From NCBI RefSeq assembly GCF_000018405.1, contig NC_009943.1, positions 62,001 to 126,000 of the forward strand: a stretch of DNA of 64,000 nt. The letters are read 5' to 3'. Positions 1-64,000 of this stretch are shown in pieces. The DNA comes from Desulfosudis oleivorans Hxd3 (GTDB lineage Bacteria; Desulfobacterota; Desulfobacteria; Desulfobacterales; Desulfosudaceae). The translations under genes were made by a program, and so were the position numbers. Numbering within the stretch: the stretch's first letter is position 1; every line of letters starts with the position of its first letter. Below the pieces are notes generated by a model. It was not told where the DNA came from and searched no databases. It was given only the letters and a program-made list of their open reading frames with translations.

Positions 1-369
1 GGCTGTAATAGGATTGTTGTGCATGTGGGTGAGAATGGAAATCAGAAAGGCCGCGGTTTTGCCGGTGCCGGTCTGTGCCCGGCCAAAGGCGTCCCTTCCG
101 GCCAGGGTGCTGGGCAGGATCTCCGCCTGAATGGGCGTACAGTAGGTAAAGCCCAGATCGTAGATGGCGTGCATCAGGGCATCGGGCAGGTCCATGTCGT
201 GAAAGCGGGTCCGGTTTTTGTCCGGGGGCACGTCAAACTGTGAACTCTCCCACGGTTCGGCATCCTTGACAGCAGGCGTCGGCGTGTCCGGCGTCTCCGG
301 CTTATCGGCCCGGCTGCGCCGCCTTCGGGAAGCTCTTTTTTTTGTCTGTGTGTTCGGATCGGTTTGCAT
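1..369 (-). CDS. DEAD-box RNA helicase, N-terminal part (runs off window start)
   Basis: Only the first 123 codons are present; the rest lies before base 1. The ATG at 369 follows an AGGAGAAA-like ribosome site. Residues 10-20 are a basic Lys/Arg stretch, followed by an acidic, proline-rich linker. The Q motif (Phe56 with Gln81 in TPIQ) and the Walker A motif AQTGTGKT (98-105) identify an ATP-dependent RNA helicase of the RhlB/RhlE type that unwinds structured RNA in decay or ribosome assembly. The DEAD box and motifs III-VI are not in the window, so the subfamily cannot be fixed. The basic N-terminal tail probably adds RNA affinity (inference). Confidence 0.9.
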
Positions 370-535
370 TTGGTGTTTTTTGTTTCTCCTGTTTATTTAA
401 TTTTTTTGAGTGTAACATAAAATGGTTGACGGAATCGCCCCTTATTTTTGGTTTGCCGGGCCTTCCGTTCTTTTCTGCTTCAGGCCCGGTTGGCGGCCTG
501 AATGAAACCGTCCGGGTACAACACAAGGAGGTGTC
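370..535. other. Divergent intergenic region, helicase/mtfA
   Basis: This 166-bp gap separates the minus-strand helicase from plus-strand mtfA. It contains a GTAACATAAAATG stretch near 414-426 that resembles one arm of the palindrome at 59249-59271. I see no convincing paired -35/-10 boxes. Confidence 0.4.
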
Positions 536-1330
536 GTGTTTCACTGGTTTTCCACACGTCGCCGCAAAAAACTCACGGCCGTTGCCTTTCCCCGGGCATG
601 GGAGGCCATTGTTCAACGCAACGTGGCCCACTTCTGCATGCTCACGCCTGACGAGCAGGCCCGGCTGCGGTCCCTGATCCAGGTCTTTGTTGCCGAAAAG
701 CAATGGGAAGGGGCCGGGGGCCTGGTGCTGACAGATGAAATCCGGATATCCATATCGGCCCAGGCCTGCCTGCTGCTGCTGGGCCTGCCCCACAACTACT
801 ACCGGAACGTGGCCACCATCATCGTTTATCCCTCCACAGTGGTGGCGCCGCCCCGGCGGCCCGGTTTTTTTGAAGTCCCGATGGCGCCGGTGGAGCCGGG
901 CCAGGCGATTCTGGGCCAGGCCTTTCACCAGGGGCCGGTCATCATCATCTGGGACGCGGCCCTGCAAGGGGGCCGCCAGCCGGAGCTGGGGTACAATGTC
1001 GTCTACCATGAGTTTGCCCACAAGCTGGACATGCTGGACGGTGCGGCCGACGGAACCCCGCCGCTGGCCGACCGGGCCGAGTATCGGGACTGGGTGGAGA
1101 CCTGTTCCGCGGAATATCTCCGGCTTCGGCGCGACGCCGCGCAGGGAAAACCGTCGTTTCTCAATGCCTATGGCGCGACCAACGAAGCCGAATTTTTTGC
1201 CGTGGCCACCGAGCAGTTCTTTGACCGGCCCCGGGAGATGGCCGCGCAGGCCCCCGACCTTTACCGGGTGCTCAAGGCCTATTACCGCCAGGACCCGGTG
1301 TCGCGGCTGGGCAAAAACACCTGCACATAG
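536..1330 (+). CDS. mtfA: MtfA-like zinc metallopeptidase
   Basis: The 264-residue protein carries the HEFAHKLDMLDG motif (His158, Glu159, His162), the gluzincin-type zinc site of the MtfA/DUF980 family. In Escherichia coli MtfA is a cytosolic peptidase that binds the repressor Mlc and so affects glucose PTS expression; no PTS gene is visible here, so the target is unknown. Length is typical for the family. The GTG start at 536 follows AAGGAGGT with only three bases between, which is tight; no better in-frame start is evident. There is no signal peptide. It appears to be a single-gene unit divergent from the helicase. Confidence 0.88.
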   Translation: MFHWFSTRRRKKLTAVAFPRAWEAIVQRNVAHFCMLTPDEQARLRSLIQVFVAEKQWEGAGGLVLTDEIRISISAQACLLLLGLPHNYYRNVATIIVYPSTVVAPPRRPGFFEVPMAPVEPGQAILGQAFHQGPVIIIWDAALQGGRQPELGYNVVYHEFAHKLDMLDGAADGTPPLADRAEYRDWVETCSAEYLRLRRDAAQGKPSFLNAYGATNEAEFFAVATEQFFDRPREMAAQAPDLYRVLKAYYRQDPVSRLGKNTCT

Positions 1331-1375
1331 CCGCCACAAAAGCACATAAAAAAACAAAAGGCACTTCTTTTAATG

Positions 1376-1404
1376 TTGACACGTATTGAATGTGCTGATA
1401 CGCT
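1376..1404 (+). promoter_or_regulatory. Candidate sigma-70 promoter of the RHH gene
   Basis: TTGACA (1376-1381), a 17-bp spacer and TACGCT (1399-1404) lie just upstream of the ribbon-helix-helix gene. The -35 box is perfect and the -10 box is weak. Confidence 0.5.
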
Positions 1405-1417
1405 GTTGTCGAACAAC
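1405..1417. promoter_or_regulatory. Short palindrome at the promoter, candidate operator
   Basis: GTTGT-CGA-ACAAC is a perfect 5-bp-arm inverted repeat directly after the -10 box and before the ribosome site. Its position would suit autoregulation by the RHH protein encoded next, which is inference only. Confidence 0.3.
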
Positions 1418-1435
1418 CCAAAAAGGAGGTGCCAT

Positions 1436-1921
1436 ATGGCTCGAAAAGTTACCATCAGTGTGCCTGAGGATCTGTATGAAAAGATGTCCAAATGGCGGGA
1501 TTCGTTTAATTTTTCAAACGTTTTCCAGAAAGCCATCTCCACGCTGATCCAGAAAAAAGAGGATTTTCAGTCCCGGATTCAGCAGGAGCTGGACCAGTCG
1601 GCCGTCATTGAGCGGCTCCGCCAGGAAAAATCCCAGTCGGAAAACAACTATTATGATGTGGGCCGCAAGGATGGTCTGAAATGGGCCAAAAATGCCCATT
1701 ACGATGATCTTCAGTATGCCCTGCGCTGGGTGCCGGACGAAAAGCCGACCCAGGACCGGGTTCTGGGCGACTATTTTGCCGGTGTCATTGCCGGGGACGA
1801 CATCATGGACTATGCCGTGGGCAGCGACCCGGTGTGCGTCAACGAGTTTGTAAAGACCTATATCGACGGCTGGAAAGAAGGGATCAGCGATTTCTGGCAC
1901 GAAATTCGGGACAAACTGTAG
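1436..1921 (+). CDS. Ribbon-helix-helix (CopG/MetJ-like) N-terminal protein
   Basis: The ATG at 1436 follows AAAAGGAGGTGCCAT, a very strong ribosome site, giving 161 residues. Residues 3-40 (KVTISVPEDLYEKM, then helices) fit the RHH fold, in which a beta strand pairs in a dimer to contact DNA. The rest is charged and helix-forming, with a Gln/Glu-rich segment around 45-75 and no recognised effector domain. No toxin gene is adjacent, so an antitoxin role is not supported. It may be a transcription regulator or a protein that has reused the RHH fold for dimerisation. The promoter and palindrome just upstream suggest self-control. Confidence 0.6.
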   Translation: MARKVTISVPEDLYEKMSKWRDSFNFSNVFQKAISTLIQKKEDFQSRIQQELDQSAVIERLRQEKSQSENNYYDVGRKDGLKWAKNAHYDDLQYALRWVPDEKPTQDRVLGDYFAGVIAGDDIMDYAVGSDPVCVNEFVKTYIDGWKEGISDFWHEIRDKL

Positions 1922-2045
1922 TTTTCGAACACTGCTTTTCTGGGTCTTCTCTGAGTTAGTACGAGTGCAGGGTTCCAGGATTCAAGGGGTCGAGGAGTCA
2001 AGGGGTTGGCCCCTTCAAAATCATCGAATCCACTAAAAAACAGGG

Positions 2046-3218
2046 TTACCGCCGCACAGCGGAAGATGAACCATTACAATACACCCTCGGCACCCGGCCG
2101 GTGATGGAGGTGACCACCTCGTAGCTGATGGTGTTCAAGGCGTCGGCAATCTCGTCCGCGCCGATAAAAGCCCCGTTCTGGGAGCCGAAGATCACCACCT
2201 CGTCCCCCACCGCCACATCCGGCACCCCGCCCACATCCAGCATGGTCAGGTCCATGCAGATCCGGCCCACCAAAGGCACCCGGCAGCCACGGACCAGCAT
2301 AAAACCACGGGAGGAGAGCAGCCGGTTTAATCCGTCGGCATACCCCACCGACACCACGGCCAGGACGGTCGGTTTGGGTGTTGTGTAGGTGGCGCCGTAA
2401 CTGACCGTGAACCCGGCCGGCACCTTTTTTACCTGGGCGACGCGGGTTTTAAAGGCCATGGCCGGTTTAAGGGCAACCTTTTGCCGGTCCACTTCAGCGG
2501 ACGGGTAAAGCCCGTAAATGGCGATACCGGCCCGCACCATGTCCAGATGGGTTTCCGGCATGTCGATCAGGGCCGCGCTGTTGGCCGCGTGCCGAACCGC
2601 CACCGGCCGGCCGGCGGCTTCCAGTTCCTGTATCAGCGTGGAAAACCGCTTAAACTGGGCATTGGCGTGGGTCTTGTCCGCGCTGTCCGCGCAGGCAAAA
2701 TGGGTAAACACCCCTTCTGCAGCCAGGCCGGGCAGGTCCAGAACCGCCAGGGCCTCCTTAACCGCTGCTTCCTGGGGCGCGGTCCGTCCCGGCACCACCG
2801 TGTTAATCCCCAGCCGTCCCATGCCGGTATCCACCTTGAGATGAACGGAAACCGTTGCCCCGATTGCCGTTGCGGCCCGGGACAGGGCCTGGGCCTCGGC
2901 CAGGGCGCACACGGTCTGAATCAGGTTCTGGTCCACCATTTCCCGGCACCGGTGGGCCGGCGTATGGCCCAACACCAGGATGGGCGCCGTGATGCCGTGG
3001 TTTCGCAGGTCCAGGGCTTCGTCAATCCGGGACACGCCCAGGGCCGAGGCACCGCTTTCAAGGGCCACGGAAGCCACTTCGCACATGCCGTGGCCGTAGC
3101 CGTCGGCCTTGACCGCGGCCATCAGCCGGCACGCCGGCCGGGTCAACGCCTTTAACGCGGCAACATTGTGGGCAACAGCGTCAAGGTCGATTTCAGCCCA
3201 TGCGGAAAAATCGTTCAC
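2046..3218 (-). CDS. alr: Alanine racemase
   Basis: This PLP enzyme interconverts L- and D-alanine for peptidoglycan. The GTG at 3218 is chosen because a GGAGGAG ribosome site precedes it and it overlaps the stop of the pseudouridine synthase gene as GTGA, giving 390 residues, close to the family norm. Lys37 in the AVKADGYGHG motif is the expected PLP lysine; the VSYGATY segment carries the second catalytic tyrosine, and a VGRICMD motif follows. It is the last gene of a coupled argJ-rluB-alr set, so it is probably co-translated with the upstream gene. Confidence 0.95.
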   Translation of the reverse strand: MNDFSAWAEIDLDAVAHNVAALKALTRPACRLMAAVKADGYGHGMCEVASVALESGASALGVSRIDEALDLRNHGITAPILVLGHTPAHRCREMVDQNLIQTVCALAEAQALSRAATAIGATVSVHLKVDTGMGRLGINTVVPGRTAPQEAAVKEALAVLDLPGLAAEGVFTHFACADSADKTHANAQFKRFSTLIQELEAAGRPVAVRHAANSAALIDMPETHLDMVRAGIAIYGLYPSAEVDRQKVALKPAMAFKTRVAQVKKVPAGFTVSYGATYTTPKPTVLAVVSVGYADGLNRLLSSRGFMLVRGCRVPLVGRICMDLTMLDVGGVPDVAVGDEVVIFGSQNGAFIGADEIADALNTISYEVVTSITGRVPRVYCNGSSSAVRR

Positions 3219-3940
3219 GTCTCCTCCTGGTGCAGCAGTGCTTTTTTCTCTTCTTCCGTCAAATAGCGCCACCGGCCCTCGGCCAGGTCCCCGAGGTGAA
3301 TGTGGGCAATACGAATCCGGCGCAGCAGCACCACCCGGTTGCCCAGCATCTCGGCCATGCGCCGGATCTGCCGGTTGCGTCCCTCCTGCAGGATAATTAA
3401 AAACCGCCGGTCTGACAGCCGCTTTACTTTTGCGGGCCGGGTCTTTCTTCCGGTGATCACCATGCCCCTTCGCATGGCGTCCAGGTCGGCGTCGCTCACC
3501 GGCCGGTCACAGGCCACGTCATACTCCTTTTCGTGATCAAAGGAGGGGTGGCTCAACCGCTGGTGCAGGCCGCCGTCACTGGTCATCAAAAGCAGCCCGC
3601 AGGATGGCTTGTCCAGCCGGCCCACCGGAAAGACCCGCTGATCAACGGCCACCAGCTCCATCACGGTTGTCTCCTGCTTCTGCAAACAGCTGGTCACGTA
3701 CCCCGGCGGCTTGTTTAAAGCGATATAGACATGGCTTTCGGCCAGGGTGACCCGGTGGCCGTCAAACATCACGTCATCGGATTCCGGGTCCACCTTTGTG
3801 CCCAGTTCCGTGACCACCTGCCCGTTGACCGCAACACGGCCTTCGGCAATGTAAACCTCGGCCCGGCGCCGGGAACAGACGCCGGCGCCGGAAAGAAATT
3901 TCTGCAGGCGTATTTGGCCTCTGGTCGGGATGGTGGTCAT
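3215..3940 (-). CDS. rluB: RsuA/RluB/E/F-family rRNA pseudouridine synthase
   Basis: The protein has 241 residues: an S4 RNA-binding domain at about 10-55 (IRLQKFLSGAGVCSRRRAE), then the catalytic domain with GRLD at 107-110, where Asp110 is the expected nucleophile, followed by GLLLMTSDG. The family isomerises specific uridines in 16S or 23S rRNA. RluB is the likeliest assignment, but RsuA, RluE and RluF share these motifs. Its start overlaps the argJ stop as ATGA and its stop overlaps the alr start as GTGA, so all three are probably one transcript. Confidence 0.85.
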   Translation of the reverse strand: MTTIPTRGQIRLQKFLSGAGVCSRRRAEVYIAEGRVAVNGQVVTELGTKVDPESDDVMFDGHRVTLAESHVYIALNKPPGYVTSCLQKQETTVMELVAVDQRVFPVGRLDKPSCGLLLMTSDGGLHQRLSHPSFDHEKEYDVACDRPVSDADLDAMRRGMVITGRKTRPAKVKRLSDRRFLIILQEGRNRQIRRMAEMLGNRVVLLRRIRIAHIHLGDLAEGRWRYLTEEEKKALLHQEET

Positions 3941-5127
3941 GTCCGGTAGTCGGCGTTGATCTTCACATACTCAATAGACAGGTCACAGGTCAGCACCGTT
4001 GCCGCGCCGGTGCCGCCGGTGTTCAGGTCAATGCCCAGGCAGATGGTCGGCTGTTTGAGCACCCCCGACGCCTTGCGTTCGGCTTCGGGGCCGCATCCCA
4101 TGCCGTTTTTCACCATTTGCACATCATCAAAAAAGATATCCACCGCGTCCGGGGACAGGTCCACCCCGGCCCGGCCCGCGGCGGCCATGATCCGGCCCCA
4201 GTTGGCGTCCTGGCCGAAAAAAGCGGTTTTCACAAGGCTGGAATTGGCCACGGTGTCGGCCACGCGCCGGGCATCGGCGTCAGACTTGGCCCCCTTCACC
4301 CGCACCTCCACCAGCTTGGTGGCCCCCTCCCCGTCCGTCACCATCATTCGGGCCAGCTCGGTCAGCACGTCGTCCAGGGCCTGTTGAAATCCCTGCCGGT
4401 CGGCATCCGTTTGCAGGCCCGCGCCGGACGCGCCGCCGGCCATTAAAAACACCGTGTCGTTGGTGCTGGTGTCGCCGTCCACGGTGATGCGGTTAAAGGA
4501 GCGGTCCACAGCAACGGAAAGCATGCCGGAAAGAGCGTCGGTATCAGCCTGAAGGTCGGTGCAGACAAAGCAGAGCATGGTGGCCATGTCCGGCCGGATC
4601 ATGCCGGCTCCCTTGGCCGTGGCGCAGACCGTGACGGTTGTTCCGTTTTCCAGGCGAACGTTTCGCAGGGCACTTTTGGCAAACCGGTCTGTGGTTAAAA
4701 TGCTTTCGGAAAAGTCGGGCAGCCCGTCCGGACGTAACGCCTTTACCAGGCCGGGCACGGCGCCGGTGATGGTTTCCGTGGGCATGGGCGCCCCGATAAC
4801 GCCGGTGGAGGCCACCAGCACCAGGGCCTCATCAATGCCCAGGGCCTCGGCCACGGCCTTTGTCATGGCAAGGGCGGCGGCCATCCCCGCATCCCCGGTG
4901 CAGCAGTTGGCATTGCCGCTGTTGGCCACAATGGCCCGGCACCGGCCCGATGCCACCCGCTCCATGTCCAGCAGCACGGGCGCAGCCTTGACCCTGTTCG
5001 CGGTAAACACCGCGGCCACGGCGGCCGGCGTGTCAGACACCAGCAGGCCCAGGTCTTTTTTCTTCAAGTTTTTGATGCCCGCGCACACACCGGCCCATTG
5101 AAAACCGGGGCACTCCATGGGTTCCAT
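3937..5127 (-). CDS. argJ: Bifunctional ornithine acetyltransferase / N-acetylglutamate synthase
   Basis: ArgJ transfers acetyl from N-acetylornithine to glutamate in the cyclic arginine pathway. The 396-residue precursor contains KGAGMIRPDMATMLCF; cleavage before Thr183 would give the alpha and beta chains with Thr183 as nucleophile. The substrate-site segments STGVIG and DGDTSTNDT are also present. The ATG at 5127 follows GGAGGTGAAAC. It begins the coupled argJ-rluB-alr set; the 122-bp gap behind it separates it from the corrinoid trio. Whether it also makes N-acetylglutamate from acetyl-CoA cannot be told from sequence. Confidence 0.95.
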   Translation of the reverse strand: MEPMECPGFQWAGVCAGIKNLKKKDLGLLVSDTPAAVAAVFTANRVKAAPVLLDMERVASGRCRAIVANSGNANCCTGDAGMAAALAMTKAVAEALGIDEALVLVASTGVIGAPMPTETITGAVPGLVKALRPDGLPDFSESILTTDRFAKSALRNVRLENGTTVTVCATAKGAGMIRPDMATMLCFVCTDLQADTDALSGMLSVAVDRSFNRITVDGDTSTNDTVFLMAGGASGAGLQTDADRQGFQQALDDVLTELARMMVTDGEGATKLVEVRVKGAKSDADARRVADTVANSSLVKTAFFGQDANWGRIMAAAGRAGVDLSPDAVDIFFDDVQMVKNGMGCGPEAERKASGVLKQPTICLGIDLNTGGTGAATVLTCDLSIEYVKINADYRT

Positions 5128-5249
5128 GTTTCACCTCCACAAAACCGTCAACAATCAGACAGACGGCAGACATGCCAGTCGCCGTCAATGGATAATCCCT
5201 ATTATCATATCCCGCAGTTCCCCGTCTACCGGCTTGATCTTTTTTTGTG

Positions 5250-5978
5250 TCAGGCGACCCGCCGATACGCACAGTTCGCCTGGTTGCAGACCGGGCAGGG
5301 GCAGGACAGGGGAAGGGACCGGGCCATGATCACGGCGCCGGTGATGGACTTGGAGGGCACCATGGCGCCGGAGGCCAGTACCTTTACGCCAATGGCGGCT
5401 GGCGCCAGAAAATCACCCAGGGCCTGCTGTCCCTGGGCCAGGGGCCAGTCGCAGTAGCCCGGGCTGAAACGGCGGGAACAGACCCTGTTCCGGGTCGCGC
5501 ACCAGGCGCGAATCCTTTGCTCCACGCGGTCGGCGGCCTGCTCGACCATCTCCGAGCCCAGGGCGTCCAGCACATAGGCATCAAAAAGCGCGGCCTTTTC
5601 TTTTACCCGGTCAAAGTCCCGGCCAAGGGTCAGAATAAAACCATACAGCGCTTGGGGTTCCTGTGCCTGCCGCACCACGTGAGACCACCGGGGGCTTTGA
5701 ACACACACCGGACCGGCAACAACTTCTTTGCCGCTCCATCGGTCGATGGTTACCGGTTTTCCCTGGCCGGCCAGGGCAACCGCTTCGATGCCCTGAGCGA
5801 TTACCGTTTTGATGCGGCCGGCTTTTTCGCCGACAGGAAGCGTGTCCGGCCCGTAACCGATGCGACGCGCCACCAGCTCCAAACAGTTTTCAGCACACAG
5901 GTCCAGGCCCAGGGCTTCCGGGTCAAAACCTGTAAAACAGAAGCCGGCGTCAAAGGTCGCATCATCAAAAAGGGTCAT
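5250..5978 (-). CDS. Stand-alone B12-dependent methionine synthase activation-domain protein
   Basis: The 242-residue protein matches the activation domain that in MetH binds S-adenosylmethionine and re-methylates oxidised cobalamin; RFSPGYCDWPL (170-180) is the family SAM-site signature. It ends with a cysteine cluster (Cys226, 228, 231, 236: CPCPVCNQANCAYRR) that MetH lacks and that could bind a metal or Fe-S centre (inference). It lies 6 bp after the corrinoid-protein gene and is probably coupled to it. The likely role is reductive reactivation of the adjacent corrinoid protein, as a separate chain rather than a MetH domain. Confidence 0.8.
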   Translation of the reverse strand: MTLFDDATFDAGFCFTGFDPEALGLDLCAENCLELVARRIGYGPDTLPVGEKAGRIKTVIAQGIEAVALAGQGKPVTIDRWSGKEVVAGPVCVQSPRWSHVVRQAQEPQALYGFILTLGRDFDRVKEKAALFDAYVLDALGSEMVEQAADRVEQRIRAWCATRNRVCSRRFSPGYCDWPLAQGQQALGDFLAPAAIGVKVLASGAMVPSKSITGAVIMARSLPLSCPCPVCNQANCAYRRVA

Positions 5979-5984
5979 GGAGAC

Positions 5985-6638
5985 TTATGTCAACTGTTTT
6001 GCCGAGCCAGTGGTCAGCACCCGCCGGGTTTCGTCGGGAATGGTGATCACGTTTTCCGCGTACCCGTCGGCCCCCATGTGACGGGCCAGTTCCGGGTCAA
6101 AGGGGGCGCCGCCCACCAGGATCAGGGTGTCGGGATAGGCCCGCTTCACCTGCTCGATCAGGCGGTTCATGTTTTCCAGGGTAGTGGACATCATGGAGGA
6201 CAGGGCGACAATGTCGGGCCGCTCCGCCTCAATGGCTTCCAGAAAGGTTTCGTTGGGGACGTTCTTGCCCAGGTCGGTGACATGGAACCCGCACGCCTCA
6301 AGCACGGCAGCCACGATGTTCTTGCCCATGTCGTGCACGTCTCCTTCCACCACGCCGATGACAATCTTCGGGGCCTTGCGGTCCCCGGCTTCGGGAAACC
6401 GGTCTTTTAAAAAGGCGGTGCCCGTGCGGTAGGCATCGATGGCCAGCAGAAAATCGGGCAGGGCAAAAGACCCCTGCTTGAAATTTCTCCTGGCCTGTTC
6501 AATTCCCCGGTTGAGGGCGTCAAGCAGGGTATCGGCGGTGTTCTGCTCCTGAAGGGCCGGCAGCAGGGACAGCAAGGCGTCCGTGTCGCTGGCACAGACC
6601 GATGTTTCAACAAGGTCAAGCGTGGCGGAATCGTTCAT
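5985..6638 (-). CDS. Corrinoid (B12-binding) methyltransferase protein
   Basis: The 217 residues comprise a helical cap domain (about 15-85) and a Rossmann-like B12 domain. The motif GDVHDMGKNIV contains DxHxxG at 100-105, with His102 as the cobalt ligand, and GG near the C-terminus (LILVGGAPFD) closes the cobalamin site. This is the MtaC/MtbC/MtmC and MetH-middle-domain family, which carries a methyl group on cobalt. The start at 6638 follows GGGAGAAAATAGCG; longer in-frame starts would run into the upstream gene. It sits between the UroD-like methyltransferase and the activation-domain gene, with gaps of 2 and 6 bp. Confidence 0.88.
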   Translation of the reverse strand: MNDSATLDLVETSVCASDTDALLSLLPALQEQNTADTLLDALNRGIEQARRNFKQGSFALPDFLLAIDAYRTGTAFLKDRFPEAGDRKAPKIVIGVVEGDVHDMGKNIVAAVLEACGFHVTDLGKNVPNETFLEAIEAERPDIVALSSMMSTTLENMNRLIEQVKRAYPDTLILVGGAPFDPELARHMGADGYAENVITIPDETRRVLTTGSAKQLT

Positions 6639-6640
6639 CG

Positions 6641-7801
6641 CTATTTTCTCCCATGGGTTTTGGCCGCGTGAATCAGGGCAAAGGCATTGACCAGGCTGAT
6701 GTTGGGCGGATACTCGCATCCCGGTGACAGGATATAACCCCCGCCAGGCGCCAGGTCGTCGATGTGGCGCCTGCACTCGTCGATCACTTCCTGGGGCGAT
6801 CCGTGGACCAGCAGCGGGGTGGGCACATGGCCCATCAGGGTGATGCGGTCACCGTACTTTTCTTTCATCTCCCTGCGGGAGGCGCAGTCATCGGGAAGCT
6901 CGGAAAAATTGATCAGGGCCGGGTCCATGGAGCGGATCTGGGCGTCAAAATAGGGGGCGTCACCGCAGTTGTGAATGGCCACGATCCTGCCGGTGGACTT
7001 GATGGCCCGGCTGATCTCTCCGGCAAAGGGGCCTTCGATCTCTTCCCACAGGTCTTTGGGCAGGCCGCTTCTTGAGGCAAACAGGGTGTCAATGGCAATG
7101 GCCGGCACCCCGGCCTCACACTGGGCCAGCACAAACTCGACCAACACTTCGGTGATGGTGTCGCAGGCGGCCATCACCTCTTTTGGATAGAGGCGGCACT
7201 CCTTGAACAGGTTTTCCGCGCCCCGCATCATGGCCAGAATGCCTAAGGGGCCGAACACAAACCCGGATACAATGGCCCGCAGGCCCACCTCTTCCACCAC
7301 GATACGGCAGAGTTTTACAAACTCCTGCATCCGTTTTGCCTCGGAAAACCGAATGGACTTAAGTGCCCGGTACTGGTCGTGGTGGGTGATCACAGGGTTC
7401 TTGTAGTCCGGCATGGGCGTGGAGTTGAGTGGGTAGATAATGGCCTGGCCGAAGTCGGCGGCCTCAACGGAGAGGTCCAGCAGCAGCACAACGGCGTCGC
7501 CGCCCACAAAATTGTACCCGTCCATAAAAACTTTGGCCGCCTTTTCCCCGTCCAGCGCGTAGTCGGGAAAGGTGATGCCCGATATCTGCCGGGCACCGGC
7601 GCACAAGATGGGTGAAACCGGCACATGGTCCGGCTCCTTGTGGCGAAACGCGGTCAGGGCCCGCTCAATCCCGGTCAGGGTCTGAAACCGGCCCCGAAAA
7701 CTGGAGACCCCGGCCAGGGTGTCCAAAATGGGGTCAGGAATCAGGGCCAGGGGGGGGATTTGCCGTTTTTTCAGATAGTAGCCCACTTGCATCAGGCTCA
7801 T
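6641..7801 (-). CDS. Uroporphyrinogen decarboxylase-family methyltransferase
   Basis: This 386-residue protein resembles the MtaA/MtbA/CmuA branch of the UroD superfamily, TIM-barrel enzymes that move methyl groups between a corrinoid protein and a thiol or other acceptor. It ends with a HxxxxCGD-type zinc segment (IVAIHNCGDAP) and a CEYPPNI stretch typical of the methyltransferase branch, not of haem-pathway HemE. The ATG at 7801 follows AAAGGA; an upstream in-frame GTG at 7816 is less well placed. The gene leads a three-gene transcript with the corrinoid and activation proteins. The methyl donor is unknown; O-demethylation or a methionine-synthase-like role are both possible. Confidence 0.8.
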   Translation of the reverse strand: MSLMQVGYYLKKRQIPPLALIPDPILDTLAGVSSFRGRFQTLTGIERALTAFRHKEPDHVPVSPILCAGARQISGITFPDYALDGEKAAKVFMDGYNFVGGDAVVLLLDLSVEAADFGQAIIYPLNSTPMPDYKNPVITHHDQYRALKSIRFSEAKRMQEFVKLCRIVVEEVGLRAIVSGFVFGPLGILAMMRGAENLFKECRLYPKEVMAACDTITEVLVEFVLAQCEAGVPAIAIDTLFASRSGLPKDLWEEIEGPFAGEISRAIKSTGRIVAIHNCGDAPYFDAQIRSMDPALINFSELPDDCASRREMKEKYGDRITLMGHVPTPLLVHGSPQEVIDECRRHIDDLAPGGGYILSPGCEYPPNISLVNAFALIHAAKTHGRK

Positions 7802-7843
7802 GGCAGGTCCTTTCACGGAAAATTAAAAGTGGTACGTTGCACT

Positions 7844-7870
7844 TTAATATAGTAGAAAGAAATCTGTCAA
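7844..7870 (-). promoter_or_regulatory. Candidate promoter of the corrinoid trio
   Basis: On the minus strand TTGACA (7870-7865) is followed after 15 bp by TATTAA (7849-7844), upstream of the UroD-like gene. The -35 box is perfect; the spacer is short. No cobalamin riboswitch is recognisable in the leader. Confidence 0.35.
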
Positions 7871-7962
7871 GATCAAATCCCCCGGCCCGGCAATGACGGT
7901 TGCAAATCGCCGGGCAGGCGGATAATATTCAAATAAAAAACATCCTTGGTCACGGACACTTT

Positions 7963-9192
7963 ATGAAAAAAGAGATCGGCTTTGACGAAGCTCAGGAACT
8001 GACCTTTTCAAGCATCGTTGCCCGGAAAACCGAAACCCTCGGCCTGGACCGGCTGACCGACCGGGTCCTTGCCGAAGACGTGGTATCAAGCGTGGACAGC
8101 CCGTCAGTGAACGCCTCGCTCAAGGACGGGTATGCGGTCCGGTCCGGAGACCTTCAGAAAGCCGGCCCGGAAAGCCCGGTTTTTCTTGAAATGGCCGGCA
8201 GTATCTCGGCCGGGGCAGCAACACGCCTGAAGGTGGCGGCGGGCCGGGCCATCCGCATTACAACGGGCGCACCCATTCCCCAGGGGGCCGATGCCGTGCT
8301 GGCCGAAGAGTTCACCCGTTTGGCCGAAAACCGGCTGGCCTGTTACAACACGGCCGGGCCCGGCAGAAATATTCTTCAAAAGGGCACGGACATTCAAAAG
8401 GGACAGGCGGTTGCCAAAAAGTTCGACCGGGCCACACCGCCCCTGGTAGGGCTCCTGGCAACCGCGGGCCTGGACCGGGCAACCGTGTTCAAAAGCCCGG
8501 TGGTTTGCGTCATGGCCACGGGCGACGAGGTGGTGGCCCCGGGAAAGCCCCTGCCCGAGGGAAAGCTCTATGCCAGCAACATCACGGAAATCTGCGCCTG
8601 GCTGACACAGCACAGAATTGACAGCCGGGTCTGCTTTGCCAGAGACACCGAGGAGGCCGTGGTCTCAACAATCCGGGAGCAGATCGATCATGTGGACCTG
8701 TTTATCTCCAGCGGCGGCATCTGGGGAAGTGAAAAGGACCTGATGCTCAAGGTGCTTGAATCCCTGGACTGGAAAGGCATTTACCACCGGGTGCGCATGG
8801 GGCCGGGAAAAGCCATCGCCTTCGGGTTTCTGGAAGACAAACCCTTTTTCTGCCTGCCCGGCGGCCCCCCATCCAACGAGATGGCCTTTCTTCAGATCGC
8901 CCTGCCCGGGGTCCTGAAAATGCGGGGCCACCAGCGGCCTCGGTTTCCCGTGGTGTCGGCCCGGCTGGCCGAAACCGTTCGAGGCGTAGGCCACTGGACC
9001 CAGTTTGTTCACGCCGAGGTCAGAAAAGAAGAAAAAGCGCTGGTGGTTGTGCCGCTCCAGCAAAGAAGCAGGCTTCAGTCCATGGCCGGCAAAAACGCCC
9101 TGATTCGCATTCCCGAAGGCACAGAAGTGCTGGACGCCGGCACCCTCATCGAAGTGCAGTTGCTCGACACAAGAGTGCTGCGGGAGGAGTAG
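7963..9192 (+). CDS. Divergent MoeA-like molybdopterin molybdenumtransferase
   Basis: MoeA inserts molybdate or tungstate into adenylylated molybdopterin. The 409-residue product keeps the MoeA layout: SLKDGYAV (usually MDGYAV), TGAPIPQGADAV, VMATGDEV, SGGIWGSEKD (usually SGGVSVGDYD) and CLPGGPPSN (usually GLPGNPVS). The acidic residues of these motifs are kept, but the surrounding changes make it a divergent paralogue. Some MoeA-like proteins serve tungsten or dedicated enzymes, which could apply here (inference). The start at 7963 begins the family-like sequence; its ribosome site is weak. No other moa/moe gene is in the window. Confidence 0.72.
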   Translation: MKKEIGFDEAQELTFSSIVARKTETLGLDRLTDRVLAEDVVSSVDSPSVNASLKDGYAVRSGDLQKAGPESPVFLEMAGSISAGAATRLKVAAGRAIRITTGAPIPQGADAVLAEEFTRLAENRLACYNTAGPGRNILQKGTDIQKGQAVAKKFDRATPPLVGLLATAGLDRATVFKSPVVCVMATGDEVVAPGKPLPEGKLYASNITEICAWLTQHRIDSRVCFARDTEEAVVSTIREQIDHVDLFISSGGIWGSEKDLMLKVLESLDWKGIYHRVRMGPGKAIAFGFLEDKPFFCLPGGPPSNEMAFLQIALPGVLKMRGHQRPRFPVVSARLAETVRGVGHWTQFVHAEVRKEEKALVVVPLQQRSRLQSMAGKNALIRIPEGTEVLDAGTLIEVQLLDTRVLREE

Positions 9193-9210
9193 GCGCCTGG
9201 CGGCGGCGCA

Positions 9211-9257
9211 CCCGTCATTGCCCAACCTGATTGGGCAATCCAGTGTAAAATTGACCT
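9211..9257 (+). repeat. 47-bp REP-like repeat, copy 1
   Basis: The unit starts CCCGTCATTGCCCAAC and contains an inverted pair ATTGCCCAA/TTGGGCAAT. It recurs with three or so changes at 9874-9920. A related end is seen inverted at 12399-12423. Confidence 0.75.
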
Positions 9258-9360
9258 TCATTCCTTAATCGAAATCGGGATCGCTATCGGTATCGGGATC
9301 GACACCGGCAGATCGCTTCCCGATGGCTCTCCTCTCATGTGTCATTGCGAGCGAAGCGAA

Positions 9361-9462
9361 GCAATCTTTACCATTAAAATCGATTTTTCCTCCCCTGCTT
9401 TTCCGTGTACTTTTCTTGGCGGCAAGAAAAGTACCAAAAGAACCGCGCCCCGCGGCTTGGCC
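9361..9462 (+). repeat. 102-bp repeat with strong hairpin, left copy
   Basis: Inverted partner of 13053-13153, about 90% alike by eye. It contains a hairpin at 9407-9434 with 12-bp arms (GTACTTTTCTTG / CAAGAAAAGTAC) and a GCGG loop. Confidence 0.8.
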
Positions 9463-9752
9463 TTCGGCTTCCCTCGCGCAAACGGGTTTTCCGGCGCGGG
9501 CAGGAACTCGCCCGCCTGCGGCGGTGCTCAGACAGCCTGCCCGCTTTTTGCCGGAAAACCCGCTTGCGCTCGGCTGCGCCGCAATGGGCGAAGGCTCTCA
9601 TTGACGTTCGGCCCGTCATTGAACACCAGTCCTCTGATGGGTGCCACGGGCCAAGCGACAGCTTGCCCGTGCCGTGTTCCCGTGCTGCCGCTCACGGGCA
9701 AGGCCATTCGGCCTTGGCCCGTGCCACCCGTTAAAGAATAAGACGCACCTGT

Positions 9753-9819
9753 ATGCAGTACTCCCACAAAGCAAAGCCGGCCATGCACACCCGGGAGCGC
9801 CGCACCCCAGTGCGGCAAC
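9753..9819 (+). repeat. 67-bp repeat, left copy
   Basis: Inverted partner of 12526-12592. I count three mismatches across 67 bp. It contains a CCGCACCCCAGTGCGG stem. Confidence 0.85.
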
Positions 9820-9873
9820 TCAAACGGCAGACCACGCTTCAACAAACTTTCATGTCCCCAACGATCACCCACA

Positions 9874-9920
9874 CCCGTCATTGCCCAACTTGATTGAGCA
9901 ATCCAGTGTAAAGTTGACCT
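9874..9920 (+). repeat. 47-bp REP-like repeat, copy 2
   Basis: Direct repeat of 9211-9257 (CCCGTCATTGCCCAACTTGA...), forming the inner edge of the left repeat block. Confidence 0.75.
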
Positions 9921-10056
9921 GTTACCTTATTTAACAAGGCATTGAATCATTTTTATTCTGGATCGCCGGGTCCGTCATCCCGGACTCCGATCCGGGACCG
10001 GCGATGACGAAGGAGTGAGTTTGAGTAATCCAAATCAACCCCCTGCCACAAAACTG

Positions 10057-10085
10057 TTGACATGCCCCGGCCGTGTTGCTAATTT
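10057..10085 (+). promoter_or_regulatory. Candidate promoter of the lipoprotein gene
   Basis: TTGACA (10057-10062), a 17-bp spacer and TAATTT (10080-10085) lie about 40 bp upstream of the lipoprotein start. Confidence 0.55.
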
Positions 10086-10122
10086 CTCATGCAATCCAAA
10101 CATTTGAAGCAGAGGGGCGAAT

Positions 10123-10590
10123 ATGAACGATCTTGTCAACTCGAAAGCGGGAAAAACTGCCGTTGCTGGTATGACTGGTTTGGTGCTGCTTGCAGCCGGA
10201 TGCGTTTACACGCCGGTAAAGACCAACGATATTTCTGTAAATGATTTTTCGTGTTGCAACGCGGGGGCCAAAGTTTACACCAACGGGCTGGACGCGACCG
10301 TGATTGACGAGGACGGCGGACTTGATATTGAAAAGGGGCAGACCTGGAGAGAAATATCGCCTTCGGAAATGCCAACTTACGTGCCGGGGCAAAGCATTGC
10401 AAAGCAACTGACATCCATTGACCCAAAAACAGGCGCGACAAGATTAGAGGCAACGATATTACAAAATGAAAACAGTCTTGAATTATACTTTGAAAAAACC
10501 GGAAAGAAATACACCGTGGAAAACCCCCTGTCCGTAGAGAAAGACGGCGGCGGAAGTGGAAGCGGTGGTGGTTCTGGCGGAGATTGTTAA
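10123..10590 (+). CDS. Predicted lipoprotein, unknown function
   Basis: The 155-residue product has a short basic N-terminus, a hydrophobic stretch and a lipobox LAAGC with Cys27, so it should be lipidated after export. The mature part has a CC pair near 44-45 and many Asp/Lys/Thr residues. It ends in a glycine/serine tail (GGGSGSGGGSGGDC) with a final Cys, which looks like a flexible linker. I do not recognise a family. The ATG follows AGAGGGGCGAAT. It is the left gene of the AT-richer cassette and is convergent with the Cys-rich gene 32 bp away. Its base use differs less from the host than that of the other two cassette genes. Confidence 0.6.
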   Translation: MNDLVNSKAGKTAVAGMTGLVLLAAGCVYTPVKTNDISVNDFSCCNAGAKVYTNGLDATVIDEDGGLDIEKGQTWREISPSEMPTYVPGQSIAKQLTSIDPKTGATRLEATILQNENSLELYFEKTGKKYTVENPLSVEKDGGGSGSGGGSGGDC

Positions 10591-10622
10591 TTAAAATTAA
10601 AAATTTCTATTTGGTTAAAAGA

Positions 10623-11765
10623 TTAGCAAACAAGAACGTTTGGATATGAAGAGGTTCCCCTCACGCACATATATTGTTCCACATAAATAGCATTTCCATT
10701 ATCATCTGCTCCCCAATATTTCAGTGTAAACGATTCGGTGTTATAAGGAGTCCAGAATCTTTTATTTAAGTGTATCAAATTGTTGTTCTTCTCAATTCTG
10801 TAATTAACAATTTCCTTCGGATCACATCCAGCTTTATCGCATAACTGCGCGCTCGTCAGCGTCACCCCAACCCCGCCCGTCTCCTTGAACGTCCTCGTAT
10901 GATAATAATAATGGTAAGGGCTTATCCACTTATACTGAACGTTACTGAAATCAAGGCTTAACTTCGCCGTACAATTCTTAGTCCCAACTCTTGTTCTCGT
11001 AGTATCACAATTACTTGTCTGAGTAAACGAAACCCCAGAGCAAACCGTACTTGTAGCCGGCGTCCAACTGCTCACCGTACAAGTCGGCACACAGGTCTTT
11101 GTTCCCGTTTTCGTTCTCGTATTTCCGCAGTTGCTGGTCTGAGTAAACGACTCTCCCGAACAAACCGTGCTTCTCGCAGGCGTCCAAGTTGTATCTACAC
11201 AAACCTCATCCTCATCCTCAACCACCGGCGCCGTATCATCACAAATACAAGGAACCTCGGAATCTGGAATTTTGTGTAGAGGAACTTCTAAATCAATCGG
11301 CACAGAGCCCGCCCCTATTCCGCTAAGTCCTGCTCCTGGAATTGTAATCGTAGGACAAACAGGGCTTTCAGAACACCCGCTCCACTGCAAGTCTTTATAA
11401 TTGAAGCATTGGAAAGAATAATCATCACTAAATCTTCCGCATGCATCCCCCCCCTCTCGTGCATAATCAAAGCCGATACACTTGTCGCTATAACGACTCA
11501 CAACACAAACTTCTCCTTTATATTCTAAATCCGCACACTGCACCTTCTTACAAGGACTACAAACTCCCTCCCCATCCACACAAAGCTCGCCGGAATCACA
11601 AGGCACATAATCTTCCACGCCAGATTTAAATTCTAAACAATCATCCCCGTCGCCATCTTCCCCACAAATATTTCTAAACACCTTACCCAAATCATCATCC
11701 TTACAAAACGGCGGAGCCGCCACATCCGTATAACAATAATCCTGACACGGCACATCCTCGGTCAC
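10623..11765 (-). CDS. Cys-rich repeat protein of secreted/adhesin type
   Basis: The 380-residue protein starts at GTG 11765 after a GGGAGGGA ribosome site and overlaps the stop of the upstream gene as GTGA. It is very rich in Cys, Asp and Thr. The first 190 residues hold many CxxC- and CxDGEGxC-like pairs. Two 34-residue repeats at about 192-225 and 232-265 share WTPA, STVCSG, SFTQTSNC and GTK; a beta-rich tail ends in Cys. Such disulfide-rich repeats suit an extracytoplasmic protein, yet there is no signal peptide, so export may depend on the damaged upstream pseudopilin-like gene (inference). Codon use is AT-rich, unlike the neighbours, which suggests transfer. I do not recognise a named family. 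Confidence 0.55.
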   Translation of the reverse strand: MTEDVPCQDYCYTDVAAPPFCKDDDLGKVFRNICGEDGDGDDCLEFKSGVEDYVPCDSGELCVDGEGVCSPCKKVQCADLEYKGEVCVVSRYSDKCIGFDYAREGGDACGRFSDDYSFQCFNYKDLQWSGCSESPVCPTITIPGAGLSGIGAGSVPIDLEVPLHKIPDSEVPCICDDTAPVVEDEDEVCVDTTWTPARSTVCSGESFTQTSNCGNTRTKTGTKTCVPTCTVSSWTPATSTVCSGVSFTQTSNCDTTRTRVGTKNCTAKLSLDFSNVQYKWISPYHYYYHTRTFKETGGVGVTLTSAQLCDKAGCDPKEIVNYRIEKNNNLIHLNKRFWTPYNTESFTLKYWGADDNGNAIYVEQYMCVRGTSSYPNVLVC

Positions 11766-12393
11766 ATTCCCTCCCAGAAAAACAACTTAACCTCCTTCGG
11801 CGAAAAAACCGGCTCGTCACTCCCATCCCCCAAATCCGACGAGATAATCACACTATCCGCAAAAACATCCTTCTCCGGAATCGCCGTAAAAACTATCGAC
11901 GGCAACTTACAATGGTCTTCCGGGTCGCTGATATTACAAACCCGCAAAATATAACCCACATTCACCGGAACCTTACTCGCCACAAAATCATCCAACATCG
12001 CAAACACCGGGTCGCCCCGCAAATCAAACTTAACCTCAACAGCATCCTTTCTTAAACTCCGATTCTCCGCAATCTGCTCCAAAATCTGATTCTGCAAACT
12101 ATAAGCATAATCCCTCTCCGTCCTATCAAAACTAACCGGTTTCCATCCACAAATAGCCTTTTCCCGCAATCTCTGCGTCAAACTGCGGGCTTGCTTGTGC
12201 GACGTACAACAGTACGCCTCCGCGCAAACGCCTTGTTTTCCTTGACCTTGCGAAAAAATTCTCATTTCTGGATTGGAAACGTTGCTTGTGTCCTCATAGC
12301 AGATGGATGGACACTAACCGACTGATCCGAATACACCGTCACCATCACACCCGACACAATAAGTATCGCAATCGTCGCCTCCAAAATAAGGTA
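11762..12393 (-). pseudogene. Pseudopilin-like gene interrupted by a MITE
   Basis: From 12393 an open frame reads YLILEATIAILIVSGVMV and on to SDQSV; after removing the element at 12139-12314 and one TAACCG copy it continues in the same frame as SFDRTERDYAY and about 120 more residues to 11762. Reading restored, this is a hydrophobic N-terminal helix with Glu at pilin position 5 followed by a soluble domain, as in type IV pilins and pseudopilins. A stop and the right repeat block replace any leader peptide. The surviving frame could start at an ATG inside the element (12265), but that start has no ribosome site, so I treat the gene as broken. It is coupled to the Cys-rich gene by GTGA. Confidence 0.6.
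12139..12314. mobile_element. 176-bp MITE-like element, copy A
   Basis: The element begins GTTTCCATCCA and ends TGGATGGACAC, an 11-bp terminal inverted repeat with one mismatch (GTKTCCATCCA). It is flanked by a perfect 6-bp target duplication TAACCG (12133-12138 and 12315-12320). A second copy, same orientation, is at 60769-60947. It is too short to encode a transposase and must have been moved by one elsewhere. It split the pseudopilin-like gene. Confidence 0.88.
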
Positions 12394-12525
12394 TTACAGG
12401 TCAATTCTATGCTGGATCGCCGGGGTTCGGCCTTCGCCCTGGGGGCTACAGCCCGACATGCAAGCCGGGTACGGTGGAGGTCGTGCGGGACAGAAAGGCT
12501 ATTGACGAGGCACCCGGCCGTTTTT

Positions 12526-12592
12526 GTTGCCGCACTGGGGTGCGGCGCTCCCGGGGGTGCACGGCCGGCTTTACTTTGTGGGAGTACTGCAT
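12526..12592 (-). repeat. 67-bp repeat, right copy
   Basis: Inverted partner of 9753-9819, three mismatches by eye. Together the pair marks the inner zone of the inverted arrangement around the cassette. Confidence 0.85.
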
Positions 12593-12663
12593 GCCGGTGC
12601 GGCTTGTTCTTTATCGGGTGGCACGGGCAAACCGCAGGTTGCCCGTGAACATCAGTCCGGTAA

Positions 12664-12697
12664 AGATTGCTTCGTCGCTTTGCTCCTCGCAATGACG
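12664..12697 (-). repeat. 34-bp REP-like unit, copy 1
   Basis: AGATTGCTTCGTCGCTTTGC followed by TCCTCGCAATGACG; identical to 13219-13252. The ends ATTGC/GCAAT pair to make a hairpin. Close variants are common extragenic repeats in many bacteria. Confidence 0.8.
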
Positions 12698-13052
12698 CTC
12701 AAAACAAACACGGGCAAGCTATCGCTTGGCCCGTGGCACCCATGAACATTTACAATGCAGCAAAACGCGGCCGGCAAAGAAGCCCACCCGGTTTTTGGCG
12801 ACCTGAAGGTCGCCCCTACATTTGATTTTCCGCAGGCATGTCCCGTCCGGACATCAATGGCAAGCCTTCGCCCTTTGCGGCGCAGCCGAGTGAGGAGACT
12901 TTTTCGGGAAAAGCGAGCAGGTAATGTAGGGGCGGCCGGCGGCCGCCCGACTGATGGGCAACCGCGGGTTGCCCCTACAAAAACGCCGCAGGCGGGCGAG
13001 TTCATTTTCGCGCCGAAAAATTCTTCGAGCGAGGAAAGCCACGCCTGTGCGT

Positions 13053-13153
13053 GGCCAAGCCGCGGGGCGCGGTTCTTTTGGTACTTTTCTTGCCGCCAAG
13101 AAAAGTACACGGAAAAGCAAGGGAGAAAAAACCGGTTTAATGGTAAAGATTGC
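13053..13153 (-). repeat. 101-bp hairpin repeat, right copy
   Basis: Inverted partner of 9361-9462. The hairpin is at 13081-13108. Confidence 0.8.
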
Positions 13154-13218
13154 TTCGTTGCGCTTCCGCCTTCGCCTACGGCTATGGCGGACAGGCGCAA
13201 TGACGCCTTGAGCGGATA

Positions 13219-13252
13219 AGATTGCTTCGTCGCTTTGCTCCTCGCAATGACG
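13219..13252 (-). repeat. 34-bp REP-like unit, copy 2
   Basis: Identical to 12664-12697. A diverged relative interrupted by extra sequence begins near 13147. Confidence 0.8.
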
Positions 13253-13324
13253 TTTAAAATAAACACGGGCAAGGCTTTGCGCCTTTGCCCGTGACACCCG
13301 TCAAAAAACAGAGCAATGATCCGC

Positions 13325-13365
13325 CGGTTTCGATTTCGATAGCGATCCCGATAGCGATAGCGATT
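13325..13365. repeat. GATAGC-type hexamer tract
   Basis: CGATTTCGATAGCGATCCCG followed by ATAGCGATAGCGATT is a 6-bp-periodic tract that runs into the stop codon of the next gene. A related tract, inverted, is at 9267-9308. Confidence 0.7.
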
Positions 13366-13825
13366 AAATTGAAAGCTGCTCCACCATTTCATTCATGCGG
13401 CGCAGCCGCTCCACCAGCTTGGCAATGATATTGTCCTTGATCTTTTCCCGCACCGGTGGGCCCAGCTCCCGAATCATGATCTCGTCCACCTTGATCACGA
13501 TCAGCTCCATTTCCGCGGAGATGGTGGCGGTGCGGGGGGTTTTGGTTAAAAACGATATCTCGCCGAAAAAATCTCCGGGCGCAAGCCGGGCAATGGGCCG
13601 GCACTGCTTTCCCTTGGTCACCACGGCCTCTCCGGAAAGCAGGATAAAAAAGGATGTGTCATCCCGGTCTCCGTCCCGAATGATGATCTCGCCGGGCTGA
13701 AAGGCCACGATGTGCTGATAAAAATGGACCAGGCTCTCTTTTTCTTCGGCGGTAAAGTTTTTAAAAAACTCCAGCCGGTTCATGATGCCGATCACAAAGC
13801 TCTTGTCAATAGTATTGGTTTCCAT
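13364..13825 (-). CDS. Cyclic nucleotide-binding domain protein
   Basis: The 153 residues are one CNMP-binding (CAP effector-like) fold: helix, then the beta roll with PGEIIIRDGDRDDTSFFILLSGEAVV (about 47-72), PGDFFGEISFLTKTPRTATISA (about 86-107) and C-terminal helices. GE in FGEIS and PRTATI stand at the phosphate-binding cassette; the residue after the first Arg-equivalent (TPRTA) matches the usual R-[TS]-A. No helix-turn-helix follows, so it is a sensor or adaptor rather than a regulator of the CRP type. The start at 13825 opens the family-like sequence. It lies 38 bp after tilS on the same strand and could share its transcript. Confidence 0.8.
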   Translation of the reverse strand: METNTIDKSFVIGIMNRLEFFKNFTAEEKESLVHFYQHIVAFQPGEIIIRDGDRDDTSFFILLSGEAVVTKGKQCRPIARLAPGDFFGEISFLTKTPRTATISAEMELIVIKVDEIMIRELGPPVREKIKDNIIAKLVERLRRMNEMVEQLSI

Positions 13826-13863
13826 GAATGCTCGCTCTTTCCCCGGACCCGAACCCGGGCTGT

Positions 13864-15306
13864 TTATAAAATTTTTGCTTTCAGCACCTGCCGCGAGGCA
13901 GGGGTGAGTTTCACGTGTTCGGCCATGCGGTGGCCGGCCACCCAGACAATGGCGCCGCCGGACTCCACCACCGGGCAGGCGGCCCGGTCGATGGGAGCTA
14001 CCCGGGTGTTGATAAAAAAATCGCTGACCTTCTGGGACCCTGTCATGCCCAGGGGCACAAACCGGTCTCCGGGCCGGACATTGCGAATGGTCAGCGGGCA
14101 GGTCAGTTTTTCCGCGTCCAGCAGGGCCGTGCGCCGGTCGTTGTGCTGAAGGTTTGCCGGGGCCGCGCAAGGCGCCAGCGCAAAACCAAGGGTGATCCCG
14201 GTTTCGGTAATGGTGACCGAACCATTGCCAAGGCCGGTGTCAAACAGGGTGTACGAAAACGGTTTTACCTGTGGTGTGGCTGTTGCCGGGCAGACGGCCG
14301 TGTCGGAAAACACCAGCTCCTGCTCGTTTCCGGAAACATGGACGGCGTCGGGCAGGTCCAGGCCAAAGGTCCGGTCCACGCCCCGGCACACGGCTTCGGC
14401 GTGATCAAAGGTGATGCGCCGCAGGTCCCCTTTGACGATTTCAAGCACCCTGCGCACCAGCCGCCGCCGGGCCGCCAGGGGCAGGGCTTGCACAAAGCCG
14501 GCCTTCAGCACCACCCGCCCCGGTTCACACAGCAGGACCGCCTGTTCAAAAAGGCCGGACACCATGTCCCTGATCCACAGGGACTCTTCGCGAAAAATTT
14601 CGGCGACCCGGTTCAGGCACGCCGCAATCCCGGGATTGTAGTGTTCTTCGATCAGGGGCAGCAGGTGATGGCGCACCCGGTTGCGCGTGAACGTGAGGTC
14701 GGCATTGGTGCTGTCTTCAACATAATCCATGCCGCCATGGGTAAGAAACGCCAGGATATCTTCCCTGGACACATGAATCAGGGGCCGGATGATGTTCTCC
14801 CGCACCGGTGGAATGCCGGAAAGCCCTTCCGGCCCGGCGCCGCGCACCAGGTTCATCAGCACCCACTCGGCATTGTCTCCGGCATGGTGGGCCGTGGCGA
14901 TCTTATGGTAGCCGTGGGCCGCGGCCGTATCAGAAAAGAACCGGTACCTGGCTGTTCGGGCCGCATCCTCCACCGAGGCCCCTGTGTTGCGGGCCGCGGC
15001 TGCCACATCGATTTTTTCGGTGTAAAACGGAAGGCCCAGCCTCTCGGCCAGGGCGGCCACAAACGCCTGGTCAGCATCGGCCTCGGCACCGCGCAGGCCG
15101 TGGTGCACATGGGCCACACTGACGCGGGCCACAGCCAGTTCCGGCTGAAGCCGGACAAGGGCGTGGAGCAGGGCCACGGAATCCGGGCCGCCGGATACCC
15201 CGACCAGTACCGCCTCGCCGGGCGCGATCATGGCGTGGCATCCGATGGTGCGACAAACCGCGTCAAGCAGAGGGTCTGTTTTTTCTAACCAGCTGTTTTT
15301 TTCCAT
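13864..15306 (-). CDS. tilS: tRNA(Ile)-lysidine synthase
   Basis: TilS attaches lysine to C34 of tRNA-Ile2 so that it reads AUA instead of AUG, an essential step. The 480-residue product has the PP-loop ATP motif SGGPDS (38-43), the HHxxDN-like ATAHHAGDNAEW motif, the central TilS domain and a C-terminal domain with RNVRPGDRFVPLGM. Length is typical. The SRP RNA gene lies divergently upstream, with about 85 bp between. It is followed at 38 bp by the CNMP-binding gene. Confidence 0.94.
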   Translation of the reverse strand: MEKNSWLEKTDPLLDAVCRTIGCHAMIAPGEAVLVGVSGGPDSVALLHALVRLQPELAVARVSVAHVHHGLRGAEADADQAFVAALAERLGLPFYTEKIDVAAAARNTGASVEDAARTARYRFFSDTAAAHGYHKIATAHHAGDNAEWVLMNLVRGAGPEGLSGIPPVRENIIRPLIHVSREDILAFLTHGGMDYVEDSTNADLTFTRNRVRHHLLPLIEEHYNPGIAACLNRVAEIFREESLWIRDMVSGLFEQAVLLCEPGRVVLKAGFVQALPLAARRRLVRRVLEIVKGDLRRITFDHAEAVCRGVDRTFGLDLPDAVHVSGNEQELVFSDTAVCPATATPQVKPFSYTLFDTGLGNGSVTITETGITLGFALAPCAAPANLQHNDRRTALLDAEKLTCPLTIRNVRPGDRFVPLGMTGSQKVSDFFINTRVAPIDRAACPVVESGGAIVWVAGHRMAEHVKLTPASRQVLKAKIL

Positions 15307-15356
15307 GATTTTACTATAATGGCATGAATCCGGGCCGATTTCAATTGGAAAATAGC

Positions 15357-15385
15357 TTGCAACCGGCCAGACAAATGTCTATAAC
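15357..15385 (+). promoter_or_regulatory. Promoter of the SRP RNA gene
   Basis: TTGCAA (15357-15362), an exact 17-bp spacer and TATAAC (15380-15385) end six bases before the predicted RNA 5' end. Confidence 0.7.
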
Positions 15386-15390
15386 AGCAG

Positions 15391-15510
15391 GTGCCCATTC
15401 TTGGCCGGCCGCCATGCAACTGACGGCCGGGAACCTCGTCAGGTCCGGAAGGAAGCAGCGATAACCGGTGCAGGCAGTGTCATGGATCGTTCCCGGTCTT
15501 GAATGGGCAT
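15391..15510 (+). ncRNA. ffs: Signal recognition particle 4.5S RNA
   Basis: The conserved SRP domain IV is exact: GTCAGGTCCGGAAGGAAGCA, with the GGAA tetraloop and the asymmetric internal loop that binds Ffh. GTGCCCATTC at the 5' end pairs with GAATGGGCAT at the 3' end, giving a 120-nt hairpin of the short bacterial type without an Alu domain. A T-run (CTTTTTTT) immediately follows and should end transcription. It is a single-gene unit with its own promoter, between tilS (divergent) and grpE. Confidence 0.95.
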
Positions 15511-15566
15511 CTTTTTTTCACTCAACTCCCCCTGATTTCCCAACCTGTTTTTCTTATTTGTTTTTC

Positions 15567-15594
15567 TTGACATTGGCCTGATCATTCTTATTTT
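15567..15594 (+). promoter_or_regulatory. Candidate promoter of grpE-dnaK
   Basis: TTGACA (15567-15572), 16 bp, TATTTT (15589-15594), about 110 bp before grpE. No CIRCE inverted repeat is visible in the leader, so HrcA control is not supported here. Confidence 0.45.
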
Positions 15595-15705
15595 TGTGAC
15601 TGATTCGTGGACCGCTCCGGCGGGCCCTGGGAAAAGATATCGGACATTTTTATGAAACCATAAAAATTCAAACGGTTATTAAAAGTATAGATTGAGAGGA
15701 ATCGG

Positions 15706-16359
15706 TTGAGTAAAAAGATTCGCATACGGGACGACAACACGCGAGCACAGGAGCCGGAGATGGCCGAAGAGGCGGACCTGAACACCGAGGATTGGCCGGA
15801 AGAGGCGTCGCCGAAAGCGGAGACGGACACCGGCCCGGACCAGGAGGTTCAGGAAGAGGATCCGATTGAGGTGCTGGACCAGCAGCTTGAAGCGGCCCTG
15901 GAAGAGAAAAAAAAGGTGGAAGACAAGCTGCTTCGGGCAGCCGCCGAATTTGACAACTACAAGAAGCGGCTGGAAAAACAGTGGGCCGATTTCAAAAAAT
16001 ACGCTCACGAAGCCGTGATCCGCGAACTGTTGTCAGTGGTGGACAACCTGGAGCGGGCCATTGTGGCGTCAAAGGATACCGCCGACCAGAACGAATGCCT
16101 GCTGTCCGGCGTTGACATGACATTAACGGAAATTTTGAAGGTTTTTGAAAAATTCGGCGTCACACGGATTGACGCCCTGGGACGGTCCTTTGACCCCAAC
16201 TTTCACGAGGCCGTGGCCCGGCGCGAAACAGACGATACAGACGCCAATATTGTTATAGAGGAGTATCAGAAGGGATATATGATTCACGACCGGCTGCTGC
16301 GGCCCGCCATGGTGGTGGTGTCCGCCGGCAGAAAAAACGGAAACTCGGCGGGTGGTTAA
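15706..16359 (+). CDS. grpE: GrpE nucleotide exchange factor
   Basis: GrpE releases ADP from DnaK and works as a homodimer. The TTG start at 15706 follows GAGAGGA at normal spacing, giving 217 residues. Residues 1-60 are acidic and disordered; a long coiled-coil helix (about 60-110, [24 protein letters not shown]) leads to the beta-domain, which ends with the typical [17 protein letters not shown]. dnaK follows 59 bp downstream with its own strong ribosome site. No dnaJ or hrcA is adjacent. Confidence 0.93.
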
Positions 16360-16418
16360 CACAGCCGCCTTTTAAGATTTTAATATTCTCGCATAAAAAT
16401 TCGGTAAGGAGGAACACA

Positions 16419-18347
16419 ATGGCTAAAACAATAGGAATCGATCTTGGTACCACCAACTCCTGCGTGGCCGTGATGGAAGGGGGAGAGGCAAAAGTCATCA
16501 CCAACCCCGAGGGCGGCCGCACCACACCCTCCATCGTTGCCATCAACGAGGACGGCGAACGGCTGGTGGGTCAGGTGGCCAAGCGACAGGCCATCACAAA
16601 TCCGGAAAACACGGTGTTTGGCGTAAAAAGGCTGATCGGCCGGAAATTTGATTCAGCCGAAGTCCAGCACGATATCAAGGTGCTGCCCTACAAAATTGAA
16701 AAGGCGGGCAACGGCGACCTGCGCATCAACCTGCGTGACAAGCAGTACAGCCCGGCGGAAATATCCTCCTTTATTCTGGCCGACATCAAGCACACGGCAG
16801 AAGAGTACCTGGGTGAAAAAGTCACTGACGCGGTGATTACCGTGCCGGCCTATTTTTCCGACAGCCAGAGACAGGCCACCAAAGACGCCGGCAAAATCGC
16901 CGGCCTCAACGTGCTGCGCATTATCAACGAGCCCACGGCCGCCTCCCTGGCCTACGGCCTGGACAAAAAGAAAGACGAAAAGATCGCTGTATTCGACCTG
17001 GGCGGCGGCACGTTTGATATTTCCGTCCTGGAAATCGGGGATGGCGTGTTTGAGGTCAAATCCACCAACGGCGACACCCACCTGGGCGGCGAAGACTTTG
17101 ACCTGCGGGTGGTGGACTACCTTGCCAGCGAATTCAAAAAAGACCAGGGCATTGACCTGCGCCAGGACAAGATGGCGCTTCAGCGATTAAAAGAGGCTGC
17201 GGAAAAGGCCAAGATGGAGCTCTCCTCCTCTCCGCAGACCGACATCAACCTGCCCTTTATCACGGCGGACGCCAACGGCCCCAAGCACCTGAACATCAAG
17301 CTCTCCCGGGCCAAGCTGGAAGAGCTGGTGGAGGACCTGCTGGACAAGATGGCAAAGCCCTGCGAAACCGCGCTGAAAGACTCCGGCTTTTCCGCCTCCC
17401 AGATCGATGAGGTGATCCTGGTGGGTGGCATGACCCGCATGCCCGCGGTGCAGGACCGGGTGAAAAAGATCTTTGGCAAGGCCCCCAACAAGAGCGTGAA
17501 CCCGGACGAGGTTGTGGCCATCGGCGCTGCCATTCAAGCCGGTGTGCTCCAGGGCGATGTGAACGACGTGCTGCTGCTGGACGTGACCCCGCTTTCCCTG
17601 GGCATTGAAACCCTGGGCGGGGTGATGACCAAGCTGATTGAAAAAAATACCACCATTCCCACGAAAAAGAGCCAGGTCTTTTCAACCGCGGCTGACAATC
17701 AGCCGGCGGTGTCGATTCACGTGCTTCAGGGTGAGCGGGAAATGGCCGCCAACAACAAGACCCTGGGCCGGTTCGACCTGGCCGATATTCCAGCGGCGCC
17801 CCGGGGTGTACCCCAGATCGAAGTGACCTTTGACATCGACGCCAACGGCATCGTGGCGGTCTCGGCCAAGGACCTGGGCACGGGCAAGGAGCAGTCCATC
17901 AAGATCACGGCCTCCAGCGGACTTTCCAAGGAGGAGATTGACAAGCTGGTCAAGGATGCCGAGGCCCACGCCGAAGAGGACAAGAATAAGCGGGAACTGG
18001 TGGAGGCACAGAACACGGCTGACGCCCTGATCTACCAGACCGAAAAATCGATCAAGGAGCTGGGCGAAGACAAGCTGGACAACGCCACAAAGGCCGAAAT
18101 TCAGGCCAAGATCGAGGAGCTGAAAAAGGCCAAGGAGACCACGGACACAGACCAGATCAAAAAGCTTTCCGACGAACTGACCCAGGCCTCCCACAAGCTG
18201 GCCGAGGCCATGTACCAGAAGGCCTCCCAGGAGGGCCAGCAGGCCTCCGGCGGTGACGCAGGGGCCTCTGCGGACGGCGGAACCAGCAGCGCTGCCGGCG
18301 GTGATGATGATGTCATCGACGCCGACTACGAAGAAGCCGGAAAATAA
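16419..18347 (+). CDS. dnaK: Chaperone DnaK (Hsp70)
   Basis: The 642-residue ATP-driven chaperone shows the nucleotide-binding signatures [14 protein letters not shown] (5-18), the [16 protein letters not shown] phosphate-2 motif and the [11 protein letters not shown] adenosine motif, the [14 protein letters not shown] linker region and the substrate-binding domain. The C-terminal lid ends in a Gly/Ala/Ser-rich tail and [14 protein letters not shown], the usual family end. The start follows AAGGAGGAACACA. It forms a unit with grpE, closed by the strong terminator at 18363-18402. Confidence 0.98.
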
Positions 18348-18362
18348 ACCTTTAAACACCCG

Positions 18363-18402
18363 CCCCGCCTGCAAAGAGACGCTTTGCAGGCGGGGTTTTT
18401 TT
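18363..18402 (+). terminator. Rho-independent terminator of dnaK
   Basis: A perfect 14-bp stem, CCCCGCCTGCAAAG against CTTTGCAGGCGGGG, with a 5-nt loop and seven T residues. Confidence 0.93.
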
Positions 18403-18416
18403 ATGAGGAGGCGCGC

Positions 18417-18896
18417 ATGCAGGTTCTGGTTCTTTATTATTCAAAAGGCGGCAACACAAAAGCCCTGGCCCAGGCTGTTGCCCGGGGGGTGGATTCGGTG
18501 GAAGGAGTCTCCAGCGTGGTTCGGTCCACCGAAGAGGTGACAAAAGAGGATTTTATCGCTGCCGGCGGTATTATCGCCGGGTCCCCGGTCTATTTCGGCG
18601 GCATGGCCGCGGAACTGAAACAGGTGTTTGACGCTTTTGTGGGGGTCCGCCGCAAGATGGAAGGCAAGGTGGGGGCCGCCTTTACCACGTCCGGGGATCC
18701 CACCGGAGGCAAAGAGACCACCATGCTGTCGATTTTGCAGTGCATGCTGATCTACGGCATGATTGTGGTGGGAGATCCGTTGGCCGCCACCGGCCATTAC
18801 GGCACCGCCTGCGTGGGTGCGCCGGACGCAAGCGCAACGGAAAACGGAACGCGCCTGGGCGCCCGGGTGGCCGAGCTGGTAAAAAAAATCGGTTAA
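18417..18896 (+). CDS. Flavodoxin-family protein (WrbA-like)
   Basis: The 159-residue protein starts at ATG 18417 after GAGGAGGC, inside sequence that closely follows the dnaK terminator. The FMN phosphate loop is LYYSKGGNTKALA (6-18), followed by a GSPVYFGGMAAELKQVFD segment (about 55-72) typical of WrbA/NAD(P)H:quinone oxidoreductase-like flavodoxins, and a TTSGD loop. It should bind FMN in the cytoplasm and move electrons to quinones or other acceptors. The length is shorter than WrbA (about 200), nearer to general flavodoxin-like proteins, so the substrate cannot be named. Confidence 0.8.
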   Translation: MQVLVLYYSKGGNTKALAQAVARGVDSVEGVSSVVRSTEEVTKEDFIAAGGIIAGSPVYFGGMAAELKQVFDAFVGVRRKMEGKVGAAFTTSGDPTGGKETTMLSILQCMLIYGMIVVGDPLAATGHYGTACVGAPDASATENGTRLGARVAELVKKIG

Positions 18897-18933
18897 TACT
18901 CAAAAAGCGGGCTGCCGAAAAACTGCCCGGCAA

Positions 18934-19476
18934 CTACCAGCGCAGGCGAAAAACAACGGCCGGCGTCCCCTCCCAGTTGTGGCCCGCAATTTCCGAGCGG
19001 ACCGGCTTGTTGATGACCAGCTGAATGGTGCGCTCCATCCAGCCCTGGGCCACATGGTGCAGGATCGTAAAGTTCTGATCAAAACCGATGAGGCCGATGA
19101 GGATCTCGCTGTCGGACACCATTTTGAATTCTGTTTTCCCGAAATCGAACTGACTTTTAAACACGCTGTTATAGGCGGTCATGGCGGACCGGGCATCTTT
19201 TTTCTGAAGAATGATCTTGTAAATCGAGGTCATGGTGGCTTCTCCGTACTGCCGGCCCCACTCCCTCAAGGTTTCCGGGTTGTCCTTTGCCACCACCCTG
19301 GCCACTGCGGTAAAACAGTTTTTATAGGTTTCAAAAGGATACCAGGTTCCGGCAAGAACCCTCTGGGCAATCACTGCCCGGTCCTTATCCGTGAGGAATT
19401 TATCCATGGCGCCGGATTTGTCGGCCCGCACCGCCGTTGCAAACATGATAAACATGGAGCCTTTTACCTGTGGCAT
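18934..19476 (-). CDS. Conserved hypothetical protein, possible DUF2378-like
   Basis: The 180-residue protein starts at ATG 19476 after AAGGAGAAGCGCC. It is mixed alpha/beta without signal peptide or membrane segment. Recognisable stretches are GTWYPFETYKNCFTAVARVV and SEILIGLIGFDQNFTILHHVAQGWMERTIQL. The general pattern recalls the DUF2378 (TIGR02265) type of proteins common in Deltaproteobacteria, but this is from memory and weak. It lies 37 bp after sucD on the same strand and may be the last gene of the propionate operon. Confidence 0.55.
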   Translation of the reverse strand: MPQVKGSMFIMFATAVRADKSGAMDKFLTDKDRAVIAQRVLAGTWYPFETYKNCFTAVARVVAKDNPETLREWGRQYGEATMTSIYKIILQKKDARSAMTAYNSVFKSQFDFGKTEFKMVSDSEILIGLIGFDQNFTILHHVAQGWMERTIQLVINKPVRSEIAGHNWEGTPAVVFRLRW

Positions 19477-19513
19477 GGCGCTTCTCCTTATGGATTGACG
19501 GCCGGCGGTTCGG

Positions 19514-20383
19514 TCAAAACACCCTGGCGCAGAGTTCGCCCAGGGTGCCCAGGTTTCGGCACAGGTGAACCCCGGCCCCTTCAAGGGCCGCCAGCTTGCC
19601 TTCAGCTGTGCCGCTTTTGCCGCTGATGATGGCGCCGGCATGGCCCATGCGCCGGCCCGGCGGCGCGGTGAGCCCGGCCACAAACCCCACCACCGGCTTG
19701 GTGACTTCGGTGGCGATAAATTCAGCGGCCTTTTCCTCGGCATTGCCGCCGATTTCACCCACCATGACAATCCCCCGGGTGTCCGGGTCGTTCTGAAAGG
19801 CTTTTAAGCAGTCGATAAAATCGGTGCCGTTGACCGGGTCCCCGCCAATGCCCACACAGGTGGTCTGGCCGATGCCCTGGCCGGTGAGCTGGTGCACCAC
19901 CTCGTAGGTGAGGGTGCCGGACCGGGAAACCACGCCGATGGGGCCGCCCGGTTTGTGAATGGGACCGGGCATGATACCGATCTTGGCCTGGCCCGGAGTG
20001 ATGATGCCCGGGCAGTTGGGGCCGATCAGCCGGATCGGCCGGCCCTTGAGGATATGCTTGACCCGCATCATGTCCAGGACCGGAATGCCCTCGGTGATGG
20101 CCACGATCAGGTCAACCCCGGCGTATGCGGCCTCGCAGATGGCGTCGGCGGCAAAGGCCGGCGGCACAAAGATCATGCTGCAGTTGGCGCCGGTCTGGTG
20201 AACGGCGTCGGCCACGGTGTTAAACACCGGAATGCCGTCAACGTCCTGGCCCCCTTTGCCCGGCGTGACGCCTGCCACCACTTTCGTGCCGTAGGCCACG
20301 CACTGCCGGGTGTGAAAGCCGCCCTCCTTGCCGGTGATGCCCTGCACCACCAGCCGCGTCTCTTTATCAACAAATATCGCCAT
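19514..20383 (-). CDS. sucD: Succinyl-CoA synthetase (ligase) alpha subunit
   Basis: The 289-residue subunit binds CoA and carries the phosphohistidine: GHAGAIISG near the C-terminus holds the active His. N-terminal Rossmann fold [19 protein letters not shown], and GPNCPG(II)[12 protein letters not shown], are standard. With SucC it interconverts succinyl-CoA and succinate with formation of ATP or GTP. It lies 47 bp after sucC in the transcarboxylase operon, so in propionate oxidation it would convert the mutase product to succinate. Confidence 0.96.
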
Positions 20384-20430
20384 TTTATATTTCTATCCGT
20401 CTTGAGTTCAAACCGTTTTCGCTGTTATGG

Positions 20431-21597
20431 TCAGGCTGCTGCCACAACCTGGGCCACCCTGGCCGCCGCATCCTTGAGGCTGGCCGCTGAATGCAGGTCC
20501 AGGCCCGACTCGGCCAGGATCCGCTTACCCTCGTCCACGTTGGTGCCCTCCATGCGAACCACCAGGGGCACATGAATGGCCGTGTTTCTGGCCGCCTGGA
20601 CAATGCCGCTGGCCAGCACATCACAGCGCAGAATGCCGCCGAAGATGTTGACCAGAATGCACTTGACCTTGGGGTCGCTTAAAATGATGCGAAACCCGTT
20701 TTCCACCATCTCGGCATTGGCGCCGCCGCCCACATCCAGGAAGTTGGCCGGTTCGGCACCAGCCAGCTTGATAATGTCCATGGTGGCCATGGCCAGGCCG
20801 GCGCCGTTGACCATGTTACCAACATTGCCGTCCATGTTGATGTAGTTCAGGTTAAACCTGGAGGCCTCTACCTCAAGGGGATCTTCTTCGTCAGTGTCCC
20901 TCAGGGCCAGAATATCCTTGTGCCGGAACAATGCGCTGTCGTCAAAGTTGATTTTGGCGTCCAGGGCCATCACCGCCTTGTCCGTGGTAAGAATCAGGGG
21001 GTTGATCTCCACCAGGGAGGCATCATAATCCACAAAAAGCTTAAACAGGCCGGACACCACCTGAGTAAACGGTTTGATCGCCTCGGCCGGCAGGTTGAGG
21101 CCATATGCGGCCTGGCGGCAGTGAAAGGCCGACAGGCCGGCCAGGGGGTTGACAAAGACCTTGAGGATCTTTTCCGGCGTGGTCTCGGCCACGGCCTCGA
21201 TGTCCATGCCCCCGGCCTCACTGGCCATGATTACGATGCCGGCTGTTTCCCGGTCGGCCACCACGGAGAGGTAAAGCTCTTTTGCAATGCTCACCCCCTG
21301 TTCCACCAGCACCTTCTGCACCAGGGTGCCTTCCGGCCCGGTCTGGGGGGTCACCAGCCGGGAGCCCAGCATGGCGCCGGCCAGGGATTTGGCTTCATCA
21401 GCGGATTTGGCCAGCTTGACGCCACCGCCTTTTCCGCGACCCCCGGCGTGAATCTGGGCCTTGACCACAACGGGAAAGCCCCCCAGTTCTCCGGCTGCCT
21501 CTCCCGCCGCTTCCGCCGTGTTCACCATACGGCCTTCGGGCGTGGGAATGCCATATGTCCGAAACAGCTCTTTTGTCTGAAATTCGTGTATCTTCAT
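20431..21597 (-). CDS. sucC: Succinyl-CoA synthetase beta subunit
   Basis: The 388-residue ATP-grasp subunit starts [22 protein letters not shown], the family N-terminus, has [22 protein letters not shown], and [31 protein letters not shown] for the CoA/phosphate domain. Its ATG overlaps the stop of the carboxyltransferase gene as TGATG, so translation is coupled. It partners SucD at the next position. Confidence 0.97.
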
Positions 21598-23642
21598 CAG
21601 CTGACCACGCAGAGTACGGCGTCCTTGGGAACCGAGTCGCCGCTGTCAAAGTTAATGGAGGCGATTTTCCCGGCCACCGGTGCGGGCAGGGCGTTTTCCA
21701 TCTTCATGGCCTCCAGCACCACCACGGTCTCGCCTTCCGCCACAGTGTCGCCCACCTTTTTGAGGTATTTGACGATCATGCCGGGCATGGGCGCGGTCAG
21801 GGGCGTGCCCTCCGTCGGCGCCACCGCTGCCGGCACCGAGATCTCGGTTTTGGCTTCCGGGGCAGGCGCGGGCGCGGCCGGTGCCGCTGTTGCCTGGGCC
21901 GCCGGGGCGGCCGGTGCAGCCGGAGCCGCGGCCATGGGCTGGGCCGGGGCCGACCCGAGGCGGGCCGCTGCCTGCTGAATGTAGCTGATTACCGGCGAAT
22001 CACCGGACTCATCCACGCCCACCTCAAAGTACTCGCTGTCCACAAACACGTGGAATGTTCGGAAAGACTCGCTTTTTTCAGGAATCTCATGCTTGTCGGT
22101 CTTTTCCACCACCTTGCCGGCCTTTGCCTTTGCCACCAGGGCCAGCTCGGCCTTTGCCTGCTCCAGGCTCTTGGCCCGCACCGACGCGGGCGGCTCTTCC
22201 TGGCCGTACTTCCATTTTAAAAACTTCTTTCCGGTGACCGGGTAAAGGGCGTAGAGAATCAGGTCATCCTCATCCACGGCCAGATCGCCGATCTCTTTTT
22301 TGGATTCTTCCAGTTCAGGCTCGAGAATCTCGGCCGGCCGGCCGGTAAAGGGGGTCTCGCCCCGGGGATATCCGGCCAGGGCCTTTTTCTGAAGCGCCGA
22401 ATCAATAGGTACCGACGTCTTGCCGTACAGACCGTAACAGAGGTCCTTGACCTGGTCGGTGATGCGGGCGTAGCGCTCACCGTCCTTGTCAAACAGCACG
22501 TTATTGACCGTCTGTACGCCCACGATCTGACTGGTGGGCGTGACCAGGGGAATCTGGCCCAGGTCCTTGCGCACCCTGGGCAGCTCTTTGTACACCTCGT
22601 TAAGCCGATCCAGGGCGTCCATCTCCTTGAGCTGGCCGAAGAGGTTGGAGAGCATACCGCCCGGGGTCTGGTGCAGCAGCACGTTGATGTCGATGACCGA
22701 CATGGTGGGCTCATTTAAGAACTGCCGGTACTTGGGCATCACCTTCTCTTCCAGGATTTCGGTGATCTCCACCAGCTTGTTGATGTCAAAGCCCGTGTCC
22801 CGGTTGGTGCCCAGCAGGGACATGACCATGGGCTCCACCGCCGGATGGGAGGTGCGGTAGGCATAAGGGGAGAGGCAGGTGTCTAAAATGTCCACCCCGG
22901 CCTCCACCGCCTTCAGGTGGGACATGGGCGCAAGCCCGGAGGTAAAGTGGCTGTGAAAGTGGATGGGGGGCTTGACGGATTCCTTTAACGCCTTGACCAC
23001 GTTGAAGATGTCATAGGGCGCCACCAGGCCGGCCATGTCCTTGATGCAGATGGTGTCGGCCCCCATGCTTTCCAGTTCTTTGGCCTTGGTCACAAAGTAC
23101 TCGACATTGTAAACCTCGCCGCCCAGCCGGGGTTCGGTCATGGAGTAGCAGATGGTGCCCTGAAAGTGCTTGCCGCACTTCTTGATCACCTCCACCACGG
23201 TTTCAAAATTGCGAAAATCGTTAAGCGCGTCAAAGGTGCGAAACACATCCATGCCGTTTTCCGCGGCCCGTTCCACAAACGCCCGGGCCACGTCATCGGC
23301 GTAGTTCCGGTATCCCACCAGGTTCTGGCCCCGCAGCAGCATGGAGAGCGGTGTTTTTTTGAAATATCGCTTCAGGGTGCGAATCCGCTCCCAGGGATCT
23401 TCATTTAAAAACCGGTGCATGGTGTCAAAGGTGGCGCCGCCCCAGACCTCAACGGCCCAGAACCCCACCTCATCCATCAGGCCGGCCACGGGAAGCATGT
23501 CCTCGGTGCGGCCACGGGTGGCAAACAGGGACTGATGGCCGTCCCGCAGGGACAGGTCCATGATCTTCAACGGGTTTTCCGCCTTGGGCCGATCCTTGTC
23601 GTAATTCATGGCCGTCATTTTGACTGAATGATGGTCGCTCAT
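21597..23642 (-). CDS. Transcarboxylase 5S-type carboxyltransferase fused to a biotin carrier domain
   Basis: Residues about 25-500 are the pyruvate/oxaloacetate carboxyltransferase barrel (MDLSLRDGHQS at 28-38, FRTFDALND, HFHSHFTSGLA metal-site His pair), as in transcarboxylase 5S, OadA and PycB. An Ala/Pro-rich flexible linker (about 565-615) joins a biotinyl domain with EAMKMEN; Lys647 is the biotin site. It would pass CO2 between biotin and pyruvate/oxaloacetate. In the classic Propionibacterium enzyme 5S and 1.3S are separate; here they are one chain. No membrane OadB subunit is near, so a soluble transcarboxylase is likelier than a Na+-pumping decarboxylase. It lies between the small-subunit gene and sucC. 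Confidence 0.88.
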   Translation of the reverse strand: MSDHHSVKMTAMNYDKDRPKAENPLKIMDLSLRDGHQSLFATRGRTEDMLPVAGLMDEVGFWAVEVWGGATFDTMHRFLNEDPWERIRTLKRYFKKTPLSMLLRGQNLVGYRNYADDVARAFVERAAENGMDVFRTFDALNDFRNFETVVEVIKKCGKHFQGTICYSMTEPRLGGEVYNVEYFVTKAKELESMGADTICIKDMAGLVAPYDIFNVVKALKESVKPPIHFHSHFTSGLAPMSHLKAVEAGVDILDTCLSPYAYRTSHPAVEPMVMSLLGTNRDTGFDINKLVEITEILEEKVMPKYRQFLNEPTMSVIDINVLLHQTPGGMLSNLFGQLKEMDALDRLNEVYKELPRVRKDLGQIPLVTPTSQIVGVQTVNNVLFDKDGERYARITDQVKDLCYGLYGKTSVPIDSALQKKALAGYPRGETPFTGRPAEILEPELEESKKEIGDLAVDEDDLILYALYPVTGKKFLKWKYGQEEPPASVRAKSLEQAKAELALVAKAKAGKVVEKTDKHEIPEKSESFRTFHVFVDSEYFEVGVDESGDSPVISYIQQAAARLGSAPAQPMAAAPAAPAAPAAQATAAPAAPAPAPEAKTEISVPAAVAPTEGTPLTAPMPGMIVKYLKKVGDTVAEGETVVVLEAMKMENALPAPVAGKIASINFDSGDSVPKDAVLCVVS

Positions 23643-23680
23643 GGTATGTATCTCCTTGGCTGTGATTGAAAGCTGATCTG

Positions 23681-23911
23681 TTATTTAATGGACCTGAGTT
23701 GCATCAGGGTGCGCAGCTGCATCTGGGTTCGCCGGCTGTCCGTGCCCCACGTGTTTCTGGAGACAAACGGTCCCTGCTCCAGGGCGGAGCGGCCCCGGTT
23801 GGCCGCCACCAGGCCGGCCACGGCCGCCATCTCCGCTTCACTCTTTATATAGTTAAGAACCGCCGCGCTGATGGCGGCCTTGATTTTTTTGTCTTTGTTT
23901 CCGTCCTTCAT
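23681..23911 (-). CDS. Small subunit-like protein of the carboxyltransferase complex
   Basis: The 76-residue protein has a charged N-terminus, one amphipathic helix (AAISAAVLNYIKSEAEMAAVAG) and a C-terminus NTWGTDSRRTQMQLRTLMQL. Such short WGxxxRxxQM tails are found on delta/gamma subunits of biotin-dependent decarboxylases, where they hold the complex together. It has no membrane segment, unlike OadG. It lies 18 bp after the 12S gene and 38 bp before the 5S-biotin gene, which supports a structural role in that complex (inference). Confidence 0.6.
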   Translation of the reverse strand: MKDGNKDKKIKAAISAAVLNYIKSEAEMAAVAGLVAANRGRSALEQGPFVSRNTWGTDSRRTQMQLRTLMQLRSIK

Positions 23912-23929
23912 GGTTGCCTCCGCGAGTGG

Positions 23930-25483
23930 TTATACCGGTATATTGCCGTGTTTCTTGGGCGGCCGGGTCTCCCGCTTGGTGCACATCAGCTCCAGGGCCT
24001 CGCAGAGATGCTGGCGGGTGTGCCGGGGCATAATGATTGCGTCCACGTATCCTCTTTCAGCCGCCCGGTAAGGATTGGAAAACCGAGCCTTGTACTCCTC
24101 GATTTTCTCCTTGCGTTTGGCTGCCGGATCATCGGCGCCCTTAATCTCCTTGCGGTAGATGATGTTGGCCGCGCCTTCTGCCCCCATAACCGCCACCTCG
24201 GCCGTGGGCCATGCATAGACCATGTCCGCGCCCAGATGGCGGGAACTCATGGCCAGGTAGGCGCCACCATAATCCTTGCGCGTGATCAACAGCAGCTTGG
24301 GCACCGTGGCCTCGGAATAGCACCAGAGCAGCTTGGCACCGTGGCGAATGATACCCCCCCACTCCTGGTCTTTGCCGGGAAGGTAGCCCGGCACGTCGGC
24401 AATGGTAAGCAGGGGAATGTTAAAGGCGTCGCAGAACCGGATAAACCGCGTGGCCTTGTCCGCGGCATTGGAGTCCAGGCACCCGGCCTGAACGCTTGGT
24501 TGGTTGGCGATGATGCCGAGGCTCCGGTTGTTCATACGGGCAAAACAGATCAGAATGTTTTTGGCGTAATATTCATGGGGCTCAAAAATTTCGCCGTTGT
24601 CCACGATGGAACGGATCACGGTTTTCATGTCGTACGGCTTGTTGGGATCGTCGGGCATGAGGGCGTCCAGGGCCGGATCTTCGCGGAAAGGATCGTCCCC
24701 GGTAGCGACCACCGGCGGGTCCTCCATGTTGTTGGAGGGAATGTAGGAAAGCAGTTTGCGAATCCGGTCAATGGCGTCCTGGTCGTTTTCGCAGGCAAAG
24801 TGGGCCACCCCGCTTTTCTCGTTGTGGGTCATGGCGCCGCCCAGCTCTTCAAAGGTGATGGACTCGCCGGTCACCGCCTTGATTACCTCTGGCCCGGTGA
24901 TAAACATGTAACTGGTCTTTTTGACCATAAAGACCCAGTCGGTCATGGCCGGCGAATAGACCGCGCCGCCGGCGGTGGGGCCCATGATGGCCGAGATCTG
25001 GGGAATCACGCCGGAGCAGAGGGAGTTCCGATAAAAAATTTCACCGTATCCGGACAGCGCGTCAATACCCTCCTGAATGCGCGCCCCGCCCGAGTCGTTC
25101 ATGCCCACCACCGGGGCTCCGGCCTTGAGGGCCATGTCCATGACCTTGGTGATTTTTTTGGCGTGCATCTCTCCCAGGCTGCCGGCCCGGGCCGTAAAGT
25201 CCTGGGAATAGGCGAACACGGGCCGGCCTTCGACCCGGCCATGGCCGGTGATCACGCCTTCCGAAGGGATGGCCACCTTTTCCATGCCGAAGTTGGTGCA
25301 CCGGTGGGTGACAAACATGTCCAGCTCCCGAAAGGTGCCGGGATCAAAAAGGGCCTCAATCCGCTCCCTGGCCGTGAGCTTGCCCGCCTGTTTATGCTTG
25401 GCCACGGCCTCTTTGCCGCCCATCTCCCGAACGGCGCGCTCTTTTTCCTTTAACTCACTGATTCTGTCCTGTGTGTTGCCCAT
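23930..25483 (-). CDS. Methylmalonyl-CoA carboxyltransferase 12S-type subunit
   Basis: The 517-residue product belongs to the acyl-CoA carboxyltransferase (PccB/MmdA/12S) family: KLTARERIEALFDPGTFRELD, VGMNDSGGARIQEG and GPTAGGAVYSPAMTDW form the acyl-CoA and biotin oxyanion sites. It would take carboxyl from methylmalonyl-CoA to biotin, or the reverse. The ATG at 25483 is preferred over that at 25492, which sits directly on the AAGGGG ribosome site. It lies beside MeaB, the mutase and the 5S-biotin protein, which argues for transcarboxylase over propionyl-CoA carboxylase. Confidence 0.9.
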   Translation of the reverse strand: MGNTQDRISELKEKERAVREMGGKEAVAKHKQAGKLTARERIEALFDPGTFRELDMFVTHRCTNFGMEKVAIPSEGVITGHGRVEGRPVFAYSQDFTARAGSLGEMHAKKITKVMDMALKAGAPVVGMNDSGGARIQEGIDALSGYGEIFYRNSLCSGVIPQISAIMGPTAGGAVYSPAMTDWVFMVKKTSYMFITGPEVIKAVTGESITFEELGGAMTHNEKSGVAHFACENDQDAIDRIRKLLSYIPSNNMEDPPVVATGDDPFREDPALDALMPDDPNKPYDMKTVIRSIVDNGEIFEPHEYYAKNILICFARMNNRSLGIIANQPSVQAGCLDSNAADKATRFIRFCDAFNIPLLTIADVPGYLPGKDQEWGGIIRHGAKLLWCYSEATVPKLLLITRKDYGGAYLAMSSRHLGADMVYAWPTAEVAVMGAEGAANIIYRKEIKGADDPAAKRKEKIEEYKARFSNPYRAAERGYVDAIIMPRHTRQHLCEALELMCTKRETRPPKKHGNIPV

Positions 25484-25605
25484 GTTCAACATCCCCTTGC
25501 TGTAAAAATCGGTTTTGTCCGGTACGACCGGTGCGCGGCCACAATGCGCCGGCGGCGGGGCAGGGTGTTTTCGTGCCCGCATTGACCACAAACCTCAAAA
25601 ACCTG

Positions 25606-26601
25606 CTATACTTTTATTCGCTTGTCAAGATAAAACAGCAGCTTGTCGGCCCCGGCAGCGGCTGTGATCTCGCCGTGCTCCACGCGGGACACCACAGCCG
25701 AAAGGCTGTCAGCAATTTCCGGCAGGGCGAAAACCCGCTCCTTTATTCCCTCTTCCAGCAGCCGCCACATCCACTGGGCGGCCTGCTTGCGCCGTTTGGC
25801 CTCAAACTCGCCGCTTGCCTGAAGGGTCTTTCTGTGCGCCAGAACGGTCTCCCATATCGTGTCGATATTTTCCCCGGCCAGGGCGCTGCAGGTAAAAACT
25901 CTGGGACACCAGGCCGACCCGGATGGAGACAGCATGTGCAGGGCGACTTCATACTGCTGCCGGGCCTGGTCGGCCGCCTTGATGTTTTCGCCGTCGGCCT
26001 TGGTCACGGCCACGGCATCGGCCAGCTCCAGAATGCCTTTTTTAATGCCCTGCAACTCGTCCCCGGCCCCGGCCAGGGCCAGGACCAGAAAAAAATCGAC
26101 CATGGCGGCCACCGCGGTTTCGGACTGGCCCACGCCCACGGTCTCCACCAGAACCACGTCAAACCCGGCCGCCTCGCACACCAGCATGGACTCCCGGGTC
26201 CGGGCCGCAATACCACCCAGGGTTTTTCCCGACGGCGACGGCCGAATAAAGGCCCTCGGGTCGGCGGAAAGCTTTTCCATGCGGGTCTTGTCGCCCAGCA
26301 CGCTGCCGCCGCTGCGGGCGCTGCTGGGATCCACGGCCAGCACGGCCACGGTAAGCCCCTGGCAGGTCAGAAAGGTGCCCAGGGTTTCAATAAAAACACT
26401 TTTTCCCACGCCGGGAACCCCGGTGATGCCCACGCGGATCGCCCTGCCCGTGTGGGCAAGCAGCTCCCCCAGCACCTGGCCGGCCACCTTCCGGTGTTCG
26501 GCCAGGCCGCTTTCCACCAGGGTGATGGTTTTGGCCAGCATGCGCCGGTCCCGGTTCAGTACGCCTTTTATGTACTCTTCAGGTTTCTGAGGCGTGGACA
26601 T
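25606..26601 (-). CDS. meaB: MeaB-type G-protein chaperone of methylmalonyl-CoA mutase
   Basis: The 331-residue GTPase has the P-loop GVPGVGKS (61-68), a DPSSARSGGSVLGDKTRM region, ETVGVGQSE switch and the VTKADGEN specificity motif (NKxD variant TKAD). MeaB (formerly ArgK) loads adenosylcobalamin into the mutase and clears damaged cofactor. ATG 26601 follows AAAGGCACTGCC. It directly follows the mutase gene after a 175-bp gap, as expected for the pair. Confidence 0.93.
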   Translation of the reverse strand: MSTPQKPEEYIKGVLNRDRRMLAKTITLVESGLAEHRKVAGQVLGELLAHTGRAIRVGITGVPGVGKSVFIETLGTFLTCQGLTVAVLAVDPSSARSGGSVLGDKTRMEKLSADPRAFIRPSPSGKTLGGIAARTRESMLVCEAAGFDVVLVETVGVGQSETAVAAMVDFFLVLALAGAGDELQGIKKGILELADAVAVTKADGENIKAADQARQQYEVALHMLSPSGSAWCPRVFTCSALAGENIDTIWETVLAHRKTLQASGEFEAKRRKQAAQWMWRLLEEGIKERVFALPEIADSLSAVVSRVEHGEITAAAGADKLLFYLDKRIKV

Positions 26602-26776
26602 GGCAGTGCCTTTAATTGCCTGCTGCGGCAACGGAACGGCCTCGTCGCAAAAAGCAGGGAGCCAACTTGTTATTTATATGAATTGCCTCTAACACAAAAA
26701 TCTTGACGCAAACGCGTTGTTCCGCCCTTTTCCGTCGTGGGCTCTGCGGGCCTTTTATTTTTTTCATGCAAGGCCG

Positions 26777-28897
26777 TTACCCTGCGGCTTCCAGCACCTT
26801 CAGCACCTGGTTGGCCGAGTCGGTGATCACCGTACCCGGACCGAACACCGCGGCCACGCCGGCGGAGCGGAGAACGTCGTAATCCGCCGGCGGAATGATG
26901 CCCCCGGCCACCACGTGAATATCATCACCACCTTCGGCCTTGAGGGCCGCGATCAGCTGGGGCACCAGGGCCTTGTGGCCCGCCGCCAGGCTGGAGACCC
27001 CCACCACGTGCACGTCGTTTTCCACCGCCATTTTGGCCGCCTCTTCCGGCGTCTGGAACATGGGGCCGATGTCCACGTCAAACCCCAGGTCGGCAAACCC
27101 GGTGGCCACCACCTTGATGCCCCGGTCGTGTCCGTCCTGGCCCATCTTGACCACCAGGATTCTGGGTTTGCGGCCGTGCTTTTCGGCAAACTGGTCGGTC
27201 CGTTTTCGCAGGGAGGCAATCACCTCGCTGTCGCCGTACTCGCCGGCATAGACGCCGGAGATGCACTGGGTGGTGGCCACAAACCGGCCAAACACCTTTT
27301 CCATGGCGTCGGAGATCTCTCCCACCGTGGCCCGGGCCCGAATCGCGGGAATACAGGCCTCCAGAAGGTTGCCGCCGGACCCGGCGCATTGGGTGACCGC
27401 CTCAAGGGCCTTTTTAACGGCCTCGTTGTCCCGCGACGCCCGCAATTCTTTAAGCCGGGCCTCCTGCTCCTCCCGCACCGCTTCGGAAACCTCCCGCACC
27501 TCCAGGGGGCTTTCGTCAGCCACCTTGTATTTATTGACGCCCACCACGGTCTCTTTTCCCTGGTCAATGCGGGCCTGGCGCCGGGCCGCCGCCTCTTCGA
27601 TGCGCATTTTGGGCATGCCGGTTTCAATGGCTTTGGCCATGCCGCCCATCTCCTCGATTTCCGCGATGATCTTGCGGGCCTCGTCCGCAATGGCCGCGGT
27701 CAGGGCTTCCACGTAGTAGGAACCGCCCAGGGGATCCACCACCTTGCAGACATGGCTCTCCTCCTGAACGATAATCTGGGTGTTTCTGGCCACTCGGGCC
27801 GACAGCTCGGTGGGCAGGCTCACGGCCTCGTCAAAGGCGTTGGTGTGCAGGGACTGGGTGCCGCCGAGCACCGCGGAAAGACACTCCAGGGTGGTGCGAA
27901 TGATGTTGTTGTAGGGATCCTGCTGGGTCAGGCTCCAGCCCGAGGTCTGGCAGTGAGTGCGCAGCATGGAAGACCGGGAATCCTTGGGGGAAAACCGGCC
28001 CACAATTTCTGACCAGAGCAGCCGGGCCGCCCGGAGCATGGCAATCTCCATGAAAAAGTTCATGCCGATGCCGAAGAAAAAGGAGAGCCGGGGAGCGAAG
28101 GCATCGATATCCAGGCCCGCGGCCAGGGCCGCCTTGATGTACTCCAGGCCGTCGGCCAGGGTAAAGGCGGTCTGAAGCACCGAATCGGCGCCGGCCTCCA
28201 TCATGTGGTAACCACTGATGCTGATGGTGTTGTATCTGGGCATGTGGGTCGAACAGTATTGAATGATGTCCGACACGATACGCATGGAAGGCGTCGGCGG
28301 ATAGATGTATGTGTTGCGGGTGAGATATTCCTTTAATATGTCGTTCTGAATGGTGCCGGCCAGCAGTTTCTGGTCCACGCCCTGCTCCTCGGCGGCCACG
28401 ATATAGGCGGCCAGCACCGGCAGGACCGCGCCGTTCATGGTCATGGAGACGGACATCTTATCCAGGGGAATGCCGTCAAACAGAATCTTCATGTCCTCGA
28501 TCGAGTCAATGGCCACACCGGCCTTGCCCACGTCCCCCGCCACCCGGGGATGATCCGAATCGTAGCCCCGGTGGGTGGCCAGGTCAAAGGCCACGGAAAG
28601 CCCCTTCTGGCCGGCGGCCAGGTTCCTGCGGTAAAAGGCGTTGGACTCTTTGGCGGTTGAAAAACCGGCGTACTGGCGAATGGTCCAGGGCCGTCCCGCG
28701 TACATGGTGGCCTTGACCCCCCGCACAAAGGGGGTCTCTCCGGGAAGTGTGTCCACGTGGGACAGGTTTTCCGCGTCCTCTTTTGTGTAAAGGGGCTTGA
28801 TGGTGACGCCTTCCGGTGTTTTCCATAACAGGGAATCGACCGGCTTGCCCTTCATCTCTTTTTCCGCCATCTGTTTCCATTTTTCCGTGTTGGCCAT
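26777..28897 (-). CDS. mcmA: Methylmalonyl-CoA mutase, single-chain
   Basis: The 706-residue enzyme converts (R)-methylmalonyl-CoA to succinyl-CoA with adenosylcobalamin. The N-terminal TIM barrel has [22 protein letters not shown] and the C-terminal B12 domain has DGHDRG (588-593) with His590 as cobalt ligand, then GG near ...VVAGGIIPP. One chain holding both domains corresponds to the MutB type; no small MutA subunit is present, so it is likely a homodimer. It lies between the epimerase and MeaB genes. Confidence 0.96.
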
Positions 28898-28940
28898 GGG
28901 TCCTCCTTATATGATCGACGCGTGGTCCTTGTCTTTTTTG

Positions 28941-29348
28941 TTATCCGGATCGTTCACACAGCTCCACCAGCACACCGCCGGTGGCTTTGGGGTGAATAAA
29001 GGCGATTTTCCCGCCGCCGGCCCCTTTTCTCGGGATTTCGTCGATCAGGGCAACGCCCTTTTCCTTTAATTCAGCCAGAGCCGCCTCGATGTTTTCCACG
29101 CGAAAGGCGATATGGTGAACACCCTGGCCTTTTTTCTCGATATATTTGGCCACCGGGCTCTCCGGGCCGGTGGCTTCCAGCAGTTCGGCCTCGCTTTCAC
29201 CCACCGGCAGAAAGGCGGTGGTCACCTTCTGCGCTTCAACGGTTTCCGTGCCTTCAAACGGCAGGCCCAGCATGTCGCACCAGAACTTTTTGCCCTCTTC
29301 AATGTTGTTGACAGCGATTCCCAGGTGGTCAATCTTTAAAATCTTCAT
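28941..29348 (-). CDS. mce: Methylmalonyl-CoA epimerase
   Basis: The 135-residue vicinal-oxygen-chelate protein begins [19 protein letters not shown] and contains [16 protein letters not shown] and a Glu in LVELCER, giving the His/His/Glu-type metal site. It interconverts (S)- and (R)-methylmalonyl-CoA, linking the transcarboxylase product to the mutase. It lies 43 bp upstream of the mutase gene on the same strand. Confidence 0.95.
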
Positions 29349-29384
29349 ATCTCTCTCCTGTATGGTGTTACATCGATTGTTCGT

Positions 29385-30572
29385 TTAACCCGCGTGTCGT
29401 GCTTCGGCCATGGCCCGGGCAAAGCCCGGGGCCGCGTTTTTGATGGTGTCGTCTTCCACGCAGAAAGCCAGCCGAAAGTGGCCGGGCCGGCCGAACCCCA
29501 CGCCGGGCACCGCCAGAATGCGCTGCTCCTGCAGAATCTTGACAAACGCTACATCATCCGCCTGCGGCGATTTTGGAAACAGATAGAAGGCCCCGGCCGG
29601 TTTTATAAAATCGTATCCCGCGTCGGCCAGAAGATCACAGAGCAGGTCCCGCTTTCTGGCATATTCACCGATATCCACGTGCTGGCCCTGCATGAAGGTG
29701 ATCACCCGCTGCATCAGGGCCGGGGCATTGACAAACCCCAGCACCCGGTTGGCAAAGGTCATGGCATCCACCAGCTCCCGCCGGCAGGCGGTGGCCGGGT
29801 TGACTGCCACAAACCCGATGCGCTCACCGGGCAGTGACAGGGTTTTGGAGTAGGAGGAGACCACCAGGCTGTTCTCATAGGCGGGAAACAGGGGCGGCAC
29901 GACAGTTCCATCATACACGATGTCCCGGTAGGGCTCGTCCGAGATCAGGTAAATGGGGCGGCCGTGCTCCCGGCTTTTTTCAGACAGCAGGGATCCCAGG
30001 TGTTCCAGGGTTTGCGCGGAATAGACCGCGCCGGTGGGGTTGTTGGGTGAATTGATGATCACGGCCCGGGTTTTTTTATCCATGGCCTGTTCAAGGGCCG
30101 CCAGGTCGATATCAAATTCAGCGCCGGTCTGGACCGTCTTAAAGCAGCCACCGTGATTTTCCGTGTAAAACCGGTACTCCACAAAAAAAGGGGCCAGCCC
30201 CACCACAATGTCGCCGGGATCTAAAATGGCCTTGAGAATCACGTTAAGGCCGCCGGCTGCACCGCAGGTCATGAGAACGCCGTCTGCCGACACCTCGGCC
30301 TGCTGCTCCATGGAAACCTGGTCGGCCACGGCCTGCCGGGTTTCGGGATAGCCGGCATTGGGCATGTACCCGTGTCCGGTGTCCGGGCCGGCCGACACAT
30401 CGGCCAGAACCTTTTTAAACCGTTCCGGCGGCGGTACATTGGGGTTGCCCAGGCTGAAATCAAACACGTTGGATGCGCCATGGGCCGCCCGCAGCCGGGC
30501 CCCCTCTTCAAACATCTTCCGTATCCAGGAAGACGCGGACAGGCACGCTTTTACATTTTTGGATATCGGCAT
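29385..30572 (-). CDS. Class I/II PLP-dependent aminotransferase
   Basis: The 395-residue fold-type I enzyme has INSPNNPTGAVY (173-184), SDEPYRDI (211-218) and Lys243 in SYSKTLSLPGERIGF. The motif style resembles aspartate/alanine-type aminotransferases, and Arg near the C-terminus (GHFRLAFC) would bind the substrate carboxylate. It is the first gene after the promoter at 30666-30694 and lies 36 bp before mce, so it may make or remove an amino acid feeding pyruvate or oxaloacetate in the same pathway (inference). Substrate not determinable. Confidence 0.85.
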   Translation of the reverse strand: MPISKNVKACLSASSWIRKMFEEGARLRAAHGASNVFDFSLGNPNVPPPERFKKVLADVSAGPDTGHGYMPNAGYPETRQAVADQVSMEQQAEVSADGVLMTCGAAGGLNVILKAILDPGDIVVGLAPFFVEYRFYTENHGGCFKTVQTGAEFDIDLAALEQAMDKKTRAVIINSPNNPTGAVYSAQTLEHLGSLLSEKSREHGRPIYLISDEPYRDIVYDGTVVPPLFPAYENSLVVSSYSKTLSLPGERIGFVAVNPATACRRELVDAMTFANRVLGFVNAPALMQRVITFMQGQHVDIGEYARKRDLLCDLLADAGYDFIKPAGAFYLFPKSPQADDVAFVKILQEQRILAVPGVGFGRPGHFRLAFCVEDDTIKNAAPGFARAMAEARHAG

Positions 30573-30665
30573 GAACGGCTCCGCCGGCGCCCCCTGCTGT
30601 GCCGGGATGATCGCCGGATTTGAAGGTGTTTCAACCGGTTCGAAAATCTCTCCATCAAGCGTTGG

Positions 30666-30694
30666 AGAATAAAGGATTCCACTTCCTTTGTCAA
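30666..30694 (-). promoter_or_regulatory. Promoter of the aminotransferase-mce-mutase-transcarboxylase-suc operon
   Basis: On the minus strand TTGACA (30694-30689), 17 bp, TATTCT (30671-30666), leaving a leader of about 90 bp. No strong terminator is visible on the minus strand down to 19.5 kb, so it may drive ten genes. Confidence 0.65.
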
Positions 30695-30759
30695 TGGCTA
30701 TTTCGGCCGGCCAGACACCGATTCTTCCGGCCGGTGCCGGCCTGGCCGCCTGTTTTGCT

Positions 30760-30789
30760 TTGACATTCCGGCAGAAAGCCCCGTATACT
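30760..30789 (+). promoter_or_regulatory. Promoter of the DUF2065 gene
   Basis: TTGACA (30760-30765), 18 bp, TATACT (30784-30789), about 70 bp before the start. It is divergent from the operon promoter 65 bp away. Confidence 0.65.
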
Positions 30790-30859
30790 GGGCACCCTGA
30801 ACCAGCCGGCCCGGTCTGGTCGAAATAAAGGGACTGCCTCGTAAAGAAGGTAAAACGAT

Positions 30860-31045
30860 ATGAAATTTTTTCTCTGCGTCATCGGCATGGTCATGATCAT
30901 TGAGGGCATGCCCTATTTTGCCTTTCCCGAAACCGTCAAAACCTGGCTGAAACAGCTTCTGGAGCTGGAGCCCCGGGTGCTGCGGCTCTTCGGTCTGACC
31001 CTGATGCTGGCCGGGCTGGGCCTGGTCTACCTGGGCAACCAGTAG
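30860..31045 (+). CDS. DUF2065 small membrane protein
   Basis: The 61-residue protein has two hydrophobic segments (about 2-22 and 43-60) around a PYFAFPE/LLELEPRVLRLFG loop, the layout of DUF2065 proteins. Function is unknown; it should sit in the inner membrane. The ATG follows AAGAAGGTAAAACGAT. It is a monocistronic unit ahead of queA. Confidence 0.75.
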   Translation: MKFFLCVIGMVMIIEGMPYFAFPETVKTWLKQLLELEPRVLRLFGLTLMLAGLGLVYLGNQ

Positions 31046-31214
31046 TCCGGGTATGGCATAAATTTTTCCGGCACACACAAAAATTTATATAAATTACAGT
31101 TGGATGCAATGGGGTTCGGTGTTTTTAAAAACCGCAACCGCTCACAAACGATTTGAGGTTCTTTACACCCCGTTTTTATATAAGAATTTCATGAAATATC
31201 CGGGCTAAGCTTTT

Positions 31215-32264
31215 ATGTTTCTTGTCTCCGATTACGATTATGACCTGCCGCCGGACAGAATCGCCCAGCAGCCGGTAACCCAACGGGACAGCAGCCGCCT
31301 GCTGCGGCTGGACCGCGCCCGCGGCGGCATTTCCCATCACCGGTTTTACGACCTGCCCGACCTGTTGCGGCCCTCGGACCTGCTGGTGGTCAACAACACA
31401 AGGGTGGTGCCGGCCCGGCTGGAAGGGATCAAGGAGACCGGGGGCCGGGCCGGGGCGCTGATCCTGGATTACCCGGGCGTCCGCACGGAAAAAGGCGTGA
31501 TATGCCGCTGCATGGTCAAGGCCTCGGGCCGCCTTCGGCCGGGCACGCGGTTTCTCTTTGAAGACAGGCTTTCCGCCAGCGTGGTGGACGCCGCCGACGG
31601 CCTCTACACCCTTTGCTTTTCCTGCGACGGTGATTTTGACCAAACGCTTTTTGCCGTGGGACGAACCCCGCTGCCGCCCTATATCACACGAAACCGGGAC
31701 GGGGCCCCCTGCGACGACCGGACCTGTTACCAGACCGTCTATGCCGACCGGGACGGGGCCGTGGCCGCGCCCACGGCCGGGCTTCACTTTACGCCGAACG
31801 TGCTGGACCGTCTGGCGGCAAAAGGCATCTCCACGGCACCGGTCACCCTGCACGTGGGCCACGGCACCTTTCTGCCGGTGCGGGTTTCCGACATTCGGGA
31901 CCATGCCATGCACAGCGAACGATTTGAGGTCCCGGCAGCTACGGCGGCAGCCATCAACGCCACCCGGCGCGACGGCGGCCGGGTGGTGGCTGTCGGCACC
32001 ACGGTGGTCCGCACCCTGGAGTACGTGGCCCGCACATGCGGCGAGATTCGCGCCTTTTCCGGCGCCTGTGACCTGTTCATCTACCCGGGGTATAATTTTC
32101 AGGCCATCGCCGCCATGATCACAAATTTTCACCTGCCCCGGTCCACCCTGCTGATGCTGGTCTCCGCATTTACCGGCAGAGAAAAGGTTCTGGCCGCCTA
32201 TGAAGCAGCCATTCAGGAAAAATACCGGTTCTACAGCTACGGTGACGCCATGTTGATAGAATAA
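31215..32264 (+). CDS. queA: S-adenosylmethionine:tRNA ribosyltransferase-isomerase
   Basis: QueA adds the ribosyl part of SAM to preQ1 at tRNA position 34, giving epoxyqueuosine. The 349-residue protein starts MFLVSDYDYDLPPDRIAQQP and has LLVVNNTRVVPARL, VAAPTAGLHFT and HVGHGTFLPVR, all family motifs. It is followed by tgt, the preceding enzyme of the same pathway, 93 bp downstream, so the two probably form a unit. Confidence 0.97.
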   Translation: MFLVSDYDYDLPPDRIAQQPVTQRDSSRLLRLDRARGGISHHRFYDLPDLLRPSDLLVVNNTRVVPARLEGIKETGGRAGALILDYPGVRTEKGVICRCMVKASGRLRPGTRFLFEDRLSASVVDAADGLYTLCFSCDGDFDQTLFAVGRTPLPPYITRNRDGAPCDDRTCYQTVYADRDGAVAAPTAGLHFTPNVLDRLAAKGISTAPVTLHVGHGTFLPVRVSDIRDHAMHSERFEVPAATAAAINATRRDGGRVVAVGTTVVRTLEYVARTCGEIRAFSGACDLFIYPGYNFQAIAAMITNFHLPRSTLLMLVSAFTGREKVLAAYEAAIQEKYRFYSYGDAMLIE

Positions 32265-32267
32265 TAA

Positions 32268-33512
<1,245 letters not shown>

Positions 33513-33606
33513 CTGACAAAGGGGCCGCTGTCCCGGCCGGGTAAAACCTTCGGCACCGGTTCCCGTCAATGGCGTGCGGTTGTGGTGAACCAGACAAGGA
33601 GACAAG

Positions 33607-33825
33607 ATGAAAGAACAGGTAAAAGCGGCCCTGGACAAAATCCGGCCCCAGCTTCAGGCGGACGGCGGTGATGTGGAACTGGTGGATGTGGAAAACGGAA
33701 ACGTGTCGGTGCGGCTCAAGGGGGCCTGCGCCGGATGTCCCATGTCCCAGATCACCCTCAAGCAGAGAATTGAGGCCTATCTGAAAAAAACGGTGCCCGG
33801 TGTGATCAACGTCGAAAAGGTCTGA
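33607..33825 (+). CDS. NifU C-terminal-like (Nfu) Fe-S scaffold protein
   Basis: The 72-residue protein is a stand-alone Nfu domain with the two cysteines CAGCP at 41 and 44 and [12 protein letters not shown] before them. Nfu domains bridge a [4Fe-4S] cluster between dimer partners and hand it to target enzymes. The ATG follows AGGAGACAAG. It is a single gene between tgt and the rplU promoter. Confidence 0.9.
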
Positions 33826-33903
33826 CCCGGCCCATACCGCCCGGTCTCCGTCAAGAGGCGGCGGAATATAAAACAATCCGGCCGTCAAAAGCAAAAAAAC
33901 CCC

Positions 33904-33931
33904 TTGACAAACAGGCTTTGCCGTCTATAAT
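33904..33931 (+). promoter_or_regulatory. Strong promoter of rplU-rpmA-obgE
   Basis: TTGACA (33904-33909), 16 bp, TATAAT (33926-33931); both hexamers are perfect. It lies about 60 bp before the rplU start. Confidence 0.85.
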
Positions 33932-33991
33932 AACCAGATTTGTCAGCCGCCTGATGTTCAGGCGATTTTGAAAATATCACAAGGAGTTGGC

Positions 33992-34306
33992 ATGTACGCT
34001 GTAATTGCTACCGGTGGAAAACAGTACCGGGTCGAAAAAGACGAGGTGTTGAGGCTTGAAAAGCTTCCCGGTCAGGTGGGGGACACGGTCTCCTTTGACC
34101 AGATTCTGCTGTTTTCAGACGGCGAATCCGTTTCCGTGGGAACCCCTGTTCTGGGCAATGTCACTGTCTCCGGTAAAATCGTGGAGCAGGACAGGGCCAA
34201 AAAAATCCTGGTCTTTAAAACCAAGCGACGGAAACGGTATCGTCGCAAGCAGGGTCACCGCCAGTCGTTTACCGCCGTCCGGATCGAAACCATTCAGGCG
34301 GGATAA
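33992..34306 (+). CDS. rplU: Ribosomal protein L21
   Basis: The 104-residue 50S protein starts [14 protein letters not shown], the family N-terminus, and ends with [17 protein letters not shown], the 23S-binding tail. ATG 33992 follows AAGGAGTTGG. It leads the conserved rplU-rpmA-obgE set under the promoter at 33904. Confidence 0.97.
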
Positions 34307-34367
34307 GCCCGGCAACAGACTAAGGAATACACAAAAAGTCCTTTTTTGTTTATAAGGAGCAGTAACC

Positions 34368-34619
34368 ATGGCACATAAAAAAGCAGGCGGCAGCTCGAAA
34401 AACGGCCGCGACAGCAGGGGCCAGCGCCGCGGCGTAAAGCGGTTCGGCGGCGAAAAGGTTCGTGCCGGCAACATCCTGGTACGCCAGCTGGGCACCCATT
34501 TTCATCCCGGAAACAACGTGGGCCTGGGCAGGGACTACACGCTGTTTGCCAAGATCGACGGCGTGGTGACCTATGAGTCTTCGGGGGCCCGCAAACAAGT
34601 CAGCGTTTATGCCGATTGA
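34368..34619 (+). CDS. rpmA: Ribosomal protein L27
   Basis: The 83-residue protein begins [16 protein letters not shown], the exposed N-terminus that reaches the peptidyl-transferase centre; no Firmicutes-type N-terminal extension is present. ATG follows AAGGAGCAGTAACC. Its TGA overlaps the TTG of obgE. Confidence 0.97.
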
Positions 34620-35617
34620 AATTCATTGACGAAGCCACGATCACGGTCAGCTCCGGCAAGGGCGGCCGGGGATGTGTCAGTTTCCGACGGGAACGATTCG
34701 TCCCCCGGGGCGGCCCGGACGGCGGAGACGGCGGCAGTGGCGGCAGCCTTCTCTTTCGCGTAAATCCCTCCAAACGCACCCTTTACGCCTTTCGTTCCAA
34801 AAAACAGTTTGCCGCGCCCAACGGCGCGCCCGGCGAAGGCCGGCAGAAAACCGGCAAGTCCGGCGACGATCTTGTCATTGAGGTGCCGCCGGGAACCCTT
34901 ATCTTTGACGCTGACACCGGCGCAATTATTCGGGACATGGTTTCCCCGGAAGAAGACTTTGTGTTTCTGACCGGGGGCCGGGGCGGCAAAGGCAACAAAC
35001 ATTTTGCCACATCCACCCACCAGACCCCCCGGTTTGCCCAGCCCGGAGAACCGGCCCAGACCGCCACGGTAAGGCTGGAGCTCAAACTGCTGGCCGACGT
35101 GGGCCTCATCGGTCTGCCCAATGCCGGCAAATCCACCCTGCTCTCCGTAATCTCCGCGGCCCGGCCGGCCATCGGCGCCTATCCCTTTACCACCCTTTCC
35201 CCCAACCTGGGCATGGTAACCCTTGCCGGTGCCGAGCCTTTTGCCGTGGCTGATATTCCCGGCCTGATCGAAGGGGCCCACACCGGGGCCGGCCTGGGCA
35301 TCCGCTTTTTAAAACACATTGAGCGCACACGGCTGCTGGTTCACCTGATCGACGCCTCCGCCATCGACCCGGCGGATCCGGTTGCCCCCTTTCGGATCAT
35401 CAACGCGGAACTGGCCATGTTCAGCCCGGCCCTGGCCGAAAGGCCACAGGTGGTGGTGTTAAACAAGATGGACCTTACCGGCGCCGAAGCGCTGGCCCAA
35501 CAGTTTATCAACGCTGCCGGCATTAAAAAATGCTTTCTGATTTCCGCGGCCACCCGGTCCGGGGTGGAGGAGTTGAAAAAACATCTGTTTGAGTTATTAT
35601 GCAGCCATGACACCTGA
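34616..35617 (+). CDS. obgE: Obg GTPase, ribosome assembly
   Basis: The 333-residue GTPase starts at TTG 34616, overlapping the rpmA stop as TTGA, so it is translationally coupled. The N-terminal Gly-rich Obg fold (1-158) is followed by the G domain: G1 GLPNAGKS (166-173), G3 [11 protein letters not shown]4 NKMD, G5 ISAATRSG. There is no extended C-terminal OCT domain. It acts late in 50S assembly. proB follows, overlapping. Confidence 0.95.
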
Positions 35618-36737
35618 TGAAAGACACCGCTATTTTGACCAGGCCACCCGCGTTGTCGTCAAGGCCGGCAGCAACATTCTGACCGGGGAAAACGGGCTCA
35701 ACCTGACAGTGGTCCGGTCCATCAGTAAAGAGATCTGCCAGCTGATGGAGCGCGGCCTGGAGGTGCTCTTTGTCTCCTCCGGCGCCATGGCCTGCGGAAC
35801 AAAAAAAATGGACATGAAGCAGCGGCCGGCGGAGCTTCCCCAGCGACAGGCCGTTGCCGCCGTGGGTCAGGCCGGACTGATCCTGGCCTATGAAAAAGCC
35901 TTTGCAAAACACGGCCGGCAGGTGGCCCAGATCCTGCTGACCGGCGACGACCTCTCCAGCCGGAAACGCTACTTGAACGCCCGCAACACGCTCTACACCC
36001 TGCTGTCGTGGAAGGTGGTGCCTGTCATCAACGAAAACGACACCGTGGCCGTAGAAGAGATCAAGTTCGGCGACAACGACAACCTGGCCGCCATGATCGC
36101 CCTGCTTATGGACGCCCACCTGCTGATAAACCTTACCGACATCGACGGCCTGTTCGACAAAGACCCCCGGTCCCATGCCGACGCAAAGCGCGTAGAAACC
36201 GTGACCGCCGTCACCCGCAGCCTGGAACAGGCCGCCGGCCGGATGCCGGGAGCCCTTGGCACCGGGGGCATGATGAGCAAGATACAGGCCGCCAAAAAAG
36301 CCACCTGCTCCGGCGTTCCCGTGGTCATTGCCAACGGCCGGCGGAAAAACATCCTAACCGACCTGTTTGCCGGAAAGCCCGTGGGAACCTTTTTCCTGCC
36401 CACCGAACAGAAGCTGTGCAGCCGAAAGCGGTGGATCGCCTACAGCCTGAAAACCCGGGGCACCCTTACCGTGGATGAAGGCGCGGCCGGCGCCATTGTT
36501 CACAAGGGAAAAAGCCTTTTGCCCGGGGGCATCACTTCGGTTTCCGGAGACTTTTCCCATGGCGCGCCGGTGGACATTCTCTCCGCGTCCGGCGAGCATC
36601 TGGGCATCGGGCTTGTCAACTACAGCGCCGCCGAAATCCGCGCCATAAAGGGGCTGAAGACCGGTCTGATTGAAAAGACCCTGGGCGCCAAACCCTACGA
36701 CGAGGTGGTTCACAGAAACAATCTCGTTCTGGTGTAA
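35607..36737 (+). CDS. proB: Glutamate 5-kinase
   Basis: The 376-residue enzyme makes glutamyl-5-phosphate, first step of proline synthesis. It has RVVVKAGSNILT, SSGAMACG, NENDTVAVEEIKFGDND and GTGGMMSKIQAA in the amino-acid kinase domain and a C-terminal PUA domain (about 280-376). The start ATG 35607 overlaps the end of obgE; its ribosome site is weak, suggesting coupling. proA follows 37 bp later. Confidence 0.95.
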   Translation: MTPDERHRYFDQATRVVVKAGSNILTGENGLNLTVVRSISKEICQLMERGLEVLFVSSGAMACGTKKMDMKQRPAELPQRQAVAAVGQAGLILAYEKAFAKHGRQVAQILLTGDDLSSRKRYLNARNTLYTLLSWKVVPVINENDTVAVEEIKFGDNDNLAAMIALLMDAHLLINLTDIDGLFDKDPRSHADAKRVETVTAVTRSLEQAAGRMPGALGTGGMMSKIQAAKKATCSGVPVVIANGRRKNILTDLFAGKPVGTFFLPTEQKLCSRKRWIAYSLKTRGTLTVDEGAAGAIVHKGKSLLPGGITSVSGDFSHGAPVDILSASGEHLGIGLVNYSAAEIRAIKGLKTGLIEKTLGAKPYDEVVHRNNLVLV

Positions 36738-36774
36738 ACCGCCGCGCTGTCCGTAAAAAGAAAGGATGCTGCTC

Positions 36775-38031
36775 ATGACCATTGAAGCCACCATTGTTGA
36801 TATCGCAAAGGCCGCCAAAAAAGCGGCGTTGGCCATGGCCACCTGTCCCACGGACAAGAAAAACCAGGCCCTGCTGGCCCTGGCCGACCGGCTCCATAAA
36901 GACGCGGCCCTCATTCAGGCGGAAAACAAAAAAGACCTGGAGGCCGCGAAAGCGACGGGGCTTTCTTCGGCCATGATCGACCGGCTCACCGTGAGCGATG
37001 CCGTTATCGCCTCTATGGCCGACGGCCTGCGGGAAGTAGCGGCCCTGCCCGACCCGGTGGGCGCCAAAAGCGCCACCTGGCGCCGGCCCAACGGCCTGGA
37101 AGTGGCCCGCATGCGCATTCCCCTGGGCGTGATCGGCATCATTTATGAGTCCCGTCCCAACGTAACCGTGGACGCGGCCGGGCTCTGCCTGAAGGCGGGC
37201 AACACCGTGATCCTGCGCGGCGGCTCCGAGGCACTGCACTCCAACCGTGCCCTGGCCGCAACCATCAGCGCGTCCCTGGCCGAATCCGGACTTCCGGAAA
37301 CCGCGGTACAGGTGGTTCCTGTGGCGGACCGGGAAGCGGTCACCCATCTGCTGGCCCAGGAGGAATATATTGACCTGATCATTCCCCGGGGAGGAGAAGG
37401 CCTGATCCGTTTTGTGGTGCAGCACTCCTCTATTCCGGTGTTAAAGCACTACAAGGGTGTGTGCCATGTCTACGTGGACCAGGACGCGGACATGGAGATG
37501 GCACGGGCGATCTGCTTCAACGCAAAAGTCCAGCGGCCCGGTGTCTGCAATGCCATGGAGACTCTGCTGGTCCACAGGGATGCGGCCCAGCGGTTTCTTC
37601 CGGATATGGCCCGGCAGTTTGCTGATGCCGGCGTGGCCTTAAGGGGGTGTGCCGCCACCCGGGCCCTTCTGCCCGGTATCGAGACGGCGGAAGAGGCGGA
37701 CTGGTACGCGGAATACCTGGACCTGATCCTGGCCGTAAAGGTGGTGGACTCCATGGATGCGGCCATTTCCCATATTGCCACCTACGGATCCTCCCACACG
37801 GAAGTCATTGTCACCAACAGCTACGACCGGGCCATGCGGTTTCTGGCGGCGGTGGACTCGTCTGTGGTACTGGTCAATGCCTCCACCCGGTTTAACGACG
37901 GCGGCCAGCTGGGCCTGGGCGCGGAAATCGGCATCAGCACCTCAAAACTTCACGCCTTCGGCCCCATGGGCTTAGAAGAGCTGACCACCACAAAATTTAT
38001 TGTTCTGGGCAATGGCCAGATCCGGGAGTAG
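36775..38031 (+). CDS. proA: Glutamate-5-semialdehyde dehydrogenase (gamma-glutamyl phosphate reductase)
   Basis: The 418-residue aldehyde-dehydrogenase-fold enzyme reduces glutamyl phosphate with NADPH. The motif [16 protein letters not shown] contains the catalytic Cys, and GSEALHSN and [33 protein letters not shown] are family marks. ATG 36775 follows AAAGGA at the right distance, better than the ATG at 36766. Next gene nadD. Confidence 0.96.
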
Positions 38032-38058
38032 CCGGACCATCTGCCCGAAGGGTTGCCC

Positions 38059-38727
38059 GTGCCAACGGCGGGAATAATAAAAAAAGGGTTATTCGGCGGA
38101 ACCTTCAACCCGGTGCACACCGGCCATGTCTGCCTTACAAACGCCCTGCTGAAGGATTTTCCCTTAGACCGGGTGATTGTTGTGCCCACGGCCCGGCCTC
38201 CCCACAAGCCGGTGGACTATATTGCCGACCCTGCCGACCGGTTTCACATGGTGGGCCTGGCGTTTGAAAACATGGCCGGCGTGTCCGTGTCCGACGCTGA
38301 GATGGTCCAGACCGGACCGTGCTACACCATTGACACGGTCCGTTATTTTATATCCTCTGATCCACAATCCTCTTTTTATCTGATCCTGGGGCTTGACGCC
38401 TTTCTGGAGCTTGACACCTGGAAGTCCTACATGTCCCTGGTGGCCAGCCTTCCCCTGATTGTCTTTTCCCGGACCCTGGACCACGCTTCTGAAAAAACCG
38501 CGTTTGAAAACTTTCTTACCTCTACACTTTCAAAGGCCTACGTGTTTTCTGAAAAACAGGCCGGTTATGTTCACCCGACGCTTTATCCGGTCTTTTTTTA
38601 CGCGGCCCGGCATTTTGATATATCGGCCACCGGCATCCGCGCCCGCATAAAGGCCGGGCTTCCCATAAAGGGACTTGTGCCCGACCCGGTGGCGCAGTAT
38701 ATTCGAAAAAAAGGACTTTATATATGA
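38059..38727 (+). CDS. nadD: Nicotinate-nucleotide adenylyltransferase
   Basis: The 222-residue nucleotidyltransferase has the family GLFGGTFNPVHTGH at about 12-25 and a C-terminal DISATGIRARIKAG (SxTxxR-like) motif. It makes deamido-NAD from nicotinate mononucleotide and ATP. The GTG at 38059 is favoured since AAGGG is six bases upstream; a TTG at 38053 sits directly on that site. It overlaps rsfS as ATGA. Confidence 0.93.
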   Translation: MPTAGIIKKGLFGGTFNPVHTGHVCLTNALLKDFPLDRVIVVPTARPPHKPVDYIADPADRFHMVGLAFENMAGVSVSDAEMVQTGPCYTIDTVRYFISSDPQSSFYLILGLDAFLELDTWKSYMSLVASLPLIVFSRTLDHASEKTAFENFLTSTLSKAYVFSEKQAGYVHPTLYPVFFYAARHFDISATGIRARIKAGLPIKGLVPDPVAQYIRKKGLYI

Positions 38728-39068
38728 CAGCTTCATCGAAAACGGAGATTGAGCCTTACCTTACCGCCATCAACGGCATGAAGGCGGAAAACGTCGTGGC
38801 CCTGGATGTGAGCCGGCTGACCTCCATCGCTGATGTGTTTATTCTCTGCGAAGGCCGTTCCAACCGGCAGGTGTCGGCCATCAGCGACCATATCGTCAAA
38901 GCACTAAAAGACCAGGGCATCAAGCCCCTGTCCATGGAGGGCGTCTCAGAGGGCCGCTGGGTGCTGCTGGATTACGGCGATGTGATTATTCACGTGTTTT
39001 ACGAATCGGTGCGCGCTTTCTATGATATTGAAGGGCTGTGGGCCGATGCCCGGCGGATTGAAGTTTAA
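38724..39068 (+). CDS. rsfS: Ribosomal silencing factor RsfS
   Basis: The 114-residue protein (RsfS/YbeB/Iojap) binds L14 and blocks joining of subunits in starved cells. It has the DVFILCEGRSNRQV and GRWVLLDYGDVIIHVFYESVRAFYDIEGLW patterns. It overlaps nadD by four bases, the usual pairing, and is followed by gpmI 25 bp on. Confidence 0.95.
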   Translation: MTASSKTEIEPYLTAINGMKAENVVALDVSRLTSIADVFILCEGRSNRQVSAISDHIVKALKDQGIKPLSMEGVSEGRWVLLDYGDVIIHVFYESVRAFYDIEGLWADARRIEV

Positions 39069-39093
39069 ACCCTGTTTCCAACGGATATAAATA

Positions 39094-40629
39094 ATGACAA
39101 AAGCAACTCCCCCCTGCATGTTGATGATTCTGGACGGATGGGGCCTTAACCCTGAAACAAAAGGCAATGCCGTGGCCGCGGCCCGCACCCCCCATCTGGA
39201 CCGGCTTTTTTCCGAATATCCCCATACCCGGCTTGTCTGTTCCGGCGAAGCAGTAGGCCTGCCGCCCGGATATATGGGCAACTCCGAGGTGGGTCATTTA
39301 AACATCGGCGCCGGCCGGGTGGTGTACCAGGAACTGATGCGTATCAACGTGGCCATTCAGGACGGATCTTTTTTTAAAAATACGGTTATTGTTCAGCTGA
39401 TGGACCAGGTCACAAAAAAACAGGGCCGGCTTCACCTGATCGGTCTTCTGTCTGACGGCGGGGTGCACAGCCACCTGGATCATTTAAAAGCCCTTGTGCG
39501 CATGGCGTCAAACAAAAACCTGCCGGTGCTCATTCACACTATTTTAGACGGCCGGGACACGCCGCCGGACAGCGGAAAAACATATATGGCCGATCTCTGT
39601 GAATTTCTGGCCGATTATCCCTCGGCTTCCGTTGCCACAGTCTGCGGCCGTTTTTACGCTATGGACCGGGACACCCGATGGGACAGAACAAAAAAAGCCT
39701 ATGACCTTTATACCCTGGGGGAAGGAACCCGTGAATCCGATCCGGTGACGGCCGTTAAAAACGCCTACCTGCGCGGCGAAACCGATGAGTTTGTCACGCC
39801 TGTTATTATTGCTTCCGGCAGCCAGGACGGCGGTACCGTTGCAGACAACGATGGTATTCTTTTTTTTAATTTTCGGGCCGACCGCATGCGCGAGATTGTC
39901 CGTGCCTTTACAGACCCTGATTTTTCTTTTTTTAATCGAAAAAAAACGCCGGCCGTCGCACCCCCTGTCTGCATGACCCTGTACGATAAAACCTTTCCTC
40001 TGCCGGTGGCCTTTCCTCCTGAAAATCCGCCCAACACCCTTGGAGAGGTGATCAGCCGGCAGGGTTATTCTCAGCTCCGTATTGCGGAAACGGAAAAATA
40101 CGCCCATGTCACCTATTTTTTTAACGGCGGCGTGGAAACCCCTTTTACCGGAGAAGACCGCAAACTGATTCCCTCTCCCCGGGAGGTGGCCACCTATGAT
40201 ATGAAACCTGAGATGAGCGCCCCGCAAGTGGCGAATACGCTTGCGGAAGAGATAATAAAACAAAAATATGATTTTATTGTGGTCAACTTTGCCAACATGG
40301 ACATGGTGGGTCACACGGGCATCTTTGCTGCGGCTGTTGCTGCCTGTGAAACAGTGGATGCGTGTATAGGAAAAATTATTCCCCTTTTTCTTAAATCCGG
40401 CGGCGTGGTCCTGGTCACTGCGGATCACGGCAACTCCGAACAGATGGAAGATCAAAACGGGCATCCCTTTACGGCTCACACCACCAATCCGGTTCCCCTG
40501 ATCCTGGTGGATGAAAACAGAAAGCAGATAATTTTAAAAGAGGGAAAACTGGCGGATATCGGTCCCACCATTCTTTTTATTATGAAAATTGATCAGCCGG
40601 CTGAAATGACAGGCAATTCTCTACTTTAA
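39094..40629 (+). CDS. gpmI: 2,3-bisphosphoglycerate-independent phosphoglycerate mutase
   Basis: The 511-residue enzyme interconverts 3- and 2-phosphoglycerate. It opens with MLMILDGWGLNP, has the phosphoserine site MGNSEVGHLNIGAGRVV, an HTILDGRDTPP stretch, YFFNGGVE, and a metal site NFANMDMVGHTG plus VTADHGNSEQM. From about 39.4 kb the codon use turns toward A/T, foreshadowing the AT-rich dnaN-gyrB part. It ends the obg-pro-nad run. Confidence 0.97.
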   Translation: MTKATPPCMLMILDGWGLNPETKGNAVAAARTPHLDRLFSEYPHTRLVCSGEAVGLPPGYMGNSEVGHLNIGAGRVVYQELMRINVAIQDGSFFKNTVIVQLMDQVTKKQGRLHLIGLLSDGGVHSHLDHLKALVRMASNKNLPVLIHTILDGRDTPPDSGKTYMADLCEFLADYPSASVATVCGRFYAMDRDTRWDRTKKAYDLYTLGEGTRESDPVTAVKNAYLRGETDEFVTPVIIASGSQDGGTVADNDGILFFNFRADRMREIVRAFTDPDFSFFNRKKTPAVAPPVCMTLYDKTFPLPVAFPPENPPNTLGEVISRQGYSQLRIAETEKYAHVTYFFNGGVETPFTGEDRKLIPSPREVATYDMKPEMSAPQVANTLAEEIIKQKYDFIVVNFANMDMVGHTGIFAAAVAACETVDACIGKIIPLFLKSGGVVLVTADHGNSEQMEDQNGHPFTAHTTNPVPLILVDENRKQIILKEGKLADIGPTILFIMKIDQPAEMTGNSLL

Positions 40630-41071
40630 CGGCTTTTTTCTTTTTTTTTTATTCGCCCATAAAACTTTTTATCCTTTTAGCCTTTTAGCCTGTCAAAAAT
40701 CCGGACACTTCTTTATCGCTTCTGTGTTGATAACCTTGACTTTTTAAACACAGAAAAAAATATTTCTAAAAATAGCCTTTTTGTTTATATTTTTTTCGTT
40801 TTTTCCGTCACTTTTTTTAATAAATTAAACAAATAAAACCATATGTTTATTTTAGTTTTCATCTTTTATCCCATCCCTATTATTATTTTTTAATTATATT
40901 TTTATTTAAAACTCTATTTCTTTACTTCATCCGGTTTGTAATCGCTTAAAAAATCATGCTTCGGGCCTTATTATTTGATTGAATTTTTTTTAAATTGGAA
41001 TTACACTCGGGCATATCTTTCATCAACAGGCGGCATTACATAACTCTTTAATTTTATTTAAAGGTTAAATC
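40630..41071. other. AT-rich gene-free region upstream of dnaN
   Basis: These 442 bp are strikingly AT-rich, with T-runs, AATTATATTTTTATTTAAA-like stretches and a short direct repeat CCTTTTAG (about 40673-40688). One TGTTGATAA at 40725-40733 differs by one base from a DnaA box; I find no cluster of boxes. It may be a promoter region, a diverged origin, or a relic. A candidate dnaN promoter lies at its right end. Confidence 0.5.
40979..41007 (+). promoter_or_regulatory. Candidate promoter of dnaN-gyrB
   Basis: TTGAAT (40979-40984), 17 bp, TACACT (41002-41007), about 65 bp before dnaN. Confidence 0.45.
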
Positions 41072-42205
41072 ATGAAACTTTCCGTTGAAAAAAAAGACAT
41101 CATTGAAATGCTGGCCAATGTCCAGGGGATAGCGGGGAAAAGGTCCAGCCTTGCCATCACTGAAAACATTTTAATTAAAACCGGAAAAGAGGGGATATCC
41201 GTATCCGCAACGGATATAGAGACCGGTTTTGAAGGTATCTATCCGGCCACGATCGAAAACGAGGGCACCATTGCCATTAACGCGCGGCAGTTTTATGAGA
41301 TTGTAAAAAAAATAGACAGTAATATTATATATTTAAGAGAAGAAAAAAAGCAGTGGATTCAGATCAGCGACACAGAGGACGGATCCCGTCTTAAATATCA
41401 GATCATGGGTGGAGAGACTGAAAGTTTTCCTCAACTTCCGGTCATCGCCGATGTTTCCTATATAGATGTAAATTCTGCTGATTTTAAAAATATGATTTTG
41501 TGGGCAACAGTGATCACCTCCAGTGGAACTGAAAAAAGGGCCCATGTGATCGGCGCCAATCTGGAATATATTAAAGACGGAAAAATAAAAAAAATAAGAA
41601 TGGTTTCAACTGACGGAAAAAGGCTGACAAAAACAGAGTATTCCTACAAAAAAGGAGAACCCGACACGCCGGAGACCAGCACGATTCTTCCCAAAAAAGC
41701 CTTAAATGAACTGTTTAAATTTTTAAAAGATGAGGGAACTATTCAGATAGGCACCCGGGATAATTATTTTATAGTTAAAAATAATAATGAAATCATATAT
41801 ATAAATCTTTTAAGCGGTGAATACCCGAACCTTGAAACGCTTTTTTCTGACGAAAAGGGCAGAACCGAAATAAAAATAAACCGAAAAAAATTAAAAGACA
41901 TGCTGGAACGGATGTCCATATTAACGACTGATAATTATAAGGGCGTTATTTTTACATTTGAAAAAAATATTCTCACCATCAATGCCCAGAATCCGGATCG
42001 GGGAGAATCTTATGAATGGATGGATATTCAGTATGATAAAAAACAGATTAAATCCATGTTCAACCCGGATTATTTTATTGATGCGGTCAATCTGATCGAA
42101 GATGACGAGGTCTGTCTGAAATTAAAAGAAGATCAGGCCCCCTGTATTGTCTGTGGCGGCAAACATCCGGAAAATATTAACATCATTATGCCGATGAAAA
42201 TTTAA
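41072..42205 (+). CDS. dnaN: DNA polymerase III beta sliding clamp
   Basis: The 377-residue clamp shows three repeated clamp domains and ends INIIMPMKI, matching the family terminus (xxMPMRL). Its first domain starts [24 protein letters not shown]. The gene is AT-rich, with mostly AAA, ATT and TTT codons, unlike gene neighbours. It is followed only 4 bp later by gyrB; the usual upstream dnaA and downstream recF are absent. Confidence 0.95.
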
Positions 42206-42209
42206 AAAA

Positions 42210-44654
42210 ATGAAAAAAGAAGAAATTAAAGAAGCTTATAATGAAAGCAGCATCAATGTACTTGAAGGTCTGGAACCTGTGCGGAAAAGGCCTTCCATGT
42301 ATATCGGTAATGTGGATAAAGAAGGCCTTCACCACCTGGTTTATGAAGTGGTGGACAATAGTATTGACGAAGCCATGGCTGGGTACTGTGACTTTATTCA
42401 TGTCATCATTCACAAGGACAACACCGTCAGTGTGGTGGACAACGGCCGGGGTATTCCGGTTGGTATGCATGAAAAAGAGCATGTACCGGCGGTAGAGGTG
42501 GTGCTGACCAAGCTGCATGCCGGCGGCAAGTTTGACAACAATAACTACAAAGTTTCCGGCGGTCTTCATGGTGTGGGAATTTCCGTTGTAAACGCCCTTT
42601 CATCCTTTCTGGAAGTAAATGTTTACAGAGACGGAAAGATATATAAACAGACCTTTTCAGAAGGACAGAAAACCAGCGAACTGGAGATTATAGGCGATAC
42701 CACCCAGCGGGGAACGAAAATTATTTTCAAACCCGACACAACCATAATGAACACCGACAATTTCAGTTTTGATATTCTGACCCGCCGGTTGAGAGAACTG
42801 GCGTTTTTAAATAACGGGGTTCGAATTAAAATAGAGGACCACCGCTCCGACGAGTCCGCTGAATTCTTTTATGAGGGCGGGCTTGCCACCTTTGTGGACT
42901 ATCTGAACAGGGCACACGCGGTTCTTCACAAGCCGATCTATATTTCAGGCGAAAAAAACGATGTCCAGATAGAGGCCGCGATTCAGTATAACGACAGTTA
43001 TTCTGAGACCATGTACTCGTTTGCGAACAACATCAATACCGTGGAAGGTGGATTTCACCTGATCGGATTTAAAGGGGCCCTGACCCGGTCCATCAATCAG
43101 TATGCCGCCAGCCAGGGCGGTGGCTCTTCCAAAAAGAACGGAGATAAAATAACCGGTGATGATGTGAGGGAAGGGCTGACCGCGGTTATCAGCGTGCGTA
43201 TAAAAAACCCCCAGTTTGAAGGACAGACCAAAACCAAGCTGGGCAACAGCGAGGTAAAAGGATATGTCGACTCGCTGGTTTATGAAAAACTCAATATCTT
43301 TTTAGAAGAAAATCCGTCTGTCGGGAAAATCATTATAAAAAAGGCCACAGAAGCGGCCAGGGCCAGAAATGCGGCCAAAAAAGCAAGAGACATCGCCCGA
43401 AGCCAGGGCTCCTTGCTGGATTCCAGTCTTCCGGGGAAACTGGCGGAATGCCAGTCCTCCATCCCGGCTGAACGTGAACTTTTCCTGGTGGAGGGAGATT
43501 CCGCCGGCGGTTCAGCCAAGCAGGGAAGAGACCGGCGGTTTCAGGCGATTCTGCCCCTTAAAGGTAAAATTTTAAACATAGAAAAAGCCCGGTTTGATAA
43601 GATTTTAAAAAGCGAGGAGATAAAAAACATCATCACGGTTCTGGGTACCGGCGTCGGCAGTGAGGAATATAATATTGAGAAGATAAAATATCACAAGGTT
43701 ATTATCATGACCGATGCCGATGTGGACGGCGCCCATATTCGGACACTGCTCTTAACCTTCTTTTTTAGGCAGATGCAGGACCTGATCAAACAGGGACATC
43801 TTTATATCGCCCAGCCCCCCCTGTTCAAAGTGGGAAGGGGAAAAAAAGAGGTCTATATTGACAGCGAGCTTCTGCTCAAAGACTATTTTATTCAAAATGC
43901 CTGTGAAAAAAAGTATGTGAAAACAGGCGAAAAAAAATTACAAGACCATGAGCTGTATCTCTTTTTATGTAACCTTTCTGAATTTATAAGTGAAATGGCC
44001 GGACTCAAGAGAAGGGGATATAATTCAAAACTGATTGAGACGCTGATTCGCCAGAACATTCGGGAAAAAAGCCTTCTTCAGGACAGGGACCGGGTGGCGG
44101 CCCTTCAGCAGACCCTGTCGGAAAACGGGTTTGTCGTGGATGATGTGCTGTATAACGAGGAAAAAGAGATGTATGAATTTCTGGTCACCATTCCCCTGCA
44201 CGAGGATGAAGAGGAGGCGGTCACCGGTTCGGCCAAAAAAGATATCAAGCCGGTGAGAATCGGGCGCAACCTGATCTACTCCAACCGGTACCAGAACATC
44301 GTGATGTTGTCGGAAAAGATCGCCCCCTACAACGTGCCACCGTTTACGGTATACAACAGCGACACCGACCAGGAGGAGGCCCGGTTTGACACGGTCAAAC
44401 AGCTTTACCAATATATGGAGGCCCTTGGGAAAAAAGGCGTGGTGTTCCAGCGATATAAAGGCTTGGGTGAGATGAATGCCGACCAGTTGTGGCAGACAAC
44501 AATGGAACCGGAAACCCGAAAGCTCTTAAAAGTCACCATTGACGACGCGGCGGAAGCTGACGCGGTGTTTACCCTGCTGATGGGTGATGTGGTGGAGCCC
44601 CGCAAGAAGTTCATCCAGGAAAACGCCCTGGAGGTGGAGACGCTCGATATTTAA
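42210..44654 (+). CDS. gyrB: DNA gyrase subunit B
   Basis: The 814-residue ATPase subunit has the GHKL site ([42 protein letters not shown]), the transducer, and the TOPRIM motifs [15 protein letters not shown] and [16 protein letters not shown], with the C-terminal [19 protein letters not shown]. It pairs with GyrA (not in the window) to supercoil DNA. Base use shifts back toward GC in its last third. Its 3' end overlaps the convergent asnS stop by four bases. Confidence 0.97.
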
Positions 44655-45988
44655 AATTCAATAGTGCCGGGCGTCCGGGGAAAAGGAATCACATCCCGAA
44701 TATTTGAGACCCCGGACACCAGCATTAAAAACCGTTCAAACCCCATGCCGAACCCGCTGTGCGCAACCGAGCCATAGCGCCTTGAGTCCAGGTACCATCC
44801 GTAATGGTCTTTTGAAAGGCCGCTGTTGTCCATCTGCTGTTCAAGCACATCCAGCCGTTCTTCCCGCTGACTGCCGCCGATCAGTTCGCCGATGCGGGGC
44901 ACCAGCAGATCCATGGCGGCCACGGTCCGGCCGTCGTCGTTGACCCGCATGTAGAAGGGCTTGATGGCCCGGGGATAGTCATAGACAAACACCGGTTTCT
45001 TAAAAACGGTCTCCGTCAGATACCGCTCGTGTTCTGTCTGAAGATCGTTGCCGTACTCAGGCGTAAAGGAAAAAGCGGTCCCGGAGCGGACCAGAAGGTC
45101 AATAGCTGTTTTATAGGAGATTCGTTCAAATTCAGAGGCCAGAATGTTGTCCAGGGTGGCCGGCAGCTCCGGGTCCACGAACCGGGAAAAAAGGTCCATG
45201 TCCGGCCCGCAGTTTTCAACCATGTGGGTCACCGTCTGTTTAACAAAGGCCTGGGCGAAATCCATGTTCTGTTCAAGGTTACAGAAGGCTATTTCCGGCT
45301 CCACCATCCAGAACTCGGCCGCATGGCGGGCCGTGTTGGAATGCTCGGCCCGGAACACCGGGCCAAAGGTGTAGACGCGGCCCAGGCAAAGGGCAAACAT
45401 TTCAGCGGCCAGCTGGCCGGACACGGTAAGAAAAACGTCCCTGTCAAAAAGCGGAGAACGGGAGGTGACGGAAAACAGCTCCCCGGCGCCTTCACAGTCC
45501 GAACCGGTCAGAATCGGCGTGTGAACATGAAAAAACCCCTGGTCTCTTAAATAGGAGTGAATGGCAAAACCCGCTTCTGACCGAAGCCGGAACAGGGCGC
45601 TGTACTTGTTGGTCCGGGGCCTTAAATGGGCGATGGTTCGCAGAAACTCATCCGAGTGCCGTTTTTTCTGCAACGGGTAGGTTTCATCGGTCCGGCTGAC
45701 AATATCGACCCGCCGGGCCGCCAGCTCCCACTGCTGGCCTTTTGCCGGAGAGGCCACCAGATCACCGGAAACCGCCACCGCGCTGCCGGAGAGCAGTTTC
45801 TGAACCTGTTCAAAATTGTCCAGCTGCGCGGGGGCCACCACCTGAAGGCTTTGCAGGCAGGAGCCGTCGTTGATTTCGAGAAAGGAAAGGGCTTTTGAAT
45901 TGCGGCAGGTTTTCACCCATCCGCATACCCGCACACCGGACAAGGGGGTTTTGGCCTTCAAAAGGTGTAGTATTTTTGTGTGGTCCAT
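44651..45988 (-). CDS. asnS: Asparaginyl-tRNA synthetase
   Basis: The 445-residue class II synthetase has an N-terminal OB fold (about 15-100) and the catalytic core with [23 protein letters not shown] (motif 1), [28 protein letters not shown] (motif 2) and [12 protein letters not shown] (motif 3). The Asn-type ending ...[13 protein letters not shown] distinguishes it from AspRS and LysRS. It converges on gyrB with a 4-bp overlap and is divergent from the radical SAM gene 43 bp away. Confidence 0.96.
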
Positions 45989-46031
45989 GTTTATATAGGC
46001 ATTTTTAAGAAAGGGTTTTAGGGTTTATATC

Positions 46032-48485
46032 ATGCAAACCGGTTTGAACGGCAGTCTGCTGGCGTCCGTCAGAAAACCCAGCACCTACCTGGGTAACGAG
46101 ATAAACACCATCCGAAAAGATCCCGCCTCGGTCGATCTGTTGATGGCGCTCTGCTTTCCCGATCTTTATGAGATCGGCACCTCCCATTTCGGGCTTCAGA
46201 TTCTATACCACATTCTAAACCGGGACAAGCAGATAGCGGCCGAACGGGTTTTTTCTCCAGGACCGGACATGGAGGCCCTTCTGCGGACAACAGGCCGGTC
46301 CGCCTTTTCCCTAGAGAGCCGGCGCCCACTGGAAACCTTTAATATTATAGGGTTTTCGCTTCTTTACGAGCTCAACTACACCAATATTCTGACTCTCCTC
46401 GATCTTTCCGGTATTCCTTTTTACGCGGCCGACCGAAAAGCGGCCCACCCCCTGGTGATTGCCGGCGGCCCCTGCACCGTGAACCCGGAGCCGGTGGCCG
46501 ATTTTTTTGACGCCATGGTGATCGGCGACGGGGAGCGGGTGACAGAAGAGATGTGCCGGGCCTGGCTGGAGATCAAAAAAAGCAGCGGCACCGTAGACCG
46601 GGCTGAAATTCTGGACCGGTGGTCTTCCATTGAAGGGGTCTATGTGCCCTCCCTGTTTACAGCCACGTATGACGCCGACGGTTTTCAGCACCTGGCCCCG
46701 GCAAAAAAAGATTACATCCGGGTGACCCGGGCCGTGGTGCCCCACCTGACCGCGGCGGATTTTCCCAACACCCCGGTGGTGCCTTATGGCAAACCCGTTC
46801 ATGACCGGCTTCGCCTGGAAATCGCCCGGGGATGCACCCGGGGGTGCCGGTTCTGCCAGGCCGGCATGATCTATCGGCCGGTGCGGGAGCGGCCGGTGGA
46901 AGACCTGCTGGCCCTGGCCGGCCAGGCCCTGGAGGCCACGGGCTATGAAGACCTCTCTCTTCTTTCCCTCAGCACCGGCGACTACAGCCGGCTGCACCAC
47001 CTGTTGGAACGGATGCTCTCTGTTCACGGCAAAGACAACGTCGCGGTTTCCGTGCCCTCCTTTCGCGCCGGTTCCCTGGGCCAGGAGGAGATGGGCCTGA
47101 TCCGGTCGGTGCGCAAAACCGGGTTTACCATTGCGCCGGAGGCCGGCACTCAGCGGCTGCGGGACGTGATCAACAAGAACATCACCGAAGAGGAGATCGT
47201 TCACACCGTATCCGACGCCTTTGGCCTGGGGTGGAACCTGATCAAGACCTACTTCATGGTGGGCCTGCCCACTGAGACCGACGCGGACATCGACGGCATC
47301 GTCTCTCTGGTTTCCCGGCTGGCCCGCATCAAAGCGCCGGGGGGCCGGGGAAAAAAGCTGCATGTGAGCGTGGCCGCCTTTATTCCCAAGTCCCACACCC
47401 CGTTTCAATGGGAGCCCCAGGTTTCCGTGGCCCGGGCCAAAGAGCTTATTTTTTCTCTTAAAAGACGCCTGGAATCCGGAAAGGTCGGGTTTAAATGGCA
47501 GCACCCGGAAACAAGCCTTTTGGAAGGGCTTTTTGCCAGGGGAGACCGGCGGCTGTCGGCCCTGATTGAAGCGGCCTGGCGCCGGGGGTGCCGGTTTGAC
47601 GGGTGGAGCGACAGCTTTGATTTTGCCGCCTGGCAGGCGGCCGCCGAGGACTGTGATCTGGACATGGAGGCGAGCGTCACCAGGAAAAGGGAGATCACGG
47701 AACCGCTTCCCTGGGACCATGTTTTTACAGGGGTTTCCAGGGTCTTTCTGGAAAAAGAGCGCGACAGCGCCTATGGGGCACGGCTCACGCCGGACTGCCG
47801 GGACCAGGAATGCAGCGGCTGCGGGGTCTGTGACTTTGAAACCGTTGCGCCCCGGCTGTCTCCGGCGCCGGCGCCGGTCCAGGAGGGCCTGGCCCCGGGC
47901 CGGCAGAACCTGCCACCGGTCTGCCTGGAGGTTTCCTATTCAAAAACAGGAGAGGCCCGGTTTTTCGGACACCTGGAGTTTATCGCCATTCTTTCCCGGG
48001 CCATTCGCCGGGCGCGGGTTCCGGTTGTGTTCTCCCAGGGATTTCACCCAAAGCCAAAGCTCTCTTTTTCCGATCCACTGCCCGTGGGCATGGAAAGCGA
48101 ATGCGAGCGGTTCTGGATGACCGTTTATGGCCCGGCCGATCCGGAGGCGATCCGCCAGGCCCTTAACCGGTGTCTGCCTGACGGGTTTTTTCTTCACGAA
48201 TGCCGCATGGTGGCCACCAGAAAAGACAAATCTTCCGGCCGCACCGGTCCCGCGGTTTACAACATCACCATCAACCAGGACCTGTTTGATGCCAGACACG
48301 AAGTGCCTGCCCCATCGGAAACAGACCCGTTTGCCATCACCGTTTTAGACCCCCGGAACCTGGTGCTGGAGATTCGACAGCGCCAGAAGGGGTTGTCGTC
48401 TCCCGGCCAGATCGTTGCCTCGGTCTTTGGCGTGGACGAGGCCCTGATTGTTCAGGGCCGGGTTGTGAAGCGGGCCGGTTTATAA
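46032..48485 (+). CDS. TIGR03960-type radical SAM protein with DUF2344 C-terminus
   Basis: The 817-residue protein has an N-terminal B12-binding-like region (1-240, with LVIAGGPCTVNPEP), a radical SAM domain with the CxxxCxxC cluster at Cys268, 272 and 275 (RGCTRGCRFCQAG), SIAPEAGTQ-like and HVSVAAFIPKSHTPFQW segments, and a C-terminal domain (about 600-815, TGEARFFGHLEFIAILSRAIRRARVP) of the DUF2344/TIGR03936 type. This fused form is common in anaerobes next to rng; its reaction is not known, though a tRNA- or rRNA-modifying role is often guessed. rng follows after 115 bp. Confidence 0.88.
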   Translation: MQTGLNGSLLASVRKPSTYLGNEINTIRKDPASVDLLMALCFPDLYEIGTSHFGLQILYHILNRDKQIAAERVFSPGPDMEALLRTTGRSAFSLESRRPLETFNIIGFSLLYELNYTNILTLLDLSGIPFYAADRKAAHPLVIAGGPCTVNPEPVADFFDAMVIGDGERVTEEMCRAWLEIKKSSGTVDRAEILDRWSSIEGVYVPSLFTATYDADGFQHLAPAKKDYIRVTRAVVPHLTAADFPNTPVVPYGKPVHDRLRLEIARGCTRGCRFCQAGMIYRPVRERPVEDLLALAGQALEATGYEDLSLLSLSTGDYSRLHHLLERMLSVHGKDNVAVSVPSFRAGSLGQEEMGLIRSVRKTGFTIAPEAGTQRLRDVINKNITEEEIVHTVSDAFGLGWNLIKTYFMVGLPTETDADIDGIVSLVSRLARIKAPGGRGKKLHVSVAAFIPKSHTPFQWEPQVSVARAKELIFSLKRRLESGKVGFKWQHPETSLLEGLFARGDRRLSALIEAAWRRGCRFDGWSDSFDFAAWQAAAEDCDLDMEASVTRKREITEPLPWDHVFTGVSRVFLEKERDSAYGARLTPDCRDQECSGCGVCDFETVAPRLSPAPAPVQEGLAPGRQNLPPVCLEVSYSKTGEARFFGHLEFIAILSRAIRRARVPVVFSQGFHPKPKLSFSDPLPVGMESECERFWMTVYGPADPEAIRQALNRCLPDGFFLHECRMVATRKDKSSGRTGPAVYNITINQDLFDARHEVPAPSETDPFAITVLDPRNLVLEIRQRQKGLSSPGQIVASVFGVDEALIVQGRVVKRAGL

Positions 48486-48600
48486 TAAGATAACGACAGT
48501 GCCGCGGCCTTAAAAAGCGGTGCCGGTCCTTCGCCCAGGGACCGCACGTGAGGGCCGGCCTTCAAAAAAGCAGGGGCAGACAGGAAAAGTGCTTCTTCAC

Positions 48601-50142
48601 ATGTCAAAAGAACTGATCATCAATGCCACGGAAAACGAGACCCGGGTAGCCCTTCTGGAAGACGGGATCCTGGCCGAGTTTTTTATGGAGCGGGGAAACC
48701 ACCTGAACATCTCCGGCAATATCTACAAGGCCCGCGTCAACCGGGTGCTGCCGGGAATGCAGGCCGCCTTTGTGGACATCGGCCTGGACCAGGCGGCCTT
48801 TATCTATGTCACCGACGTGTTTTCCGAACCCTCACGGGAGGTGGAAAACATTTTCAATGAAACAGCCGAAGAACCGGAGCCCGTTGCCGTAGCCAGGGAG
48901 GACGAGTTTGATTTGTCGGTGCCGGTGCCGCCGGCGGACGTGAAGATTGAAGACCTGCTTTCCGAAGGCCAGGAGATTCTGGTCCAGGTCTCCAAGTCTC
49001 CCATCGGCAGCAAGGGGGCCCGCATCACCACGCGCATTTCCCTGCCGGGCCGGTTTCTGGTGCTGATGCCGACCGTCGATCATGTGGGCGTGTCCAAGCG
49101 CATCGTGGAGGACGGCGAGCGGCAGCGGCTCAAGGAGCTGGTGGTGTCCCTGCGAACCGAGCCCTTCGGGTTTATCGTGCGGACCGCGGCCGAGGGGGTG
49201 GAAAAAGAGAAGCTGGAAAAGGAGATGATACTGCTGGTCAACCTGTGGCAGAAAGTGCAGAAACGGTTTGCCTCGGCTTCAGCACCGGCCCTGTTGCACC
49301 GGGATATGACGGTCTCGCTTCGGGCCGTGCGGGACTACCTGACCCACGAGGCGGACCGGGTGGTGGTGGACGCGGACTATGTCTACGACGAGATCATGAC
49401 CTTTCTGGATGAAATCATGCCCCGAATGAAGGCGTCGGTGGAGCGGTACACAGGCAGCGAGCCGATTTTTGACGCCTACAACATTGAAGGGGACGTTTTC
49501 CGGTCCTTGAAGAAAAAGGTGTGGCTCAAGTCCGGGGGGTATATCATCATCGAGCCCACCGAGGCCCTGGTGGTCATAGACGTAAACACCGGCGGCTACG
49601 TGGGGAAACACAACTTCGAAGAGACGGTATTCAAGACCAACCTGGAGGCGGCCCGGGAGATTGCCTACCAGATCCGGCTGAGAAACCTGGGCGGCATTAT
49701 TATCATCGATTTTATCGACATGGCCAGGGAGGCCAACCGGGAAAAGGTGTTTGTCTCGCTCAAGGAGTTTCTTGAAAAGGATAAAAGCAAAACCACCCTG
49801 CTGCCTTTTTCCGAGCTGGGGCTGATCCAGATGACGCGGAAGCGGACCCGCAACTCCGTGGCCCGCATGCTCTGCGAGCCCTGTTTTTACTGCAACGGCG
49901 ACGGATATCTCCTCTCCCGGCAGACCATCTGCTTTAATATTTACCGCGAGATCATGCGGGAATCCCAGGACCTGTCCGGCGAAAAAATTACGGTAAAGGT
50001 GCATCCGGACATTGCCGAGATGCTTCACGGCGAAGAGAGCCGGGTGGTAACCGGCCTGGAGGCCGACCTGGGCCGGCAGATTATTATTTATCCGGTGCCC
50101 AAGTTTCATATCGAGCAGTTTGAAATCGAGGAGATACTGTAA
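48601..50142 (+). CDS. rng: Ribonuclease G/E family endonuclease
   Basis: The 513-residue protein starts MSKELIINATENETRVALLEDG at 48601. It has the S1 domain (GNIYKARVNRVLPGMQAAFVDIGL), the DNase I-like catalytic site (VVIDVNTG, IIIIDFIDM), and the Zn-link CEPCFYCNGDG. It trims 16S rRNA 5' ends and cuts mRNA; the length and absence of a C-terminal scaffold fit RNase G. Its order after the TIGR03960 gene is widely conserved. Confidence 0.93.
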   Translation: MSKELIINATENETRVALLEDGILAEFFMERGNHLNISGNIYKARVNRVLPGMQAAFVDIGLDQAAFIYVTDVFSEPSREVENIFNETAEEPEPVAVAREDEFDLSVPVPPADVKIEDLLSEGQEILVQVSKSPIGSKGARITTRISLPGRFLVLMPTVDHVGVSKRIVEDGERQRLKELVVSLRTEPFGFIVRTAAEGVEKEKLEKEMILLVNLWQKVQKRFASASAPALLHRDMTVSLRAVRDYLTHEADRVVVDADYVYDEIMTFLDEIMPRMKASVERYTGSEPIFDAYNIEGDVFRSLKKKVWLKSGGYIIIEPTEALVVIDVNTGGYVGKHNFEETVFKTNLEAAREIAYQIRLRNLGGIIIIDFIDMAREANREKVFVSLKEFLEKDKSKTTLLPFSELGLIQMTRKRTRNSVARMLCEPCFYCNGDGYLLSRQTICFNIYREIMRESQDLSGEKITVKVHPDIAEMLHGEESRVVTGLEADLGRQIIIYPVPKFHIEQFEIEEIL

Positions 50143-50348
50143 CCATCGCCGAAGGACAAATTTTCTGCTTGACAAACAGGCGGTTCTATGTTTTTTTCTA
50201 CAGGTTTATGTCCCGGCACGGTGCCGGGCGGCATTGCTTGAACGCGAAACAGAATCAGGGACGGCTCTTAAAAAAAGCGATCAAGAACCATATCCGGGCG
50301 TAAAGGGTTTACGCCGACCATTCAGGCCGTTCCCATAAGAGGTGTATG
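50143..50348. other. Intergenic region before rpmH
   Basis: These about 200 bp carry TTGACA at 50169-50174, in a 14-bp stretch CTTGACAAACAGGC that is also at the rplU promoter, but no clear -10 follows. A perfect 8-bp-arm hairpin (CCCGGCAC/GTGCCGGG) is at 50212-50228. Confidence 0.45.
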
Positions 50349-50483
50349 ATGAAGCGGACATATCAGCCAAGTAACGTAAAACGTGCGCGAAAACATGGTT
50401 TTAGAGCGCGGATGGCCACAAAGCAGGGCCGAAGTATCCTTAAGCGAAGGAGGGCCAAGGGAAGAAAGCGGTTGACGGTTTAG
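50349..50483 (+). CDS. rpmH: Ribosomal protein L34
   Basis: The 44-residue protein [20 protein letters not shown] onward ends KGRKRLTV, the exact family pattern. An extra ATG lies directly before this start (50346); the AGAGGTGT ribosome site suits either. It leads the rpmH-rnpA-yidD-yidC-khpB-mnmE set found near replication origins in many bacteria. Confidence 0.97.
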
Positions 50484-50620
50484 GCAAACCATGGAAGGTT
50501 GTTTTTCGGTTTAACAAAGGCAAGGCGGTGTGCGCAAGGAGCCGGGAAAACCGACGTTGGGTCGCGGGCGCGGTAAGCAGAAGCCGGGTGGTGTCGAGAC
50601 AAAACACCCCAGGGGATGGT

Positions 50621-50986
50621 GTGACAGCTTTTTCATTTAAAAAAGAAGACCGCCTGTTAAAGCGGTACGAATTTATCGAAATTTTCACATCCGGCAAAAC
50701 CGTTCATTCCTCCTGCTTTCTGGCAGGCATAAAAAAGAACCGCAAGGAAAGAATCCGGCTGGGCATCACGGTTTCAAAAAAGGTCGGCAAAGCGGCCCGG
50801 CGAAACAGGATCAAGCGACACGTCAGGGAGTTTTTCAGGCTGCATCGAGACAATTTGTCGAATTGTTGGGATATTAACGTTATTGCAAAGAAAAAGGCGG
50901 TAAACGCTTCTCCGGCGGAGCTGGAGCGCTCCCTGGCGGAGCTTTTTCACAAGTCTTCAAGGGAGTTCCCATCAGACAGGCAATAA
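50621..50986 (+). CDS. rnpA: Ribonuclease P protein component
   Basis: RnpA helps the catalytic RNA to mature tRNA 5' ends. The RNR signature is [21 protein letters not shown] place the start at GTG 50621, after AGGGGAT, giving 121 residues; the frame is open back to 50528 and a longer N-terminus cannot be excluded, as rnpA frames that reach rpmH exist elsewhere. It overlaps yidD by one base. Confidence 0.88.
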
Positions 50987-51180
50987 TGATACTGATAAGG
51001 GCGTATCAACTGGTGGTCTCACCCCTGCTGGGGCCGAGGTGCCGGTTTTATCCCTCCTGTTCCCAATACGCCCATGAGGCCGTATTCCGGCACGGTGTCG
51101 TAAAGGGCCTGTTTCTTTCGATAAAACGTATTGCCCGATGCCACCCTTTTTGCCCCGGCGGCTATGATCCGGTTCCGTAA
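50986..51180 (+). CDS. yidD: YidD membrane-protein insertion factor
   Basis: The 64-residue protein has the family pattern: [28 protein letters not shown] and [15 protein letters not shown], with the three conserved Cys. It binds the membrane through an amphipathic N-terminal helix and helps YidC. Its ATG uses the last A of the rnpA stop. Confidence 0.93.
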
Positions 51181-51358
51181 ACGCCGTCGGTCCCGCATTT
51201 TCAAAACCGCAACGCCTTTCGGTCGTTTCTTCCCTGCTGTATTGACAACAACAACACGGAACGCGGAAGACAGCCGCCTGCCGTGATCATGCGGGCTGCG
51301 TGTCTGCCTGGTGCGGCGAGCTGTTTTTCCCCGAGGTTTTCCGGTCAGGAAGAGAGTT

Positions 51359-53038
51359 ATGGAACACATTCGACTGGTGCTGGCAGTGGTCTTATCGGTC
51401 CTGGTGCTGCTGGTATGGCAGGTCTTTTTTATTGGTTCTCCTGAGGCGCCGGTCAGGCCGGACGGCGCACCGGTTGCGCCGGCACAGGAGGCGGCGGCCC
51501 CACCTAACCCGGCCGCCGGAGATGTGGCCTTGCCCCGGGAAAACGCCCCGCCGGAACAGGTTACCCCTGCCGATTCGGCCCTGGTTCCGACAGAGGCCCC
51601 TGCCGCGCCGGTGGTGGTGGAGACCGGCCTTTATACGGTTACCCTCAACGGCAATGGCGCCCATATATCCGATTTTGTATTAAAAAACTATCGGGAGACC
51701 AACGACCCGGCGTCTCCGGCCAAACGGCTGCTGTCTGACAACAACCCCCAGGGCTCGCTGCGCGTGAACCTGGAGGGAGACACCCTGGCCGGGATGGCGA
51801 ACGGGCCTTATTCCGCGGATGTGGCGGATGGGCCGGTGGTGGTGTCCGACCAGCCACGATCCGTTGTTTTTACGCGGCAATTTCCCGGCGGCCGCGTGGT
51901 GGAAAAGCGCTATACGTTTACACCGGACAGCTACATGATCGACCTGGCCGTAACCCTGAAAAACGGGTCTGAAACCCCGCTTTCCGGCAACCTGGCCGTG
52001 ACCCTGGCCCGCTATTTTACAGACGACGGCAGCCGGTTTGTGTTTGAAGGACCCAGCGCCCTTGTGGGTCATGATCTGGAGGAGATCAAGCTGGGCGACA
52101 TTCAGAAGAAGGCCAGCCTGACGGGCTCCCTTGCCTGGATATCCATTCAGAACCGGTACTTCATGTCGGCCCTGATTCCCGAGACCCCCACCGAGGCCGC
52201 CATGCGGCTCTCCCGGACCCCGGAGCAGGTGGTCACCGCCACCTACCTGGCGCCGGCGCGTACGGTCGGTGCCAACAGCACCGAAACCTATCGCTTTTCG
52301 GTTTTCATGGGCCCAAAAAGCGTTCAGATCCTGGGCAGGGCCGGACACGCTCTTGACCGGGCCGTCAACTTCGGCTTTTTTGATTTTATCGCCCGTCCCT
52401 GTCTCTGGCTGATGAACTTTCTTTACCGCTATATTCCCAACTACGGCATTGCCATTATCATTATTACCCTTCTGTTCAAGCTGGTTTTCTGGCCCCTTGG
52501 CAACAAGAGCTACAAGTCCATGGCGGAGATGAAGCGGCTGGCCCCGCTGATGGCCGAGATCCGGGAAAAATACAAGGACGACCGGAAAAAAATGAACGAG
52601 GAGGTGATGAACCTCTACCGGACCTACAAGATCAACCCCCTGGGCGGGTGCCTGCCGATTCTTGTGCAGATTCCGGTGTTTTTCGCTTTTTACCGAATGC
52701 TTTACCAGGCCATCGAACTTCGCCACGCGCCCTTTTTCGGGTGGATAAACGACCTGTCCGCGCCGGACCGGCTTTTTAACTTTGATGTCTCCCTGCCGCT
52801 GATTGCGCCGCCGGTGGGGATTCCGGTGCTCACCATTGTCATGGGCGCCACCATGATCATTCAGCAGAAGCTTCAACCGCCCATGGGAGACCCGACCCAG
52901 GCGAAAATCATGATGCTGATGCCGATCTTCTTTACGTTCATATTTATCAACTTTCCTTCGGGGCTTGTTCTCTACTGGCTTGTAAACAACACCATTTCCA
53001 TTTTCCAGCAGTACTACATTACACGGAAGAACGCATAG
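51359..53038 (+). CDS. yidC: Membrane protein insertase YidC
   Basis: The 559-residue insertase begins with one transmembrane helix (about 5-23), then an Ala/Pro-rich linker and the large periplasmic domain (about 80-340) of Gram-negative YidC, then the conserved C-terminal membrane core (FFDFIARPCLWLMNFLYRYI, IIIITLLFKLVFWPLGNKSYKSMAEMKRL, GGCLPILVQIPVFFAFYRML and a final helix pair). ATG 51359 follows AGGAAGAG. It lies 178 bp after yidD, before khpB. Confidence 0.96.
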   Translation: MEHIRLVLAVVLSVLVLLVWQVFFIGSPEAPVRPDGAPVAPAQEAAAPPNPAAGDVALPRENAPPEQVTPADSALVPTEAPAAPVVVETGLYTVTLNGNGAHISDFVLKNYRETNDPASPAKRLLSDNNPQGSLRVNLEGDTLAGMANGPYSADVADGPVVVSDQPRSVVFTRQFPGGRVVEKRYTFTPDSYMIDLAVTLKNGSETPLSGNLAVTLARYFTDDGSRFVFEGPSALVGHDLEEIKLGDIQKKASLTGSLAWISIQNRYFMSALIPETPTEAAMRLSRTPEQVVTATYLAPARTVGANSTETYRFSVFMGPKSVQILGRAGHALDRAVNFGFFDFIARPCLWLMNFLYRYIPNYGIAIIIITLLFKLVFWPLGNKSYKSMAEMKRLAPLMAEIREKYKDDRKKMNEEVMNLYRTYKINPLGGCLPILVQIPVFFAFYRMLYQAIELRHAPFFGWINDLSAPDRLFNFDVSLPLIAPPVGIPVLTIVMGATMIIQQKLQPPMGDPTQAKIMMLMPIFFTFIFINFPSGLVLYWLVNNTISIFQQYYITRKNA

Positions 53039-53052
53039 GTGTGGAGGATGGT

Positions 53053-54078
53053 ATGACCGACACAAAAGAGTTTGAAGGCAAAAATATTGACGCGGCCCTG
53101 GAAAAGGCCAGCAGCGCCCTTAACATGACCAAAGACCAGTTGCGCTACGAGGTGGTCTGTACCGGGTCCAGCGGCATTTTCGGGCTGGTGGGGGTTAAAA
53201 ACGCCCGCATTCGAATTCTCAATTCGAAAAAAGGGTCGGGGGGCGCCGGAGCAGGGGGCAGGCGGGACGTGCTGGACGAGGACCGGCAGGAGATTCTCTC
53301 CATGCTGGACGAGGCTTTTGCCGAACCGGCCCCTGAACCCGAAAGCCGGCCCAGGCCCGAGGCTAAAGCAGCGCCCAGGGGAGAGCCCAGGGCTGAGTCG
53401 AAAAAAGCGCCCAGGGCCAAACCCAAATCCCGGCCCCGGACGGAAAAAGGGGCTCCTGCCCCGGCTGAACGGTCAAGGGCGGCCGGCCGGCCGCCGGCAA
53501 ACGGGGCCAAGCCCCCTGCACCGGAGGAGCGCCCAGAGACACCGCCGGCCGCTTCAGAGGAACTGCCGGAATCGCCGCCGGCACCGCCTGTTGAGGTGAA
53601 AGAGGCGGACGTGGTTCTGGCCCGGGACGTTTTGAGTAAAATACTGGACAACATCACCGACGAAGCCACGGTGAAAGTGGCGTTCGAGCCGGGCCGGGTC
53701 GGTTTTTCCATGGAGGGCGGCAACTCATCGGTGCTCATCGGCAAGCGCGGCAAAACCCTGAAGGCCATGCAGCATATTGTTGAAAAGGTGGTTAAAAAAT
53801 CGATGGGTGAGGCGGTGGAGGTGCAGGTGGACGTGGAAGGGTATCTGGAAAAACGGGCATCCTCCCTGACAACCCTTGCCTCCCGTCTGGCTGAAAAGGC
53901 CCGGCAGACCGGCAAGCCCACCACCATCAGCCGAATGGACGCCTACGAGCGGAAGATCATTCATGACGCCCTGCGGACCGACAGAAGCGTGAAAACCCGC
54001 AGCGTGGGAAACGGGGACATTCGAAACGTGGTGATCCATCCCGGACGGCGGACCAGCCGTAAAAAAACGGCGCCATAA
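53053..54078 (+). CDS. khpB: KhpB/Jag RNA-binding protein with a long linker
   Basis: The 341-residue protein has the Jag_N domain (about 3-52), a Pro/Ala/Arg-rich disordered linker (about 75-195), a KH domain with VLIGKRGKTLKAMQHIVEKVV (about 225-245) and an R3H domain (PTTISRMDAYERKIIHDAL, near 290-310). It binds RNA and affects cell-division or envelope gene expression in other bacteria. ATG 53053 follows GGAGGATGGT. Its order after yidC is conserved. Confidence 0.93.
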   Translation: MTDTKEFEGKNIDAALEKASSALNMTKDQLRYEVVCTGSSGIFGLVGVKNARIRILNSKKGSGGAGAGGRRDVLDEDRQEILSMLDEAFAEPAPEPESRPRPEAKAAPRGEPRAESKKAPRAKPKSRPRTEKGAPAPAERSRAAGRPPANGAKPPAPEERPETPPAASEELPESPPAPPVEVKEADVVLARDVLSKILDNITDEATVKVAFEPGRVGFSMEGGNSSVLIGKRGKTLKAMQHIVEKVVKKSMGEAVEVQVDVEGYLEKRASSLTTLASRLAEKARQTGKPTTISRMDAYERKIIHDALRTDRSVKTRSVGNGDIRNVVIHPGRRTSRKKTAP

Positions 54079-54098
54079 CCCAAAACCACGCAGTCAAC

Positions 54099-55487
54099 AT
54101 GGAACGATCCACCATAGCGGCCATTGCAACCCCCGCAGCGCCGGGCGGCATTGGCATTGTCCGGCTTTCCGGCCCCCGGGCCGTTGCCATCGCCCTTTCT
54201 GTCTTTTCCTCCCGGCCGGATGCGGCCGCAGCCTCCCTTTCCGAAGCCGGCGCCGAGTCCCACCGGATGTATCATGGATATGTGTTTGACGACGACGCTC
54301 TGGTGGACGAGGTTCTGCTGGTGGTAATGCGGGCCCCCCGGTCCTACACCGGAGAGGACGTGGCTGAAATTCACACCCATGGCGGCCCGGCCGTGGTCAG
54401 CGCCGTGTGCGACCTGGTGCTGCGGGCCGGTGCCGAGCCGGCGGCGCCGGGGGAGTTTACCCAACGGGCCTTTTTGAACGGCCGCATCGATCTGACCCAG
54501 GCCGAGGCCGTGGCCGACATGATCGAGGCGGCCTCTATTGAGCAGGTAAAGGCCGCGGCGGCCCAGGTGTCCGGTGAAATTCGGCAAGCGGTGTCCGGGC
54601 TGAAACAGTCGCTGGCCGGCCTGATGGCCGAAATGGAGGCCGCCATCGAATTTGATGACCAGGTGGAGGGCTCCTTTTCCCCTGAAAAGGCCGCCTGTCG
54701 AATCGAAACCGAAGTGCTGCCCTGCCTGCAGGACCTGCTGGACCGGCGCCGAGCGACTGAAGCCGGCAGGGGCGCCACCGTGGTCATCGCCGGCCCGCCC
54801 AACGCGGGAAAATCGACGCTGCTCAACCGGCTGCTGGGAACCGACCGCGCCCTTGTTTCAGAGATCCCCGGCACCACCCGGGACCTGGTGGACGGGCGGG
54901 TGTGGGTGTCCGGCACGCCCTTTGTGTTTACCGACACGGCGGGCCTGCGACCTGACTCCGGAGATGCGGTGGAGGCCATGGGCATGGCCCGGGCCCGCAC
55001 CGCCATGGACCAGGCGGACCTGATTCTGTTTGTTGTGGACGCGGCTGCCGGTATGGGGCCGGAAAGTGGCGCGCTTTTTTGCGAGGCATCGGCAAAACCG
55101 TTCGTGGTGGTGGCCAATAAAAGCGACCTGCCCGAAGCCAGGGGCTTTATGCCGCCGTCTGCCTGGCCGGCAGCGCCGGTGGTGCATGTGTCGGCCCTTC
55201 ACGGGCTTGGAATTAAAGAGCTTAAAAACCTCCTGGTCCGCATGGTTGGCGAACAGGCGGTGCCGGCGAGCGGCCGGGCCGCACCCAACCCCAGGCACCG
55301 CGCCGCCCTGGTCGCCTGCCGGGAAGCCTTGGTCGCCGCCGGCGCCGCTCTGAAAAACGGAGTGCCGGCCGACGTGGCGGTTCTGGATATTCGGGCCGCC
55401 GTTGACCGCCTGAACGAGATCTCCGGGGAAGGGGCCGGCCCGACGGTGCTGGATGCAATTTTCGAGCGGTTCTGCATCGGCAAATAG
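54099..55487 (+). CDS. mnmE: tRNA modification GTPase MnmE
   Basis: With MnmG, MnmE puts a 5-carboxymethylaminomethyl group on wobble uridine 34. The 462-residue protein has the N-terminal THF-binding domain, helical domain, G motifs GPPNAGKST, DTAGLR, NKSD, and the C-terminal CIGK (Cys459) typical of the family. It is the last gene of the rpmH-yidC run; the parS palindrome follows 14 bp later. mnmG, often next to it, is not in the window. Confidence 0.96.
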   Translation: MERSTIAAIATPAAPGGIGIVRLSGPRAVAIALSVFSSRPDAAAASLSEAGAESHRMYHGYVFDDDALVDEVLLVVMRAPRSYTGEDVAEIHTHGGPAVVSAVCDLVLRAGAEPAAPGEFTQRAFLNGRIDLTQAEAVADMIEAASIEQVKAAAAQVSGEIRQAVSGLKQSLAGLMAEMEAAIEFDDQVEGSFSPEKAACRIETEVLPCLQDLLDRRRATEAGRGATVVIAGPPNAGKSTLLNRLLGTDRALVSEIPGTTRDLVDGRVWVSGTPFVFTDTAGLRPDSGDAVEAMGMARARTAMDQADLILFVVDAAAGMGPESGALFCEASAKPFVVVANKSDLPEARGFMPPSAWPAAPVVHVSALHGLGIKELKNLLVRMVGEQAVPASGRAAPNPRHRAALVACREALVAAGAALKNGVPADVAVLDIRAAVDRLNEISGEGAGPTVLDAIFERFCIGK

Positions 55488-55501
55488 GCGAAGACTCTGC
55501 C

Positions 55502-55533
55502 GGCTCGAATGTTTCACGTGAAACATTCGAGCC
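55502..55533. promoter_or_regulatory. parS: parS centromere site within a 32-bp palindrome
   Basis: TGTTTCACGTGAAACA at 55510-55525 is the exact consensus site bound by ParB (Spo0J). The flanking GGCTCGAA/TTCGAGCC arms extend the dyad to a perfect 32 bp. In most bacteria such sites cluster within the origin region and guide chromosome segregation. No parA/parB is in the window. Confidence 0.93.
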
Positions 55534-55619
55534 GGGCAGGGTTGTGTAATATCGGAAAATGCTTATGTTGAAAAAACAGCCCGACCGTTGTTTGAATGTT
55601 CTGGAATAAGGAGAAAGAG

Positions 55620-56303
55620 ATGGAGTTTGATTTTACCCCGTATTTTACCCGGTATGAAATGCTGGTGAGCATGGTGGACGGCATCTTTGACCGGGTCAAG
55701 GACGAGTACCCCGCCTGCGTTACCTGCAGTCAGGGCTGTTCGGACTGTTGTCACGCCCTTTTTGATCTGACCCTGATCGAGGCCCTCTACATCAACCACA
55801 AGTTCAACGCGGCCTTCGGGCGCAACGAACAGATGCTGGAAAAGGCAAACCGGGCCGACCGTCAGATTTACAAGTTAAAAAAGCAGGCCTACCTGGACCA
55901 CGAACAAGGCAAGAACGAAGTGGCCATTCTGGCGGAAATGGGCATGGAGCGGGTCCGGTGCCCCCTGCTTAACAACGAAGAGATGTGCGACCTGTATGCG
56001 TTTCGACCCATTACCTGCCGGATTTACGGTATTCCCACCTCGATTTCTGGAATGAGCCACACCTGTGGCAAAAGCGGATTTGAGGCCGGCGGAAAATACC
56101 CCACCCTTAATATGGATAAGATTTATTCTCAGCTTTACGCCCTTTCCCGGGAGCTGATGGTCGACATTCAGACCCGGTACACCAAAATGGACGAAATGCT
56201 GGTGCCGGTTTCAATGGCCCTTCTCTCCGACTACGATGACGCGTTTTTCGGGTTTAACCAGGAAGCGGAGAACACAGAGGACGGGAAAGAGGAGAAAGAA
56301 TGA
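55620..56303 (+). CDS. YkgJ-family putative zinc/iron-chelating protein
   Basis: The 227-residue protein has the YkgJ (CxxCxxxC) cluster CVTCSQGCSDCCHA at about 36-48 and a second pair CPLL...CDLYAFRPITCRIYG. The family is thought to bind Zn or Fe-S and its role is unknown. ATG 55620 follows AAGGAGAAAGAG. It overlaps the next gene as ATGA and leads a four-gene overlapping cluster. Confidence 0.8.
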   Translation: MEFDFTPYFTRYEMLVSMVDGIFDRVKDEYPACVTCSQGCSDCCHALFDLTLIEALYINHKFNAAFGRNEQMLEKANRADRQIYKLKKQAYLDHEQGKNEVAILAEMGMERVRCPLLNNEEMCDLYAFRPITCRIYGIPTSISGMSHTCGKSGFEAGGKYPTLNMDKIYSQLYALSRELMVDIQTRYTKMDEMLVPVSMALLSDYDDAFFGFNQEAENTEDGKEEKE

Positions 56304-56668
56304 AGATCGAAGCGTTTTCTCCGGAGGAAAAGGCAGCGCGAAAGCAGGCGATTTTTGACGCCATGTCCCCGCGGGCCCAGCGATGGGTCCAGAAAAAAGG
56401 GTATGACAAGTGGGACCCCTTTCAGGAGCCCAAGGATCCCATCGACATGCGAAAGGACAAGACCCGGCGGACCAGCCAGGTGCTGATCCGGGAGTTTTTG
56501 CAGACGCTGGCGATGGAGACCTACAGCACCCAGTATGCCCGGGGCGCTTTTGAGTTGTGCCTGGGCATTATCAACGAGGAGGAGCGGGCCCTCGGCATGT
56601 TCGCCTTTGCTTCCTGGTACCGGGACCTGCTGGAAAAAGAGGGAATCGATCTTTTTGAAAACCAGTGA
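56300..56668 (+). CDS. Hypothetical protein, four-gene cluster
   Basis: The 122-residue protein is helical and charged with many Lys, Arg, Glu; no signal peptide or membrane segment and no known motif. The middle part (RRTSQVLIREFLQTLAMET) and FASWYRDLLEKEG look like packed amphipathic helices. It is coupled at both ends: ATGA with the YkgJ gene, and a 14-bp overlap with the methyltransferase. Confidence 0.6.
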   Translation: MKIEAFSPEEKAARKQAIFDAMSPRAQRWVQKKGYDKWDPFQEPKDPIDMRKDKTRRTSQVLIREFLQTLAMETYSTQYARGAFELCLGIINEEERALGMFAFASWYRDLLEKEGIDLFENQ

Positions 56669-57527
56669 CCCCGACCCGATTGCCGCGGATGTGGTCCGCA
56701 TGGTGACCGACGCCGAGGCCCGGCTTGTCTGCCGGCAGGTGATACGGGCGGTTTCTGAACAGCACGGGGTGGGCATCCGGCGGGTAAAGGCCGCCATTAC
56801 CGGCCTGGTGGATGCCGGTACGCTTCGGTTTTCGGAAGAGTGCGGCAACTGTTTTCTTGAAAAAAATTACGGGGGCACGGTGCGGCTCTCCCCCCACGTG
56901 ATGGTGGCCCCGCCCCGGGTGCCGGTGCCCCTGGAAATCGGTTGTCAAATGGTCCGGCTGATGCCGGGGGCCGCCTTTGGTGATTGTCGCCATCCCACCA
57001 CACGACTTTCCGTGTGCGGCCTGGATTTTCTTTTTACCGCGCACACCGGGCTTGACCGGTCCGCCGCCGCCCTGGACATCGGCACCGGGTCCGGCGTGCT
57101 GGCCCTTGTGGCGGCCCGGCTGGGGGTCTTTCGAGTGCTGGCCATTGATATCGATCCGTGCGCAAGAAAAGAGGCGGCGGACAATGTGGCCCTCAACGAT
57201 TTGTCCGACCGCATCGTGGTGTCCGACAGGGGCCTTGAGCAGGTGAGCGGACCGTTTTTTCTGGTGACGGCAAACCTTCGGCTGCCGACCCTGAAGCGAT
57301 ACGCGCCCCTGATTGACAATCTGCTGATGCCGGGTGGCGGCCTGGTGGTTTCCGGCATTCGAACCCAGGAGACCGCGCCCCTGATGGCGGCGTTTGACAC
57401 CACGGCAACCTGTATCTGGCAATCATCCGACGGCGGGTGGAGCGCCATGGTGTTTATCAAACATCCGTCCAAAGCGAACAAACACCAAAGGACCGTTTTG
57501 GACTCACAAAAAAGAGGTGACACATGA
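56655..57527 (+). CDS. PrmA-like SAM-dependent methyltransferase
   Basis: The 290-residue protein starts most likely at TTG 56655 after AGAGGGA, inside the end of the previous gene. LDIGTGSGVLALVAARLG is the SAM-binding loop, with IDIDPCARKEAADNVALND and TANLRLPTLKRYAPLI, as in PrmA, which methylates ribosomal protein L11. The post-loop segment TANLRL replaces the usual AN(I/L)L, so the substrate may differ. Domains before residue 110 (GVGIRRVKAAITGLVDAGTLRF) resemble a small winged-helix-like segment. It overlaps the next gene as ATGA. Confidence 0.72.
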   Translation: MKTSDPDPIAADVVRMVTDAEARLVCRQVIRAVSEQHGVGIRRVKAAITGLVDAGTLRFSEECGNCFLEKNYGGTVRLSPHVMVAPPRVPVPLEIGCQMVRLMPGAAFGDCRHPTTRLSVCGLDFLFTAHTGLDRSAAALDIGTGSGVLALVAARLGVFRVLAIDIDPCARKEAADNVALNDLSDRIVVSDRGLEQVSGPFFLVTANLRLPTLKRYAPLIDNLLMPGGGLVVSGIRTQETAPLMAAFDTTATCIWQSSDGGWSAMVFIKHPSKANKHQRTVLDSQKRGDT

Positions 57528-58198
57528 CCATCGAAACAAAAGAGCAGTATCTGGAAAGACTGCTGGCAGAAAAAAAGCCCCGGTGCCCGGCGTGCGGGCA
57601 GGAGATGGAGATATGGGAACCCCCGATTCTGAACTTCAGTGACGGCCTTGGGTGGGGAACACCTTATCTGTTTGTCTGTTTTAACAACAATTGTCCCACC
57701 TATACCCAGGGGTGGGCCTACATGCAGGAGACCTTTGGCCACAAGGCCTCTTACCGGAACATGTGCTATCCGTTCACGGAGCAGTTTGAAACCATGCCGG
57801 TTTTCAGCGACCAGGGCGGCCTGGCCCAGGTGGTGACCGAAGAGACCGTGGCCGAGCAGGACCGGATTCGGGAGGCCACCAAGCGGGGGTTTTCCCTGCT
57901 GGCCGAGTTTTACACCACCAAAAGCTGGTACGAAGTGCTGACCCTGCTGCTGGATGCCACCGAGCCCGCCAAGGTGCGGCTCAAGGCCGCTGAGATGGTG
58001 GGGGATATCGGCGATCTGGAGGCTATTGAACCCCTGCGGAGCTACAATTTCGGCAACGCGATTTTAAATGAGGCCGCCCAAAAGGCCGTGGCTAAAATTC
58101 ACGAGCGCCACTTTACCCTGGAATGCCCTTACTGCGCGGAAATTATCAAGAAACGGGCCAAGGTCTGCAAGCACTGTGGAAAGGAACTTTCCACATAA
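57524..58198 (+). CDS. Zinc-ribbon and HEAT-like protein, unknown function
   Basis: The 224-residue protein has CPACGQEM near residue 19, a central Phe/Tyr-rich domain (GLGWGTPYLFVCFNNNCPTY), HEAT-like helices (KVRLKAAEMVGDIGDLEAIEPL), and a C-terminal zinc ribbon CPYCAEIIKKRAKVCKHCGKEL. It ends the four-gene cluster and is followed by a strong terminator. I do not recognise a specific family. Confidence 0.7.
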   Translation: MTIETKEQYLERLLAEKKPRCPACGQEMEIWEPPILNFSDGLGWGTPYLFVCFNNNCPTYTQGWAYMQETFGHKASYRNMCYPFTEQFETMPVFSDQGGLAQVVTEETVAEQDRIREATKRGFSLLAEFYTTKSWYEVLTLLLDATEPAKVRLKAAEMVGDIGDLEAIEPLRSYNFGNAILNEAAQKAVAKIHERHFTLECPYCAEIIKKRAKVCKHCGKELST

Positions 58199-58222
58199 GA
58201 CCCGGCAAATAGAAAAAAGAGC

Positions 58223-58265
58223 CCCGGTATTCCGGCATGTCTCACGCCGGAATACCGGGTTTTTT
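58223..58265 (+). terminator. Rho-independent terminator of the four-gene cluster
   Basis: A perfect 14-bp stem CCCGGTATTCCGGC / GCCGGAATACCGGG with a 9-nt loop, followed by six T residues. Confidence 0.92.
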
Positions 58266-58308
58266 ATGCGAAAAAGGCGGGAGGGGGCTTTTTCGCAAGG
58301 GCGTCTGG

Positions 58309-59034
58309 TTAGAAATTCACGCAGAACCCGGCGCCGCCATAAACGTCGACATCCTGGTCGGGCAGGGTGGTGTTGTCAAAGGTGTCCGTGTAGGCAATAA
58401 ATGCGGACAGGTCGACGGAGTCGGTTACCGGAAACCCCGCGGACAGGGAGAGGTTGTAGTCGTAAAAGTCGTGGTTTCCATCCGCGGCATAGCGGTTTCC
58501 TGCGTACCCGGCCGACGCGCCAAATCCAAGGCCGATGCCCCGGGGAAGCTCCAGGTCGTAGGCAATGCCCGCCGACAGGTAGTATTCATCCAGTTCGTCA
58601 TAGTCATAATAAAAATCGACACCCGCGGACAGTCCTGCCACCAGGGACGCCCAGGTGCTGATAAACAGCTCACTGGTCCCCTGGCCCCCGCCATTGGGAA
58701 ACAGGTATTCGATGTGGCCCACGGTAATATCCACGGGATCCAGGGAAAATCCGTAGGAAAGCGTCAGGTCGATTTCGGAAAACTCGTTATCTTCCGCCAG
58801 GGTTCCCCCATAATCACCCACGTCGTAGTTGCCCCATACGTTCAGGTTAATACCGTTTTCCGCGGTGACGTCCAGATAGGGCTGGACCACCGCCTCGTCA
58901 TTGAAGGTAATGCCCCGCCATACATAGGCGGACACAACATCCGCGCCGGCTGACACGGCCGCGGCCGTCGCGCTGCTGACACCGACCCCCAATAACAGAC
59001 CCAACACACCAAGAACAAAACCAAATCGTTTCAT
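58309..59034 (-). CDS. Predicted outer-membrane beta-barrel protein, TorF-like
   Basis: The 241-residue protein has a signal peptide (about 1-25, ending ATAAA) and then alternating aromatic-hydrophobic strands rich in Tyr, Asp and Gly (VSAYVWRGITFNDEAVVQPYLDV), ending in Phe (FCVNF), the usual barrel C-terminus. The start SAYVWRGIT pattern is like the TorF family of putative porins. Substrate is unknown. The ATG follows AAAGGAGAAGCAAC. It is divergent from the DUF3124 gene. Confidence 0.75.
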   Translation of the reverse strand: MKRFGFVLGVLGLLLGVGVSSATAAAVSAGADVVSAYVWRGITFNDEAVVQPYLDVTAENGINLNVWGNYDVGDYGGTLAEDNEFSEIDLTLSYGFSLDPVDITVGHIEYLFPNGGGQGTSELFISTWASLVAGLSAGVDFYYDYDELDEYYLSAGIAYDLELPRGIGLGFGASAGYAGNRYAADGNHDFYDYNLSLSAGFPVTDSVDLSAFIAYTDTFDNTTLPDQDVDVYGGAGFCVNF

Positions 59035-59441
59035 GTTGCTTCTCCTTTCTTTGCTGTTGCATGCGTTTGGCGTGGTCCGCTAAACTGAAAATCCACGCCG
59101 ACAGGCAGAACAGAAAAGCACAACGCGTGCCAGAGACAATAAAATCGTGAAAACCCTTTACCCGCAAAGCTTTGGACGAATCTGAAAAAACGAGAGGGAA
59201 AAAGAAAGGTTTCATGTTTGTAGTTTGTTGTTAGTCGCAAGACAAAACCGTAACATAAATTTTATGTTACGATATGCACCGGGGGCAAAAAACCAGCACA
59301 TGCGATCAGCGCGGGGGTTCTACGGGCGCAAAAAACATTGCATTGCCGCGGCCGGTGGTGTAAAAGTGTAATAATGTCAGTAGTCGGGCGGAGGGGGTTT
59401 CTGCCACAGGGCGTTTGAGCATCCGGAAAAAAGGAGAAGGG
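59035..59441. other. Divergent intergenic region, porin/DUF3124
   Basis: The 407-bp gap contains the palindrome at 59249-59271, described separately; no gene is seen in it. I found no well-formed promoter pair that I would defend. Confidence 0.55.
59249..59271. promoter_or_regulatory. Perfect palindrome, candidate operator
   Basis: CGTAACATAAA, one T, then TTTATGTTACG: an 11-bp-arm perfect inverted repeat with one central base, between divergent genes. It looks like a dimeric regulator site; the regulator is unknown. Part of an arm recurs near 414-426. Confidence 0.55.
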
Positions 59442-59936
59442 GTGAAAACACCACGCTGTATGGTCCGTATCGGGATGGCCGTTCTGGTCTGCCTGATGGT
59501 TTTTCTGTCCACAGCCGGGGCAGAGTCTGTGTTGCCGCTCTCCACGGGCCAGACCCTTTACGTGCCGGCCTATTCCCATATATACAGCGGTAACAACGAG
59601 CAGCCCTTTCTTTTGACCGTGACCCTGAGCATTCGCAACATCGACCCCGGCCGCGCCATTCTTGTCACCAAAGCGGACTACTATGCAACACAGGGAAAGC
59701 AGCTGAAAAGCTATGTCTCGGCGCCGGTTAAGTTAAAGCCGTTGGAATCCATACGCTACGTGGTGCCGGAACGGGACAAAAGCGGCGGGTCGGGCGCCAA
59801 CTTTATTGTTGAGTGGACATCCGATGGCCCGGTCAATCCACCCATTGTCGAGTCCATCATGATCGGCACCCAGATTCAGCAGGGCATCTCCTTTACTTCC
59901 AGGGGCCAGCCCATTACCCCCTTTTCCTCTCAATAG
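59442..59936 (+). CDS. DUF3124 exported protein
   Basis: The GTG at 59442 follows AAAGGAGAAG, giving 164 residues with a signal peptide (about 1-27, ending STAGAES). The mature part is a beta-sandwich type (LTVTLSIRNIDPGRAILVTKADYYATQGKQL, PLESIRYVVPERD) matching DUF3124, of unknown function, likely periplasmic. The ATP-grasp gene follows after 15 bp. Confidence 0.75.
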   Translation: MKTPRCMVRIGMAVLVCLMVFLSTAGAESVLPLSTGQTLYVPAYSHIYSGNNEQPFLLTVTLSIRNIDPGRAILVTKADYYATQGKQLKSYVSAPVKLKPLESIRYVVPERDKSGGSGANFIVEWTSDGPVNPPIVESIMIGTQIQQGISFTSRGQPITPFSSQ

Positions 59937-59951
59937 GAGCCGTCCGCGAGC

Positions 59952-60761
59952 ATGCGCCTGGTTTCTTTCGATCCCCTTCAGACCCTGGACATTCCCGGTG
60001 TGCGGACCATCAAGCCGGCGCACTGGTTCCGGGAAAAAGAGACCGTCAAGTCGGCCGACTGGATTCTTTATCCTGAATACTGGCAGGTCAACCCCCTGTA
60101 TTATGGCCTTAAAAAACGGATATTTCCCAGCGTCAGCACCTATCACATCGGCCACGACAAAATTGAAATGGCCAGGGCCTTTGAGGCGGTCTGCCCGGAG
60201 AACGCTCCTGTCACCCGGATCCTGTCACGCAACGAATACGCCACAGAGCAGATTCTTGATGAGTTCGATTTTCCCTTTGTGGCAAAAGAGGTGAGAAGTT
60301 CCATGGGGGAAGGGGTTTTTCTGATCACCGACAAAAAGGCGTTGAAGGCCTATGTGGACCGCAACGACACCCTTTTTGTCCAGGAGTATCTTCCCATCAG
60401 CCGGGACCTGCGGGTGGTGGTGGTGGGAAAGTCGGTTGTGGCCGCCTACTGGCGCCAGGCCCCGGACGGGGCTTTCTGCAACAATGTGTCCAGGGGCGGA
60501 ACCGTCTGTTTTGAGGACATCCCCGACAGCGCCCTTGGCCTGGTGGAAAAGGTGGCCATTGAACTGGATATCAACCATGCCGGGTTTGACGTGGCCGTGG
60601 TGGACGGACACTGCTTTCTTCTGGAGTTTAATCCCCGGTTCGGCACCCAGGGCCTGATTACCAGGGGTATTCGGCTGGGAAGGGTGGTTCTGGACTACCT
60701 GATCGAAATGAGCCGGCCCCCGGAAGTGCCCGGCAATCCCCGGTTGCCCCGGGCCGGGTGA
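59952..60761 (+). CDS. RimK-like ATP-grasp protein
   Basis: The 269-residue protein has the ATP-grasp core: FVAKEVRSSMGEGVFLI (about 108-125), LFVQEYLPISRDLRVVVVG, and FLLEFNPRFGTQGL with the metal-binding Glu/Asn. RimK relatives ligate amino acids to peptide C-termini, coenzymes or carrier molecules. The substrate is unknown; the pairing with an exported DUF3124 protein gives no clear hint. A MITE copy starts 8 bp after its stop. Confidence 0.78.
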   Translation: MRLVSFDPLQTLDIPGVRTIKPAHWFREKETVKSADWILYPEYWQVNPLYYGLKKRIFPSVSTYHIGHDKIEMARAFEAVCPENAPVTRILSRNEYATEQILDEFDFPFVAKEVRSSMGEGVFLITDKKALKAYVDRNDTLFVQEYLPISRDLRVVVVGKSVVAAYWRQAPDGAFCNNVSRGGTVCFEDIPDSALGLVEKVAIELDINHAGFDVAVVDGHCFLLEFNPRFGTQGLITRGIRLGRVVLDYLIEMSRPPEVPGNPRLPRAG

Positions 60762-60768
60762 TCAATTA

Positions 60769-60947
60769 GTTTCCATCCATAAATGGCCTTTTTCCGCAAT
60801 CTCTGCGTCAAACTGCGGGCTTCCTTGTGCGGCGTACAACAGCACGCCTCCGCGTCAGCCCTTGTTTTCCTTGATCTTGCGAAATCCCGCCATGGCGGGA
60901 CTGGATTGGAAACCTTTTTCGTGTCCCCATAACCGATGGATGGACAC
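60769..60947. mobile_element. 179-bp MITE-like element, copy B
   Basis: Begins GTTTCCATCCA and ends TGGATGGACAC, as copy A at 12139-12314, with about 85-90% identity by eye. A perfect 6-bp target duplication CAATTA flanks it (60763-60768, 60948-60953). It lies between the ATP-grasp gene and the acyl-CoA synthetase gene, in a 230-bp gap, without harming a gene. An inner CCCGCCATGGCGGG palindrome (about 60886-60899) is absent from copy A. Confidence 0.88.
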
Positions 60948-60991
60948 CAATTAAGGGCCTTGTTGTGGCAGGTGTAAAACAGCGGCGGTTT

Positions 60992-62710
60992 TTATGAAGA
61001 AGGGGAGGTTCCGGCCCCTTTTTTCAGGGCATCCCAGGTGTCTCCGGTGACCCCCTCCTGTTCCAGAACCCGCTTGATGATGCGGTGGGTGTTGGTTTTG
61101 GGAAAGTCGTCCACAAAGCGGATATACCGGGGCACCGCGTATTTGGCCAGCTGGCCGGCAAGAAAGGCCTGCAGGCCGGCGGGCGTCACACTTTGGCCCT
61201 CCACCAGCTTGACCGCGGCCATGATTTCATCCTCGGCCATCTCCGACGGCACGGCGTACACGGCCACGTCTTCCACGGCCGGGTGCTTCATGATCACGTG
61301 CTCCACCTCGTAGGCGGACACGTTTTCTCCGCCTTTTCGCATGGACTCGGTGTTGCGGCCCACAAAATAAAAATAGCCGTTTTTGTCTTTTCTTAAAATG
61401 TCGCCGGTGTAAAGCCAGCCGTCTTTCACTTTTTTTTCCGACGCGGCCTCGTTTTTGTAATACTCCACCCGGCTTTTGCCGCCGCCCACCTTGAACAGCA
61501 GCTCTCCGGCCGCACCCGGCCCCACGTCATGGCCCTTTTCGTCCACCAGCCGCACCCTGCCCGAGGCCATGGGCTTTCCCAGGGACCCCCGGGGCGCGGT
61601 GCCGAAGTTCATGATGCCTTTGCCACCGCCGTCAATGGCGCCGTACCCTTCGTAAAGGGTGACGCCGAACCGCTTTTCAAAGGGTTCCCACATGTCCGCC
61701 GGGCAGGCCGCGGAAAAGACCACCCGCACGCTGTTGTCGCTGTCCGTGGGCTTTTCCGGCTGTTTCATCAGGATCGGCACAATGGAGCCGATGGTGTTGA
61801 ACACCGTGGCATTATAGCCGCGCACATCGTCCCAGAACCGGCTGGCGGAAAATTTGCGGGCCAGGGCCATGCCGGCCCGGGCCGCCATGGTGGCGGTGGT
61901 GGAGATAAACAGGGCGTTACCGTGGCACAGGGAAAGATAGGTGTAATAGACGTCGCCGGGCTTTAAAAAAAGATGGCCCACCAGCCGCAGCCGGGTGACG
62001 CCGGTGGTGTTGTACCGGTAGACCACGCCCTTGGGCGGGCCGGTGGTGCCGGAGGTGTAGATGATCAGGCAGAGGTCTTCGGGATCATATTGAATATCGG
62101 GCCGGACGGCCGGCATCCGGTAGGCCCGGCTCAACAGCCCCATGGTGTCGGGAAGGGCAATGCCCCGGGCCTCTTCCTCAACGTCATTGATAAACACGGT
62201 GTCGGGCCTGATCCGATCCAGCGCGTCCATGACAGGGATCAGGGTGTCCAGCAGCTCGGCGTCGGCCACCAGAAAATCGATGTCGCTGTGGTTGATCACA
62301 TAGGCAAGGCCGTCGCCTCTCAGTTCCGGGTTGATCATCACCGAATACATGCCCGCCTTCTGGGAACCGAAAAAAACATCCAGCACCCGCGGCGCGTTGC
62401 GCATCAGAATACCCACGCCTTTGCCCCTGCCGCCGCCGGCCGCCACCAGAAAGGCGGCCATCCGGTTGGCATTGGCGTTCATCTGCCGGTAGGTAAAAGA
62501 CTCGGTTTTATAGCGCAGAAAGGTCTTTTCCGGCACATCCGCGGCGCAGTCCTCCAAAAGGTCGCTCCAGGCGATGTCCCGGGGCTTGTCTGAAACAAGA
62601 CCGGTGATGAGTTTTATCAGCCGCCCGTGCCGTGTTTCCCGTGAAACAAAGGCCGCAATGCCGGTGAGGGCGTCTTTTGCCAGCTTGAGTTTCTGAATGG
62701 TATAAGCCAT
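60992..62710 (-). CDS. Acyl-CoA synthetase (AMP-forming)
   Basis: The 572-residue adenylating enzyme has YTSGTTGPPKG (A3), GYGAIDGG (A5), GWLYTGDILRKDKNGYFYFVGRNTESMRKGGENVSAYEVE (A7-A8) and a C-terminal FPKTNTHRIIKR. The last motif has Arg where most members have Lys in GK; the next Lys is two residues on. It activates a carboxylic acid, probably a medium- to long-chain fatty acid, as acyl-CoA, with the thiolase gene 40 bp upstream. A near-parS site lies inside it (62633-62648). Confidence 0.85.
   Translation of the reverse strand: MAYTIQKLKLAKDALTGIAAFVSRETRHGRLIKLITGLVSDKPRDIAWSDLLEDCAADVPEKTFLRYKTESFTYRQMNANANRMAAFLVAAGGGRGKGVGILMRNAPRVLDVFFGSQKAGMYSVMINPELRGDGLAYVINHSDIDFLVADAELLDTLIPVMDALDRIRPDTVFINDVEEEARGIALPDTMGLLSRAYRMPAVRPDIQYDPEDLCLIIYTSGTTGPPKGVVYRYNTTGVTRLRLVGHLFLKPGDVYYTYLSLCHGNALFISTTATMAARAGMALARKFSASRFWDDVRGYNATVFNTIGSIVPILMKQPEKPTDSDNSVRVVFSAACPADMWEPFEKRFGVTLYEGYGAIDGGGKGIMNFGTAPRGSLGKPMASGRVRLVDEKGHDVGPGAAGELLFKVGGGKSRVEYYKNEAASEKKVKDGWLYTGDILRKDKNGYFYFVGRNTESMRKGGENVSAYEVEHVIMKHPAVEDVAVYAVPSEMAEDEIMAAVKLVEGQSVTPAGLQAFLAGQLAKYAVPRYIRFVDDFPKTNTHRIIKRVLEQEGVTGDTWDALKKGAGTSPSS
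62633..62648. promoter_or_regulatory. Near-parS site, one mismatch
   Basis: TGTTTCCCGTGAAACA differs from the parS consensus at base 7 only (A to C). It lies in codons of the acyl-CoA synthetase, about 7.1 kb from the perfect site at 55510. Confidence 0.6.
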
Positions 62711-62750
62711 TTGTCTGCTACTCTGCCTGTGTTCTGTGTGTTTTTAGGGG

Positions 62751-64000
62751 TTATGCTCTGGCAGGCGCCTCCAGAATATGAATGCACATGGCCGCCTCTT
62801 CCGTGCCCAGGGCGCCGCCGCCGTTTTCCGCCATGCCCAGCCGGGCGCCTTCCACCTGCCGCTTGCCGGCCGCGCCCCGGAGCTGGGTCACCAGCTCGTG
62901 AATCTGGGCAAGGCCCGACGCGCCAATGGGATGGCCCCGGGAGACCAGGCCCCCGCTGGTGTTGATGGGAATTTTGCCGCCCAGCCGGGTTTCTCCTTGT
63001 TCCGCCAGCCGTCCGCCCTCTCCCTTGGGGCAGAAGCCCAGGTTTTCCGCCTGCACCATCTCGCCATAGGCGGTGGCGTCGTGCACTTCGGCAAGGTCGA
63101 TCTCCTTCGGCCCCAGGCCCGACACCGCGTAGGCTTTTTTGGCCAGCCGTTCACCGATCTCCGGCTCGTCCGGGGTTCTGGCCCGGCCCGATCCCAGAAT
63201 CGAGGCCCGTACCCGCACCGCCTGGTCCATAAGGCCCAGCTGGCGCACTTTTTCCTCTGAGCAGAGAATGGCGGACGCGGCCCCGTCGCCGATGGGCGCG
63301 CACATGGCCCGGGTCACGGGAAAGCTTACGATCCGGTCGGCCAGCACCTTTTCTACCGGCACTTCAAACCGGTACTGGGCATTGGGGTTTAACGTGCTGT
63401 TAAAATGGCTTTTAGACGCGATAATGGCCAGCTGCTCCACGGTGCTGCCGTACTTTTTCATGTGCTGCCGGGCCGCATATCCGTAAATGTCCATAAACGG
63501 CGAGTGGTCTCCGGCCGAGAGCCTGCTCATCTTTTTTACTGTGTCGTATCCCAGCTTTTCGCCCAGCATTACGGCTTCAGCCAGCTGGTAGCGAAGGTCC
63601 AGAAGCCGTTCCTTTAAGGTTTTCTTCTTTTTTTCGCCGACGGGCCGGGCCGGCTGGTATTTGGCCTTGAATGCCGCCAGGTCTTTTTTTTCTTCGGGCG
63701 TCAGCCGGAACACGGAAAGACCTTCAGCGATTTGGACACAGTTTTCAATATCAATACCGCCCAGAAAGCCTGAAAACACATGGTATTTATTGGGGTGGTA
63801 GAGCTTTTCCGCGCCCACGGCCATGGTGACGTCGCAGGCACCGGCGGTCACGGCCAGCCAGGCATGGTGAAAGGCGGTGGAGCCGCTGGCGCATGCATTT
63901 TCCACGTTGGTGATGGGAATGGCATCGATGCCCATGGGCCGAAGCGCCACCTGGCCCCGAATGCAGGACTGGCCCTTGGCATGGTCCCATCCGGAGTTGG
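62751..64000 (-). CDS. Thiolase-family acetyl-CoA acetyltransferase (runs off window end)
   Basis: The last 416 codons are visible; the start lies past 64000. The nucleophilic Cys is in NACASGS, and GGLVSRGHPIGASGLAQIHELV holds the catalytic His, as in SCP-x/lipid-transfer-type thiolases; ARxxxxG...PxxxAYAVSG parts are present. It would cleave or form 3-ketoacyl-CoA in beta-oxidation. Upstream residues NSGWDHAKGQSCIRGQ read in frame to the window edge. The acyl-CoA synthetase gene follows 40 bp later. Confidence 0.88.
   Translation of the reverse strand, partial: NSGWDHAKGQSCIRGQVALRPMGIDAIPITNVENACASGSTAFHHAWLAVTAGACDVTMAVGAEKLYHPNKYHVFSGFLGGIDIENCVQIAEGLSVFRLTPEEKKDLAAFKAKYQPARPVGEKKKKTLKERLLDLRYQLAEAVMLGEKLGYDTVKKMSRLSAGDHSPFMDIYGYAARQHMKKYGSTVEQLAIIASKSHFNSTLNPNAQYRFEVPVEKVLADRIVSFPVTRAMCAPIGDGAASAILCSEEKVRQLGLMDQAVRVRASILGSGRARTPDEPEIGERLAKKAYAVSGLGPKEIDLAEVHDATAYGEMVQAENLGFCPKGEGGRLAEQGETRLGGKIPINTSGGLVSRGHPIGASGLAQIHELVTQLRGAAGKRQVEGARLGMAENGGGALGTEEAAMCIHILEAPARA

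Follow-up and report, generated by a model that had tools for sequence, protein, structure and literature searches.

Results and discussion

The DNA analysed here, referred to as the window, is a 64,000-bp stretch of the Desulfosudis oleivorans Hxd3 genome (bases 62001-126000 of the single 3,944,167-bp contig) that carries two copies of a short repeat. Copy A (176 bp, plus strand, window positions 12139-12314) lies between two TAACCG hexamers at 12133-12138 and 12315-12320, and copy B (179 bp, plus strand, 60769-60947) between two CAATTA hexamers at 60763-60768 and 60948-60953. A sequence-only reading had described both as miniature inverted-repeat transposable elements (MITEs), and flank comparison found them in place with perfect, differing 6-bp duplications. 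Both matched elsewhere in the genome and were recognised by a covariance model. They are of type II, consisting of an inner unit followed by a tail. The inner unit of copy A (12139-12280, minus strand, 138.4 bits in the covariance model) is a folded core closed by GTTTCC/GGAAAC, and its tail (12281-12314, minus strand) folds into a hairpin (GTGTCC..GGACAC) that bears the outer right end. In copy B the corresponding parts are a folded core at 60769-60913 (minus strand, 111.6 bits, also supported by its fold) and a tail hairpin at 60914-60947 (minus strand, from the fold), again bearing the outer right end.

The terminal inverted repeats are as previously read, with both copies starting with GTTTCCATCCA and finishing with TGGATGGACAC at the cost of one mismatch. 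This mismatch can be attributed to each end having a perfect partner inside the element: the left end GTTTCC (not GTGTCC) has a perfect complement, GGAAAC, inside the element at about position 141, and the right end GGACAC has its complement GTGTCC within the 34-36-base tail. The 3-bp length difference, ascribed earlier to a palindrome in copy B, indeed reflects an internal module, a CCCGCCATGGCGGG palindrome in copy B and AAAAATTCTCATTTCT in copy A.

Copy A interrupts a minus-strand reading frame whose 3' part, pilin-like by eye only, occupies 11762-12138 and whose 5' remnant occupies 12321-12397. Joining the flanks with a single TAACCG leaves the frame open across the junction, and in the occupied site the frame is shifted and runs into a stop. 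The joined frame, a reconstruction from the flanks, is consistent with an insertion, without amounting to an empty site in a relative. Another dispersed repeat is found at window positions 9528-9881 and 12430-12745, adjoining copy A, and the ORFs overlapping its two copies encode similar peptides (LPHWGAALPGVHGRL...). A small bacterial SRP RNA is located at 15403-15501 (Rfam RF00169, 57.5 bits).

Copies in the genome and the resident insertion sequence

The element had been called a two-copy MITE, which is correct inside the window and wrong for the genome, where it occupies at least 40 places (40 of 64 candidates scored). A search of the contig with copy A returned 41 matches corresponding to 40 places, two adjoining pieces representing one deleted copy. 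A search of the complete genome for GTKTCCATCCA-ended elements had been proposed, and the terminal pattern itself matched 79 times compared with 2 matches for the reversed control. Full copies of 173-182 bp are too short to encode a transposase of their own, as the initial description had it (neighbouring ORFs did not undergo a family search). The copies are mosaics of alternative modules.

Target duplications were assessed at the 28 of 40 places where both ends were present with at most two mismatches each; left out were 11 places where an end could not be recognised and one where an end had 3 mismatches. The 6-bp flanks agreed at 135 of 168 positions, compared with 76.3±5.4 in shuffled pairs, with 9 places perfect, 11 matching at 5 of 6 positions and 8 at 2-4 of 6. 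Flanking 6-bp duplications are supported at most of the two-ended places (20 of 28 with 5 or 6 of 6). Two of the poor places fit a 7-bp register better, one of them perfectly (TTGTTTT), and a small excess was seen at 7 bp (80 vs 64.7±4.8). No excess comparable to that at 6 bp was found among other lengths from 3 to 10 bp at these 28 places. The duplicated targets resemble TAATTA and are mostly TA-ended.

A transposase gene with the same ends had been predicted elsewhere in the genome and was found. Inverted GTKTCCATCCA pairs exactly 1,671 bp apart correspond to six insertion sequence (IS) copies with zero differences among them, GTGTCCATCCA ends and an open transposase frame. Each encodes an identical 450-aa protein with DUF772 and DDE_Tnp_1 domains that passes the ISNCY cut-off (NF033593, 484.9 vs 325 bits). 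Five of the ISs have 6-bp duplications (TAGGTA, TATTTA, TAGCTA, TAGTTA and TAGTTA) and one has the 7-bp duplication GGTACTA. We take this IS to belong to the ISDol1 group of the ISNCY family, and it may be ISDol1 itself. An ISDol1 subfamily is named in PMC8147514. Two of the identical ISs form a tandem pair with one common TAGTTA and TAGTTA at both outer sides too (G000:C1:2207811-2211158, locus L041), and an insertion cluster elsewhere combines two MITEs and one full IS inside 2.5 kb (G000:C1:3894569-3897008, loci L007 and L042).

MITE and IS have in common their ends, their duplication length (sometimes 7 bp in both) and their target taste, which makes movement of the MITE in trans the natural reading. 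Given many copies, 6-bp duplications and a transposase with the same ends, copies A and B are non-autonomous transposable elements as proposed. They are presumably moved in trans by the resident ISNCY transposase, an inference since no transposition was measured; judged from sequence features, mobility by this transposase is very highly probable. An origin of the MITE as an internal-deletion derivative of the resident IS was rejected because the interior has no IS homology beyond the terminal bases, likeness being limited to about 16 bp on the left and 12 bp on the right and other matches being at chance level.

Conserved fold of the core

To describe the interior, 31 inner units from ten genomes were aligned (alignment A1) and a structure of 52 pairs was written from individual folds. 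Both-sided change was observed in 29 of the 52 pairs, compared with 17.5±2.2 in shuffled alignments, and 132 cells were double-changed, compared with 39.6±4.8 after shuffling and 31-63 in slid controls. Further pair types were less striking (66 vs 57.5, equalled by 4 of 500 shuffles). In a larger alignment of 100 diverse sequences (A4), 48 of 52 pairs showed both-sided change (shuffled 39.6±1.6) and 1,045 cells were double-changed (shuffled 317±16; slid controls 161-247). Because alignments A3 and A4 were obtained by fitting to the model, they are biased towards the structure, and one drawn four-pair helix is paired in only 49% of A4 cells. Conservation is uneven: among 38 non-redundant units several core columns reach 1.5-2.0 bits and most outer-stem columns stay below 1. 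Some unpaired internal-loop columns rank among the more conserved positions, and by eye the minus-strand internal loop CAAGRTCAAGG / ACGCAGAGATTG is the most constant part. Ends, duplications and fold of the elements are directly observed, and the interior is a conserved folded family with covarying stems, not an IS leftover. We have high confidence that the conserved fold is functional.

The core extends well beyond its own genome. Copy B matched in 15 of 58 genomes, own genome included, in some cases over only 25-40 bases, and in 10 of the 14 other genomes with such matches the resident transposase had no match at E 0.001. A covariance model built from A1 matched 54 of 198 phylum genomes, own genome included, with 102 places in one closed 2.75-Mb genome (G250). 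When named genomes were scanned for one core pattern, at least 117 stretches matched. Among 80 matches listed, 76 belong by title to Desulfobacteria, to Desulfuromonadales and kin or to Deltaproteobacteria. The remaining four comprise two labelled only Proteobacteria/Pseudomonadota, one Myxococcales and one Oceanirhabdus sp. W0125-5 chromosome. This last genome is clostridial and lies outside the phylum; its stretch (L400, ca. 2466-2593) has a weak model score (35.3 bits), contains both core loop motifs exactly and is closed by other inverted repeats. Viral contigs yielded 0 stretches when scanned with a single core pattern. Against Rfam 15 no family scored above its gathering score, the window scan giving the SRP RNA only, and six loci searched at E up to 5 produced four matches, all sub-threshold.

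A second family of the same genome, F2, is a 125-bp repeat with GACGGCTTCGTAAAAAG ends; 40 of its 91 candidates were scored, which puts its copy number at 40 or more. It has the core loop motifs, as judged by eye, and about half of the fetched copies follow the plan of inner unit plus tail. All ten F2 loci tested matched the model at 29.5-57.9 bits. Since antisense matches of true members reach 58.5 bits, such moderate scores alone are no proof of membership, which rests also on the loop motifs and on the uniform orientation of all ten matches with respect to the F2 repeat. An exploratory search over 40 offset and length settings gave a 6-bp duplication signal (55/90 vs 32.0, z 5.7; 15 of 30 fetched copies). 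No parent was identified for F2, as the 75 end matches in the own genome included no IS-length pair that was convincing by eye.

Different ends around one core

The inverted repeats closing the core are unlike one another across the wider set, namely GTTTCCATCC, GTGTCCATCC, GTGCCTGAACGAAAAC, GGCTACCTTGAAAAATGG, GGCAACCTCTAAAAAT, GAGACCTTTGAAAAACG, GGAGGCTGTCCGAGAATG and GAGCCAGTTTCAAAACG. Duplications were tested by end class using units hand-picked from the listed matches, with eight sequences that fit no class left out and with one-base boundary shifts in eight rows of the 4-bp class and three of the 5-bp class. For GG-type (GGCTACC-type) ends, the 34 units gave a 4-bp signal (108 of 136 positions vs 63.5±4.6 shuffled; 19 units perfect), the remaining lengths between 2 and 9 bp being without excess; 21 of these units come from one genome, G250. 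GAG-type (GAGACC-type) ends showed a 5-bp signal in 17 units (56 of 85 vs 23.4±4.6; 3 perfect), with weaker excesses at 4 and 6 bp too. Outside the own genome, 22 of 44 GT-type units could be used, the other 22 being left out since their inner right end is not the outer end. Their signal lay at 6 bp (104 of 132 vs 69.5±3.9), with 7 of the 22 units perfect, and was accompanied by slight excesses at 7 and 8 bp. No significant duplication was obtained for the five units of class D (GGAGGCTGTCC ends). A comparison of six class consensuses gave 0.63 for the ends and 0.82 for the rest, i.e. the core, and is partly circular because the classes had been defined by their ends after looking.

Transposons with such ends were traced in part. 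A second ISNCY transposon, found in G051, has ends (TGNCTGAACGAAAA) similar to the GTGCCTGAACGAAAAC ends; CTAATTAA is printed on both of its sides and contains a TAATTA duplication. G023 encodes a transposase 64% identical to the resident one with GTGTCCGTCC ends and TAGATA. G051 contains eighteen ISNCY-like transposases with an identical score of 129.8 bits, and two loci inspected there (L215 and L224) have GTATCYGCTGAATTTC ends and the 6-bp duplications TATGTA and TATTTA. No ISNCY match was found in G002, G006, G039 and G055, which have ISNCY-type ends, and G016 gave weak matches only. Near-identical copies at different sites occur in G016 (L118-L129) and G006 (L130-L134), where ISNCY matches are weak or lacking. 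For the 4- and 5-bp classes no parent was identified. DDE_Tnp_1 was absent in four of five genomes searched, including G250, and G066 had a single match in a 176-codon frame. A one-end-variant scan of G250 returned two IS-length pairs (677049-678309 and 877184-878396), which are separate elements around other genes and were rejected as the 4-bp parent. At the first of these sites (L447, G250:C1:676549-678809), a gene that by eye resembles a cation efflux transporter lies between two equally oriented elements, as if the whole formed a composite unit.

The diversity of ends could in principle have arisen within one transposon lineage, if ends and transposase changed in concert and the core passed down vertically with no end swapping. 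In its favour, ISNCY transposons bear two of the end types: the resident IS and a transposon of G023 have the GTGTCCATCCA-like type, and a transposon of G051 has TGNCTGAACGAAAA. In addition, G starts nearly all ends. Differing duplication lengths, however, usually mark different transposases, and lengths of 4, 5 and 6 bp were obtained here with each class signal at or centred on a single length. Moreover, more than one end class occurs in each of the single genomes G139, G167, G196 and G222, and several end types are found together on one contig (L339). We regard a single lineage as possible and rather unlikely.

Strand bias of the fold

The two strands of the core are not equivalent. Among 59 sequences, non-redundant at 90%, the minus strand was more stable in 53, with a mean of -57.0 compared with -46.8 kcal/mol for the plus strand. 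Composition explains part of this gap, as shuffled minus strands also fold lower (-31.6 vs -27.6 kcal/mol). When z-scores against shuffled sequences were used, the minus strand was still favoured in 31 of 38 cases (p 3e-6). In a second set with a few loci in common with the first, the minus strand had the lower energy in 32 of 34 non-redundant sequences (14 of 16 with GTKTCC-type ends and 18 of 18 of the rest). Wobble G-U pairs at paired positions point the same way, with 110 on the minus and 43 on the plus strand in the second set and 112 and 79 in the first. Class GAGCCRGTTTC showed no wobble bias (4 vs 5), and the cells of the wobble test are not independent. The structure was drawn from plus-strand folds, so that the bias runs against the choice of structure. 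Together, the lower minus-strand energy and the wobble excess suggest a folded RNA.

These results also bear on whether the selected structure is DNA, i.e. a cruciform or single-strand hairpin that binds a DNA protein or aids transposition coupled to replication. In its favour, plus and minus strands alike fold far more stably than their shuffles (mean z -5.35 for plus and -6.80 for minus), and there is no orientation bias towards host genes. Against it stand the minus-strand advantage in all three tests and the excess of wobble pairs, and the purine-rich minus-strand loops look RNA-like, although this last point is an inference. A DNA structure thus appears doubtful. We favour RNA over DNA as the selected molecule with fair confidence, no transcript having been measured.

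Regulation of host genes through the orientation of the element was considered and set aside. Among 69 units no orientation bias towards flanking genes was seen, with both neighbours on the plus strand in 15 cases and both on the minus strand in 13, where ORFs were called crudely in short flanks. Because there is no orientation preference relative to host genes, a role for the element itself is favoured over host regulation, for example through a transcript that is protected or processed, or through protein binding.

An explanation with still less support is that of an ordinary MITE, derived from an IS and with a neutral interior, whose palindromes are kept by DNA-level processes such as template switching between arms that mimics compensation. 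MITEs often form stable hairpins (PMC10969869), and the interior modules vary between copies of the own genome, so that recombination among copies is likely. On the other hand, the interior lacks IS homology beyond the ends, some of its more conserved positions are unpaired internal-loop columns, and correction between arms predicts no strand bias, in conflict with the wobble counts of both sets. We consider this explanation improbable. A chance repeat or alignment artefact, for which we found no supporting evidence, is already refuted by the pattern matches relative to their control, the duplication statistics and whole-length matches in dozens of genomes.

Relation to known systems

ISNCY insertion sequences resemble the element in their ends and 6-bp duplications, and one of them is present as an autonomous resident encoding an ISNCY transposase; they differ in that the MITE interior does not come from the IS. 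For ERIC/RU and Correia/NEMIS repeats, we know of no end exchange around one core. Like the element described here, these are structured small mobile repeats with many copies, but they belong to other bacteria and have other sequences. The REPIN/RAYT system is similar in being a hairpin-based mini-element moved in trans by a separate gene. REPINs, however, use the RAYT protein, in contrast to the DDE-type ends with target duplications seen here. Prokaryotic MITEs in general are short, lack a transposase and have terminal inverted repeats, target duplications and stable hairpins, so that MITEs with stable folds are already known (PMC10969869). What differs from that account is an interior conserved across a phylum and common to different ends and duplication lengths. 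The same source describes the Chunjie MITE of Geobacter uraniireducens (Chen et al. 2008), with 178-235 bp, 38 copies, terminal inverted repeats and repeats. The core occurs in Geobacteraceae and Desulfuromonadales MAGs, and Chunjie could by analogy be a relative, which may or may not carry it. Within the titles and abstract beginnings available to us, we found no published account of one core that occurs with several kinds of ends and duplication lengths and shows strand-biased covariation.

Conclusions

In conclusion, the reading that best fits our data is that of a mobile, structured, RNA-like passenger riding different transposases. We consider it likely as a whole, with movement, transcription, RNA function and end exchange remaining inferred. 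In D. oleivorans the resident ISNCY transposase would move copies A and B in trans, and across genomes the core would have been placed repeatedly, as a structured passenger, between the ends of different transposons. Selection would then see the minus-strand RNA of the core. The likeliest guess as to its function is a folded transcript that makes insertions tolerable or aids spread when a host or transposon protein binds it or a ribonuclease processes it. Opinion is evenly balanced on the further step that the conserved non-coding RNA itself is the unit of selection, spreading through the phylum and at least one clostridial genome by using ends from transposons that are unrelated and have three or more duplication lengths.

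If this holds, the non-coding RNA would be the stable passenger and the transposon ends would be interchangeable. MITEs are usually viewed as ends without content. Here the content is conserved and the ends differ, which is why the element looks selected for its fold. The covariance model makes it possible to annotate repeats whose numbers rise to about a hundred in one genome and which have no Rfam family where tested. It also becomes testable whether bacterial MITEs can carry an RNA with a function and whether a single RNA can make use of several transposases.
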